DNA of 64,000 nucleotides from Owenia fusiformis (Eukaryota > Annelida > Polychaeta > Sabellida > Oweniidae). A program made the position numbers and the translations under genes. This document shows, one piece after another, positions 1-64,000 of this stretch. The notes under the pieces were generated by a model. That model saw nothing but the letters and a program-made list of their open reading frames with translations, did not search any database and was not told where the DNA came from. The stretch lies in contig CAIIXF020000012.1 of NCBI GenBank assembly GCA_903813345.2, forward strand, positions 18,855,520 to 18,919,519, read 5' to 3'. Within the stretch, counting starts at the first letter, position 1, and the number at the start of each line of letters is the position of its first letter.

Positions 1-426
1 TCCAACTTGCTTTAAATTGACCAAATTGTTTTAGGTGGTGACATTTTGTCATGTTAATGCCTTGTCTGAATGTTCTTGTTGCCGTGATTGGGTTTAACTT
101 CCGTGCTATGCTTTCATTGGTTGCAAATCCTCACTATCAGCTAGGGCGGGCCACGAGATATGTCAGATAAAAAATAAGGCCCAGACTAGGTTTAGAACTA
201 CACTTTAGTAAGCTTATTCTTGCAAACTCCCATTTAGATTGCAATTGTTACTTTCTTTGCAAAGAACGCATTCCATTCAAAGGAACTGCTTGAGCTCATC
301 ATGTCATGGAATATATCATCGGGCCGTGGATACTATCCAGTTCACCGTTTTCGAGACATCGCATTTTAACGTATACTACAAGTAGTAATTTGATAAAACT
401 TGAAATATTGAGTGTACACATGCAGT
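1..426. other. Downstream flank of the PAN/WSC gene
   Basis: This is AT-rich sequence just past the stop codon of the minus-strand gene at 427-3881. It presumably holds that gene's 3' UTR. I see no ORF, repeat or clear polyadenylation signal here. Confidence 0.4.
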
Positions 427-590
427 TTATTCAGTTATTCTATATATAGAATTTTTCCAATGGCCTCCACACATCGTATTTGGATCACCAGGGCATGGCT
501 TGTTACAGTGTGATTCATCGCCCTTACCGCGTGAACCATAATCATTACCACAAAAACATCCTTCGCCTTGAAGTCCCATATATTTGTAAC
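427..590 (-). CDS. PAN/WSC secreted protein, exon 3 (C-terminal half of WSC domain)
   Basis: Last coding exon of a three-exon minus-strand gene (3881-3605, 966-823, 590-427). It begins after the acceptor TTCTAG and ends in TAA at 427-429. It encodes the second half of a WSC domain: the GEGCFCGNDYG signature followed by SHCNKPCPGD and TMCGGHW, then a short tail ending in ITE. Joined to the previous exon, the domain has all eight cysteines expected of WSC domains, which are usually carbohydrate-binding modules of secreted or surface proteins. The exons join in phase (G|GT) without a frameshift, giving a predicted 194-residue product with no transmembrane segment after the signal peptide. Joins come from splice sites only. 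Further exons inside the 2.6-kb first intron cannot be excluded. Confidence 0.65.
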
Positions 591-822
591 CTAGAACAAG
601 AAAACGATTCAACAATAACTGTTTAAATAGTCCGCTATAGAAGCAGAGATTCATGTTTTAGAGTTACTCAGATATTCTCGGTTCTTCGACACGTATCCAA
701 CGATATAAACTTAGATAGTCCAACTATTTACGATTATTCTTATTATTACCCCAACCTGAGACTAACATAAAATCAGCCCCAACCATACATGTATGTATGT
801 ATACAATCCTAAATTCAATTAC

Positions 823-966
823 CTTGTGCAATACACAATCCAAAACAGAGGTGCAATGTTAAAGGGGTAGCATGTGTCGCTGAGAAATAACCCATGTGCC
901 TAGAAAGATCCCGACTTCGACCGTCATTGTAACAGCCAAGATAAGGGAATGAGCATGCCGGGTCAT
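823..966 (-). CDS. PAN/WSC secreted protein, exon 2 (N-terminal half of WSC domain)
   Basis: Internal exon of 144 nt, bounded by the acceptor CTACTTTCAG and the donor GTAATTG, phase 1 on both sides. It encodes the WSC start: FPYLGCYNDG, a run of about 20 residues, then LHLCFGLCIAQ. These supply the first three WSC cysteines plus one upstream cysteine (DPAC). Fused to exon 3 it reads CIAQGYKYMGLQGEGCFCG, the expected spacing. Phase 1-1 exons carrying one domain half are typical of shuffled extracellular modules. Confidence 0.62.
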
Positions 967-2052
967 CTGAAAGTAGAAGCAATGTTATATCACTGGCGCT
1001 AAATGTGAAAAACGAAGATGAAATGACGCATACTGTGAACTTTCCCAAATCTTAGAACGTCGCGTTTTGTTGGGATTGTGAAATATAATGACATGGTTTT
1101 GCAGATAGTTGCACGGGGGTCAGTCGCTCCCCCACCCCTATATAGACCGATAGAATAATTTGCCTTTATTTTATTGGTCTAGAGAGGGGCGCGACTGACT
1201 CGCCGCGCCGTGGATAGTTGGGCTGACAGTTCTTCCAAGCAAATCAATAATAATCAATTGTATAGGGATTGGGTTTCACAGAGCAAATTAAAGTGCGGTA
1301 GGTTGAGATGACACGTACATTCTTACATGAAAGAATGAAGAAATCGGTAAAAGCAAGTTCATAAAGAAAGCCTATTCTATCATCTTATAGAATCTTTTAG
1401 AAAAGAATCGTTTATTGGGTATCAACATATTATGTCAATAATGTCCGATTGCGGCGACGCATACCTAAAGGTACGTTCACACCAACGGCGAATGCCACGC
1501 TTTAAATCGGCGAGCAAAGCGCCGTCATTTTTGTCATTTTTCTTCATACCAACGGCGCTTTGATGGCGCTTTAAAGCGGCTTGTAAAGCGGCACCAAAGC
1601 GTAACAAAGTTTGATTAAAGCGTCGGGGTCGTAATAGGTCGTAGAAAAGCTCAGAGTAAAACGGAATATTCGGCAAGAGCGCCAAAAAATTTTAAACTCT
1701 TAAAAAATTTTGAGCGCTCTGTTACGAATCGATTAAGCGCCGAGAGCGTATCAAAGCTTAACAAACCGTAACAAAGCTCAGAAAAACTTGATCCAAAGCG
1801 TAGGAAAGCTTAACATAGCTCTAAAAGGTTCCTCACGCTTTGATCCCGCTTTGATCAGGCTTTGTTACGCTTGAAATCACGCTTTGAAAAGCTTTGATAA
1901 GCATTATTACGCTTTGATGCGATTATGACGCTTTAAATCAGGCTCTGATACGATTGCAAAACTCTGTTGTGCATTGTTACGCTCTGTTAAGCTCTGTCAC
2001 GCATTGGAAAATGTCGAGATTGCCGATTCCATGCCGCTTTTGATCCAATGAC

Positions 2053-2060
2053 TATATAAA
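2053..2060 (+). promoter_or_regulatory. TATA-box-like site in the foldback centre
   Basis: TATATAAA lies in the unique centre of the foldback element, 48 bp before an ATG that opens a 37-codon ORF. The spacing suits an RNA polymerase II promoter. Activity is inferred only. Confidence 0.35.
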
Positions 2061-2107
2061 GATGCAGTAGATCCATAAAACCATTGCATCTTTGACTCGA
2101 GAACACG

Positions 2108-2221
2108 ATGGCAGAACAACGAGATCCAGAAATTCCAGATGGACCAGAGCATGACCTATCTGAAGAAGACATGACGTTTGTCGCACGGCGTGATATAGCG
2201 TGTGAAAACTTTCAAGCGTAA
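2108..2221 (+). CDS. Small acidic ORF inside the foldback element (37 aa, hypothetical)
   Basis: An ATG-to-TAA ORF of 38 codons begins MAEQRDPEIPDGPEHD and ends ACENFQA. It is acidic, hydrophilic and has no recognisable domain. It sits in the non-repeated centre of the foldback element, just after a TATA-like box. It may be a remnant first exon of the parent element's gene, a captured host exon, or chance. At this length coding cannot be shown from one sequence. Confidence 0.25.
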   Translation: MAEQRDPEIPDGPEHDLSEEDMTFVARRDIACENFQA

Positions 2222-3604
2222 CAAAGCCTAGCAAAGCGTTTCAATCCTTGATTAAAGCGTCTCAATTTGTTGGAAAGCTTGAGAGTCCCTCAGGAAAGTG
2301 TAACAAAGAGTGTCAGATATTGATGAAAGCGTCTGACCTCGTGTCAGATCTTCATGCCAGATCGTAGCAAATCTTGAGACATCTTAACGAAGCGTGTCAA
2401 GTGGTAACAGACCGTGAATAGACTGGGGTCCCCGCTTTGAACCAAGCTGTGTTAAGCTTTCCTACGCTTTGAGTCAAGCTTTGTTGAGCTTTGTTACGGT
2501 TTGTTAAGCTTTGATACGCTCTCGGCGCTTCAATCAATTCGTAACAGAGCGCCCAAAATTTTTAAACAGTTTAACATTTTTTGGCGCTCTTGCCGAATAT
2601 CCCGCTTTACTCCGAACTTTTCTACGACCTATTACGATCCCGACGCTTTAATCAAGCTTTGTTACGCTTTGGTGCCGCTTTACAATCCGCTTTAAAGCGC
2701 CATCAAAGCGCCGTTGGTGCGAACGCTTAAACAGTTTAAATTTTTTAGCGCTCTTGCCGAATATCCCGCTTTACTCCCGAGCTTTTCTACGACCTATTAC
2801 GACCCCGACGCTTTAATTAAGCTTTGTCACGCTTTGGTGCCGCTTTACAAGCCGCTTTAAAGCGCCATCAAAGCGCCGTTGGTGTGAACGTACCATAAAC
2901 GTTAATCATACACGTACTGAGAGAACGTAGGCCTACAACATATATGACCAATGATTGGTGAATAAATCAACTCGACAATGAAACCAGACTCGAGTGAAAG
3001 GAAGAATTAATATGAATTATCCCCTCTTTGTTATTTCCGGCAGCATTTGCAAAGTAAATACAGCAGATAGGCCAAGAGTGTTTCCTTCCCTTTACAGCCA
3101 ATCCTAGATCACTTGCCCATTTTCATAATTTCAAAGTAAAGCGGCTTTAAGTTATCCTCTGCAATAACCTTGAAAAGAGATGTAAATTAAAGATACTAGA
3201 AAACATGCCCATGGTTAAACTGAAAAGGTATATGGCAAAAAGCTACAAGTAACACTGATGCTGGGGTCAAAGCGAGAGGGTGCAGTTATCCTCAGAGGTT
3301 ATTTTAAAACCTAATTTGGAGAAGTATGCCCAAAATTATCCCCGCGATCTCCAATGAGCAGACGAATAGTGCTCACGAAGTTGGGCAATCGTAATTTCAA
3401 TCAATGGGGAAAGTTCTGACGACTCGGCTAAAATGGCTCAAAATCCAGTTTTTTGGTACTCGAGTTTTAGAGTTATATTAGAAGAAACCACATGATTAAC
3501 AAGAAACAGCAGTAACAAACACCTTCAAATTGCAATTTTGCACTCTTGTAGCCTAACAATGTCACAGTACAGGTATACATTTCCTCGTCTGGAAAACGAC
3601 TTAC

Positions 3605-3881
3605 CTTTGTAATTGTAGATGCTTAACGCATTAAGCGTCCCAAGTAAACACGAAGTTGCGTTATGAAAATCACATTGCAGTGTGTCCCCATGATGTGTCA
3701 CTGCTCGGCAAGTGTCATCAAACTGACACGAGACAATACACTCGTCAGGCGTAGTTATGCCGGCTTTGCTTGTACTCGGGGTACCTTCAAATACACCCTC
3801 AAACATTTTGTATATTTCGCCTGTTATTAATGGTAATATTTCCAAAAACAATAATCCAACTAACATCAATTTGCATTCCAT
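3605..3881 (-). CDS. PAN/WSC secreted protein, exon 1 (signal peptide and PAN/Apple-like module)
   Basis: Starts at ATG 3881 with a clear signal peptide (MECKLMLVGLLFLEILPLITG, hydrophobic residues about 5-20). A cysteine-rich stretch follows: DECIVSCQFDDTCRAVTHHG, then LQCDFHNATSCLL, then YNYK at the donor GTAAGT. The C-x3-C-x5-C-x10-C pattern with the following YN resembles a PAN/Apple-like domain of about 70 residues, a protein- or carbohydrate-binding fold. The exon ends in phase 1 and joins exon 2 as K-D-D-P. PAN followed by WSC suggests a secreted, glycan-facing protein. The partner is unknown. The PAN call is weaker than the WSC call. Confidence 0.62.
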
Positions 3882-4159
3882 TATATAACTAATCAGTCTG
3901 TTTAAATGATACGTTTGCTATCAACTACCCTGTCAAATAATTTTTGATGTTGAAAGAGAGCTTCTTCTCTACAACCTTTGAGTTTTATCCATAGCCTATA
4001 ATCCTATGTACGAATTATATTAGAATAATGAGAATAGGTCGATCAGCTGTATCCTGTCCAACTACCCAATCAGAATTGTGTTACATAATTGCATGCCTTG
4101 AGATTTGAAACTCCATAAGTCATGATCATGGCAGCAACTTTGGGGCAGTCTAAAACAAA
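3882..4159. promoter_or_regulatory. Presumed upstream region of the PAN/WSC gene
   Basis: This short AT-rich interval lies between the ATG at 3881 and the MITE beginning near 4160. It must hold the promoter or 5' UTR if there is no upstream exon. No unambiguous TATA box was seen. Confidence 0.25.
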
Positions 4160-4704
4160 ACTCATCGGAATAGCCTGACAACGGCAAAGTCAGATACCGT
4201 TGTCACAAATGGTGGACATAACCGTCGCTTCAATTAGATTTTCATGAACTGTATGTTTAATAGAGCACCTAGACTTAATTCCTTTGAAACAACAATCAAT
4301 CAAAGTGTCTTAATACTCATTGTATAGTTAATAATGTTCTACCATCGAAATAAAGTCTTTAATTTTCAAATGAAAATGAAAATTTAACCGATCAAAATGA
4401 GATATGGGAAAACGGACACTGTAATTACCATATGCCGTTGTCTTTCTAAATTACTCAAATTCAGATTCTGTTGTCATTGACGATATCGAAGACGCTATAT
4501 TGTAGCGATTCCCGACCCAATTTGATCGACATTGGGATTTCATATGAAACATCATCACAAGAGCTTAATACATGCACAGAATTAGCGACGATAAAATCCC
4601 ATGAAATGAGGACAAAGTGATTAATCAGTTGAAGCGACGGTTATGTCCGCCATTTGTGACAACGGTATCTGACTTTACCGTTGTCAGGCTATTCCGGTGT
4701 GATT
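4160..4704. mobile_element. MITE (TIR CCGGAATAGCCTGACAACGG), 545-bp copy
   Basis: Inverted arms of about 75 bp: the left arm contains CGGAATAGCCTGACAACGG and GTCAGATACCGTTGTCAC, and the right arm is its reverse complement, ending GTCAGGCTATTCCGG. A 110-bp deletion copy of the same family lies at 41062-41171. No ORF inside. Non-autonomous DNA transposon. Confidence 0.8.
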
Positions 4705-6039
4705 TAGCTATCCTGTTTTAGCCTACTAAGTAACGTAGCAGGCTTTGTGTCTTTGGGTATCTATCTATTTATTTTTCATGTAGGTGGATGCTACTTAAAA
4801 CGATTAATAATTACTTTGATTGATCAAATATTGTTAATTGCATCTCATTTCCAATTTTACTTCGTGATAAACATATGCATAATTAATGCTTAGAAACCAA
4901 TGGCCCTGTTCTAAATTAAGTATAAAATAAAACGATTATAATACTATACATGGGCGTAGCCAGCTTTCAGTCAGATGGGTGCGATCTCCAAAAAACTTTT
5001 CTTCTATCTATTGGTTCTATCTTTAATGGTTAGGGGGGCAACTTCTATAGTAGGTGATCATTAAACATTTCTGTAACTTGACTAGCTGCTATCTGGCTTT
5101 TATCATCATGATTTCTGTTTCACGGTGCTCTCTTAACAATGGAAATTTTTCCGGACGTGTTTTTTTTCAAAACGTGTTTTGTAAGAACATGGAATTTTAC
5201 TTTACTAATATCGACATTCGCTAGAATGAAGCAAAAAGGTAAGAATATTCTACATTTTACGAACTAACATTTCTTGACTTCTACCTAAGATGTTCTTCTT
5301 CATACCAACGTATCTATTTTGGCGATCATTCCATCATACTTCATAGTACTCGCAATCATATACCAAAAATGCCAGAAATATGTACTAAATTTGGATTTAG
5401 TGTTATTTATAGATGCATTAAACCATGGGTTCCTCGACCAGACAATCAATGATGTCCCTTTGTTATTGCTTATATAATATCTCACAAACTATGGATATAT
5501 CTTCAGATCCTATGAGTATATTATTGCCGAAATATTGAAAAATCAACAGAACAACCAACCTCCAGAATTAAACACAATCGATTCCTCGGCTAGCGAGGGG
5601 AATTTCCGTTGAGTCGCACAAGCGCCCAAACGAGCCTTGAACCAAGCAGCCAATCAGGTTCATGATAAACAAATTCAACGGCCAATCAGATAACAGGGGG
5701 ATTTTCCCGGTATATTTAAACTTCAGATTGAATTAATTTCCGTGAAAATAATTAGATCGGTCAGCACAATCGCAAAATAAACACTGAAAGCGGGAGATTT
5801 GTGACTTCTAAGTAGATGGGTGAATATGTGGTTAAGCTCAATATATGCAAAAAGGTCCAGAGGGGTCTTAAATGTGTTATCTTATGGTATAGAACCTCTT
5901 TAATTAAGTTTAATTAATTTGCATTTAGTGTTATTTAATCAAGTTTAAACAGACTATCCATTCAACAACGTGGAATAATATTCACTACTCTAAAGATCGT
6001 GTTCATATTTTAACTATCTTCATCTTAAAATTGCCATAA
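4705..6039. other. Intergenic, no gene seen
   Basis: AT-rich and without supported coding sequence. Near 4952 there is a fragment GGGCGTAGCCAG resembling the ends of the MITEs at 42783 and 49764. The longest ORF here (5300-5485, minus) has no family resemblance. Confidence 0.5.
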
Positions 6040-6049
6040 ATGACTGTAA

Positions 6050-6595
6050 ATGTAGAAAGTGGAGTTTGTTACGCGGAATATGGCATACATTCATGGTTGC
6101 GCGGTATTTGTGATATGGGTGAATATGCCATACTCACCTGCGGTATATGGCATATTCCGCAGGTGAGTATGCGATATTCCGCAGTGAATATACGATACAT
6201 TGATTTCAGTGAATACCCGATACTCACCTGCAGATTATGTCATACTCACTTGCGGAATATGCCATATACAGCAGGTGAATATGACATATTCCGCAGGTGA
6301 AAACAGGATACAGAAAGTCTTGGTTTGATTGGTTGCGAGAATCGACTCTAAATGTAAATCTACGCTGGATTACCAATATTGTTAGTGCGCCGAGTACTAA
6401 TATATGAATCCTGGATTGATTGGGTTAGTTTATTACGTGATTTTGGTGAATTGACAATTGCGTACTTCCGTATCACGTTCTTATTGGTTAGTGTATATGT
6501 CATTTACCGCATGTGAATCGGTCATACACCGCAAGTGAATATGCCATATTCGTTGCGGAATATGGCATATTTTTGTATAGTGTTTACCGCGTAAC
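6050..6595. repeat. Degenerate palindromic array around GGAATATGGCATA
   Basis: About ten imperfect copies, in both orientations, of a 20-25 bp motif built on GCGGAATATGGCATATTC with GCAGGTGA. They are densest at 6075-6305 and recur at 6495-6575. Both ends show TTACGCGGAATATGG-like sequence, suggesting a decayed element. The ORF at 6040-6300 is only the translated repeat. Confidence 0.6.
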
Positions 6596-6599
6596 AGAG

Positions 6600-7219
6600 T
6601 TAACGATGGAGAAGGGATATTTTGGACACGTCCAAATAGTTTAATCCATAAAAAATTATTTGGTCAATTGCTACTTATTTAAGCTCTTTTAATTTGTGGT
6701 TTTCGCACATATTGTGAGTACTTTCTTTATGAATCGATGTATTCATTGAATACAAGGCAGGCTAGTGATTTTCAGGCAAAATATAAGTGACAGCAATTTC
6801 ATAACCAAATTTATCAATCTACCTCTCTAGTTTTCCAAAAAACACGTCTAAATCGCTTGAAAAACACGTCTGGGACAATTTTGAACTGTTAACACTTGGT
6901 CATCGTGTGTTTGGCCGTCAATCTCGGTACTACCATTTTGTCGCCAACGTCAGATTTTCTGACATGTAGTTCGAAAAAATTTACCAGGGAAACGCGTGCA
7001 CGAATTAACCAAGCGACCAAATTCTTACAGAGAACTATGATCTAACATCATGATAAACCATGTTATGACATCTCATTTCCTCTCAGTCATCCCCAGACTG
7101 TATACAGTATAAAAGAAACAAAGAGTTGTGATGAGTATCGAGATGATGGTCTAGAGGGGGTCCTTGAGATGTTTGCGTTCTCGCAAGGAGGATTGCCTCC
7201 CAGGGTGCAACATCGAAAT
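6600..7219. other. Intergenic, no gene seen
   Basis: No recognisable ORF or repeat structure was seen in this AT-rich stretch. Confidence 0.4.
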
Positions 7220-7510
7220 TCTGTCCCATATATGGGCACAGTGTCATGATACAAAATTCGAATTCAAACAGCCGCCATTTTGTTCACTTCAACATTTGAA
7301 CCGTGAATTTTGGTCATGTTTCTTAACGAAAAATTCCAAAACTCACAAGAAATGATCGAGATATTAGTTCAAACAGAGACATATCAAACACATGTCTCTG
7401 GTTCAAATCTTTTGAACTGTTTATTTTGAATTTATAGTCAGTTATAATTTCAGAAAAAACGACATTTCGACGTTTTCATTGTTGGAAAATATCGCGTTTC
7501 GATCCTGGGA
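7220..7510. repeat. Dispersed repeat, copy 1 (related copy at 16640-16900)
   Basis: Shares an ordered series of blocks with 16640-16900: a CCGCCATTTT block, GAATTTTGGTC, AAAAATTCCAAAAC, a TTAGTTCA block and ACGACATTTCG. A degraded reverse-orientation relative lies near 51690-51960. Old interspersed repeat of unknown type. Confidence 0.55.
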
Positions 7511-7894
7511 GCCAGTCTTCCTTGCGTTCTCGTGAAAATATAAGTAAAGAACCTCTTCATTCGCTCTTGAAAACATAAATCACGTGGTAGACTGAATTAA
7601 ACCACATGTAAATCAGTGTATTACCAAGCAATATAATATTGACTTTACTAATGGAATTTCATCAGAGAATATTCTTAAACAATCAAGAATATGGACATTA
7701 TAAATAATTGAATAATTGTTATCGCGAGCATCTAACTGGTGCTGGTGCTGACTAGCATAACCGTTGCCAATCTTGTTAGGTTGAGTTCCATAGGGTCGCC
7801 GTAAGGCTCCCCTGTGGCTGCTTGCGTTAACCTTGGCTTTGTAAAGAAAAACTACGCCCACCGCGGCCATATGACCGCCTAGGTTGACCATGCG

Positions 7895-8000
7895 TCCGAC
7901 AATCGTAGTATGGCGACAGTAGAAATGTTACCGACCGCAGATAAACCGTACGATCACAGTAGCAAACCGAACGGTCGCAGTAGCAAGTGTAACCGAAGAC
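7895..8000. repeat. Short minisatellite, about 20-22 bp unit
   Basis: Four to five degenerate units resemble CAGTAGCAAACCGAACGGTC (for example at 7965-7990), alternating GACCGCAG and CACAGTAGC. Confidence 0.55.
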
Positions 8001-8039
8001 GGCATCTCTTCTATACAGATCTGCAATGTGAAAACAACG

Positions 8040-9390
8040 TAGGTACTCCTTGAAAGCTTGGAAACACAACCAACTCAATAATTTTGAATTCTCGGTGAAA
8101 AAGCATCACTTCAGCAATGTAACCTACTGCCAGAATGTGAATTTATAAACTACCATTTTCTGTAAAGTGGATAAATAGCCAGAAAATATAGCAAACCTTA
8201 ATTTTCCTACACCAAAATGCTAACCATGCATGTGAAAAAATATTTACAAAAACACAATATATGGAAAGGTTATTGTAGATTAACATATGAACAGATCCAT
8301 AAAGTTGAAAATTCAATAAATCCCCTACAATCCAAATCATTTGACTCAATACCCTTATACAAAGGAAACTTTAAAATATATCATAGTCTACGGCTGTACG
8401 GTAAACCTCTTGAATGAACGAATGCTCGTAAACGGGATATTGCCCCAGGAACTACTGTCCCCCTACTGATTTTTCCGGGGACCTAATTTTCCGTACTCGA
8501 TCGGAAAGGTGAGAACTAATCCTGATAATTGTAGAACTCTACATGTGAACGTTCGAGCAAGTTCTCTTAAAACCGCGTAGCTAATTAAACCTCCCTCTCA
8601 ATCTTTTGGAAAAGTAGTACTTCATGGAATTTACACGTCATTGACTCGGAAATGGATATGGATTTCCCGTGTACAATATGACAATAAGTACAATTGATAC
8701 TCGAGATTGGTCAATATATTTCGCTTGGTTAATAGTCACTAAAGTGTTCTTCCGAATATAATCCAATAATTTCCGTATTTTTGAATGACCTTTATAAATT
8801 GATTTGATCATCGAATTTGTCAGTTTGTTTGAAGTGGTGGCAAAACGGAGTGTAAAATGTTGCAAGCAATAGTCTTGAAAAGCATGGCAATTTTTTTCTT
8901 TATAGGGGCAACAAGGAGTGTAGAGAGAAAATTCTAAACTTTTTATTTTTTCTGAGCTATCCGGTCAATATTAGGCAAAAAAACATTATGAAACGTGACA
9001 AAGTTTTTGAAAGATGCAGTCTTTGTTGCCCCTTTTCATTTCATTTTCTCATTTTCATCAATATCCTATGGTTTTGGAAAAAATATAATTTCATGAGTGG
9101 ATTATTACTCAACAAACATTAAACAATCAAATATAAAAAATGAAACTTTGAAAAATCATTTTACAGAATTACTAAAAAGAAAATTGGTAAAAATCGAAAC
9201 CATCGAAAATCACTTTTGAGACCATCGATGGATTTGGGATTTTTTGCTAAAATATGACACCTTGATCCACATATCAAATATATCTTCATGTGATATTCGG
9301 TCTATATCCTTGCAACCATGGAATAATAGTGATTATTCCATAATAACATGTTTTCCCTGGGAAATAAACCGGGAATAAAACTGATATTCA
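8040..9390. other. Intergenic, no gene seen
   Basis: No supported gene. The segment 8440-8580 shares CCCCAGGAACTACTGTCCCCC-like sequence and a TAGAACTCTACATGT block with 11700-11870, indicating another old dispersed repeat. Confidence 0.4.
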
Positions 9391-9393
9391 AAA

Positions 9394-9512
9394 TACCCCG
9401 TATCAGATCCCGTATCAGCCAAAATCCCGTATCAGATACCGATCAGCCAAAATCCCGTATCAGATCCCGTATAAGCCAAAAATTACGTATCAGATCTCTT
9501 ATCAGAACTATC
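9394..9512. repeat. Minisatellite of CCCGTATCAGATC / CCCGTATCAGCCAAAAT units
   Basis: About six alternating short units built on CCGTATCAG, spaced 12-26 bp apart. The ORF across it (9348-9605) reads PRIRSRISQ-type repeats and is a by-product. Confidence 0.75.
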
Positions 9513-9711
9513 AGATTTCATGAGACTAAATATTGTGTTATTACTATTATGATCATTTTGGTATTATATATTACTTCTATTTCAAAATGTGTTAATAAAA
9601 GCTGAAAATGTCATAGATTAAATTGTATCATTTTATGTCACCATCATTGGGCGACGACATGCAAAATAAGTTTCAGAAAAAATATTATAGAATAAATAGG
9701 TTATTGATGGT

Positions 9712-10345
9712 CGTGATGGAATATGAATTTTCCCTCAAGAAAATGTGATATTGGCCTTGGGAAATATCATATTGACACTCGGCCAGTGTCGCCCACGGTC
9801 TATATAATATTTTCCTTTGCCATTGTCATATTTTCCCACGGAATAAAATTCGTATTCCTTCCCTCCCAAAAATAAACTCTATATACATGTAAGGCAAACA
9901 AGAACTTTTGAAAATATGAATGCACTTCATTGTGTAAATTACCATTATTTATTCTCCATAACCCAACTGCAATATATTCACAAGTAAAGTTACATTAGGC
10001 TAGTGTCTGTAATTCTGAACATAAAAGTTTGTAACTCACAATAAGCTGGAAATTACTATCAATAGACTTTGATGTAAAACAGTCATCTCTCATAATATCA
10101 AGCCGTGGAAAAATTGCTTGCCCATAACAATTACAAATTGAATATTACTATCGGGTTGGTATGCGTATCATCGTAATATCATCCTTCTAATCCCAATATC
10201 ATCCTTTTAATCCCAATATCATTTTGATATCCTGATCCGAAATATGTCATTTTCATATACCTTTCTCTAACCATGGTAAAATGCATGCTATAATAGCAAT
10301 CCACACAAAGCTAGGCAAGGTGTGTCAGATTCCAGTCAATCCGAC
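9712..10345 (+). repeat. Dispersed repeat, copy 1 of a roughly 620-bp unit (copy 2 at 28236-28858)
   Basis: Nearly identical by eye to 28236-28858 over more than 600 bp, from the TTTCCCTCAAGAAAATGTGA-type start through AACCATGGTAAAATGCATGC to the segment ending CCAGTCAATCCGA. The close match implies recent activity or duplication. No coding potential. The first copy may belong to a longer element extending toward 11500. Confidence 0.8.
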
Positions 10346-12941
10346 TATGCTACTTGATATAACTGCATAACATTATATAACCAACAACCCAACCAAGGTC
10401 ACTTGTTGAATGGTTGTCAAAATGACAACTTAACCCTACAGTTATGATACTTGATACTTTGCAAACTTGACTTGACTGATTTAGTATCTTTTGGGTGATA
10501 TATTGCAATGTGAAAAGAATTTAAGGCCAAAACTCAATGCATTGTTAGCTGATTCATAATTCATTCGGATTCCACTTAGCGTTGTATACTAAACTTTGAA
10601 ACAACACCTTGAGATGATAATCAGTCTACAATGCACTGGGGCTTAAATCCTTAAGCTGTTAAATGATAAATGACATATTTGGGATCAAGATAATCAAATG
10701 ATATTGGGATTAGCGGAACGATACTGAGAATGCATACCAACCCGATATCAGTGCCAGGTATATATATTATTCACAAGGAAATAATCCTAAGACTTCATTT
10801 CATTCATTTTACTTTCACGCCATCTATTAATTACTAATTTCCAAACAATTAACATGAAAACCTGCCACAGACATCAGGTGTATCAGTACCAACAGGTGTA
10901 GGCCAGATGTTTACAATTTAGAACATGACTAAGACTTGTTACAAATATAAACATGGCTAAACCAAGGGCGTTACAATACCCGGGAATTTATCGGTTCGTG
11001 CAGTACTTGCCCTCTGCGTGCGCGCGCAGCTCATCCACTGAACGAAATGCCACTTCCCGCTGAAATCACCGGGTCTTGATTTTTCCCTTGGCTAAACTAA
11101 TCAAAAATCAATCAAAGATCAAGAAGTGAAAATTCATTGATTCAAGCAGTAGTCATGAATCCAGTCAGGACAAAACAGGGACAATAACTCATGGTTTATA
11201 TGGTACTCTCAAACTGAAAGGAACAATAACATTTACTCCAATATTCTATGTTTCATCAATTACATAATGTTCCATGAAATACATGTTATGTAAATATTTC
11301 CAAGATTCTTTTATTGTTTTCACATTCAATGGAGGATTTTTGAGGCAGATATTGCTCTTGACCTTGGTATAAAGATATTATTCACCAGTTAGGATGATAT
11401 AAGGAAAATATTCCTAGGATAATATTGATATTTCCCCTCAGTCATTGCATTCCACAGGAAATATTGATATCATCCTTGTGATATCCCACATATCAAATCC
11501 CTCCTTGAATAACAACTTTTTACAAACCATTATGGCAGTTTTTTTGGGAAAGATGTAATGAGGGATCAGAATTACAGATAATGACCCTTTAATTACATGT
11601 ATTTATAAATAAAATATTCTGTATATACTGTGGATAGGGTCTCAATTTCATATTATAGTTATTGTGAGGTTAAGTTGGGTGTTTGTGTAGTTGTAAAATT
11701 ATGACCCCCCCCCCCCAGGGATTACTGTCCCTCTTTCATTTAATTTTTTTCAGGAACTTAATTAAAAATAATTTCCTTTTACTTTATACCTTCAACTTTA
11801 ATTGGGTAAATACTACAAAAGAGAGAACTTTCATAGAGGACCATAGTTCTACATGTTCATATACAACTTATTCTTAAACCTCTAAATTGACCCTTCAATT
11901 ACATGTACATGTATTTGTAAATAAAATATATTCTGTGTAAGATGTGGACAGGGTCTCGTTATTGATCCTTCTTCAATGTTTGGATCAAGCCTTTCATCTT
12001 AAATCTCCCATAAATTTATTTTTCTTCATTTAGTGTAAATTTGACTCATCCAAGACAAATGATAATGTACCACAAACAGTTTATCAGAAAAAATTGTTAA
12101 CCAGTAAACCATTTGTTCAGTAAAAATATTTGGAGCCATGAAAAGTGCTCGGTTTAGAGTACTCAGACCCTGTGCAAGAACTCAAGCAATTTGTGTTATT
12201 TCTTATAGCATGATACCATAACACTACAATGTTACATTCTGGTGAATAACAAAAGGTGACATAATTGACATTGAAAACATCCCCTTATATCATATTAAAG
12301 GATGTAAAACAAGGTAACTACTTCTAATGCAGATATGATAACTTTAAAAATATTATATCAAGCATTAAAATTCAAAATTTTCGAGCATTAAAATTCTAAC
12401 TTTTAAGCAATACATTAGATTAACATTCATTTTCTAATAAAAATGTTGATATACTGTTTTCTCGTAAATGAGGGAAAGATACGAAATTTTAATTGCACTT
12501 CTAGTTATGACTTGAGTACTTATTCAAGTAATTTTACTCTTCAAGTAACTCGCTCTTACCATTCAAATGTAATGTCTTATATTGCATGGCATTCCTATCT
12601 GGAATATTGTAACCCTGGTACATTTTGATGCTGTAAAATTTTGCAAATGTGGAATATTTTGTAGCTACAAAATGTTCCTACCTTCTTTTCCTAAACAACA
12701 GATGCTTTCTTTTTAAATATTCCAATATTGTCATATTTTTGCAGCATATGAGTCTATTCTGAACATTATTGAAATTTAATTCATTTTTGATGTGTACAAA
12801 ATTTGGGGAATACTCATTTCTCTTAGGTTTTCAAACATGTAGGAATAGCATATCATATTCAATATCAAAGTATATACATGTACATAATGTACATACATGT
12901 ACATAGTTACAGCACTTTTTGCTTCAATAATGAGAGATATA
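10346..12941. other. Intergenic and SNX 3' flank, no gene seen
   Basis: AT-rich, without supported ORFs. A run of about 13 C lies at 11703. On the minus strand an ATTAAA (12775-12780) lies about 165 bp past the sorting nexin stop and is a plausible polyadenylation signal. TGTACA palindromes cluster at 12876-12905. Confidence 0.45.
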
Positions 12942-14291
12942 TTACTCATCGCCATCTCCTTCTTCAAAACTGTCAGTTTTCTGTATTTGAGGGATCGCTG
13001 CTTCCCATGCCGCTAAGCAGTTGTCATAATAGTTTATCTGACGGTCTGCCATTTCTATGAACATTTCCTTAAAGTCACGTCGTTTATTCATGTGCCAGCG
13101 ATCCATTTCTGATTTTAAGTCTGCATTTGCACATGTGAGTCTGTCACCCATCAGTTCTACTTGTTTCTCTAGATCTTCCACTTGCTGCTGGAGCTTTATT
13201 TGTTTCTCTTGTTTGACTTCCTCTGGGTTTCGCCCAAGGAAAGCTCCGAGGGAATACGTCTGATCTGAAATCTTGACATGTTCTTTTTCATCTTTCTTGC
13301 GATTTGAATCCTCAATGGTGAGTTGGCATTCCGCCTGAATCGCATCACGGCGTTTTAGGACATCGCGAACTGCATCCACGTATAGGATGTATTCCTTTAG
13401 TGGTTGAGTAAGTTGAAGATCTGTTCCATCTACGACTTCAGTCAAAGCCGTGTTGCATTTTTCAGTTGCAGTAGCAATGCTGGATAAAGCCTGGTTTAAT
13501 TTCTCTTCTGAATTTGACCAAAGTTTAAAAACTGGACCCCATTCATCAAATGAATGAGCAAGATCTGAGGCCTCCTTATAAACACGTTGGGATATCCGTT
13601 CCAGATTACCTAGTTTCTCACCTAGAGTGTTTATATATTCATACATCATAGTGTATTCAGGTGGTCGAGATTTTAACATATAAACGGCGCTAGTAGTATG
13701 TATTGACTCTGATACGCGAGAGAAAATTCCACCTCCTTCTTTTTTGAAAGCTGTGAATTCATAAGGTTTAAGTGTGATGAATCCCTGTATAAACTTGCTG
13801 TACGATAACACAGGATGTTTACTCAGTCGCTGCATAAACTTGTTCAATGCTTTCTCTCGTGTTTTGATGAATTCTGGGCTGAACCGATCAAAACGTTTTA
13901 AACTGTGTTTTTCTGGCAGAGGAGGAATCAAGTATATAGGTGAGGAGCTTTCTAAGCGTTGACGCAGCCAGAGAAAATCATTATAGCGTCTCCTGACAGA
14001 ATATTCTGGGCTATCATACTCGCTCCGTGTTGTTATGGTGCTGACAAGGAATGTGGTATAAGATTCCATATTAGTTACAAGTTTTTCAGGTGAATCAACT
14101 GTTACTTTTAAGTCATCACATTCAAGTTCTGCATCCAGGCTATTCACACTTGAAAGTTTTATATCACTCAGTGTCTTCATAGAACTATTCATTTCATCCT
14201 CAATTGTACTTTTGATGCCATTGGTGTTTTTTACTTCTGGTGCAGTTTCAAACAATGTGTGCTCGTCTGAGTCTTCTAGTGGGGACGCCAT
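12942..14291 (-). CDS. SNX7/SNX30: Sorting nexin, SNX7/SNX30 type (PX-BAR), single coding exon, 449 aa
   Basis: Endosomal membrane-binding protein. Residues about 60-172 form a PX domain with the phosphoinositide-binding RRRYNDF (100-106), the PPLPEK loop (123-128), and FIKTREKALNKFMQRLSKHP, which holds the third basic site. Residues about 190-440 are a BAR domain rich in helices, including YEYINTLGEKLGNLERISQR and a coiled coil with KQVELMGDRL, ending RQINYYDNCLAAWEAAIP as in the SNX4/7/30 branch. These proteins form BAR dimers that help shape recycling endosome tubules and act with SNX4 in autophagy. The ATG at 14291 is chosen. The open frame extends upstream only through a GTG just after an acceptor-like TTCTTTAG, implying a 5' UTR intron. 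The whole coding region is uninterrupted, unlike the multi-exon vertebrate genes. SNX7 and SNX30 cannot be separated here. Confidence 0.95.
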   Translation of the reverse strand: MASPLEDSDEHTLFETAPEVKNTNGIKSTIEDEMNSSMKTLSDIKLSSVNSLDAELECDDLKVTVDSPEKLVTNMESYTTFLVSTITTRSEYDSPEYSVRRRYNDFLWLRQRLESSSPIYLIPPLPEKHSLKRFDRFSPEFIKTREKALNKFMQRLSKHPVLSYSKFIQGFITLKPYEFTAFKKEGGGIFSRVSESIHTTSAVYMLKSRPPEYTMMYEYINTLGEKLGNLERISQRVYKEASDLAHSFDEWGPVFKLWSNSEEKLNQALSSIATATEKCNTALTEVVDGTDLQLTQPLKEYILYVDAVRDVLKRRDAIQAECQLTIEDSNRKKDEKEHVKISDQTYSLGAFLGRNPEEVKQEKQIKLQQQVEDLEKQVELMGDRLTCANADLKSEMDRWHMNKRRDFKEMFIEMADRQINYYDNCLAAWEAAIPQIQKTDSFEEGDGDE

Positions 14292-14305
14292 TTTTAATGA
14301 CACCT

Positions 14306-15711
14306 AAAGAATATAAATCACAAATTAGATCCAAAATCCATGCAATAAAAGTAAATGAATGATCATGTGATTCAATGGCCCAGAAAAATATATAAAAATT
14401 GAGTCGAATACTCCAAGTAAAGAGATTAATAGGTGGGTATCAGAAAACTGAAATTATGAAGAAGCTCTAAGTTTGATTGTTAATTGGTCTTAGATTATCG
14501 CTTGTCAGTGTGTTTTATCTGATTTAAAAGGAAGACAGAATAGTAAATAGCAACTGGAAGTTTTGATTATATGTAGACATAAATGGTTTAATATCTCAAA
14601 CTAAAGATAAAATAATGTCATTAGATGTGCTTGGCACAAATCGAGCTAATTTATAGTTTAAATGTGGTCTGAGATAATATTTCTTATTTGTGACATGGAA
14701 ATGCTTGAACTTCAGTTTTGTGATTTATCAAACTGAATTGCTTTTCGTAGATTCTAGCTACATTTAGGATTAACCAGCAATCATCTGAATCTTCTGGGAT
14801 CACTAAAACCCTATATCATTCGAAATTTTAATGTAATTGGTCGTAATTGGCATCTACAGCATCGCAAGATGGCTGTGTGTCCAGACAGAAATCGAAATAA
14901 GCTTGCTGGCATTAACAGGTAAATTAAGGAGTTTTAGGCGACGGAAATGACAAAATATTGCTTCTGGGACGAGATCAAACGACTTTGACATATTCTTTAC
15001 CCGACCTTTTTATAACTAGACAACAGCAACGCCAAATCGTAGCATATCCTATCGAACAGCCATGGCTGTTATCTCGTTCCAAGACTATCTCTACGTTCTA
15101 GTCTTGCGAACGTCTTATTCTTTTGTCTGTTCGATTACAACATGGGGGAATTTTCTACGCTTCTCACACTTAAGATACCTATTTCAATAGATTCCTTCAG
15201 GTATTTTAGCATTCTTTTCGTGTAGTTGAATCCACAATTGTGTGGGTTTATCGGCAGAACGAAGAGGTTTTCGTTTTTGATAGCAATATTTGCATGTAAT
15301 ATTAAACTTATTTCAACCGTCAAATTCCTCCATTCAGTTCCCGGCATGCACCAGTCATAAGGGAAATCCCTGGGGAATTCCCCTTCCGACATTTTGAAAA
15401 TTGCTGATATATTTCCGATGTAAAAACTCTCTTCGTTCTGCCAATAAACCCATACAATTGGCGATCTAACAACATAGAAAGAATTCTAAAATACTAAGGA
15501 ATGTATCGAGGTAGGTCATTTAGGTGTGCAATGCGTAGTATTTTCTCCAACTTTGTAAAAACATTGACTGACCAAATATACGCGCGTACGACCACAATCT
15601 AAAGGGGTCGTAGGATGCGATAACCATGGCTGGTATTTTTACAACCAGGAAGGTTCCTTTCAATTTTAAAATGAGTTGTAAACCATAGATCTATTTTTAA
15701 ATGTTAAGGTT
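14306..15711. other. Upstream region of the sorting nexin gene with a hairpin at 15232-15465
   Basis: Should contain the noncoding first exon and promoter of the sorting nexin. A 38-bp inverted repeat (GTGGGTTTATCGGCAGAACG at 15240, complement near 15430) is separated by about 150 bp. An ORF of 85 codons at 15135-15392 (minus) runs through one arm and has no family resemblance, so it is not called. Confidence 0.45.
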
Positions 15712-16588
15712 CAGCTGGAAAGTAACATTTTGGTAAAAAATTGCTATACCTGCACATGTTATTTTCTGGTACATAATTAAGTATGAAGGCATGTGTGTAT
15801 TTCCTTGCTTTTTTCAGGAAAGTATCATTACACTGTCTACTTTTAGTAAACCTGGAAACAGGTCAATGGTAGCTCCTGTTTACTCCCGTCGAGAGCTACT
15901 TAGATTTTGAAAGTATAGCTCTCTATCGCTAGAATCAACAGCTTAAGAATCCCGACTTCAAAGAAAATTCCAGGGAATTCAGCTTACTCATGTTGCACAT
16001 TATATACCTGAAAATGTATCCTACATCGCCATGTTTCATTCAGCTCAACTATAGAACGTCTCACTGCCCTATGTATCGATCAGGACTTCATTTTATTGGT
16101 CGTGTCAAAAGTTTTGGCCAGGTATATTCAACATGGCGGCTTGACGTTTCCCAAGTTGCGCATGCGTCGATAATATTTCCGTTTAACCGCCATATTGAAA
16201 ATGGGTATCGAACAAAAAACGATTAGAACTCCTGATCGCCATAGAAGCACATCCGCGATCCTATATGCACGGGGAAAGTAGACACATATGAGCCCATATG
16301 TAGGCTACAGTTTGAGACAAACAGTAAGCCGCTGACTGGCGCTGATCAAATTTAGATGTCACAATTCTTCAGGCTGGAGATCCTCACGATGGAGAGCTCT
16401 ACTTTCAAAATCTAACATGGTAGCTCTCGACGTGAGTAAGCTCCTGTGATATTCTAAAAGAAGACAATGTAATGATACTTTCCTGAAAAAAGCAAGGAAA
16501 TTGATACATGCCTTCATACTTTATTTTGTACCAGAAAATAACATGTGCAGGTATAGCAATTTTTTACCAAAATGTTACTTTCCAGCTG
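15712..16588. mobile_element. Foldback element with about 200-bp arms (ends CAGCTGGAAAGTAAC)
   Basis: Left arm 15712-15935 and right arm 16384-16588 are inverted copies: CAGCTGGAAAGTAACATTTT, CACATGTTATTTTCTGG, TGCTTTTTTCAGGAAAGTAT and TAGCTCTC blocks all recur in reverse. The flank just left (15665-15710) matches the LINE 3' UTR at 18806-18850 in the opposite orientation, so it appears inserted in or beside a LINE fragment. No ORF. Confidence 0.75.
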
Positions 16589-16639
16589 TTGCCTTCTTCT
16601 AAGGCCACTGTATCGTGGCCTTCCAGTACAGATATATTT

Positions 16640-16900
16640 CTGCATGAACAACTGGTCATGTCGTAATCATAAAATTTGAAATCATATGTCCGCCATTTTT
16701 CCACATCACAATTTGAATTGGGAGTTTTGGTCTTATTACCTCACCAAAAATTCCAAAACACACATAAAGTGATCAGTGTATTAGTTCACATCTTCTGGAT
16801 TGCTAACTTAGAATTTACAGCCAGTGACTAATGTCAGACGTTAACGACATTTCGTCCAGTTTTCGAGCATCGCCATTTTTCTTGGAGCCATTTTGTTTTA
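16640..16900. repeat. Dispersed repeat, copy 2 (related to 7220-7510)
   Basis: Same ordered blocks as 7220-7510, including CCGCCATTTTTCC, GAGTTTTGGTC, AAAAATTCCAAAACACAC and ACGACATTTCGTCC. Lies between the sorting nexin and Orai exon 1a. Confidence 0.55.
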
Positions 16901-17661
16901 ATTTTAGACGAAATCCTGATGAAATCATGTCATATCTCATCAAGGAGCCGAGCTGGGTCCGGTTTGATTAATGATTTATTTATCTGGCAATTTTTAAAAT
17001 ATTCAATAAATTTATGACACCCCGGCCAGCTATTTTTAAATAGAGTTCACAGTATTCCAGATGAAATCCCCTCTAGCCAAGTATTGGCTAGAGACTCGAG
17101 TAATCCAGCTGTACCTTAAGGTTTTTATATTCTATTCAAATTCTATCACTCGAGCAACAACAACAAGCAATCAATAAAACACAAAAGAATATCCAAAAAT
17201 AGTACCTTATTATGCAGTATGTCAGGGCAGTTTGTTGAGATGTCTAGATGCACAGCAACGTCCAAATAAGTGTGAAATAAAGAAAAATATTGAAAAGAGG
17301 CGTATCGAACTTTGAAACCGGAAATGAGCAAGGCCTATCTAAATGTCAAACTCTTGAGATGAAATACAAACTATATCGACATTGTGTAATAATTAGTTAT
17401 AATTTACTTTTGATAATGTCATCATAAACGGAAACATTTGAATTTTAGTAATAAATAGGGGGTAAAAGTAATATACCATATAATTCTTTTTTGGCGACGT
17501 ATCGCAACCGGAAGTAGCCAAATTCTCAAAAATATTTTCATTTTGAAATAATTCTTTAGGAATTTTTCTCATATATTTGAGGTTATTATAGGCTAAAATG
17601 TGTTTAACTACATAGAAAACAACACGCCAATGAAAAGAAATACTAGGACATTCTGAACGAT

Positions 17662-17820
17662 ATGCAAAATTCATATTCGGAGTGGCTTACGAAAACTTAT
17701 GTGAAAGAAATGTCCAACACTCATACCCTTCAAGCGCTATCTTGGCGCAGATTGTACCTCGCCAGAGCCAAACTCAAAGCTGCAAGTAGGACGTCAGCAT
17801 TGTTGTCAGGTTTTGCCATG
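17662..17820 (+). CDS. ORAI: Orai calcium channel, first exon 1a (R91-type pore)
   Basis: Open frame of 53 codons from ATG 17662 (in-frame TAG six codons upstream) to a strong donor GTGAGT at 17821. It encodes a short cytosolic N-terminus, then [20 protein letters not shown] and [11 protein letters not shown]. This matches the human ORAI1 stretch around [27 protein letters not shown] nearly residue for residue, including the basic pore position R91, the hinge G98 and F99. It ends in phase 0 exactly where the shared exon at 29341 resumes with VAMVEAQL, so splicing yields GFAMVAMVE as in vertebrates and a 226-residue channel. The implied intron is 11.5 kb. No other partner exon was found between, so I read this as one of two alternative first exons. 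A truncated tandem duplicate is the alternative. Confidence 0.82.
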
Positions 17821-18132
17821 GTGAGTAAAATTTAAAAAAAAAATTTAGTCTAGATAAGAAACAAAATTTAGGGACGTTATGCCTGCCCTGTCAACCCTCA
17901 CGCATTGTCACGCATTTGCTGGAAAAATAGAAATCATGCATCAATTTAGCTTGTATGATCAAATATCACGCAAATCACGCATTTTGTTGATATTTTTAAA
18001 AATCATTTTTTGTGAAATGCCGACACAGTAAAATACCGAACGGCGAAAAAAAGCGAACACATTCCATTCGGTCTTTATCTACATCTACATCAATAATCCG
18101 CAAAAGGCTTATAAGCCCATTTAAAGCAGATA

Positions 18133-18757
18133 GGGGAAATGGTCCTAATTATCGCACGGTCCTAATTATCGCACGATTGCTCTAAATAGCTAAAACATGC
18201 ACCCGCCATATTTTAAACCAGTGTTACGAGAAACAGTTCAACACCATTACTCCCAATCTTCATGATTTTTTCATATATCTAGAAATATCTCTTCATTTTT
18301 TAAGAATTGTTTACTTCCGTTATTGTCATAAATCCTATTGCGCAAGAAGTGAAATTCATCTGACAAAGTTTGACCCCCCTCCAAATAAAGACAGAAAAGT
18401 AAGTGTATAATGTATATTTCGTTGATATTTTACACTAAAACTGATAGAAAAATGATTATAGCAAATGCATGTATCTGTTTTAAACAGAGAAATGTATATA
18501 GGAACCTTGAAATGACATCTGAAACACAACTGTGCGATAATTAGGATGACTGTGCGATAATTAGGACCACCACACATGCGAGTCTAAGGGGTCTTAAAGT
18601 GCTAGCGTTCGGAGATTGAGAAATGTCAAACACTACTTAAATTTTAGAAGAAAGGTTAATCTTTCGTCTCATTATTCTCAAAGTAAGTTGAAGTTATCAT
18701 ATTTGAAATTGTCAGCAGTTTTCCAGGGTACCTGTGCGGTGATAGGACCATTTCCCC
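18133..18757. mobile_element. MITE inside the LINE 3' UTR (TIR GGGGAAATGGTCCTA, TSD TA)
   Basis: The left end TA-GGGGAAATGGTCCTAATTATC mirrors the right end GATAGGACCATTTCCCC-TA. The motif GTGCGATAATTAGGA recurs as subterminal inverted copies near 18150-18178 and 18530-18567. It separates two parts of the LINE 3' UTR, so it inserted after the LINE. Confidence 0.8.
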
Positions 18758-19011
18758 TATATTGTTTAACAGTGATATAATTTGAATAGAATACAATTTG
18801 AACCTTAACATTTAAAAAATAGATATATGGTTTACAACTCATATTAAAATGTACACTGAAATCATGCAACACTTCTCCACTTAAGGAGGCATCTTCCCCA
18901 AGGTCGATGCTCCCGTTCGTAGAAAATTGGCCATATTCAAAAATCATTTGTATAAACAAAAACAAATTTTTAAGAATGTACCATAGACCTATTGCTAAAA
19001 TACAACCGAGC

Positions 19012-19569
19012 TTAATTGTAAAGCTGCTTGCTGACAGAAGATTTAAAACTGGATAGGCTATCACTGTCTAAAATATCACCGGGTAGAGTGTTCCATTTTA
19101 CGATTGTCCTTGGAAAGTAACTAAACTTGTATGCATCCGTTCTGGCAGCTGGTTGGATGAATTTGGATGGATGGAACTTCCTAGTGTTTGTGTTTATTTG
19201 AGGGCTGAAGTAAGTGGGTATAGTGATGGCTGCTAAGTTGTGAGTTCCTTTGTAGAAGAGGGAAAGTCTAGTAGCCTCCCTATGGGATTGTAGTGATTCC
19301 CACTGCAGGTGTTGGAGAGCTTGGGTGACACAGCCTGGTTGCCTAGAGTGACATTTGGTAACAAATCTGGCGGCTCTCCTTTGTACCTGTTCCAGTATGT
19401 TGATATCTTTCTGGCGGTAAGGATCCCATGCTGCACTAGCATATTCTAGGTTAGGCCGTACTAGTGACTTGTATGCCTGGGCTTTAATGTTCTCTGGGCA
19501 CTGGTGGAGGTTGCGCCAGAGGAAGCCTAGTACCTTGTTAGATTTTGATACTACAGTTTGTTTGTGTGT
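19012..19569 (-). pseudogene. LINE ORF2, C-terminal fragment
   Basis: About 186 codons open on the minus strand to TAA at 19012-19014. It contains NKVLGFLWRNLHQCPENIKA, YKSLVRPNLEYASAAWDPY, LEQVQRRAARFVT and LQWESLQSHREATRLSLFYK, the conserved region after the RT thumb in CR1/L2/jockey-like elements, and ends TIVKWNTLPGDILDSDS...KQLYN. It belongs to the same copy as 20557-20970, split by the 878-bp insertion. Confidence 0.85.
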
Positions 19570-20447
19570 TTTTTTTAATTTTTATATTTCCTTTATTTCA
19601 TAATACATCATACAAACAGATACAGGGCCCACGCCGAAGCATTATTGGCCCTGTTGAAGTAGTTACAATATAAGTTAAAATAGGTCATAATGTAAAAATG
19701 ATAGATATAGAACATATTTATGAACATGAAAATAATCTTGAAAACATGAAGACAGGTCAGAGATATATGTATAAATTAATGAATATTGGACTATTTAACT
19801 TCCTTGACAATAGAGTGTAAAAACTCGGCTGTTAATTCAATAGCCTTTTTATTTGTAATTGTGTCAAGAGAAGGATCTGCAAAAAGTAGAAAGTCTACCC
19901 TGTCCTCCTGTTTTCTATTATTAAAAGAGTTTAAATTAAAGGATGGCAGTCCCCCTAGTTCTCTGTGAAAATTGAGTCTTTGAGTGTTAAAAAGAGGGCA
20001 ATGGAGCAATAGGTGTTTGGTTGATTCAGTAGAGTGACTACATTTACATTTGGCATTTGGAATATTTTTGAAGTTATGTGTAAAAAGATGCTGCCTAAAA
20101 ATGAGATCACATCTCGTTTTATTTAAGACAATTTCTTTATCTCTGGATAGGTTTAATCTTGGGGTTGTGAATTCTTTCTTTTTCCCATTCAAAAATGTTC
20201 TAATTTTATACTTAAATGAGTTGCGTGAGTGTGCTTGTTTCAGTTCATCAGGTAAATTATCCCATAATTTAATACTGGATAAAGCTGTAAACTTTCTAAG
20301 TTTAGCAGATGCTTTGAATGGGATCTTAAAATCATTGCTACGACGAAGTCTTTGGTGGGTTACCTGGTTCTTATACTGTTCAAAAACATTTGAAACATAT
20401 GAAGGCATCTTATAATTATTTACAAAGTCAAACATAAAAACTAGTTT
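19570..20447 (-). mobile_element. Second, 5'-truncated LINE inserted into the first
   Basis: Carries one 214-codon ORF (19791-20435) and a 3' UTR that ends AATAAAGGAAATATAAAAAT followed by an A-run next to the host LINE. Same orientation as the host. The A-rich junctions on both sides hide an exact target-site duplication. This copy looks younger, because its ORF is intact over the retained part. Confidence 0.8.
19791..20435 (-). pseudogene. C-terminal part of a non-LTR retrotransposon polyprotein (214 aa retained)
   Basis: Contains LSSIKLWDNLPDELKQ and SFKYKIRTFLNGKKK, the usual end of RT-type C-terminal domains (compare VIWNSLPDHLKN), then a terminal zinc-knuckle-like CKCSHSTESTKHLLLHCPLF. 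The RT core is missing because of 5' truncation. The first ATG is internal to the original ORF. Confidence 0.8.
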
Positions 20448-20556
20448 TTTTCAGATTTTAGTTCTTCACCTAACATAGTGTACTTGTGTGTGATGGGTGA
20501 TTTACGTCTCTGAATACTCAGTACATATAGCATTTTGAGGGATGGAATTTCATTTG

Positions 20557-20970
20557 CTATGTATTTGCCCAGGAGACCAGTTTGTCAAGGTTATCCTGGA
20601 GTGTCAGTGCATCCTGTTGGTTCTCGACAGACATGAAGAGGAGGCTGTCATCTGCAAATAGTTTGAGGCTTGTTGTTGTTGATAAGTCGCTGCCCATGTC
20701 ATTGATATAGACAAGGAAGCAGAGCGGTCCGAGCACAGTTCCTTGAGGGACACCCGATTTCACTGGTGTTCTTGTACTAGATTCTCCATCCAGTACTACC
20801 TGTTGGGACCTTCCAACGAGCCAAGATCTGAGCCAGCTCAAGTTGTTTCCGCGAATTCCGTAGTGATTAAACTTAAGGAGCAGGCACTCGTGTGCGACTG
20901 TATCAAATGCTTTAGAGAAGTCCAGTACTAATAATTCTGTTTGTTTGTTGTTATCAAGAGCTCGCGATTG
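20557..20970 (-). pseudogene. LINE reverse transcriptase core (truncated, nonsense codon)
   Basis: Minus-strand reading gives LLVLDFSKAFDTVAHECLLL, then LSWLRSWLVGRSQQVVLDGE, VKSGVPQGTVLGPLCFLVYI, and LKLFADDSLLF with the catalytic FADD box, ending WANT followed by TAG (20557-20559) and QMKFHPSKC. The stop most likely replaces a tryptophan codon, since WANTW is usual in the family. Sequence before LLVLDFS is lost. Confidence 0.88.
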
Positions 20971-21084
20971 CGGCTTATATCACGCATTTGGTACAAAATA
21001 TGTGTATATATCACGCATTTGTTTCGAAAATATTTACACCATGTTATATTGCATGTTATAATGACCAAAGTTCCTGCCAAGGGT

Positions 21085-22920
21085 GAAGCAGGGGCATAGA
21101 CCTGGAAACATGGTGTAAAAAAGATTGAGTCGAATACCAAATAAAAAGATCAAGTGACAGTCAAATACCAAGCAAAGAGATCTCTACTTGTGGGCCCACT
21201 TGTTATTTGACTCGATCTTTTTTATACATTCCCTATGCCCAGGGCAGAGGTGGCGTTAACGCAATTTTTTACGTTTTTTACTCACATTTTTGCAACTCTG
21301 ACGCAAATATTCATTGTCTACCGAGTCTTTCTGACGCACGTTTGTTTCACATGCAAAATCCCCGCTTGGTACTTGGTTAAATTGATCCCTATACGTGAAA
21401 ATACGTGATTGATCAAATTTATAATTTTGCTAATTCCGGAAATCTAACATTTCGTTCAGCGCAATCGAGCCTCCTTCCTACCGATCATTTTCTCATTTCG
21501 GTATTTCATATAGGTATTTTTAAAGCCCTGTGATTCAGATTCAATGATAAACTTGAAAACATTGATCGATCCCTCGATTTGTTTATCTCGTGAAGCACGT
21601 TGCTAGGGGGGCGTATCAAAAATGCAATAAAACGAACATAACATTGAACAATAATTTATTAATTTCATACTCCCTTCTAAGGATTTTAGTGATCGTATAT
21701 TTATCTAAATTTCCGCATAAAATCTTCTCTTGAATGTTCACACGCTAGATTTACGAACCTTTAGTTTCCTTCGCAAGTTCGCAAAATTCCTTCGCTAAGT
21801 TAGCAAGTTTCCTTGAGCCGTCCCCTTCATCAGCATGCGCAGATGTAATGCGCAGTAGGTTTATCAATGGTGCTCACAGTGACCGATCTATCCAGAGGGG
21901 GAGAAACACCAGGGTTCAAAGATGACATACGCTTATAATGTAAATCTGTATTGAGATGACACGGTCGCTGATTGGTCAAAAGTTGACAAACAAATGACGT
22001 CATCAATGGCGGTTTCAAAATTTTCGAAATACGCTTCGAATAATATTATGTTCATTTCTGGCGTGTTAACCAATACCATAGCTTCTCATTTCACATCAAG
22101 ATAAAGAAAGGTGTACGGAATATGCCTATATCAATTATAACATCCCATCGAAGTGTAGTATTTGATAACTAGCTGATGAAGATTCGAACGAACGAAGGTG
22201 GTAAGCAAGAGAGGTAATTATGTCTGTCATCTTGAAACTCTGGGGCTTTCCCTCCTCTTGATCTATCGTAAGTTTTCACCAAGTATGTTCAATTAACTCC
22301 CTCAAGTTAAGATCTTCGATTCACTAGATCTGAAGCTGATCCTATGAAGATAGATAATGGGCACATGAAAATCCAGTCGATCGCACATTAAGGGGGGTAA
22401 TGATGATAAATTAGGTATGAAAACAAATCTACTTTCGGTTTCATTTGATCAGCTATAATTACAAGATTCTACCGTATTCAATTTAAATGATGTCCAGTAT
22501 TGTGGTCGGACTTATATTGCCGTTTTAGACTTTGGAATGATTGCAAAAATGTTGAATTTCAACATGAAACGCTTTGACCCCAATTTGTGTAACTCCACAC
22601 AGGGAGGAACTCCTCTCCCACTCCATTCACACCCATGACCCGCTGGACCAGATAATCAGATGATTAATAGTGACATTTTTCTTGCAATTGCCTAATTAAT
22701 TAATTGTTAGTTGTTAATGTGCTATAAGAGTACAATAAAAGGTATGCACAAAATCAAAAAATAGATTTTGTATGTGGTTTCTACATTTTGTATGCATTTT
22801 TACTCAAGAAAAACACTTTTATAGCTTTGACTCAACTTTTTTTCTTGTGACTCACTTTTTTGAAACTACCTGAGTCATGATGACTCACAAAAATATATGC
22901 CTACCGCCACCGCTGCAGGG
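21085..22920. repeat. Decayed inverted-repeat region
   Basis: Two loose inverted pairs. GCATAGACCTGGAAACATGG with AAAAAAGATTGAGTCGAA near 21090-21130 is mirrored near 21213-21240. GGCAGAGGTGGCGTTAACGC at 21243 is mirrored by the TACCGCCACCGCTGCAGG block ending near 22919, with GAGTC-rich stretches inside both ends. Likely one or two old DNA elements. No ORF. Confidence 0.4.
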
Positions 22921-23207
22921 GAATGACTAACAAACAAGCATAGTGTAATACGTCAGATAATGAAATTGAAAAAGTATGGTAAATTCAATGTCCCGTGTGA
23001 GAATCGAACCTAGGAGCATTGGATCCAAAGACTGATGCTCTAGAGTCCATTTCACTGTTTAACTGCGTCAGTAAAAGCTAAAAAATGAGAAATCAAAATA
23101 TCATTTTGCAATGATATATGGAAAAATATATCCCTATTGTACATGAATGACATTTGTATATCTTGGCTTGCTTCTAGTTTGGCTTATAAAGTGTGTGGCC
23201 TCTTATA

Positions 23208-24144
23208 CAGTAAAACCTGTCCGATGGAATACCTCTCTGTAGGGAAAACCTATGAACAAGGAATGCTTTTCAAAAGAACCAAATATTTTTCTATTGACTT
23301 ACATGTTAACGGACCCTCTCTGTAGGGAAAACCTATGAACAGGGAACAAGGAACACTATTTTGGGGCAAATTATGAAAATTCACCTGTGAACAAGGAATA
23401 TGGAATATTGGTGACACTGTATATTCCATTATTTTTCAGAGGTGTGAAAGTCTTAAGCCAATATCTGATTCTAAAAAGCTTGGATTATTTAATATGATGA
23501 GATTAAGATAAGCCAATTGTTTACAAGATGTAGCATCCCACCCACTGTAAATTACCCTGATATATTTTAAAACTAATACAAATCTGTTACTTATTATCAT
23601 GACACTAATTTTTCCGTTCAACAAACATAAATTAATTACATCAAATCAGTTGTGATAATCTACATAGGGACTGACACAATTGTTTTCTGAAGATTACACC
23701 TAGATAAGTACATGTGTCATGTTGAGCCAAATCTTTTACTGATCCAAACTTCTAGATTATCAATGATATAAAATGGGGTTGATGAAACTTGAAATCAGTT
23801 CTTAGCAACATATCTGTACACATCATTTCAATAATTACATCAACTAGACATCACCAGACACCAGCATCAGTAGCTAAAATCAACAAAGAGAGAATGCTCC
23901 TTTCCCTCAGCCAATGGAGGGAGATTGGAGACCTTCATACATCTTGCAAGATGTTACAACAAGGTCTAGCAACCAAGTATGGAGTCGGCATTGGTACAAT
24001 CAATCAATGCCCATATATTTACAAATATGCTTATTCGGCAAGTTTGAGTTTGCTGAAAGTGCAGCCCCTCTCTATAGGGAAAACCTCTGAACAAGGAAAC
24101 TTTCCTCCAGTCCCAAGAGCATTCCCTGTTCGCAGGTTTTACTG
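23208..24144. mobile_element. Pogo/Tigger-like element (TIR CAGTAAAACCTG, TSD TA)
   Basis: Ends TA-CAGTAAAACCTG and CAGGTTTTACTG-TA, the terminus type of pogo/Tigger elements. Subterminal GGGAAAACCTATGAACAAGG copies occur at 23240, 23325 and 24077. The related MITE at 55802-56187 is uninterrupted at the matching site, which fixes the boundaries. The interior keeps only a fragment of a transposase N-terminus. Confidence 0.85.
23870..24030 (+). pseudogene. Remnant of a pogo/Tigger transposase N-terminal HTH
   Basis: The frame reads KINKERMLLSLSQWREIGDL, then LQQGLATKYGVGIGTINQ, resembling the CENP-B/pogo-type helix-turn-helix (LSLSQK... LATKYGVGIGTIN). It is followed by unrelated residues running into the element end. 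The catalytic domain is absent. Confidence 0.6.
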
Positions 24145-24789
24145 TATTTGGATGCTTCTCTGCCATGTTATTTTCAATAAGATTAACATGGCTGAAATTG
24201 GCTTATTGCACAAAAAACTAAAAAATCTGAACAAATGTCATTCATGTACATTATGAATATACTTTTCCATATATTATTGCACAATGGTCTCCCAATTTCT
24301 TATTTTTGCCTTTCTACTGACGCAATGAAGCAGTGAAATGGACTCTACTAACTGAACTATTAAGGTTTAGACTGCTGGGCGGTAGTAGCAACTTGCTATC
24401 CAGGGTCGTTACACAGTGTACAATGTCCCCCCTTTTTTGAAAGGACCAGGCCCTTGTGGTCAGCCATGCTTTCTTTAGTTGTAGTGATTTACCACACACA
24501 GGGATGCAGAGGTAAAATGTGCCGCGTAAATCACCAAATCCAGACAGCTACCAAATTAATTAGAGCACCAGTAATGTGATGTCGATATCAAGTTACCAAT
24601 TTTCCATTTTTAAATCAGATATTTTCTTGCTAAAGATGAGCAATTCAAAAACAAAGATCACATATAGTGTCATTGATAAAATTATATATTTGGAACATGA
24701 AATTCAGTTTAGTTTATTCATGAAAGTGCATCTTTATATAATATAAGTATTCTAGGACAATTTTAAGATTATTTTGAAGGAGTTCTTTT

Positions 24790-25602
24790 TACGGTCTGTT
24801 AGTGGTGGTAGGTCAAGGCTGCCAATATATGTGTTAACTCTAGTAATGTCATCTAACTTATGGTTAGTGGTGGTAGGTCAATGCTGCCAATGTATGTGTT
24901 AACTCTATAAATGTCATCTAACTTATGGTAAGTGGTGGTAGGTCTATGCTGCCAATGTATGTGTTAACTCTATTAATGTCATCTAACTTATGGTTAGTGG
25001 TGGTAGGTCAAGGCTGCCAATGTATTTGTTAACTCTATTAATGTCATCTAACTTATGGTTAGTGGTGGTGGGTCAAGGCTGCCAATGTATGAGTTAACTC
25101 TATTAATGTCATCTAACTTATGGTTAGTGGTGGTAGGTCAAGGCTGCCAATGTATTTGTTAACTCTATTAATGTCATCTAACTTATGGTTAGTGGTGGTA
25201 GGTCAAGGCTGCCAATGTATGAGTTAACTCTATTAATGTCATCTAACTTATGGTTAGTGGTGGTGGGTCAATGCTGCCAATGTATGTGTTAACTCTATTA
25301 ATGTCATCTAACTTATGGTTAGTGGTGGTAGGTCAAGGCTGCTAATGTATGTGTTAACTCTACTAAAGTCATCTAACTTATGGTTAGTGGTGGCGGGTCA
25401 ATGCTGCCAATGTATGTGTTAACACTAGTAATGTCATCTAACTTATGGTTAGTGGTGGTGGGTCAATGCTGCCAATGTATGTGTTAACTCTAGTAATGTC
25501 ATCTAACTTATGGTTAGTGGTGGTAGGTCAAGGCTGCCAATGTATTTGTTAACTCTATTAATGTCATCTAACTTATGGTTAGTGGTGGTAGGTCATGACA
25601 TA
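24790..25602 (+). repeat. 65-bp minisatellite, about 12.5 units
   Basis: ATCTAACTTATGGTTAGTGG recurs exactly every 65 bp at 24851, 24916, 24981, 25046 and onward to 25566. Units are highly alike, differing mainly at AAGGCTGCC/ATGCTGCC and GTGTTAACTC/GAGTTAACTC, with an alternating pattern that hints at higher-order duplication. It lies in the Orai intron between the two first exons. Confidence 0.95.
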
Positions 25603-25696
25603 TTAGTCACTTAGGTAGAGCAGTTCTTTCCATTGTCGAGTTGAAGAACTGGTATCTTTATCCTGGCTAGAACCATAGACAATTCTAGCCAGCACC

Positions 25697-25800
25697 AGCC
25701 TTTTATCGAGTTGTTAAACTCTAGTAATGTTATCCAACTTATAGTTAGTGGTGGTGGGTCAATGCTGCCAATGTATGTGTTAACTCTAATAATGTCACCT
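25697..25800 (+). repeat. Detached 1.5 units of the 65-bp minisatellite
   Basis: GTTAGTGGTGGTGGGTCAAT and the rest of the unit reappear after about 95 bp of unrelated sequence, showing that the array was interrupted after it formed. Confidence 0.85.
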
Positions 25801-26786
25801 GTGTTTGATATTTAGCACACACTTTTTTGAAATATAAGGGTTATTTTGGCAGATGTTCAACATTTCTATTTACATTTAGATTCAAAGCGGTTTACTTGTT
25901 AATAACATATATCACATTTAATACATAGATTTAAGTTAGTAAAGCTTTTAAGAATACAACAAGGCAATGTTATTTGTACATACAGCCTTGTTGAGGAGGA
26001 CATTTATGCATTTCACAATATGAAATACGATATTGAAACAAGAAGTAACTGAATGAAATAAATAATATCCTTGGTTTCCGAGCCTATAGTTATATTACAA
26101 TATATAGAATATGTAGAGCTCTATTTTAAGTTGTGATATCAGACTGTTAAAGAGGGTATGAGACATTTGTGATAAAACTGAAGCAAAGTACTATAGTAAA
26201 TGTGAATCAGTTAGGGAATATAAAACAGGAGGACTATTTCCAGAAAAGTGCAGGTAGTTTGGAAATAAGTAACCTAAGGATGGGAGAAATATAAAGAACT
26301 CAGAGGTTTGGACTTGCATAGTGTCAAATAGCCCAATGAACAGTAAATGTATACTTAAATGTCACAAAACTATCAAACTCTGCTCTGTTGGAACATCTAC
26401 TAAGATGAGTGTTAAGGATTTTAATCGGTGGAATTAGTGTGTTTATAGGTTCTCAAGACTCCATAACTAGACAAAACTCTGGTTGTAAAATTAATGTCGT
26501 AAAATACCCTGCAGCCAAAACATTTTTAATTGATATAGATAACATAAATGGGGCTAAATTGTACAGTACTATTGAACTGGATGACTCGGTCTCATTGAAA
26601 GGGAAGCCTTAAATATGAATTGAATACATGTAGTTTAACACATGTTACCTGAATTTGAAGATGTGTTGTACGGAAATGAGTCAAAAGGAATAAACAAATC
26701 CAAAGAAAACATCCCTGGAAGGACTTAAACGTAAGACATCATTCTGAACTTGAAATTGAAAATTGAAGTTCAAGTCTTATTAATTC
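25801..26786. other. Orai intron sequence upstream of exon 1b; possible promoter region
   Basis: No repeats or supported ORFs. A TATAAAA at 26219-26225 lies 560 bp before the exon 1b ATG and could mark an internal promoter. This is a weak suggestion. Confidence 0.3.
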
Positions 26787-27020
26787 ATGAGTACATATTC
26801 AAAGTTAACATCTACAGCTACAGCTATGGAGTATCAATCAGAGCTTTATTATTTTGAGCGAAGAGGCTCGTTATCGCAAGGATCACCTGTTGGAAGTTTA
26901 AGTAATCTACGAGGACTCCAAAGCGAGGAATATAAATTCAAATGGCGTCGTTTATTTTTGGCCAAAAATAAATTAAAACATGCAAGTGGGACTTCAGCAC
27001 TGTTTGCAGGGTTTGCTACG
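26787..27020 (+). CDS. ORAI: Orai calcium channel, alternative first exon 1b (G91-type pore)
   Basis: Open frame of 78 codons from ATG 26787 to the donor GTATGA at 27021, phase 0. After an N-terminus rich in Ser, Tyr and Gly (SLSQGSPVGSLSN) it reads FKWRRLFLAKNKLKHAS, then GTSALFAGFAT, the equivalent of human ORAI1 residues about 78-101. Relative to exon 1a and human ORAI1 it has glycine for R91, F for L96, A for S97 and T for M101, while K85, K87, G98 and F99 are kept. Splicing to 29341 gives [12 protein letters not shown] and a 251-residue channel. The frame is intact and pore-helix spacing is exact, so a decayed copy seems unlikely. Loss of the basic R91 equivalent would alter the pore's basic inner section. 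Expression is unproven. Confidence 0.82.
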
Positions 27021-27067
27021 GTATGATATAAATGATAGTTGCATATCAACTGGTTTGCTTTGGTATA

Positions 27068-27415
27068 CAGGGTGTCTAATAAATAAGATGAATGATACTG
27101 TAACTTAATGTTGCCCAAGCTCGATGAAATTTTGGGAAGTTGTAACACAACCTTTTTACCTGTAAATTTCAAGTGTTTCCCATTTGCTATTGGCCAGTTA
27201 TGGTTGCTATAGCAACAGAAACAACAAAAAGGTGGGCACTTAATTGTAGTTCCAGACATCATATATTTTCCAAGATAATAAATTTGAAATGCAAAATTTG
27301 CAAAGTTTTTACCTTTACAGAATAAAGGTAAAACGTTTTGTGTTACAACCTACCCAAATTTGGTGCAACATTAAGAAAGTTACAGGATCTTTCATCTTAT
27401 TAATTGGACACCCTG
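27068..27415. mobile_element. MITE in the Orai intron (TIR CAGGGTGTC, TSD TA)
   Basis: Ends TA-CAGGGTGTCTAATAAATAAG and TTATTAATTGGACACCCTG-TA. The arms stay complementary for about 80 bp (ACTTAATGTTGC / GCAACATTAAGAAAGT, GTTGTAACACAA / TTGTGTTACAAC). The terminus resembles mariner/Tc1-type elements. A detached right end (28861-28891) sits beside the repeat copy at 28236. Confidence 0.85.
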
Positions 27416-27522
27416 TACATGGAAGTTGCATATACACATGGTAGTTGCATATATTCATAAACATGGTAGTTGCATATATACATGGTAGTCGCATAAATTA
27501 CATGGTAGTTGCATAATATACA
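27416..27522 (+). repeat. Short minisatellite ACATGGTAGTTGCATATAT
   Basis: Five imperfect units of 17-27 bp follow the MITE directly. Confidence 0.7.
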
Positions 27523-28085
27523 GCCGGGCTTTACTTCAGTGTGGCAATATTTTTTAAAGCAGATATGAAATCTGATATTGTTGACCTAAAGGAATCAATA
27601 GAATTTTTGATAAATGTATTTGGACATGTTTTCTCATCAGTATTGTGAAAATTATTTCACTCTAACGATCGTCATCGCTGCTTGATAGGCAATATTCGAA
27701 TAGGTTGTGACATTATTGGCCCCCATGTGATCCCTCACTGGTCTGCACATGGCTTGTTTTTGTCCATTAAATCATGATAGTTTTATACGTTATTTATGAC
27801 CATAAACACTTATCTAACATTTCTTTTATAATGGCAAGAACTCTACGTTGGGCTTACAATGAAGAAAAACACATTTTTGTAGTTGCAAGTTGAGAAAACC
27901 TGTTTCAGTTGTCCTTTAATACTTGTATGACATCATGACATACAATAATGCATAAAACCTTACCCACTATTTTACCATTTCAGAATTTTGAAATGTTTAG
28001 TTTGAAAACTTTGGCTTGACTTAAAATGTGGCAGGATTTTTATATGATCATTAATTGATCAATAAAATGTCAAATGAGCAGAATA
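27523..28085. other. Orai intron, no feature seen
   Basis: AT-rich intronic sequence without recognisable ORF or repeat. Confidence 0.5.
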
Positions 28086-29041
28086 AATTTGATCAGTTAC
28101 AAATGTTTTAATATTCACACTTTGACAAACAGTGTTGTATTTATGATTTTTCAAAAGAGACATCATGATAATGTTTTTAAAGGATTTTACTTATTATTCT
28201 GCCTTTAACTTTGAACCATTATCCCAATAATGTACATCAGATTTTCCTTCAAGAAAATATGATATTGGCCTCGGAAAATATCATATTGACACTCGGGCTG
28301 TCACCCACGGTCAATATGATATTTTCCTTGGCCATTATCATATTTTCCCTCAGAATAAAATTCATATTCCATCCCTCCCATTAAACAAACTCTATATACA
28401 TGTAAGGCAAACAAGAACTTTTGAAAATATGAATGCTCTTCATTGTGTGAATTACCATTATTTATTCTCCATAACCCAACTGCAATATATTCACAAGTAA
28501 AGTTACATTAGGCTAGTGTCTGTAATTCTGAACATAAGTGTTTGTAACTCACAATAAGCTGGAAATTACTATCAATAGACTTTGATGTAAAACAGTCATC
28601 TCTCATAATATCAAGCCGTGGAAAAATTGCTTGCCCATAACAATTACAAATTGAATATTACTATCGGTTGGTATGCGTAATCGTAATATCATCCTTCTAA
28701 TCCCAATATCATCCTTTTAATCCCAATATCATTTTGATATCCTGATCCAAAATATGTCATTATCATATACCTTTCTCTAACCATGGTAAAGTGCATGCTA
28801 TAATAGCAATTCACACAAAGCTAGGCAAGGTGTGTCAGATTCCACTTCCAGTCAATCCGATCTTTCATCTTATTAATTGGACACCCTGTAAATTTGATAA
28901 GTTAGAAATGTTTTAATATTCACACTTTGACAAACAGTGTTGTATTTATGATTTTTCGAAAGAGACATCATGATAATGTTTTTATTAAAGGATTTTACTT
29001 ATTATTCTGCCTTTAACTTTGAACCATTATCCCAATAATGG
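28086..29041 (+). repeat. 146-150 bp direct repeats flanking the second copy of the dispersed repeat
   Basis: 28086-28231 and 28892-29041 are almost identical (TTTTAATATTCACACTTTGA through CCATTATCCCAATAATG, with small differences such as an ATTA insertion). Between them lie 28236-28858, near-identical to 9712-10345, and a 30-bp piece of the 27068-27415 MITE right end. This looks like a duplication or template-switch event during repair, not a simple transposition. Confidence 0.8.
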
Positions 29042-29340
29042 TACCATAATGATATGTAACATTGCTCAATCAATACGTTTATTAGGTTGTGTAAGAGGCT
29101 CATAGGACTATAAATATATTTAGAGCCAGTAGCTGATCTTAAACTACATAAAATGTTTTAAATTCATTATAATCCACAACTTGCCTCATCATGAGATTTA
29201 GTTCAAATCTTGTTTTTAAAATGATAAACTTCTATCTTTTTAGTATACTATTAAGAATATTGTTTTATGCATGCCATAACTTTCCATAAGAGGAAAACCC
29301 TAATATCCCAAAAGATGAATGAAACCATTTCTATTTCTAG

Positions 29341-29862
29341 GTTGCTATGGTAGAAGCACAATTAGATGACAATATCCCCATAGGACTTTTGGTGACATTC
29401 AGCGTCTGTACAACTCTCCTCGTTGCCGTCCATCTATTGGCTTTAATGATAAGCACGTGCATTCTCCCGAACATTGAAGCGGTCAGCAACGTCCATAATG
29501 TGACAGCCGTCAATGAGTCACCACATGATAGATTACAGATATATATTGAATTAGCGTGGATTTTTTCAACTGGTATTGGAATATTACTTTTTCTCATCCA
29601 GATGGGTGTGTTGGCCTGGGTGCGATTTTATAAATTTAGCAATCATGAGGCATCGATTGCCTCCACAGCGATTATAGTCCCAGCTATAATCATATTTATC
29701 ATTTTTGCAATTCATTTTTACCGTCAGCTGATTGCACATAAGTATGAAAGGTCACACAAAGGCCTTGAAGAGCTGGAATCTATGGCTAATGAGCTGGATG
29801 GGAATGGATTAGCCAGCAATCCAAGAGATCCATTATCACAAGGAAATATAGAAACTGTATGA
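29341..29862 (+). CDS. ORAI: Orai calcium channel, shared exon 2 (TM1 outer half to C-terminus)
   Basis: Pore-forming subunit of store-operated (CRAC) calcium entry in the plasma membrane, gated by ER STIM. The exon starts after CTATTTCTAG with [10 protein letters not shown], carrying the selectivity-filter glutamate (human E106). TM2 is [21 protein letters not shown] (keeps H134), then [18 protein letters not shown] and [16 protein letters not shown] for TM3. TM4 is [18 protein letters not shown] (keeps P245). The C-terminal helix is [15 protein letters not shown], the region that binds STIM in the family. The TM3-TM4 loop is far shorter than in human ORAI1. At the human E190 position in TM3 the codon reads Gln ([10 protein letters not shown]). 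It contributes 173 residues. Both exon 1a (17662) and 1b (26787) join it in phase 0. Confidence 0.95.
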
Positions 29863-29977
29863 TGAAAGGGATGTAGAAACTTACTCAGCTGAAGGAGGAG
29901 GTGATGATTGGGGATATGGAAACCCTAATATGTTATGGCTGAAGTGAATTAAGCTTGGAGAATCAGAAACTGTTTGG

Positions 29978-29983
29978 AATAAA
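29978..29983 (+). promoter_or_regulatory. Candidate polyadenylation signal of Orai
   Basis: AATAAA occurs 116 bp after the Orai stop codon. The 3' UTR around it contains four degenerate copies of a GGAxATxGAAAC-type phrase. Confidence 0.5.
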
Positions 29984-30138
29984 CAATGGCCAGTCAGCTG
30001 AATCGATCACATGAGAAAGGAGATATGGAAACTGTTTCTTTGGCAATTCAGTTGAAAAATATTTAAGAAAGATTATAATTATGTAGTCCTCAAAGCATAT
30101 TTTATATGAAACAGGTATTTTATTTTTTATGAAAAATA

Positions 30139-30343
30139 CAGTGATCTCCCCAGAACTTTTTCTCAGTGGGTGTAAAATTTAAATTTTCACAATTCAGACC
30201 AAAATTGGTCAAAATATGCCAATTTTTCATGATTTTTCTTATTTTCAAGTGGGTGCAAATGGATTTTCAGGTGGGTGCAAGCCTATTTTCAAAATTTCAG
30301 GTGGGTGCTGCACCCATTTGCTTTAATGCTGGGGAAATCACTG
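30139..30343. mobile_element. MITE CAGTGATCTCCCC, copy 1 (TSD TA)
   Basis: Ends TA-CAGTGATCTCCCCAG and CTGGGGAAATCACTG-TA. The interior repeats GTGGGTGCAAATGGATTTTC-type phrases. The ORF 30166-30360 is incidental. Confidence 0.8.
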
Positions 30344-31084
30344 TAATATATTACGATTAATCAAGCTATTGAAACATTCCTCTTGTACAAGTGCTTCCCT
30401 TCCATGTTTGATTATAAATTCAGATGTGAGATGTGAGATCTGGATGTGCTAGATTATGTCTATGTCCAATAGAAATACAAAATTACATGTATTGTTTATA
30501 GATTTTAATTACAAGTCCACCACATTAAGTAGCTGCAAAATGTTCTAAACAGTATATCCACCAAAATAAGTAGCACCAAATTAAAAAAATATATTCAAAA
30601 CAACCAACATGGTATTAGCTGTATATGTAGATTCAGTAATCTGCCACAAGTATTGGACTATGCTACACAACCAGTGTCTTCCTTAACTCATTCTTACAAT
30701 TCTATTGAATGTTATTCAAACTACTAGATATAGTATATGATTTATGATGTATTTTTTCTAATTTTCAAGTTGATCGAAAATGTTTTGCCTAAAGAGAACC
30801 CTACATCAGATTTATCATAGTCAAATGAACAATTCCATGTGTTTTCAAATAAATGTACTCTGATTGGTTTCTTCTGAACATGCTGGGTAAATCTCAAGAT
30901 GATTTTTTCAGGTGCTCACTTGAAATTTTTTGTTTAAGTATGTAATATTCTCTAGTGTTTTCTGGCAACTTAGTCAAAAATTTGTATTTTTACATTGAAA
31001 ATTATGAATCATAAATTATAAATCAAATTAGACTTGGTTTTCATTTGTGCTTCAATCTTCAATATATCATATCTTTATTAATTA

Positions 31085-31682
31085 TTCTTGAATGATCTGA
31101 CCTGATCTTAAATGATCTGATTTGATCTTTGAACAATGATCTCACCTGATCGTCAATGATATAACCTGATTTTACCTTCTCTGCAATGATCTTTCATATC
31201 AGGATTTTGAATGATCTGACATGATCATGAATGCTCTCACTGATCCTCAATGATCTGACCTAGATTACATGATCATCAATGATCTGACCTGATATTCAAC
31301 GATCAGGTTTTATTTTCAATGATCTTACCTAGTACCTGATCTTCGATGATCTGACCTGATATTCAACGATCAGGTTTGATTTTCAATGATCTTACCTAGA
31401 ACCTGATCCTCAATGATCTGACCTGTTTTTGCATGATCTTCAATGATCTGACCTGATTTTCAACGATCGGTTTGATTTTTAAATGATTCTACCTGATCCT
31501 CAATGATCTGACATGATCTTCAATGATCTGACCTGAAATTCAATGATCAGATTTGATTTTCAATGATCTTACCTGATCCTCAATGATCTGACATGATTTT
31601 CAATGATCTGACATGATCTTCAATGATCTGACCTGAAATTCAATGATCAGATTTGATTTTCAACTATCTTACCTGATCCTCA
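31085..31682 (+). repeat. GATC-rich degenerate satellite, array 1
   Basis: Roughly 30 units of about 16-20 bp on the pattern TCAATGATCTGACCTGAT, with variants CAACGATCAGGTTTGAT. GATC appears about every 10-20 bp. Confidence 0.85.
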
Positions 31683-31744
31683 ATTATGTAGTCCTCAAAG
31701 CATATTTTATATGAAACAGGTATTTTATTTTTTTATGAAAAATA

Positions 31745-31940
31745 CAGTGATCTCCCTAGGATTTGGGTGCAAAATTCTAATTTTCACAATTCAGACCAAA
31801 ATTGGTCATACTATGCCAATTTTTCATGATTTTTCTCATTTTTAAGTGGGTGCAAATGGATTTTCAGGTGGGTGCAAGCCTATTTCCAAAATTTCAGGTG
31901 GGTGCTGCACCCATTTGCTTTAATGCTGGGGAGATCACTG
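31745..31940. mobile_element. MITE CAGTGATCTCCC, copy 2 (within the duplicated segment)
   Basis: Second copy produced by the 1.6-kb tandem duplication, with a small deletion near its left end. Confidence 0.8.
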
Positions 31941-32684
31941 TAATATATTACGATTAATCAAGCTATTGAAACATTCCTCTTGTACAAGTGCTTCCCTTCC
32001 ATGTTTGATTATAAATTCAGATGTGAGATGTGAGATCTGGATGTGCTAGATTATGTCTATGTCCAATAGAAATACAAAATTACATGTATTGTTTATAGAT
32101 TTTAATTACAAGTCCACCACATTAAGTAGCTGCAAAATGTTCTAAACAGTATATCCACCAAAATAAGTAGCACCAAATTAAAAAAATATATTCAAAACAA
32201 CCAACATGGTATTAGCTGTATATGTAGATTCAGTAATCTGCCACAAGTATTGGACTATGCTACACAACCAGTGTCTTCCTTAACTCATTCTTACAATTCT
32301 ATTGAATGTTATTCAAACTACTAGATATAGTATATGATTTATGATGTATTTTTTCTAATTTTCAAGTCGATCGAAAATGTTTTGCCTAAAGAGAACCCTA
32401 CATCAGATTTATCATAGTCAAATGAACAATTCCATGTGTTTTCAAATAAATGTACTCTGATTGGTTTCTTCTGAACATGCTGGGTAAATCTCAAGATGAT
32501 TTTTTCAGGTGCTCACTTGAAATTTTTTGTTTAAGTAGGTAATATTCTCTAGTGTTTTCTGGCAACTTAGTCAAAAATTTGTATTTTTACATTGAAAATT
32601 ATGAATCATAAATTATAAATCAAATTAGACTTGGTTTTCATTTGTGCTTCAATATATCATATCTTTAATATTCTTGAATGTTCT

Positions 32685-33210
32685 GACCTGATCTTAAATG
32701 ATCTGATTTGATCTTTGAACAATGATCTCACCTGATCGTCAATGATATAACCTGATTTTACCTTCTCTGCAATGATCTTTCATATCAGGATTTTGAATGA
32801 TCTGACATGAGCATGAATGCTCTCACTGATCCTCAATGATCTGACCTGGATTACATGATCATCAATGATCAGACCTGATATTTAACGATCAGGTTTTATT
32901 TTCAATGATCTTACCTAGTACCTGATCCTCAATGATCTGACCTGTTTTTGCATGATCTTCGATGATCTGACCTGATATTCAACGATCAGGTTTGATTTTA
33001 AGTGATCTTACCTAGTACCTGATCCTCAATGATCTGACTTGATCTCTTGCATGATCTTCAATGACATGACCTGAAATTCAACGATCGGATTTGATTTTCA
33101 ATGATTCTACCTGATCCTCAATGATCTTCAATGATCTTCAATGATCTGACCTGAAATTCAATGATCAGATTTGATGTTCAATGATCTTACCTGATCCTCA
33201 ATGATCTGAC
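32685..33210 (+). repeat. GATC-rich degenerate satellite, array 2
   Basis: The same unit family as 31085-31682, with fewer units and its own internal rearrangements. Confidence 0.85.
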
Positions 33211-34970
33211 CAAATATTTTCTTCAAATGATATTATAAAATGTAGCAGACCTAGGTAATCAGGGTTTTATTTTTCTATTACTTTCAAATATCACACAGGT
33301 ACACTGTACTGTATAGGTATAATTATAACTATAATTTAGAATACCTGACTTATTTGTCCCATCACTAGTTTTGGTTCATATGTTGATATAAAATGTTATT
33401 TGATATGATATCATATATCCATGTACTATGCCAAAAATGATAATACTAGAACATATATGACAGTATGACACGTACAATTACAGTATTCAAGTTCAGAAAG
33501 CTTAATTGTCCAGAGACATTTTTTTTATATGTGAAACATCTTTTAATGGATTACACCTTTTTAATTGTTACAGATAAAATGACCAAAAGTTAGTCAATTT
33601 CTTAGGTTTGGGAACAGTATGTTAAAAAGTTACAGTGCATTTGTAATTATTTTACTAATTTTGTACTAATTTCACCTGTACATGTACATGTAGTTGATAA
33701 ATGATAGTCTGTTATAATTGTGAAAAAATTTGAAAATGGGAATATTCATTCAAATTTACATTACAGCATTATAAAGTGACAATGAGAGATGGTTTGTTCA
33801 CATACTACATTTACTAGGTTGACAGAAATATGGTGGCGTGGTTAGTGTCTTTTTATACACTTAGCTTTATAGCAAAAAATTATGATGCAATTTTACATAA
33901 TTGGCTTTGTATTAAATACATTTTAAGTCACTTTTAACAAAAATAAATCTCAAAATGATCTAAAAATGGTGATACTTGGTGTCCCTCAAGGCAGTTAATA
34001 AACACTGATTGTTCTGAATATCAATACTTTGCTCATAATTGCCTATTGCCATGGAGAAAAATGAATTTCTCTTTCCCGTTTGATTGCTGCATTAACTGTT
34101 AACATACTCATGTAAGTTATTGGAATATATTTATAACCAGTATTTAAAGTAAATAAACTTGATTGAAATATGTATTGTTTCTTTAGTTTGTTGAACAAAA
34201 GTGTCATTACCTGTGAATTGTATAAATATATGAGCCGTGTATTTTACCGGGGTATTTTACGACAATTGCCAGTCCCATCATAGACATACATGTATGTATC
34301 CGATTAATATTTATTTCTAAAGCAGATGGGTGTTAGAAATGGGCCTTAAGTTATGTATAAGTTATACACTAATATTAAAATGTCGTCGCACATTTTCCGA
34401 AAAGGACCTTCACTCTCAAGTTTCCAAACTCCTGTTACAATATTAAAGGTCAAAAGTCACTACCTCTCTCAGATGTTTTCTAGCATTTAAAGGTCACATA
34501 CTATAGTTTTGTTACAAAATATAATTAGTGAGTTCTTAGCTTGAAAATGCTGATTTCCAAAAGATGAACGAGTGTTTAAAAATATTATATATTACCGTAT
34601 TACTTTGAAACAAATGGAATGTTATAAGACATTACTATAAGTACGCTATTGGTGCACACTACTGTTTCACGGGAAATAATGAAATGTGATATTATTAAGA
34701 ATATTCGCGCAATTTGGCAAACACGTTCGACGACACTTCTTCGACATTCATTGAAGCATGTACATAAAATTATTATTTTATTGTCTACATTCTTCTAACT
34801 AATGAGTCGATTAAATAATATTTCAAAACAAACTGAACAATTTTAAATCAAAACATCGATTTAAAATTGAACAAAATGGAGACCACTTACCATGATAAAA
34901 GTTTAGGGTTTATTCCTTTGAACTTTCAATCAATTGCTCTTGTTTTCCCTTTACTAAAATGCGCGAATTA
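33211..34970. other. Intergenic, no gene seen
   Basis: Very AT-rich sequence with no supported ORF, repeat or RNA gene. Confidence 0.5.
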
Positions 34971-34974
34971 AACG

Positions 34975-35240
34975 GTATTTGAGTTATCGTTCGGACAAAC
35001 GGACAGACGGACGGCTTCTCTATTATATAACTCAAGCAATTACCACGGAATAGCAAATCCCACCGAACAAAACACATTCGTTTTGATAACTAGTGGCCAT
35101 CTTGAAAATTTCATCTTGAACAGAGCATTTCAGCATATACAATCGAATGACTCAGATGGGAGTAGGGAGTTGCCAGTTAAACAGCCATGTGACTCATTCG
35201 TGTTAGATAGCATGGCGGGTATAGTGGAAAGTTCCCTTTA
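34975..35240. repeat. Fragments of dispersed repeats
   Basis: 34980-35080 is a short reverse-oriented relative of the CCGTCCGT/TCCCATCGAACGAAG family (AAACGGACAGACGGACGG, then GCAAATCCCACCGAAC). 35144-35240 resembles 43357-43441 (GACTCAGATGGGAGTAGG, GATAGCATGGCGGGTATA), so similar sequence lies on both sides of the fibrinogen-domain gene pair. Confidence 0.5.
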
Positions 35241-35624
35241 ACTTAAAGAGAGAATCAGAGAGCGAGCAGGCTTAACAAAAAATTGTTTCAATTTTAGAAT
35301 ATTTTTGGCTCATGTCATTGCTTGTCATGTCTATTTTCTAAAAATCACAAAAGTGCATACTTTATTCAAGGAAAACTAAAGATTTTTGCAATAATGTATT
35401 ATTTTTCTATAAGAATGGTTACCATTCTTATTATTTGGGAGAATTTAAACATTTTTCACTCATTTTTGCACTTTGAAACATTAATAACTTCACCAATTTA
35501 TAACATATTGTGAATCTTTTGGGAGATATTGTATTTGATATTGTAAGGAATAGATTGGTAGGTCAATTATACATGTTGCTTGTAATTTTGTCACCCCCTA
35601 TAGATCAGATTCTGCCTTAAATAT

Positions 35625-35895
35625 TTATCAGCTTTAGTGGATGAATTTCCAAATCACCCTTATGTATCTAATAGTTATGCAAACTGGAATATGTCCAGTA
35701 ATTATAAAAGAAAATATTATCTGTCCAAATGGTATTTCACTTTTTGTGATTTTGTAATATTGGGAATCTCTATTGGGAATCTCCCCGAACTAGAAGTCAC
35801 ATTTTCAAAAAATATAATTAAATTTTCAAAGTTGATAAACAATTTTCGAAACTATATTTCTAGATGTACCTTTACATGCAGATTTCTATATCACC
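35625..35895. repeat. Dispersed repeat shared with 45995-46145 and, inverted, 37450-37560
   Basis: Shares TCACCCTTATGTATCTAATA, GGGAATCTCCCC and AATTTTCGAAAC-type blocks with 45995-46145. The CACTTTTTGTGATTTTGTAA and GGGAATCTCCCCGAACTA parts recur inverted at 37460-37560. The 90-codon ORF here is incidental. Confidence 0.55.
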
Positions 35896-35899
35896 TTGT

Positions 35900-36760
35900 C
35901 CTTGACTGAATTTTAAATATTTAATTCAAATGCTGATTTTGAAAATCAGCAGCCATCTTGAAAATCTTTTCTTAGATAAAGCTCCTTTGTCCCCAGGGAT
36001 CAGCATACAAAATTTGAACCACATTGACATTATTTATGTGTCAAATAAATTAATAAAATTAAATTTGTAAGCTTGAGAAATATGGAGATTGATCTCCGTA
36101 CTTCTTGGATGATAATGCTCGGAATACCATTTACGTCAAAAACATCAAATTTTATGCGTTTGAATTTGGGCAGCGTTTTTAAGACATAAATTAACCAGGT
36201 ATCCTAGAAATTCATCGGTATTTGCTACTGCGCGAATTGCTATTTTCTCGTTATATAATTTTCCCAAAATGTAATGAAAACGATTAATCCTAAATAGATG
36301 AGTTTCATGTACCTATTTTAGACAGAATTATTCATTTGGTATAAAATGAAATATTCCAAAGATTCGTAAGATTATCTGCGAATTGCGAAAGATGGATGGA
36401 GTTAGTTTTCATAATAGTTGAATAATTAAGTTAGCAAAGCAATCATTATCGCTACATTGAATATCATTTTAATCAATTCCCAAGACAAGAGATTAAACAA
36501 ACAAACAAACAAGTTATAAAAGCATCATAAACAAAAAAACAAATATTTTTCTAGGCTTAACGTTCCTCTCAATAAACGTTTTGAGTAGAATATATTGCAT
36601 AATCCGTTATTTGCAATTTATTTTTCAGTTCGCAAATATTTACATATGGGTTTCTAAATCTATATTAATTATTCTCTACATGATTTATTTGATACCGTTG
36701 ATTTATGACAGCTTAGATAATAACATCGGCACTTTTGAGAAATATTCTATATCCCTGAGA
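35900..36760. other. Upstream region of fibrinogen-domain gene A
   Basis: AT-rich with no supported ORF. A TATA-like GATAAAATAAAA at about 36761 aligns with the better TATAAAA before gene B, consistent with a shared ancestral promoter. Confidence 0.4.
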
Positions 36761-36830
36761 GATAAAATAAAAGTCACATGTTCATCTCGACATCAACACA
36801 GATTCAAGGCATAACTAACAGTATCTAAAA

Positions 36831-36981
36831 ATGAAGATGTTCGCAATTTTGCTGACTGTTGTTTTTGCTGTTAGAGCACATAGTGAGGTGGACATTTGCC
36901 TTGCAGAGGTGAAGAATGAAATAAAGGAAACAATTGAAGATAGTTTGGATGAATGTACAAACAATGGGCATGGTTATCGTG
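36831..36981 (+). CDS. Fibrinogen-domain lectin A, exon 1 (signal peptide)
   Basis: ATG 36831 opens a signal peptide MKMFAILLTVVFAVRAHS, then a short acidic linker with two cysteines (DICLAEVKNE, DSLDECTNNG) ending at the donor GTGAGT (36982), phase 1. Only seven of 50 residues differ from gene B exon 1. The G-first phase joins in frame both to the fibrinogen exon at 38075 (giving R-D-K-Y-V-E-D-C) and to the CUB-like exon at 37125 (giving R-E-G-T-W). The cysteine-bearing linker could allow disulphide-linked oligomers, as in other secreted fibrinogen-domain lectins. That is inference. Confidence 0.85.
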
Positions 36982-37124
36982 GTGAGTAGGATGATGCCAA
37001 ATAATATTTCACAATTCTCATAATTTCTGACTTTCTTTTCTTTTTTAATGTGCCTGATTAATACCGCAAATTGTAGAAAAAACAAGAATTCATCTAAATT
37101 TATCTCATTCAATTCTGTCGTCAG

Positions 37125-37450
37125 AAGGTACCTGGTTATCGCAAACAATTCCCGATGATTACGTATACATCGATATCAAGGATTGTGACAATTTTCTGAT
37201 CATGGAGATAGACATATCGTTTAGATCCATTAATTACCTCAAAGAAAAGTTTATACGATTATTGGATATTGAGGGTGCAATCAAGTGCAACCCATCAACA
37301 TACTTTTTCAAAAGACTAGATGCGAGTAGAAATAATCTTGATTTTACGTCATTAAATATTCAAAATTCAGTCAAAGATGTCATTTTTGAAATCTATGTAT
37401 GTAAAAGTACATCTAGAAATATGGGTTTGAAAATTGTTTATCAACTTTGA
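37125..37450 (+). CDS. Candidate alternative terminal exon with CUB-like sequence (gene A only)
   Basis: After the acceptor TCTGTCGTCAG the frame fixed by exon 1 stays open for 108 residues to TGA at 37450. It reads EGTWLSQTIPDDYVYIDIKD, CDNFLIMEIDISF and, at the end, VIFEIYVCKSTSRNMGLKIV. The strand-like pattern, length near 110 and ending of the GLKIVY type resemble a CUB domain, although only three cysteines are present. No donor is seen at the end, so it would be a last exon. An AATAAA lies at 37866. The product would be a 158-residue secreted protein sharing the lectin's signal peptide. Gene B has similar intron sequence just before this point but no such exon. It could instead be an old captured exon that is not used. 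Confidence 0.4.
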
Positions 37451-38074
37451 AAATTTAATTTTTTTTGAAAATGTGATTTTTAGTTCGGGGAGATTCCCCA
37501 TAGACCCCATGTTATAAAATCACAAAAAGTGAAATTGCATTTTTTGAAGTCTTGGTATCTTCAGAAAAGAAGCTTTGTTTCAAAGTCTGTTGATGGTGAA
37601 AATTACAGACTATTACGAAATTTCAGAATTTAGGGTATTTGAGAGACAACTCCCGTTAAAGATTTAGTATAACTTAAGAATAATCAATTTGGTGTAACAA
37701 TCATAACTCAAGAGACAATTCGAGGGTTGTCCCAGAAGAATGCACTATTTACTCTAACTTTATCAATACTTGATATTTTTGCATGGAAGTTTCATTGAAT
37801 CTTTGAAGATATATTGATTATTCTACAAAGTTTCATTTTGGTTGATAATACTATGTTGGTGTTATAATAAAATCAAGTTTTGGTAGGGTTTGACAGGTTT
37901 TTGTCATGTCAAAAAATTGAAAATATGAAATAATTAATCAACAAATACCATTTTCTGTAGCTATAATCAGTATGCTAAAGAATATACTACGTTTAATTAA
38001 AACAAATGTTTATGAAATAGCGTGTAATGGTGAAAATGGCCATGGTACACTGGTAACTGGTTTATTTGTTGCAG

Positions 38075-38727
38075 ATAAATACGTTGAGGACTGTAATTCT
38101 GACCCATCCTTTACTGGCGTAAGAAACATAAAAACAAAAGAGGGCCGAATATTCAGCGCCTATTGCGACCAGGGCTGGATGTATATTTTCAAACGATTCG
38201 ACGGCACAGAAGACTTCTATCGTACATGGGCTGAATATCAACATGGCTTTGGATATGCAGAAAAAGAACATTTTATCGGACTTGATAACCTCGCAAGTGT
38301 ATTGACACAGGGGACCTATAAAGTTCGGGTCGACCTCTCAATGTGGCCAGGTCCATCAAGTACAGCAAAGTTCGCTGAATATTCAAGCTTTTACATCAGT
38401 AGAACTGACAAATATCGTCTGACCATTGGAGGCTTTAGAGGGACTATGGAAGACAGCCTTACATACCATAATGGTCAACGGTTCTCTACATATGACGAAG
38501 ATAATGACGCAGATGCAACTTCCAATTGTGCTGTCGGTGCCAATGGCGCTTGGTGGTATAAAGCTTGCTATTCATCTAATCTTCTTAGCGGCTATGCGAG
38601 AGGACCCGTTTGTCCACAAGCTCACAAATGCCTCACATGGAATCTCTGGGGATCTACCATCGGTACCCCAAACAATTATTACTACTCATTCAAAGAGGCA
38701 TCTATGAAGATCTACCGCACTATTTAG
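38075..38727 (+). CDS. Fibrinogen-domain lectin A, exon 2 (fibrinogen C-terminal domain)
   Basis: After TTATTTGTTGCAG the exon encodes a full fibrinogen-related domain of 217 residues: VEDCNSDPS, FSAYCDQGWMYIFKRFDGTE and DFYRTWAEYQHGFGYAEKE, then DSLTYHNGQRFSTYDEDND with the calcium-site acidic cluster, NCAVGANGAWWYKACYSSNL with the conserved disulphide pair, and a final YYYSFKEASMKIYRTI. The complete 267-residue protein is secreted and has no collagen or immunoglobulin region. Such proteins (ficolins, tachylectins, FREPs) bind acetylated sugars and act in innate immunity or matrix. The usual His after the second pocket Cys is Tyr here (ACYSSN). Two extra cysteines (GPVCPQAHKC) are shared with gene B. 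In-frame sequence upstream of 38075 is intron. Confidence 0.93.
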
Positions 38728-38791
38728 AATTTGATCCAAACCTGTCCATAATGATTTATGACATGTTCTTTAATATTTTGAATATTCGAGG

Positions 38792-38797
38792 AATAAA
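38792..38797 (+). promoter_or_regulatory. Polyadenylation signal of gene A
   Basis: AATAAA lies 65 bp after the stop codon of gene A. Confidence 0.7.
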
Positions 38798-38819
38798 CAT
38801 TTATCAAAATAACACGTAT

Positions 38820-39511
38820 TGGTAGTTTAAGCTTATACTTGCCAAAGGGAGTTCACTTTTAAGAAATTCCAAGATGGTTCACATTCGGCAACTATGGCTC
38901 AAAAATGACCAAAATAACTTAAAAAGTGCTCAATGATGTAAACCCCTCCTTTAGAATAGACACAAAAGTTATTCCCACAACGAGTTATATCTATAGTTAG
39001 TCTCGATGGAGTCCACCTGAACACATGAACTTAATGAATCAATGAATCGTAGCTCAATAGTTTTTATAATTTTTAATTGTTGATTACATCGATGAAAGTT
39101 CTCTGAATATATTAATTAGAATAGGGCTAGATTGAACCAGTGCAGAGTATTGTAAACAGTTTTGTGCACGTATTTTTGATAGCAGTTTATGTACCATTTA
39201 ACGATGAGCCTGAAATTAACATTAATTAGAAAATTAACCAACATTAAATGCCTTCATCAACTGATAATAAACAATCAGTGGAGGGGGACAACATGACTTC
39301 TCAATTTATTCATAATAATCAGAACAAAGCAATTATCTTTGCCCATCCGGGAATTTTTATAGTTACTTAATTCAACTTCCTTTGACTCCTATCCAATGAA
39401 CCGTTATATGTCAAAATAATATCAGCATTTTTTCGAATATTTATTTCCATTATAAAAAGTGAAGCATGATGTTTTGTTCAAATTATTCAAATTAGAATCA
39501 TTAGAAAGCCA
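38820..39511. other. Spacer between fibrinogen-domain genes, no gene seen
   Basis: AT-rich, with no supported ORF. Confidence 0.5.
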
Positions 39512-39932
39512 TATAGTCACGCGGTACAAACTTCGACCGTTAATTTGAATTTTTGACCTACCGGATGTTTGAAAATCAAGGATTACGAGTCTCGTACTGC
39601 ACCGTTTTTCTTCAAACTTGTTCCATTCAAAGCATAACAAAAATCCCTTTCTGTTGGTACATTATTCTCCTAAACAGAGTCCCTACTCCCAGCGGCATTT
39701 TGGTCCCCAGCTGTAAGAAGGCCTTCTAACAGCTGGGGACCAAAACGCTGCTAGAACGAGGGACTCTTTACAATAAAGTAATGCACCGACAGAAGGGCAA
39801 TTTTGTTTTGCTTTTAATGGTATAAGTTTGAAGAAAAACGGTACAGTATGAGACTCGCAATCCTTGATTTTCGAGCATCTGGTAGGTCAAAAATTCAAAT
39901 TAATGGTCGAAGTTTGTACTGCGTGATAGTAT
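39512..39932. mobile_element. Foldback element with about 200-bp arms (ends TATAGTCACGCGGTACAAAC)
   Basis: An almost complete inverted repeat: GTACAAACTTCGACCGTTAA and CTTCAAACTTGTTCC blocks on the left recur inverted on the right, meeting at CCCCAGCTGTAAGAAGGCC / CTAACAGCTGGGG near 39710-39740. The left arm's TTAGAAAGCCATA flank and right TATATTTT suggest TA-type insertion. Confidence 0.85.
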
Positions 39933-40103
39933 ATTTTTGTAATGAGATCAATTTAATCTTAATAAATATTTTGATTATTTAGTTTCGTTTGTAAATGTAT
40001 TCCACATGCTTCGTTGAGCAATGCCCGCTGCTTCTTCAATTTTATATCATAACCAGGCACTTTTAATTTGTTAAATGAAATAACCTATCCCGGGTTATTG
40101 AGG

Positions 40104-40110
40104 TATAAAA
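40104..40110 (+). promoter_or_regulatory. TATA box of gene B
   Basis: TATAAAA occurs 63 bp before the gene B start codon. The flanking sequence aligns with the equivalent upstream region of gene A. Confidence 0.65.
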
Positions 40111-40172
40111 TATACTCATTTGTTGATCTCGATATAAACAAAGATTCAAATCACATCTGACAATTCGTGAAA

Positions 40173-40323
40173 ATGAAGAAGTTCACAATTTTCCTGACTG
40201 TTGTTTTTGCTGTAAGAGCACATAGTGAGGTGGACATTTGCCTTGCAGAGGTGAAGAATGAAATAAATGAAACTATTGAAGATAGTTTGAATGAATGTAC
40301 AAACCATGGACATGGCTTTCGTG
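40173..40323 (+). CDS. Fibrinogen-domain lectin B, exon 1 (signal peptide)
   Basis: ATG 40173 opens MKKFTIFLTVVFAVRAHS and the same two-cysteine acidic linker as gene A (DICLAEVKNE, NECTNHGHG), ending at the donor GTGAGT with phase 1. Exon length (151 nt) is identical to gene A. It splices to 41876 over a 1.55-kb intron that contains a MITE copy. Confidence 0.88.
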
Positions 40324-41061
40324 GTGAGTAGGACGTTGCGGATAAATATTTCACAATTCTCATAATATCTGACTTCCTTTTCATTTTGTAGCGGAAATGT
40401 TCGATTTTTTACTTACGAGAAGTGAAAGCAACGATACATCTAAAAAATACACAGATATTTTGCAAGGAAATTGTGTATTTTGAAGAATATCTCCATAGTC
40501 TAAGACCCATTTTGGCTAAAAAATTTACAGATTTATATTTTTTATGCGTATCGGTATTATGAACCTAAATTTTCCACAAACGGCCAATGTTAAAAATACG
40601 CACCCGCCAATATTTAGAAACACACCGGCATTTAATAATTTTACATCTAGATTTACTATATAGATGTTCATTTCCAGATGTAAAGAAACGGATTATCTAT
40701 CCACTATAGAAATGCGTTAACGTTAATCACCGTGTATGTTGTCCATGATAAATGGCGTCAACGTTACTCACCGTGTATGTTGTCCCTGATTAATGCTGCC
40801 ATTGCAGATTCGGCAGTAAATGAATAACAAAACCAAGAATTCATCTGAATTTATCTGACTCAAATCTATTTCTAATCTCAAATCTAATTTTTTCGAATTC
40901 ATTCTTCAAAATCATTCAATTTCTTGTTGGATTGAAAGAATAAAGCCATCCACTTTTATTTTTCATTTCTAGTCACAACTCTAATTTTGCAATAGTCTGC
41001 AAATATACCAAAATAAAAAAATGGAACCTGTAAAATCGCGAGCAATTTAATTGCCTTTTAT

Positions 41062-41171
41062 ACTGGAACAGCCTGACAACGGTTAAGTCAGATACCGTTG
41101 TCACAATGGCGGACACAATCGTCGCTTCAACGGTATCTGACTTTACCGTTGTCAGGCTATTCCGGAGTGAT
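41062..41171. mobile_element. Short MITE copy (CCTGACAACGG family) in the gene B intron
   Basis: Both terminal arms of the 4160-4704 element are present back to back: GGAACAGCCTGACAACGG, GATACCGTTGTCAC, CGTCGCTTCAA, then ACCGTTGTCAGGCTATTCC. Only the middle is missing. It is absent from the gene A intron. Confidence 0.85.
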
Positions 41172-41875
41172 AATAAGATACTTCCCGTATAACCTGCATA
41201 ATTCACGCCGCTTACACTGGGTGACTAATTTTTAAAGCCTTGTTGGTATTTCAAACTTCAGGAAAGAAGCTTTGTCACGGTAACAGCCTGAGGCTGGGGT
41301 ATACAATCATTAATAAAAAATCAGTATTATTCTTATTCAATGTAAGTAATATAGTAAAAGAGCTCTCTATTTATATACACCACGCATTACCAACTCAGTA
41401 CACTATGGGACTTTTTAAACATTTTAACGTATTCCTGGGCCTCGGGTAACAGCCTGTTGATGAAAATTGCAGACTATTGCACAATTAAAAAAAGGGTACT
41501 TTAGAACCAGTCCCGATCAAGATATTTATAAGTAGAAATAGTTTGATACATTTGGGAGGGGCGGCATCAAAATATCGCAATGTCTTAGGAACTGAATGTT
41601 TTAGGGTTCTGGTAAACGCACATTTTAGTTTCTTATCCGACATTTTCCAACACTTCAATATTATGTAAATATGTCGCTACCTACCTCATTCATATACTTA
41701 CAATAGAACATAAAAACAGATTATAAATTATGATTGATACAAAATTTATGATGGATATTGTATACAGTATAGCAAGGAAATAAAGGTGAGAAGACCAATG
41801 AATGTGTCTTTAAATTAACTCCACGACAATATTTTACAAAATCTCCAGTGGAAACTTAAACTGGTTTACTTGCAG

Positions 41876-42531
41876 ATAAATACGTCGAGGACTGTAATTC
41901 TGACCCATCCTTCACTGGTGTAAGAAACATCAAGACAAAAGAGGGACGAATATTCACTGCCTATTGCGACCAGGGCTGGATGTATATTTTCAAACGATTT
42001 GACGGCACGGAAGACTTCTATCGTACATGGACTGAATACCAACATGGCTTTGGCTATGCAGAAAAGGAACATTTTATCGGACTTGATAACCTCGCAAGTG
42101 TATTGACACAGGGGAACTATAAAGTTCGGATTGAGCTTGCAATGTGGCCGGGTCCAACGAGTGAAGCAAAGTTCGCTGAATATTCAATCTTCAATATCGA
42201 TAGATCTGACAAATATCGTCTAATCATTGGAGGTTATCGTGGAAGTATGAATGACAGTATGACACAGCATAGCAATGGCCAACAGTTCTCTACATATGAC
42301 AATGATAATGACTTACATGGAACCGAAAATTGTGCTGTAATCTTTAAAGGTGCTTGGTGGTATAAGAACTGTCGTCTTGCTAATCTATTTAGCATCTACG
42401 CAAAAGGACCAGTTTGTCCTGAACGTGCTGCTTGTGTGTCGTGGTATCACTGGGGATCTGATATTGGTCATCCAAGCAATGATTATTACTCATTCAAAGA
42501 GGCATCTATGAAGCTCTATCGTACTATTTGA
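41876..42531 (+). CDS. Fibrinogen-domain lectin B, exon 2 (fibrinogen C-terminal domain)
   Basis: After TTTACTTGCAG the exon encodes DKYVEDCNSDPS and a complete fibrinogen-related domain ending EASMKLYRTI (268-residue protein with exon 1). It is closely similar to gene A over the first 90 residues (CDQGWMYIFKRFDGTEDFYR, GLDNLASVLTQG) but more divergent toward the ligand-pocket half: QQFSTYDNDNDLHGTENCAV, FKGAWWYKNCRLANLFSIYA. The usual pocket His after Cys is Arg here, Tyr in gene A. The calcium cluster DNDND is kept, as are the extra cysteines (GPVCPERAAC). The pattern suggests recent tandem duplication with divergence of ligand specificity, or gene conversion of the 5' half. Secreted lectin role is by family. 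Confidence 0.93.
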
Positions 42532-42592
42532 AATGCGATCTAAACTTGTCTCACGTCCTTTATGATTTATGACGTGTTCTTTATCACTTTGA

Positions 42593-42598
42593 AATAAA
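42593..42598 (+). promoter_or_regulatory. Polyadenylation signal of gene B
   Basis: AATAAA lies 62 bp after the gene B stop, in an AATAAAATAAAA context. Confidence 0.7.
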
Positions 42599-42782
42599 AT
42601 AAAATGTATTTTAAGCTTTATGAATCAACAAAGGTTAGGTTCGGAAAGGCCAAGTTTTGGGAAATAGAAAGCCCGTGTATTACTAAATTTGTATTATTGG
42701 ACTCTGGTTAAAATAGTATTCATGGAATGGATATCGACACTTCAAAATAATATGAACTATAGTTTATTAAAAAAACAGTTGA

Positions 42783-42979
42783 ACGGCAGGCCCGTAGCCA
42801 GGGGGCGGGGGGGGGGGGCGGGTTCGGGCGAACCTCCCTCTCGCCAATAATCAATTTAAAATCATGCAGTTTTTCAGCATTCGGAGCCAACTTTTCCAAA
42901 GTGAGCAATTTGCCACAGTAAGCCCCCCCCCTGGATTTTTTCGAACCCCCCTCGGCAAATCCTGGCTACGGGCCGTTGA
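42783..42979. mobile_element. Small MITE with GGCCCGTAGCCAGG ends, copy 1
   Basis: Ends CAGGCCCGTAGCCAGG and CCTGGCTACGGGCCG are inverted, with G-runs and C-runs just inside and ATCATGCAGTTTTTCAGCAT in the middle. The same middle and ends occur at 49764-49943. Confidence 0.8.
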
Positions 42980-44200
42980 AGGCCGACCAACCCCGGGCGG
43001 CCAACTCCTCTTTAATGTTAACACCCCTTTCTTCATTTTGCAGTCCTTTATTTAATAGGAAAACTAGAAATTAAAAAAAGGTTGAAGTCAGTCTAAACAG
43101 TATATGTTAAGTTTTAAGAATTTGTTACAGACGCCAACCGGCGCCCGCCGATCGCCAACCATCAACCGCAAGCTGCCACCCACCATCCGCCGCCACAAAA
43201 ACGTAGACCATGACAATATGTCACCACTTTTTGGTGGGGACATTAAAACTAATTTTTCACATATATTGTAATTCAAGCAGAAAGCAGCCTTACTTAATCT
43301 TACGGCTTTATGAATGTCCGAAGTGAGGTTATTCTAATAAAAATACAATTAACAACTCAGATGCGAGTAGGTAGATACCAGTTTCACCACCAGGTGGCTC
43401 ATTTGGATCAGATAGCATAGCGGCTATAAAGTTCCATTCGACATACACCCCCCTCCATAAGTTTGGCAACCTTTGTAGATTTTTATTATTTGTCTGATCA
43501 ACATTTCAAACTGGAAAGGATGGGTATCGATATGATGAACTTTTTGAGCACACGTTTCTTTCAAACCAGTCGTCATCAAAAGATTCTACATACAATTTGA
43601 AATTAATTGAAATAAATATATATGTTTTTCTCTATATTGTTTTAGAAAACACATCAAACACTTCTTTTGTTCTTGGTATCATATATTCGGAATGAAATGA
43701 AACATCTATCCAAACCTCATTGGAATAAAATGACATAAACACAATGTGTTTAGGTCTCTCAATTTTGTAATTGTACAATAGGTTACAGGGGAAAGTTTGG
43801 TTGATTTAAAAAAAAGTATTTTGTTAATGAAATAAAAGGTTTATCTTATATGACTGTCCTAAATCTGTTGCGCTACTTTCCCTCCTCATTTTGGCATTAT
43901 CTTCATCTGATGTTCCGCCATCTCTACGTAGCGTTGGAATTGTATCTAAAATAAAGGAGCTATGTTGTTAAGGCTTAATTTTTAAGAGGTTCATTTTTAT
44001 TATTTCTGTTTCTTTTTTTATGCAGAAAGTGCACAATCATAACTTTGCGAGTTTTGCAAACATAACATAACATATTGAATTTATGATTGTCATATTGCTA
44101 TGTTTTATTATCATATTACATTTTGTATCATTAACTTTGCCGTAAACAGGCAAAATATGAAAATATGTCGAAATTTAGCATGGGATTGCACTCCTGGTGT
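42980..44200. other. Intergenic; solo Tc1-type terminus at about 43449
   Basis: CCCCCTCCATAAGTTTGGCA at 43450 matches the ends of the element at 46149-46978 and may be the left end of the Tc1 element whose transposase remains lie at 44272-45931. Nothing else is recognised. Confidence 0.5.
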
Positions 44201-45057
44201 AAACCTAGTTAAGTTTAAGTAAGCTGAAATGTAATAAAGATGATTCTAATATGAAGTTAACAAGTTCATCATCAATATCTAATGGGATAACAGCGATTTT
44301 GGATAAAAGCACGAACTCTTCTAGGTATGCTTTCAAAGAGTCTCCCGGTACACCACTGCCCAGGGATATTAACCCATGTTCTTTGAACTGCAATTTCCAG
44401 CTCGCGGAGATTGTTGATTGGGAGGTTGTGTATCTGATGATTAACATAATACCACATATTTTCGATAAGTGATTGGTCTGCGGAATATGGTGGCCATCTC
44501 ATTTTGTTGACGCTGCTTTGAAAGAACCACTCTTCCATCTGATTCGCAGTATGAACAGGAGCGTTGTCCTGTTGAAAGACGTACATGTAGCACTGCTCCC
44601 TGTCATCGAATATCAGTTCAATGGATGCTAGAAGGTCATATTGCAAGATATCCTTATATACCTCTCCCATTATGACTCCAGGGACCGTGACTAGCTCCCC
44701 AAAACCATCATAACCGACGCACTCGAAAACATGAGACCACCACGCCTTACAGTTCGTCTCATGCTGAGTCACTTTGGGTTGTATTTCTCAGCGTTTGTGC
44801 GCCACTTAACCGTCCTGCCATCATTTTCTCCAACATTGTATCTAGTCTCGTCCGAAAAGATTACCAATTAGTATTAACATCCAAAAGCCGGATAACATTT
44901 TCGCATTCCAATCGTCATTGTCGTATGAGGGGAGAAGTAATAGGCTTCTGCTTGGCTATACGACCATACAGATCTCTGTCATGTAACTCGAACTAATAAA
45001 AACATTTTATTGAGCATATAAAACTTTAAAACAAAACCAGCAGTGAAGGCAATAGTG

Positions 45058-45234
45058 TACAAATAGTGACTGCCATTGAGGGAAATAGTGCAAAATATTT
45101 TCCTCAAGGGAATATCCTGTCCACTGACATGTTCCCGAGGCTGCAGGCCGAGGGAACAAGTCAGTGGACAGGATATTCCCGAGAGGAAAATTTTTACACT
45201 ATTTCCCGAAAATGTGGCAGTCACTATTTGTTTT
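45058..45234. repeat. Near-perfect 177-bp palindrome
   Basis: Arms of about 85 bp: ACAAATAGTGACTGCCA at the left and TGGCAGTCACTATTTGT at the right. AGGGAAATAGTG, GGGAATATCCTGTCCACTGA and TGTTCCCGAGG are mirrored, meeting at CTGCAG near 45142. It sits within the insertion that splits the Tc1 transposase and would form a long cruciform or RNA hairpin. A foldback/MITE end-to-end copy is the simplest reading. Confidence 0.9.
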
Positions 45235-45620
45235 ATTATATACCTGATAAGTACTCTGTAAACAAAAACAAAATGAGAAGTCTTTTCATTTCAATATCAA
45301 ATGTTCACAGGTTCTTATTGGCATTTAAAAGCATTTTACCTTTCAACTCCTATAATCTCAGATTTGGGGGAAGATAAAATGTACTATTGACTGGTCACAT
45401 GACCTAACTGGTGATTAGTAAAATTCATCTTCCCTGAAAGCAGGGATTTAGGACTTTCCAGGGAATTAGTTCATCTATTCCATGTCATGTGACCATGAAT
45501 AAGCCAATGAGCATCTAGAATACATTTGAGGTATATAATAATTCGTAATAATTGTGTAGAATTGATGAATATTTACGAGAAGTTCGTCAAAAACAAAGTA
45601 TAAAATGGGAGGTGACAATA
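45235..45620. other. Remainder of the insertion inside the Tc1 gene
   Basis: AT-rich sequence with short inverted motifs (GGTCACATGACC at 45393, TGTCATGTGACC at 45484, CCCTGAAAGCAGGG at 45433) but no ORF. The outer boundaries of the insertion are approximate. Confidence 0.4.
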
Positions 45621-46148
45621 TTACACCTTCTCCTAGTAGAGTAGCTTGAACGTATGTTAAAGTTCATCTGCCAGAAAGTTTTCAGTCTTGGGACTATTGT
45701 CTTACATTCTAACCGGGTACAAAGGCGCTCTTTTCTCAACATATAAATGTAAGGCCTTCCACGGGGTCGGTCCCTGTTCGGCCCTATATTTCGGAATACT
45801 TTGATGGTTTTTGGTATTTTGCCCTTGCAGCGGTTCAGTATTAGACCAATATATTACAACGACTAACCCTCATTGTGGAGAGCAATAACGGTTGCCCGTT
45901 CTTCACGAGATAAATGGCGTGCAGACCCCATGAGAAATGAGCGAAATGTCAACGCATGTTTTATGAATCACAAGTGTAAATATTCATCATTTTTAGTGGT
46001 TCATTCTTCATATCACCCTTATGTATCTAATAGTTATGTATTTTACAACATGGGGTCTATGGGGAATCTCCCCAAACTACAGGTCACATTTTCCAAAAAA
46101 AACTTTTAAATTCGATAAACAATTTTTGAAACCATATTTCTAAATGTA

Positions 46149-46978
46149 CACTCCCCTCCATAAGTTTGGCAACCTTAGCTCCCCCATTGAACTACGTGTT
46201 AAAGCCTCTGTACCTTTGAATTTTTATTTACTTAACCTGAGATGAAAATACTTAATTGATGGAAACGTAATTTGACTTTATTTCAAATTCCTCAAAATTT
46301 TCTTAATTTTTTCCCTCAATTGCGATAAGTCGAAAATTGATGATAAATTTGATGAATTTTTGAAAATCGATATTCCCATGTTAACCAATGCAATGGGAAA
46401 TAGTAGGTTTGTCGCAAGTCATATGACTGAATATCAATCCATCCGAGTCCTTGCAAAAATACGAGTTAGGCAGGAAATTGAATTTGCTAACTTTATTAAA
46501 CAAAAAATTGATATTTTTCTTCAGGTTCAACAAAGTTATAGGGCTTTAAAGTCAAAACTGTTTTTCAAAAAACCTCTCCCATTGAAATAACACAGGAGGC
46601 GAAAAATTATTTTCAAAAATGACTTTAAAGCGCTGTAACTTTAGTATTCATCAAATAAACTAAACAGTGTACAAAAAAGTTAGACAATTCAATTTTATAT
46701 ATAAAAATATTTTTTGCTGACTCTTTTACTGAAAAGATATCCTGATTCCTGATTTGCCCCGAACTCTCCATTTTCCATTGGATTACATGGGAATAACGAT
46801 TTTCAAAAGTTCATCATATTTATCATTAATTTTCTTCTTTGGAGGTATTGGAAATAAAGTCCAGTTACGTTTCCATCAATATTATCGCAGGTTAAGTAAA
46901 TAAAAATTCAAACGTAAAGAGGCTTTAACACGTAGTTCAATGGGGGACCTAAGGTTGCCAAACTTATGGAGGGGAGTG
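46149..46978. mobile_element. Tc1-type MITE with about 130-bp TIRs (CACTCCCCTCCATAAG, TSD TA)
   Basis: Ends TA-CACTCCCCTCCATAAGTTTG and CAAACTTATGGAGGGGAGTG-TA. The arms include CATTGAACTACGTGTTAAAG and ATTTTTATTTACTTAACCTG and their complements. The centre has TTTTTCAAAA-rich sequence and no transposase. It may be mobilised by a Tc1 like the dead one at 44272-45931. Confidence 0.88.
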
Positions 46979-46979
46979 T

Positions 46980-48190
46980 ACTTTTACATTTATGGTACAC
47001 TAATCCTGTTAGTTCTCCCCATACACGGTAGACGTTGGGTGATCTGGGGAGGCAGTGATTAAGGGGGATGAATCTGGGCACATCTGGTCTATTGTTACAA
47101 TTAGACCTCTACTACAGGGAGTTTACAATGATAAGTTTAGAACTTTGGAACGTCAAATACACTGAAATTTCCACTATGACAAGTAAATGGCAAAATGAGA
47201 TCATGACCTTGAGATTCATAGAAAAGCCATTTCCAAATATCTAATAAAATTAGTTAGTAATACTTAGTATGTTATTCTGAGCCTTTCATGCATCTTGCAT
47301 TTGGTCTCTGTGGAAATGTTGTATTGGCAATGACTTGGCCCAAAACATTGTTCCTTATATTAACATAGGTACAGCTTGTGATTCAGTTGTCATCATATTT
47401 GCAAATACGTGCATCACCTCATAGTTTGACTGTCACTGGCACCTCCTAGGGTGAGTCTAAGAATCTAGTCATCATCCCTGTTTTAAGAAGAAATAATGAA
47501 CAGCATATTATTTCTTTCATTTATATTAGACATCAGAAAAATAAATAATTATCTCCAACAAAATAACGTTCCGGTTCCAAGCATGATTTTCCCATGGGTT
47601 TTCAACTAGATCGAACTGACCAGATTTTACTTATTAACAAATATGAAAGAAAACTTATGATTACATATTAACAGGAATCTGTTTTCTTGTCTCTCTTTAA
47701 TTTGGTTTCAGATGAAATTGCAAAGATGAAAATTCCAATAGAATGACCATACATTTAACATTAAAATATAAAAAAAACATGCATATACAATTCTTGGTAC
47801 CTACATTTCAGATTTAGTATCTGGAGCACATTCTGGTATGCCAGAGCCCTTCTTATCTGCCGTTCACTTTGGAAGGATAAAGACAAAAGGGACACGGTTA
47901 TATCGCGATGTCTGGAACACAATTTGGCCTCCATACTACACTTAAGCTTCAAATTGTTGAAACTTGGAATTGGCAACTCCATGGAGTAACAAATCCATAG
48001 TCACTGTGTAATATTTATTTACCATACCATACTCTACAGTCTAGCCTTGGTTAAATTATTGGCGGATGTTAAAAGACATAGGCTACATAAGAGATATGTC
48101 AGAATTTCCACTGTTTTAAGGATTTTTGTGTTTCAAAGGCAAAAATCAAAAGACAATATAATATTGGCTTTGTATAAAAAACCTCGTACC
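46980..48190. other. Intergenic, no gene seen
   Basis: No supported ORF, RNA gene or repeat structure. Confidence 0.45.
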
Positions 48191-48194
48191 AATT

Positions 48195-48620
48195 TTTTTA
48201 CATTGTCACGGTTGAACCAGCCATTTTTACATTATTTAACATTGTCGCATTTGTACCAGACTTATATTATTGAGAATTGTATCTGTTCTTACAGAATGTG
48301 TTACAATTTTTAGCATTGTCACTGTTGTACCAGACATTGTTACATTGTTTAACATTGTATGTGTTGTTACAGAACATGTTGCAATTTGTAACATTGTAAC
48401 TGTTGTGCCAGACATTTTTACATTATTTAGATTGTATGTGTTGTTACAGAATGTTGCAATTTGTAACATTGTAACTATTGTGCCAGACATTTTTACATTG
48501 TCACGGTTGTACCAGACATTGTTACATTACTAAACATTGTAACGCTTGTTACAGAAAGTTATTAATTTTTTAACATTGTGACGGTTGTACCAGACATAAC
48601 CAAACATTGTAACTGTTGTT
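48195..48620 (+). repeat. Degenerate tandem repeat on ACATTGTAACTGTTGTACCA
   Basis: About six units of 55-75 bp combine TTGTTACAGAATGTTGCAAT and TGTACCAGACATTTTTACAT. A distant unit persists at 48875-48900. Long ORFs here on either strand (48236-48533) are repeat by-products. Confidence 0.75.
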
Positions 48621-48639
48621 ACACTATCTGCAGGGGCGG

Positions 48640-49740
48640 ATCTGGGAATCAACAAGGGGGGGGCAAATTTCAAATCAGAGAAAAAAATGTCCGCGCTTGC
48701 GGTCCCAGGAAGAAGATTACCCCCCCCCCCCCACTCACTGTATAGTGTATATAAAGAAAAAAGTATTTTCTACCTAATACATAGGCCTAGTGAGTGGGAG
48801 GGGGGTGTTTGTTCCCGTGTCTGTGCCAGAAAATTGTGCCAAGGTTGCGCCAGATTCCTGCAGAATTCGTTGACATTGCCACGGTTGTACCAGACCAAAT
48901 CCTGCATATGATTCATTGTATGTGCATTGAGAGCACTTGGGGAGTTATCTTGTGGGAGCACTTCTGGCACATTCATATCGTGTGCTAGCCAAGATAGTCT
49001 CGCAAAATCTCGTTTTCGTTTTAATTTCTTTTACTTATTACTCTTGTTTTTTCAGCCTCATCCCTATTCAGCTATGTTATAGTTTCATTTATTTTATTAT
49101 TGCGTTAGTATATATCTTTATTATTATCTTATATCTTTAGTAACTTAATCAATTTAGTATATTACTGTTTCCATTTTCATAGTCATTTGAGAGTAGTCAC
49201 ATGTCAATTTCGCGCCGTTCTTCAATTGTGAAATTTTATTTTGGAAGACGTAATAATTTTTCCTAATTTGTGAACGGTTATATCAGATATTACGACTGGT
49301 TCGAGGCCATATAGTGATGTTAAATGGTACATTGGACTTGATTACACATACGGAGGTAACTATGTTCACATTTTCCTTTATATTTTACAAGTTTTCATGT
49401 TGAGTAAGTCTTGGAACAAAATATACAGGTCTTGGATTTGCTGAAGTGAGAATTTCACATGTTAAAAATAAGAGAATTTTTAAGAGGCCATACATCAGTG
49501 GATGAGATTATACAAAATGTAAAATATACACATTTTAGTGGATATGTACAAGTACATGTCCAGACAATATTGGAAACTATTGGCTTTCAGACGACCATGG
49601 TTAGGAAATGGTGATAGAAAATGCACCTGTCATTGATTTTGTTCCAAACTGTACTGTACAGTCAGATTCATAATTAGCCTAGAGACACCTGAAATTTTTG
49701 GCAGTTTGCTGAATTTGAACATTTGATGGGCCAAACCCTC
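48640..49740. other. Intergenic, no gene seen
   Basis: G-run (48655) and C-run (48720) flank a short segment that may be another decayed MITE. No coding support. Confidence 0.4.
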
Positions 49741-49763
49741 CCACACTGCTAGCATATATACCA

Positions 49764-49943
49764 GGCCTGCAGTAGCCAGAGGGGGAGCTGGGGGAGCGGA
49801 AGCTCACCCCTGGCCAGAATTTCTTTCAAAATCATGCAGTTTTTCACCATTCTGAGAATTTTTCGCATGATTTTTAGCCAAAATTGTGAAAAAGCTCCCT
49901 CCTGGAAAAAAGCTCCCCCTCCTGGTAAAAGCTGGCTACGGGC
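49764..49943. mobile_element. Small MITE, copy 2 of the GTAGCCAGG family
   Basis: Left GCAGTAGCCAGAGGGGGAG and right CTCCTGGTAAAAGCTGGCTACGGGC ends are inverted. The middle AAAATCATGCAGTTTTTCA matches 42783-42979. Confidence 0.75.
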
Positions 49944-50084
49944 AAGTACATGTATACTCCTATAAATTATTATTACCAGAATAAATGTCTCCATGAACGT
50001 ATATGTACGTCCATGATGTCTCTGAGCTTCTATCAGTGTATGGTTGATAGACTGTAAACATGTGGATCCACTTTTCAAATTGTA

Positions 50085-50916
50085 GAATCAAAACGCTTAT
50101 TCTGGTGACCAGTTCCGATGGTTAAAATAACAGAATAATGTTATGTTAGTGTTACCATGTGTATACTTACCAGTTTGTTCTCTGCCATCCATCCTGCTAG
50201 GTTACATTGTCAAATGCAGTCAAACACGACACTGAAGGCAGTATTCTGAGGTAAATTATTAATCTAAATCTAAAAAATTTCCCATTTGTAGCCCCTTGGA
50301 GATTTCCGGAATTGAACAAAGTAGCGAATGTTGCGATCTTTCAACTTTAGTTCGTTGTTTTTCACCACTTAATGTGTAGTGTTTTCATTTAGGAGGCGGT
50401 CTTATTTGAATGCATCATTTCAGGTCTTTATGAATCAATAGATCAATAAGCAGACTAAAAATTCAAATTTAGCAGTTTCGGTCGTTGCGTACTGGGCCTG
50501 TTAGGCACGAAATACAATTAAGCAGTTTCGTTCGTTGCGTAATTGGGCCTTCTATAATCAGTAGCAAATGCTCGCAAAACATTTTCCAAAATGTTTACTT
50601 CCATTTTCCTTGAAGACATGGTTGGGTGACACGTCATTAAGTCACATGATCCATACAGTAACTAGTCACGTGATCAGACATGTGTCACGTGATCAGTCAC
50701 GTGAGCTTGCAAAATGGACGATCTAAATTTCCAAAAACTCTGCTAAGATCAATATCGATATGTTGTTGCCTTCATTGTCGTGTTTGGCTGCGTTCCACAA
50801 TGTAACCTAGCAGGATGGATGACATAGAACAAACTGGTAAGTAGACACATGGTAACATTTCATCATTTCGTTATTTTAACCATATGAACTGGTCACCAGA
50901 TTAAGCGTTTTGATTC
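50085..50916. mobile_element. Foldback element with about 170-bp TIRs (GAATCAAAACGC, TSD TA)
   Basis: Ends TA-GAATCAAAACGCTTATTCTG and TTAAGCGTTTTGATTC-TA. The arms include GACCAGTTC, GTTACCATGTG, ACCAGTTTGTTCT and ATCCATCCTGCTAGGTTACA with complements at 50800-50905. The interior holds four TCACGTGA/TCACGTGAG palindromes at 50665-50705 and two AGCAGTTTCGKTCGTTGCGT copies (50472, 50521). Confidence 0.9.
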
Positions 50917-51021
50917 TAGCCATTGTTTTTTGTAGTCTCAAACAAAAAAGAAAACTGTTCAATTTGTATATGTGGTAATAGTATTGTATCAATTGAATTA
51001 CAAAGACATATAAAATATAAT

Positions 51022-51720
51022 ATAATAATAATTATCCCATCTAACGAAGTTTCGGAGGGATATAGGGAATGTCGCCAGCAATAACTCAAATACCGTTGGC
51101 CCGATTTTGTTCAGATTTTGTACACATATACCCTATGGGAGTAGAAGCAGTTATTAAGGTACAATATCTAAAACTGTAATAGCAATATGTTTTAAATGTA
51201 AAAAATGCATTTTTCAAAATGGTGCACTGTCTAATGACACTTTTGGTAGAAGGGGGGCTCCTTTAGGGGGCTATTTTGAAAAATGGCCTTTCGAAGGGCT
51301 ATAGGGGACGCCTCCATCCTTCCGTATGTCCGTCCGTCCGGGCAATAACTAGCAGTGGGAGTAGGAGTAGAAGTTCTGTTGAAAGCTGCTTTTCAAAATG
51401 GCCGCCATTTTAGTGCCAATTTTACAGAAAGGTACAATATCTAAACTGTTATAGCAATATGTTTTAAATGTAAAAAATATGTAGGACATTAATAAAGCTA
51501 GAAATGTAGATATCAAAGAAGCACGTGGCAGCCATTTTGAATAATGCCGGCCTTTACACGCTATTTTACGATTTTTTGCTGTAACTTGAAAAGTAGTGGA
51601 GCGATTTTGTTCATATTTGGTATGTGAAATTAGCATGGCACGCTGTCTGTCTTTTTCAAAATGGCCACCACTTTTATGTTTTTTACTATAACTCGACCTT
51701 GATCAATGACAACATTGAAA
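51022..51720 (+). repeat. Dispersed repeat of the TCCCATCGAACGAAG family, copy 1
   Basis: Starts ATTATCCCATCTAACGAAGT and GGAGGGATATAGGGAATG, then shares CAATAACTCAAATACCGTTG, TTTTGTACACATATACCCTA and AAAGTAGTGGAGCGATTTTG with 60320-61460. It also carries CCGTCCGTCCG and CCATTTT palindromes. Confidence 0.8.
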
Positions 51721-52015
51721 ATATCCTTATTTTCTGATATTATAACCGACTTTAAATTCACAATCAGCAATCCAAAGGATTTGAACTAGTAGATTGACCC
51801 GGTTATATTGATCACTTTTTGTGTCAAACTGTGACACTTAAGTAAAATAAATAAAAATTATGAAAAAGATGCATTTTGAATTTTTTTGTTTTGAAATAAG
51901 ACCAAAACTCGCAATTCAAATTTTGAAGTTAAAAAATGGTAGTCATTTGATTTTGAATTTTGTAATCTCAACATGACTATGGAATAATTATGTCGAGGTC
52001 ATAACACCATATATA

Positions 52016-52130
52016 CAGTAAAACCTGTCTAATCCGAACACCCATGGGACCAGCCAAAAGCGTTCAAATTGGCAGGTGTTCAAATTTCGAGGATTTTGTT
52101 GGTCGGAGGGGGTGGGGGTGATTTTCATTG
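52016..52130 (+). mobile_element. Pogo/Tigger-like terminus, solo fragment
   Basis: TACAGTAAAACCTGTCTAAT followed by CCGAACACCCATGGGACCAG matches the reverse complement of the right end of 62836-63293. No matching opposite end was found. Confidence 0.7.
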
Positions 52131-52394
52131 TTCAGTACACTATATTGAACACTTAATACTAAATCAGAAAACAATACACTTTGTTGATGTGTTCATTCTA
52201 CAATATGCCTATAGCCTATATGTTATGTTTTATTTACATTTTGAACAATTTCATTATTTTAGTAAAAATAACTCTTATATTTTGGGGTTTGTGTAAAAAA
52301 ACTGGTAACCGGGTGACAGGGTACTTAACATTCCTAGCAGGGTTAGGATTTTTTTATTTATAACGTTGGATCTGGACGATACATGTAGGTTATT

Positions 52395-52870
52395 TTCTAC
52401 GTCACATTTTGAGGTTATTTCACATCGTAAGAACGTTAACTTTTAACGTTAAAATAATGTCGGTAATAAACCGATTTAGTGAGAACATATTGACGTATTT
52501 GTAACGTTTCCTTAACTCACAAATATTTTGAAGCCATTTCCGCAATGTTGAAATTCAACCATCCATCAATGTTTTGCTGAATATTTAGATAACGTCAGAT
52601 CAATACGATCCATGAACGTCATTATTGGGGTCACGTTTTGAGGTTATTTCAAATCGAAAAAACGTTTCGACAACGTTAAATTTTAAGGTTAACAATACGT
52701 CGGAAATGAACCGACTTAGTGAGAACACAAAGTTTTTGTCATGTTTTTTTTCCACCAACAAATATTTTGATATTAAAATTTGAGTTACGTCACATATGGA
52801 CCAATGTAGTAAAAAATCAAACGTTCCTGTTTGTTATGTTTTCCACACTAACGAACTTTACGGACACGTT
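52395..52870 (+). repeat. Two-copy tandem repeat, about 229-bp unit
   Basis: GTCACATTTTGAGGTTATTT at 52401 and GTCACGTTTTGAGGTTATTT at 52630 start matching units containing AACGTTAA blocks, CCGACTTAGTGAGAACA and CAAATATTTTGA. AACGTT is unusually frequent. Confidence 0.7.
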
Positions 52871-53119
52871 ACAACAACGTTCTTTTTATACCATCAATAG
52901 ATGTCTCATGTTTACGTTGCCTCGATGTGTAAAGAACGAAAATGTGCAACGTCTTCTAGGAACTTATATGCTACTTATGAGCAACGTGACATGGACTGTC
53001 ATTGTTTGCTGGATCGCGGACTCGCAGTATAGGGTAAAACTAATAATATATTGCATCCTTGAAGCCAAATAACAATTAATGAAGCATATGACAGTGTATG
53101 TACACTGAGATTCTGTTTT

Positions 53120-53850
53120 TATCGTACCTAACAAGAGGTACGATATTGTAGTCAGCTTGACGGGCGGCGGGCAGGCGGGCGGGCGGGCGGCGTCTCACTT
53201 TTCAGCTTGTCTACAGGTTTCCAGCCAAACCATTTCAGGGATTCATCTGAAATTTTCAGGGATGTTTCTACATATCAACGTCAAGAACTGATTAGTTTTT
53301 GGGCATTCTGGGTAAATTTTAAGGTGGCCATTTTGGATTTTCCGTCCTAAAATCTTCACTTTCAAGACTTGTCTACAGGTTTTCAGCCAAACCATTTGAG
53401 GGATTCATCTGAAATTTTCAGGGATGTTTCTACATATCAACGTCAAGAACTGATTAGTTTTTGGGCATTCTGGGTAAATTTTAAGGTGGCCATTTTGGAT
53501 TTTCCATCCTAAAATCTTTACTTTCAAGACTTGTCTACAGGTTTCCAGCCAAACCTTTTGAGGGATTCATCTGAAATTTTCAGGGATGTTTCTACAAATC
53601 AACGTCAAGAACTGATTAGTTTTTGGGCATTCTGGGTAAATGTTAAGGCTGCCATTTTAGATTTTCCGTCCTAAAATCTTGTCTATCGAGGCTTGTCTAC
53701 AGGTTTCCAGCCAAACGGTTCAAATTTTTTACATATGTTACACAGTGATAAGTTCTAGAGCTGATTAACTTTTCTGCGGCCATCTTGCTTTCTTGGTCAA
53801 CAAGACCACAATACTGTGTTTTAGGTACGATATTGTTCACGTCTGTGCAT
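53120..53850 (+). repeat. Element bounded by AGGTACGATATTG with a 162-bp tandem array
   Basis: Begins at GTACCTAACAAGAGGTACGA plus a GGCGGGCGGGCGG run. Then 3.3 units start at CTACAGGTTT (53211, 53373, 53534, 53697). It closes with TTAGGTACGATATTGTTCAC at 53820-53840. A related element begins at 59640. Each unit has one GGTGGCCATTTTGGATTTTC. Confidence 0.85.
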
Positions 53851-53925
53851 TGTTCTTTATGCACAGTTTATGTACAGTAACAGCATTGATAGTCATTTCA
53901 ATTTGATACGAAGCCTATAGTTTTC

Positions 53926-54353
53926 ACTGGTGATCCACTCAATTACGCTGGTTACCAAAACCACAAACGTATATCAGTATCACATGTTTAAGAAAATGTA
54001 CATATCTGCGAACAAATAGTTCAGGAGACAACAGAACCGTTGAATTTAATTCCTCACTTAAGTTACAGAAACGGTATTTCGGAAAACAGTTAAGATCTGC
54101 ACTTTTAACCCATACAGTTTCGGTAACTTAAGAGAGGAATTAAATTGACGATTCTGTTGTCTTCTGAGCTATTTTTTCGCAAACATGTACCTTTTCTAAA
54201 ACATATGATACTGATACACGTTTGTGTGAAAAAAATGTTGTGGGGATTCTGCCTTCAACGCGTGAAATAAGAAAAAAAGAAAAATCATTCCTTAGACATT
54301 CCGACATTTTGTTACCGAAACGGTAACCAGCGTAATCGAGTGGATCACCAGAG
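53926..54353. mobile_element. Foldback element (ends CTGGTGATCCACTC)
   Basis: Left CACTGGTGATCCACTCAATT and right AATCGAGTGGATCACCAGAG ends are inverted. Inner arms also pair (GTATCAGTATCACATGTTTA, GGAATTAAAT and ACAACAGAA blocks), so nearly the whole 428 bp folds back. Confidence 0.88.
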
Positions 54354-54359
54354 TTTTAC

Positions 54360-55605
54360 TCCTGATGATGGGAAGTTGAGGGAGTTTGATATCCACTCTG
54401 CGTCTTTTCAGTACATCCATTAAAGCCATGTCTTATCCTCAACTTTTCTTATGTGTGTTATTTTACGATATTTGCAATATACCGTATTTCATTTGTAAAA
54501 ATGCCAGCAAATGCTGTTCTATGGGATTTGCTATGCTTTGCCATTGCTGTTGTCTAGTTTTATATTATTTTTAGGAAATTAAATAAAGGAAGGCGTACCT
54601 GTTTGAAGGAAGAAATATTTTAATTTATAAATATAAAATAATTCTGAAAATTCAAAAGATTTTGTTCAGTGACCTTTCCTAGGCTCCTACTTTTAGCTAT
54701 ATTTTCAGTCACATTTTCAGTTGGCTGAAAAAGTTTAGGGTCATTCCGACCATGTATATTGTGATCTGTACATTGTGATCCTGGTCATGTAAATGATAAG
54801 TGGAACTAGTTAAACTGACTGGAGGTCAAACAGAACTCTGATATCTTGGTTCAAAAAATGTTTGAAATCCAGTATGGTTTTGTCACTTCCTGTTAATTAC
54901 CACAGCACCTTAAGGATTTTTTTTAATAGGAACATCTGGATTGAAATTTCAAATCATGAGGAATTCAGAAATCTAGAAGTTTGTTGTTATAGATTATATG
55001 TTCTGCATGTACAACGTTGGTGGCTAAGTAGCTAATTATAAGGTATAATATGTAACTCTGTAAGAGGTCAATGTTGGTTTGTTGTAGCTAAGTCAAGGAA
55101 AAATAGTGAATGGAAAGGCATGTACTTTGATTGGTTACTCAGATGCAATGACACATTTTGATACAATTATATAAAAGAGTTGATTGGAAAGCATGATATT
55201 TTCAGAGGTCAATTATAGTTATGTTGGAAGATTGAAGCTGCATTTTTAGTACATGGTTTTTTTTGACCACAAGCAAGATTTTAATCCTACAAATTAGCTT
55301 GTTGTGGTTATGCAACAGTATTATGTGCGAAATACCACTGTGGAAAACAATGTAACACAATCGTATCACTCACTGATTTCACTTGCACCACAGTCAAAAA
55401 AGCATATTCAATACAGCCTACAATGTAGGTCAAGGAAAAATATTGAGTGGGAAATACTGGACATGTGCTTTGACTGGGAACTCAGACACATTTTGAAATA
55501 ACTTAGACCAGACTAAGGAGTCGAATGGAAAGAATGTTATATTCAGGTATATATTATAATGTTATATTCAGGTACAAATTATATCGTGTGATGGTCTACA
55601 TCTTC
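54360..55605. other. Intergenic with a loose 345-bp direct duplication
   Basis: 55080-55240 and 55425-55560 share CAAGGAAAAATA, GTGCTTTGA-like and GGAAAG blocks in order. 54500-54570 resembles the right end of the TCCCATCGAACG family (CTATGGGATTTGCTATGCTT). No coding support. Confidence 0.4.
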
Positions 55606-55610
55606 AGTTA

Positions 55611-56407
55611 CAGTCTGTTACACTGCTTCAACTTCAAAGCAACCAGTTGAATCTAAAAATAAGAACCTAAGGATTATTGAGTTATTGTGCAATAATATTA
55701 TGGAAAAACATATTCATACTGCACATGAATGACATTTGTATATTTCAGATTATTTAGTGTTTAGTGTAATAAGTCTGTGCCCTCTTGTAAGATTAGGTCT
55801 AGAGTCCATTTCACTGTTTTATTGTGTCAGTAGAACCCCAAAAATAAGAAATCAGGAGTCCATTGTGCAATAATATATGGAAAAGCATATTGTACATGAA
55901 TGACATTTGTATATTTCAGATTTTTTAGTTTTTTGTGCAATACGCCTGTGCCCTCTTGTAATTTGAAGAATTTCAGCCATGTTAATCTTGTTGAAAATAA
56001 CATGGCAGAGAAGCATCCAAATGTAAGAGGCCACACTACATTATAAGCCAAACTAGAAGCAATCCAAGATATACAAATGTCATTCATGTACAATGAGAAT
56101 ATATTTTTCCATATATTATTGCATAATGATATTTGGATTTCTTATCTTTTAGGTTTTACTGACACAATTAAACAGTGAAATGGACTCTATCCATCATGTT
56201 ATTTTTTTCAGAATTGACAAGGCAGAGAAGCATCAACATATAACAGGATACAAACTTTATAAGCCAATTCACAAGCAATCCAAGATATACATATGTCATA
56301 CGGTGTGCAATATGAATATATTTTCCTAGATACTATTGCAGAATATAATAATCTTAAGATTCTTTTTTTAGGTTCAACTGGTTGCTTTGAAGCAGTGTAA
56401 CAGACTG
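55611..56407. mobile_element. MITE, outer copy of the self-nested pair (TSD TA)
   Basis: Ends TA-CAGTCTGTTACACTGCTTC and GAAGCAGTGTAACAGACTG-TA, with about 130-bp arms. A diverged member of the family at 23043. The inner copy (55802-56187) splits it. Confidence 0.85.
55802..56187. mobile_element. MITE GAGTCCATTTCACTG, inner copy (TSD TA)
   Basis: Ends TA-GAGTCCATTTCACTG and CAGTGAAATGGACTC-TA, 386 bp. It carries the intact counterpart of the site where the Tigger-like element sits in the 23043 copy (TGTAAGAGGCC here, on the complementary strand). Confidence 0.88.
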
Positions 56408-56409
56408 TA

Positions 56410-57260
56410 TGCAAACATAATTTAGGTTCATGAATGTACCTAAATTATTATAGAAATGTATAAAAACAGAGATTCTATGATTATGGTGCAATATACAAGG
56501 GTTGATCATAGAGTTCTCATAATATCTCTCTAATTTCTTTATTTTTTAATATATTCTCATGACATTTTCACAGAATGTGCAGAATAGAATATCTCTTAAT
56601 TCAGCAAAAAATATTTAGTTTAACAGAAATATTTAGTAAGAATTGGTCGCCATAGTAACAGTAACAGGAAATCAAGGCACCCCGGGGCAAATAAAAGTAA
56701 TTGAGAGAATGGCTCTAATTAACCATGTTAACACACATAATAAACTCTCATATATTACACATTAAAATGTTAACTTGTATTTAAGTGCCTTTAATATTAA
56801 AAAAATTGATCGTGTGGATTGTGTGATGTCATAGGGGATGCTTTCATGCTTCGTTTGATGTGATACCAGATTCTGGGACTCGAAGCTAATGATCAGAAAT
56901 GACTGAGTTAGAGAATGCAATTGATGCAGAGATCTTCAGAAAAAATAAAATTCATACTGATAAAAGGTTATGTTAGTTTGTAAGATCCTTTGGTCAGACT
57001 ATACATGATCTAAAACAAATATATTGCTAAGGTATCAACGAAATTACACCCTGTTTGTTGTCTGAACATGTTAAAAATGAACTAAAGGGACAAAATCAAT
57101 TTTCCTCAGGATATTTGGCAAAACAGTCAAAGGTTCTAACAGTCACTTCTAATGAAGCATGACAATCATCCATTATGAGATCACTAAATTCACATGACCA
57201 TTATAATAGTTCACAACAGTCAAGGGCACATATTGACAATGTGATTGATGGCTTATTTGA
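56410..57260. other. Intergenic, no gene seen
   Basis: No supported ORF or repeat. Confidence 0.45.
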
Positions 57261-57261
57261 C

Positions 57262-58078
57262 AACTTATTATCCCATCGAACGAAGTTCAGTAGGGATATA
57301 TAGTGAAGCCCTCTGTCCGTCTCTCCGTCAGTCCGTCCGTCTGTCCGGAAGATAACTCGAATCCTAGTAGACAGATTTTCTTCATATTTGGTGGATAGAT
57401 GTATATTGGTGAATAGTTTTACACAAAATAAAGTTTCAAGATGGCCGCCAGTTTAAAAATGGCGGGAATTTTTTGCAAAAGTCTTATGTTTTTCATTTTA
57501 AACAAAAATAATGAATATTATTATTTGAAATTTTGGTAGTATATTCACAAGATCTATATATTTCACATATACTCCCTGTTTTTCACCCTGACCCCCAGGT
57601 GCTGTGAAGGGGGAGGGGGGGGGGTTGAAAAACAGGAATTTGCATTAATTTTGAGATGTTTTTGAAGTATAGCTTTATTATACTCAAACGAAAGGCAATT
57701 TAGAGTAAATTGCAAATATTGTATTGTTTTTCTGATGCGGGCCTTGTAAAATTCAAAATGGCTGCCTAATGTGGGATTTCGCAATTATTTTTTGATCTCT
57801 TAAAGTATGGCTATATTATACTCAAATTTAAGGAATTTTTGAGTAGATCAGAATTATGGTATTGATTTTCTGATTTGTGCCTCAGAAAATTCAAAATGGC
57901 TGCCTAGAGCAGTAATTCGCCATTACTTAGAGTTATCCTGAAAGTATGGTAAAAAGACACTACAATGATCTCAAATATTTATTGAAGGGAAGATAGGTGG
58001 TAAATATTACATTCATGATTTATATAGTGTTTGTTGGGATTTGCTACTCCGTGGAGTTGCCGTTTTCTAGTTATGTAT
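57262..58078 (+). repeat. TCCCATCGAACGAAG family, copy 2
   Basis: Starts TTATCCCATCGAACGAAGTT, followed by CCGTCCGTCTGTCC, and ends GGGATTTGCTACTCCGTGGA. It contains AAGATGGCCGCC and two internal TATACTCAAA-AATGGCTGCC units. Confidence 0.8.
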
Positions 58079-58194
58079 TTAAACATGGTTAATTGGGCCT
58101 ATTCTAGATAGTTTTTATCACACCATCTGTTGGATATGGTTGTCATAGTCGTCGTGGTCGTGATCGTTTTCGTGATTTCATTTTTTGTCATTGC

Positions 58195-59165
58195 CATTTC
58201 AGGAAAACCAACAATCAGATTTTCTCCAAATTCGCACACATGATAGAGGATATCGAGTTCTAGAGCTGATTAACTTTTGGGTGGCCATCTTGTTTTCATT
58301 TTGAAGGTTATTCGGAAAATCTTGTCATCGCCATTTCACGAAAACTGCTCATCGGATTTCCTCCAAATTTGCACACATGATATTCTAGAGCTATTTAACT
58401 TTTGGGTGGCCATCTTGTTTTCTGGGGCCATTTTGAAGGTATTTTGGAAAATGTTGTCATCGCAATTTCAGGAAAATCCCTAATCAGATTTTTCCAAATC
58501 CGCACATATGATAGAGGATATCCATTTCTAGAGCTAATAAACTTTTGAGCAGCCATCTTGTTTTCTGGTGGCCATTTTGAAGGTTTTTCGGAAAATCTTG
58601 TCATCGCCATTTCAGGAAAACCACTTGTCGTATTGTCTCAAAATCTACACACATGATAGAGGATATCAAGTTCTAGAGCTGATTAACTTTTGAGCGACCA
58701 TCTTGTTTTCTGGTGGCCATTTTGAAGGTTTTTCGGAAAATCTTGTCATCACCATTTCAGGAAAATCACTTGTCGGATTGTCTCAAAATTTACACACATG
58801 ATAGAGGATATCAAGTTCTAGAGCTGATTAACTTTTGGGCGGACTTCTTGTTTTCTGGTGGCCATTTTGAAGGTTTTTCAGAAAATCTTGTAATCACCAT
58901 TTCAGGAAAAATGCATGTCGATTTTTCTCCAAATTTGCACACATCATAGAGGATATCCAGTTGTAGAGCTGAATAACTTTTGGGTGGCCATCTTGTTTGT
59001 GGTGGCCACTTTGAAGGTTTCTGATAAATCTTGTCATCGCCATTTCGGAAAACCTGCTTGTTGGATTGTCTCACATGATAGAGGATATCAAGTTCGAGCT
59101 GATTAACTTCTGAGCAGACATTTTCTCTGGTGGCCATTTTGAAAGTTTTTGATGGCATCTTCTCT
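58195..59165 (+). repeat. Tandem array, about 7 units of 124-147 bp
   Basis: Units run TTGTCATCGCCATTTCAGGA, ACACATGATAGAGGATATC, TTCTAGAGCTGATTAACTTT and GGCCATCTTGTTTTCTGGTG. AGAGCTGATTAAC-type markers fall at about 58265, 58389, 58532, 58675, 58820, 58967 and 59095. ORFs across it on both strands are repeat translations. Confidence 0.9.
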
Positions 59166-59169
59166 TTCA

Positions 59170-59635
59170 CGTCATGTGCCTTGTTTTATTAGCTCTGGGT
59201 GCCTTGATTTCAAGTAACTATGGCAACCATCTAATGTCTAAATATTTTTGCTGGATTGATAAAACATTCCATGCTGCACATTCTGTAAAAATTTCATAAG
59301 AATAGATTGAAAAATAAATTAGAGAGATATCATAAGAACTTAATGATCAACCGTCTTATGACCACAATTTTTATTTTATTCATTGTTAAAGACCTAAATT
59401 GCGTTGCAGTTGAGGTCTGTGGCAATTAGACTATATCCTCTAGTCTGAAATTTTTTGGAAATTTGAAATGAAAATATTCAGACTATAGCCCACATATGTT
59501 AAAATTTGGGATTGAAAATTATTTGTTTATATAGGAAGTGCCATTCAAAATGGCCAATGGAGTAAATTAATTCGCATATTTGTTACTTCCCCTAGCTTTA
59601 TTTCCATTTGACAATACGCTGTGTTACTTTTTATC
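59170..59635. other. Spacer between arrays, no gene seen
   Basis: No supported feature. 59280-59350 resembles 56510-56600 inverted (AAATTAGAGAGATATCATAA), a minor shared repeat. Confidence 0.4.
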
Positions 59636-59902
59636 GTATCTTAAAAAGGTACAATATTGTTGTCAGCTTGATGGGCGGTTGGGCGAGCGAGCCACAGGCG
59701 GCGTCTCAGCTTTCTTGTCATCACAATTCCAGGAAAACTGCTTGATGGATTTGCTTCAAATTTTCACACACATTACATGGTAACAAGTTCTAGAGCTGAT
59801 TAACTTTTAGACGGCCATCTTGGAAGTTTTTAGATAAATCTTATTGCAATTCCAGTAAAATCACTAAACGGATTATTTCAAATTTTCACACATGTTACAT
59901 AA

Positions 59903-61696
59903 TTGCTGGAATTACACCACAAAATCCGCTAAAATGTTTTAGTGGAAGGCTTTACAAAATCGCCATTCTGATTACATCAACATTTCTAAAGCGTCTTAGG
60001 AATTACATTTTGGAATTACACCTGTTTTTCTAAAACGCCCTTCGTGCACTTTTAACGATGTAGTTATGGATAATATCCAGCATACATGTATGTGTACATC
60101 TCCTGTAAATGTATTCTTTTTGCATCTAAGACAAAACTATCTTCCGTAATTTGATTAAAAATGCATGACATTGCATAATTTTTATTCATCTTTTATTAAT
60201 TATGAGAAAACATAATAAAAAGGTAAAAGAAAAATATGTACATATTCTCTAAAGATAACACTTGATTTCGATGTGACCAGGCAACCATCATCCATTTTTC
60301 AATTTAGATATGAGGTCTTATTATCCCATCGAACGAAGTTCGGAGGGATATAGGGAATGCCTCCGTCCGTCCGTCCGTACGTACGTCCGTCCGTCCGTCC
60401 GTCCGGGCAATAACTCAAATACCGTTGGCCTGATTTTGTTCATATTTTGTACACATATACCCTATGGGGGTAGAAGTTCTGCTCAAAAGCCGATTTCCAA
60501 AATGGCCGCTCATTTCAAAATGGCAGCCATTTTAGTGACGATTTTACAGTAATTTAGGTGCAATATGTAAAACTGTAATAGCAATATGTTTTAAATGTAA
60601 AAAAATTATAAAGGACATTAATAATGCTACAAATGTAGATATTAAAGAAGCACATGGCAGCCATCTTGAAAAATGGCGGACTTTACTCGTCATTTTACGA
60701 TTTTTGCTGTAACTCAAAAAGTAGTGGAGCGATTTTGTTCATATTTGGTATGTGAATAATATAAGCATTGCACACTGTCTAAAGACACTTTTGGTAGAAG
60801 GCGGCCATTTTGAAAAATGGCCGCCATTTTAACGTATTTTACTATAACTCGAAAAGTAGTGGAGCGATTTTGTTCATATTTGGTATGTGAATACTATAAG
60901 CATGGCACACTGTCCTATGACACTTTTGGTAGAAGGCCGCCATTTTGAAAAAAAATTTGAAAAATGGCCGCCATTTTAACATATTTTACTATAACTTGAA
61001 AAGTAGTGGAGCGGTTTTGTTAATATTTAGTATGTGAATACTATAAGCACAGCACACTGTCCTATGACACTTTTGGTAGAAGGCGGCCATTTTGAAAACA
61101 ATTTTGAAAAATGGCCACCATTTTAACGTATTTTACTATAACTCGAAAAGTAGTGGAGCGATTTTGTTCATATTTGATATGTGAATACTTTAAGCATGGC
61201 ACATTGTCTAATAAAACTTTAGGGAGTAGTCGGCCATTTTGAAAAATGGCCACCATTTTTATGTGTGTTATTTTACAAGTATGTGTGCGATTTTTCAAAG
61301 ATTTTAGAGGTGGCTTTACTTTAAAGCATATTATTTCTTCTGATGATGGTGGCCTTTCTGGTGTGTTGTTTTAATGATATTTGCGCTTCGTTTGTAAAAA
61401 TGCCAGCCATTTCTGTTCGATGGGATTCGCTACGCTTTGGCGTTGCCTTTGTTCTGGTTTTGTTCAGGGCAAATGTTAAAAACTAGTAAAAACCTGGGTA
61501 AGGTGTCTTACAAAAACTGATCGGTATTACACTGCACACTTAAAGCGCCTAACGACTTATGCCGTTTACTAGTGACAAGGGTTCTTGGAGTTTTAGAAAA
61601 GCGCTTTTGTAAAACCGCAATCGTGATTACACCTAATTCTTAAACCTGGTTAAAAGCGAAGAAGCTTTTGTAAAACGACATGTGTAATTCCAGCAA
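59903..61696. mobile_element. Insertion with TIR TTGCTGGAATTACAC and TSD ATAA
   Basis: Ends TTGCTGGAATTACAC and GTGTAATTCCAGCAA, each flanked by ATAA (59899-59902 and 61697-61700). The outer 150-200 bp on both sides carry AAAGCG/AAACCG-type motifs and further GATTACA(T/C) copies. The middle is another repeat (60320-61460). A 4-bp duplication separates it from the TA-targeting elements elsewhere in the window. Confidence 0.82.
60320..61460 (+). repeat. TCCCATCGAACGAAG family, copy 3, with a 135-147 bp tandem array
   Basis: Starts TTATCCCATCGAACGAAGTT and GGAGGGATATAGGGAATG with a CCGTCCGTACGTACG run, and ends TCGATGGGATTCGCTACGCT. Units marked GTAGTGGAGC at 60721, 60856, 61003 and 61150 each hold the palindrome CATTTTGAAAAATGGCCGCC. 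Nested inside the ATAA-flanked insertion. Confidence 0.85.
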
Positions 61697-62335
61697 ATAA
61701 GAAGTTCTAGAGCTGATTAACTTTCGGGAGCCATCTCGTATTCTGCCGGCCATCTTGGAAGCTTTTAGATGAATTGTGTCATCGCGATTCCAAGAAAACC
61801 ACTTAACGGATTTGTTTCAAATTTTCACACATGTTTCATAGTAAGAAATTCTAAGAGATTAACTTTTCCGCAGCTATTTTACATTCTGACAGCCATCTTG
61901 GAAGTTTTTATTATAGTTAAATCTTCTCATCGCGATTCCAGGAAAACTTCTTACTGATGTATTTCTTTTCACACATGTTACATGGTATGATGTTCTAGAA
62001 CTGATTAACTTTTAGGTGGCCATCTTGCATTTTGTTGGCCATCTTGAAAGATTTCTGATAAATTGTGTCATCACGATTCCAGGAAAACCACTTAACGGAT
62101 TTACTTCAAATTTTCACATATGTTACATACATGTAGTAAGAAGTTCTAGAGCCGATTAACTTTTCGGCAGCCATCTTCTAAGTTTTAGGTAAATCTTGTC
62201 ATTGCAATTCCAGGAAAACCATTTAACAGATTTACTTCAAATTTTTATGCATTTTACATGGTAGGTTTTCTAGAACTTATTAATTTTTGGCGGCCATCTT
62301 GCTTTCTTGGTCATCAAGCCACCAGTATGACTCGA

Positions 62336-62462
62336 TTGAATTGAATTTTCAAATTTCTGGAATGCCATAAAGCTAAATAATCAAAAGAACTATAAATATT
62401 TACCGAGAATGTGTTCACATTTCTTCAGAACCCGGAATTTCGCGATTCGTACTAGTAGGTGT
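62336..62462 (+). repeat. Fragment similar to the interior of 62836-63293
   Basis: GAATGCCATAAAGCTAAAT and ATCAAAAGAACTATAAATAT recur at 63132-63165 in the same orientation. Confidence 0.65.
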
Positions 62463-62689
62463 GTGCAACTAAAGAAACAACAGGAATGTTACACACACAT
62501 AGGCGTGGGTAGCTATAGTGTAGAACCAATTTGGAGATTTTAGAAAGGTTTAGTTACATGATCAAATGCAAACCGTGAACATGAATGCGTAGGTTCACGC
62601 TCAAGCACACATTTTAGAAACTTTTCTGTTAAACTACACGCCTGAAACCATGTCAGTGGATGTGGAGTTATATTTATGTGGTGACTGTT

Positions 62690-62785
62690 ATTATAGGCTC
62701 CATGCTGTAATAGTTAGCATTTAATGCTCATTGGGACTCGAACTCATGCTCGTTGGGCCTGGGTTCAAGTCCAGTATAGTTTACA
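62690..62785 (+). repeat. Possible tRNA-derived SINE fragment
   Basis: GGGCCTGGGTTCAAGTCC is a good polymerase III B box of tRNA type, preceded by ACTCGAACTCATGCTCGTTG, resembling an anticodon arm. The A box is poor (TAGTTAGCATTTAATGC), so it is not called a tRNA gene. Confidence 0.4.
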
Positions 62786-62835
62786 TTTTTGTTTTTCATT
62801 TTTGCTTCATTTCATATTCAACCACATTTCAATTA

Positions 62836-63293
62836 CAGTAGAACCTGTATATATGAACATCTGGCTTATCCGACACTTTTTCCGGTCCCATTTTTTCTTC
62901 CAATTACCTCCCATGTTGAAAAAACTTGAAATGTGAACATTTCCCAATTTGAACAGTGAATAGTCATATTTGAAAAATAATCCTGTCTAATCTGAACACT
63001 TTTCATAAAATGTTTTATACAAAACTGCTCAAATATTGTCAACTTTGGGGGAAAAACGTGAACGGTCTCAATCTTAATAGGGCATTCCAACAGGACTCAA
63101 TTCATTTGAATTGAATTTTTCAAATTTGTGGAATGCCTTAAAGCTATGTTGTCAAAAGAACTATAAATATTTACTGATAATGTGTAATTTCTGATCAGAA
63201 TCTGGAATTTCGCAAATGCAAAAACCACGAAATGTAATAATCTGAACGCTTTTAGCCGGTCCAAATGGCGTTCAGATTAGACAGGTTTTACTG
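62836..63293. mobile_element. Pogo/Tigger-like MITE (TIR CAGTARAACCTGT, TSD TA)
   Basis: Ends TA-CAGTAGAACCTGTATATATG and AGACAGGTTTTACTG-TA, 458 bp. The subterminal motif TCTAATCTGAACACTTTT recurs near both ends. No transposase. Same superfamily as 23208-24144. Confidence 0.88.
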
Positions 63294-64000
63294 TACTGTA
63301 CTTTCACTTTTTGCTCATATCAAGGGCTGACTTAATACAAAGAAGATGGCTCGTTCGCAAATCAAATTTAGTGATAAAGTAAGAGAAGCCCCTGGTTGTC
63401 ATTTCATTTAGATATACATACTGTATTAAGCCCCGGGTATTAAACCAGCTCTGCCTATTTGTATCATACGAAATGAAACAAAACTATCAAATTTGAAATT
63501 GTCATTAACCAATTAAAAATGTATTCTTATTTCCTATTAAGGATTGGGGTTTACCAATATAACAAGCAAGAGTATCTGTATCACATATGTGCTACTGGGC
63601 CATCCTAGAACATAGCGAAAATCAATCACGTAATGAGCGACGCGTAAAAGCTCATATACCTGTAACTTTCACGCTTACTTGTAGGAAGTAGACTAATCTG
63701 ACTTCATTTTTCTGCACACTCATTGAAGTCCACATTCATGCTTTGTTGAATACGCATCAGTAAATTGCACCAATATGATAATCTCATGTAAAAACCTGTA
63801 GACTTCACGCTGGCCCACAGAATATAAACAAATCTGGCGTCATGACTTTATCTGTGCGCATTGATGTTTACGTTCAAGTTAAATACATGTAGCAGTGTAG
63901 CTTAACCTCACTAGTGTGTATGTTGGCTTTACATGTGAAAAATGAATAAAACTATTCATTATATTGGACTTGAGGGTGGGGGGGGGGTAATTCAATAGAT
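63294..64000. other. Intergenic, no gene seen
   Basis: No supported ORF or repeat. A G-run of nine lies at 63980. Confidence 0.5.

Follow-up and report, generated by a model that had tools for sequence, protein, structure and literature searches.

An Orai gene of the annelid Owenia fusiformis was found to have two homologous first exons, 1a and 1b, which lie upstream of one exon 2 on the same strand and in the same phase. The exchanged part of the protein includes the inner half of the pore helix (TM1). The sequence analyzed here, called the window, is the whole stretch of 64,000 nucleotides that carries the gene. Both first exons have intact frames and matching phases, and one exon 2 was found. 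With moderate confidence, I propose a single Orai gene that has two start regions, in which isoform a (exons 1a and 2) works while isoform b (exons 1b and 2) binds STIM, gates poorly, and damps the hexamers. More tentatively, the gene may be a one-gene rheostat, in which the choice of the first exon delivers either a CRAC subunit or a latch-less, R91-less damper to the same hexamer, and which would have been built by duplication of the half pore helix encoded by exon 1.

Layout of the Orai Gene

The features of the gene are as follows, with a slash marking each exon-intron border.

17662..17820, + strand: exon 1a, coding for a canonical Orai N-terminus and the TM1 inner half; 53 codons, phase 0 end, donor ATG/GTGAGT
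17821..29340, + strand: predicted isoform a intron, 11,520 bases, holding exon 1b
20557-20979, - strand: reverse-transcriptase fragment inside the predicted isoform a intron
26787..27020, + strand: exon 1b, coding for a divergent Orai N-terminus and the TM1 inner half; 78 codons counted from its first ATG, phase 0 end
26826..26828, + strand: codon 14 of exon 1b, its second in-frame ATG, with G at both -3 and +4
27020/27021, + strand: exon 1b donor, ACG/GTATGA
27021..29340, + strand: predicted isoform b intron, 2,320 bases
29341..29862, + strand: exon 2, common to both forms; outer half of TM1, TM2-TM4, C-terminal tail, TGA stop

The gene had been pointed out in an earlier note made from the letters of the sequence. 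When the sequence was re-read, the exon coordinates, the frames, and the phase 0 ends were as claimed there, and the exon 1a protein was one residue off the string quoted. The protein encoded by exon 1b ends with GTSALFAGFAT before its donor. Exon 2 follows the acceptor TTTCTATTTCTAG/GTTGCT, and its protein opens with VAMVEAQLD and runs for 173 amino acids to the TGA at 29862. Since exons 1a and 1b both end in phase 0, either can be joined to exon 2 in frame. The predicted junction divides the pore helix so that residue 101 is the last of exon 1 and residue 102 the first of exon 2, in human ORAI1 numbering, which is used throughout. The second in-frame ATG of exon 1b is a possible alternative translation start, as judged from its context.

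Both first exons had been credited with a good donor. This holds for exon 1a, which matches the donor consensus at 8/9 positions, a level reached by 0.7% of the GT sites of the window. The donor of exon 1b is mediocre, with 6/9 positions (reached by 18% of the GT sites). In the stretches scanned upstream of or inside the first exons, there are four AG sites for exon 1a and 16 for exon 1b, and thus either exon could be an internal exon that follows an unseen 5' exon. No promoter signal was seen in the CpG ratio, which is unremarkable at both first exons when ranked against windows across the region. The value of 0.91 at exon 1a was rejected as a promoter hint because 26% of those windows are equally high, and the ratio at exon 1b is 0.51, with 69% of them as high. 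A tRNA scan and an Rfam scan of the window found nothing.

The joined products were compared with the Pfam Orai-1 profile (PF07856, with a curated cut-off of 25 bits). Exons 1a and 2 joined score 228.2 bits and exons 1b and 2 joined score 213.8 bits, with one match each, while the single exons score 173.1 (exon 2), 37.6 (exon 1a), and 23.8 bits (exon 1b, just below the cut-off). Aligned along the Orai structure 4hkr, the two joined forms score 248.6 and 229.7 bits, respectively; 4hkr is named as wild-type Drosophila Orai in PMC12893689. In these alignments, G98/F99, V102, and E106 are present in both joined forms, and exon 2 contributes V102, E106, H134, and F187, as read by eye. Both joined forms are thus predicted to be full Orai proteins.

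Copy Number in the Assembly

Is this the only Orai gene of the animal? The assembly (498 Mb in 525 contigs) was searched with the protein sequences and with the Orai-1 profile. The exon 2 protein gave one match at E<=0.001 (three candidates scored). At E<=10, the exon 1a query matched itself and exon 1b (E 0.001), and the exon 1b query matched itself and exon 1a (E 0.005), with nothing further in either search. Using the Orai-1 profile at E<=10, I found four matches, namely exons 1a, 1b, and 2, and a sub-threshold stretch on contig C9. The locus appears to be the only Orai gene of this animal; the evidence for a single gene is strong but not absolute, since only the best candidates were scored and stretches of the assembly may be missing. 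These searches agree with the earlier claim of one Orai gene, in which two homologous first exons swap the inner pore-helix half ahead of one exon 2. A second exon 2, set beforehand as the refutation of that claim, was sought with both the exon 2 protein and the Pfam profile and was not found.

The stretch on C9 was considered as a second exon 2 and rejected. This 51-residue piece reaches 18.4 bits (E 0.31) over profile positions 93-143, in the middle of the profile, and 19.8 bits against the Orai-1 cut-off of 25. Because its frame has no visible pore segment of the VAMVE type and its match is mid-profile, it is an improbable exon 2 partner of exon 1a. One candidate identity is a distant relative of Orai, for example TMEM221/Jiraiya, a protein linked to Orai in the available part of PMC7016017.

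Within the window, exons 1a and 1b match each other with E 5.5e-9 and 53% identity over 43 columns. The further matches in the window have E 1.9 or worse for exon 1a (self aside) and E 0.12 or worse for exon 1b. A tblastn search of the window with exon 2 at E<=10 gave 10 matches, which are exon 2 itself and nine weak ones, and none of them is an exon 2 remnant between 17821 and 26786. The window has zero N. A comparison of exon 2 with viral contigs gave seven pattern matches and no relative. In further searches of the assembly, the haemoglobin-linker domain Eryth_link_C, which is typical of annelids, had three matches above its cut-off, one of them with an internal stop, and COX1 had no match.

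Divergence and Constraint of Exon 1b

In a TM1 stretch of 28 residues, exon 1a is identical to Drosophila Orai at 23/28 positions and exon 1b at 15/28. The two first exons share 18/28 residues without a gap, and exon 1b retains 15 of the 23 residues that are common to exon 1a and Drosophila. The 10 sites at which exon 1b differs from exon 1a are 74, 75, 80, 83, 84, 88, 91, 96, 97, and 101, with the changes R83K, A88H, R91G, L96F, S97A, and M101T among them. W76, K85, K87, L95, G98, and F99 are conserved in exon 1b. The pore-lining residues encoded by exon 1 (R83, K87, R91, L95, and F99) are changed at two positions (R91 to G and R83 to K) and unchanged at the other three. The proposal that promoter choice would swap the pore chemistry has to be refined accordingly. 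At the gate latch and the basic position 91, the need for which is established in human and fly Orai, isoform a has M101 and R91, and isoform b has T101 and G91. Exon 1a itself differs from Drosophila at five sites, and exon 1b agrees with exon 1a at three of the five (78, 82, and 89). This agreement suggests that exon 1 was duplicated within this lineage and that exon 1b then changed fast. Exon 1b may therefore be a lineage-specific duplicate of exon 1, with chance convergence at the three sites as another possibility.

The selection tests used the 28 codons of this stretch, which were picked after the alignment was viewed; when the ungapped alignment is extended to 36, 39, or 40 codons, the number of identical residues stays 18. 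By the NG86 method, dN is 0.32 and dS is 1.34 (dN/dS about 0.24), and by the LWL85 method, dN is 0.27 and dS is 1.40, with dS near saturation and the sites few (4/8 shared fourfold sites differ). In 1,000 bootstraps, omega ranges from 0 to 0.62 and the total dS from 0.54 to saturation. Neutral copies with 29 nucleotide differences kept an open frame and at least 18/28 residues in 0.015% of 100,000 runs with uniform bases and in 0.005% of 100,000 runs with AT-rich bases. When drift was placed on the exon 1b branch only, the observed match was reached in 0/20,000 runs at both 1.0 and 0.67 substitutions per site, in 0.16% at 0.5, and in 7.5% at 0.3. These results lend moderate support to the view that exon 1b is likely under constraint, and a recent death of the exon would still be compatible with them.

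Predicted Function of Isoform b and Rival Explanations

Among the changes in exon 1b, M101T is the one with the clearest tested consequence in human ORAI1. According to the available part of PMC7679135, M101 is the latch for the F99 gate, and gating by STIM1 was lost in M101G/A/S/T/C/V/L/I, with similar membrane fluorescence. The co-localization and FRET with a STIM1 fragment were unaltered across the M101 mutants, except for some polar or charged ones (Q/N/D/K/E). M101T in particular was not opened by STIM1, with an unchanged surface level and unchanged binding to the STIM1 fragment, and M101F was a gain-of-function mutant (PMC7679135). For R91, the available part of PMC12893689 reports that R91G alone gave no constitutive activity, that function is retained when residue 91 is hydrophilic, and that the pore was wider in simulated R91G. 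L96 and M101 are members of a single hydrophobic cluster, S97C is a gain-of-function mutation, and S97C/M/L/I/V with STIM1 gave nonselective currents (PMC7825772, available part). No data on S97A or L96F were found in the available parts of PMC7679135, PMC12893689, and PMC7825772.

I infer transcription of both first exons, promoter choice, co-assembly, and damping. Transcripts starting at exon 1a or exon 1b would be spliced to the same exon 2. Isoform a would be a normal subunit of the store-operated calcium channel. Isoform b would have the common selectivity filter, TM2-4, and the STIM-binding tail, without the M101 latch and the R91 basic ring. It would be expected at the membrane, bound to STIM via the common tail, in hexamers with isoform a. 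If isoform b opens poorly, the ratio of b to a would set the calcium entry, because mixed channels having subunits without the latch that favors the open gate would conduct less. The partner appears to be encoded as well. A profile of the STIM SOAR domain gave two matches above the cut-off and a third just below it at one locus (C2:35.06 Mb), and one more sub-threshold match on C10. As judged from these matches, STIM is present in this genome.

In the main rival reading, the two first exons are likewise in use and isoform b is a competent subunit with shifted gating, selectivity, or inactivation, in which L96F, S97A, and R91G compensate for M101T. I regard this as rather unlikely, but several of the tested substitutions speak for it. 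The M101T result concerns a lone substitution in human ORAI1, and the three other changes could offset it. L96 and M101 share a hydrophobic cluster, and M101F, an aromatic change in that cluster as L96F is, increased function. The gain of function by S97C, the nonselective currents of S97M/L/I/V with STIM1, and the wider pore of simulated R91G point the same way. On the other hand, the loss of gating in M101L and M101I indicates that hydrophobicity alone is no substitute for Met, and R91G alone did not activate the channel constitutively.

Next in order comes the reading that exon 1b is a relic or is rarely used, that is, an old copy of exon 1 now in decay or transcriptionally silent; this seems slightly less probable again. 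Its fast change (15 of the 28 residues as in Drosophila, against 23 in exon 1a), its mediocre donor, the loss of the M101 latch, the dN/dS interval reaching 0.62, and the match reached in 7.5% of runs when neutral drift amounts to 0.3 substitutions per site are all as expected for a relic. Against it, the exon has kept an open frame of 78 codons, a phase-0 donor, and a gapless stretch of 28 codons, and drift becomes very unlikely once the branch carries 0.5 substitutions per site or more. The damping reading has against it the donor of exon 1b, the lack of a promoter signal, and the much faster change of exon 1b than of exon 1a, together with the drift result, to be read with the lower dS bound of 0.54. 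It is highly improbable that the layout is an assembly artefact or the trace of a lost neighbor, in which exon 1a or 1b came from another Orai gene in tandem that has had its exon 2 collapsed or left out of the assembly. Exon 1b could have arisen by tandem duplication, among other ways, and stretches may be missing from the assembly, but the window is free of N, a search at E<=10 showed no remnant of exon 2 between exons 1a and 1b, and exon 2 was matched once in the assembly.

Comparison with Known Systems

The mammalian isoforms Orai1-alpha and Orai1-beta have an identical TM1, given the length of the N-terminal part in which they differ and the topology of the protein. They likewise come from one Orai gene and differ in their N-termini, and they arise from alternative translation starts on one mRNA, 63 N-terminal residues apart (PMC13404903 and PMC9735889, available parts). 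In the Owenia gene, unlike in Orai1-alpha and Orai1-beta, it is the exon encoding half of TM1 that would be exchanged. Alternative start exons of Drosophila TrpA1 produce channel isoforms with different gating. The exchanged part of TrpA1 is cytosolic and the channel belongs to another family, whereas the exchange proposed for Owenia takes in half of a pore helix.

Among the matches listed in a search of the open-access literature, no Orai gene with alternative first exons altering TM1 was found. The N-terminal Orai variants described among those matches have longer or shorter N-termini, and first exons that change TM1 appear undescribed there; one of the annotated Orai genes of other invertebrates may already have two first exons. 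The murine splice variants Orai2L and Orai2S come from one gene and differ by 14 N-terminal residues, unlike the exchange of a pore helix proposed here, and Orai2S is potentially dominant negative (PMC9261457, available part).

So far, it is point mutants of human and fly Orai that have been used to dissect CRAC gating. If the proposal is true, isoform b, with M101T together with R91G, L96F, and S97A, would be a natural experiment on the gate latch and the basic ring beside an intact isoform a. It would also reveal a route to Orai subunit diversity without gene duplication, since the coding sequence of the pore helix is interrupted by the intron after residue 101 and resumes with residue 102. 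A functional parallel to the proposed damping is found in the ORAI1/ORAI2 heteromers of mouse T cells, in which ORAI2 attenuates the CRAC current, as is proposed for isoform b (PMC5355949, available part). ORAI1 and ORAI2 are encoded by separate genes, whereas in Owenia both predicted subunits would come from one gene.

Start codons of exon 1b

It was found that exon 1b, one of the two proposed alternative first exons of the Orai gene, carries two in-frame ATG codons (codons 1 and 14, within positions 26787-26828). The codon-14 ATG has a G at both -3 and +4, and the codon-1 ATG has a T at -3; judging from these bases, alternative translation starts are conceivable in exon 1b.

Neighbouring features and a weak Orai match

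The following open frames and mobile-element fragments were found around the Orai exons.

12945-14303, minus strand: uninterrupted open frame of 453 codons that resembles a sorting nexin and contains a PX and a Vps5 domain
20557-20979, minus strand: reverse transcriptase fragment, between exon 1a and exon 1b
37921-38727, plus strand: fibrinogen C-terminal domain (FReD-like) open frame
41860-42531, plus strand: fibrinogen C-terminal domain (FReD-like) open frame
44272-44787, minus strand: DDE_3 transposase fragment, downstream of the Orai exons

The two FReD-like frames are a tandem pair with very similar sequences. The lack of introns suggests that the sorting-nexin-like frame is a retrocopy or a single-exon gene. 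On another contig of the Owenia fusiformis assembly (C9), L006:436-588 matches the Orai-1 profile weakly, at 19.8 bits (cut-off, 25 bits), and is perhaps a distant relative of Orai such as TMEM221/Jiraiya.

A glutamine in TM3

In the alignment, TM3 of the shared exon 2 (29341-29862) has a Q where Drosophila Orai has an E. This site aligns to E190 of human ORAI1, whose Orai3 counterpart is E165. The native Orai channel with this Q may, by analogy, have an unusual selectivity, since permeation of Orai3 E165Q is reported (PMC8347056) to be similar to that of the 2-APB-activated state.
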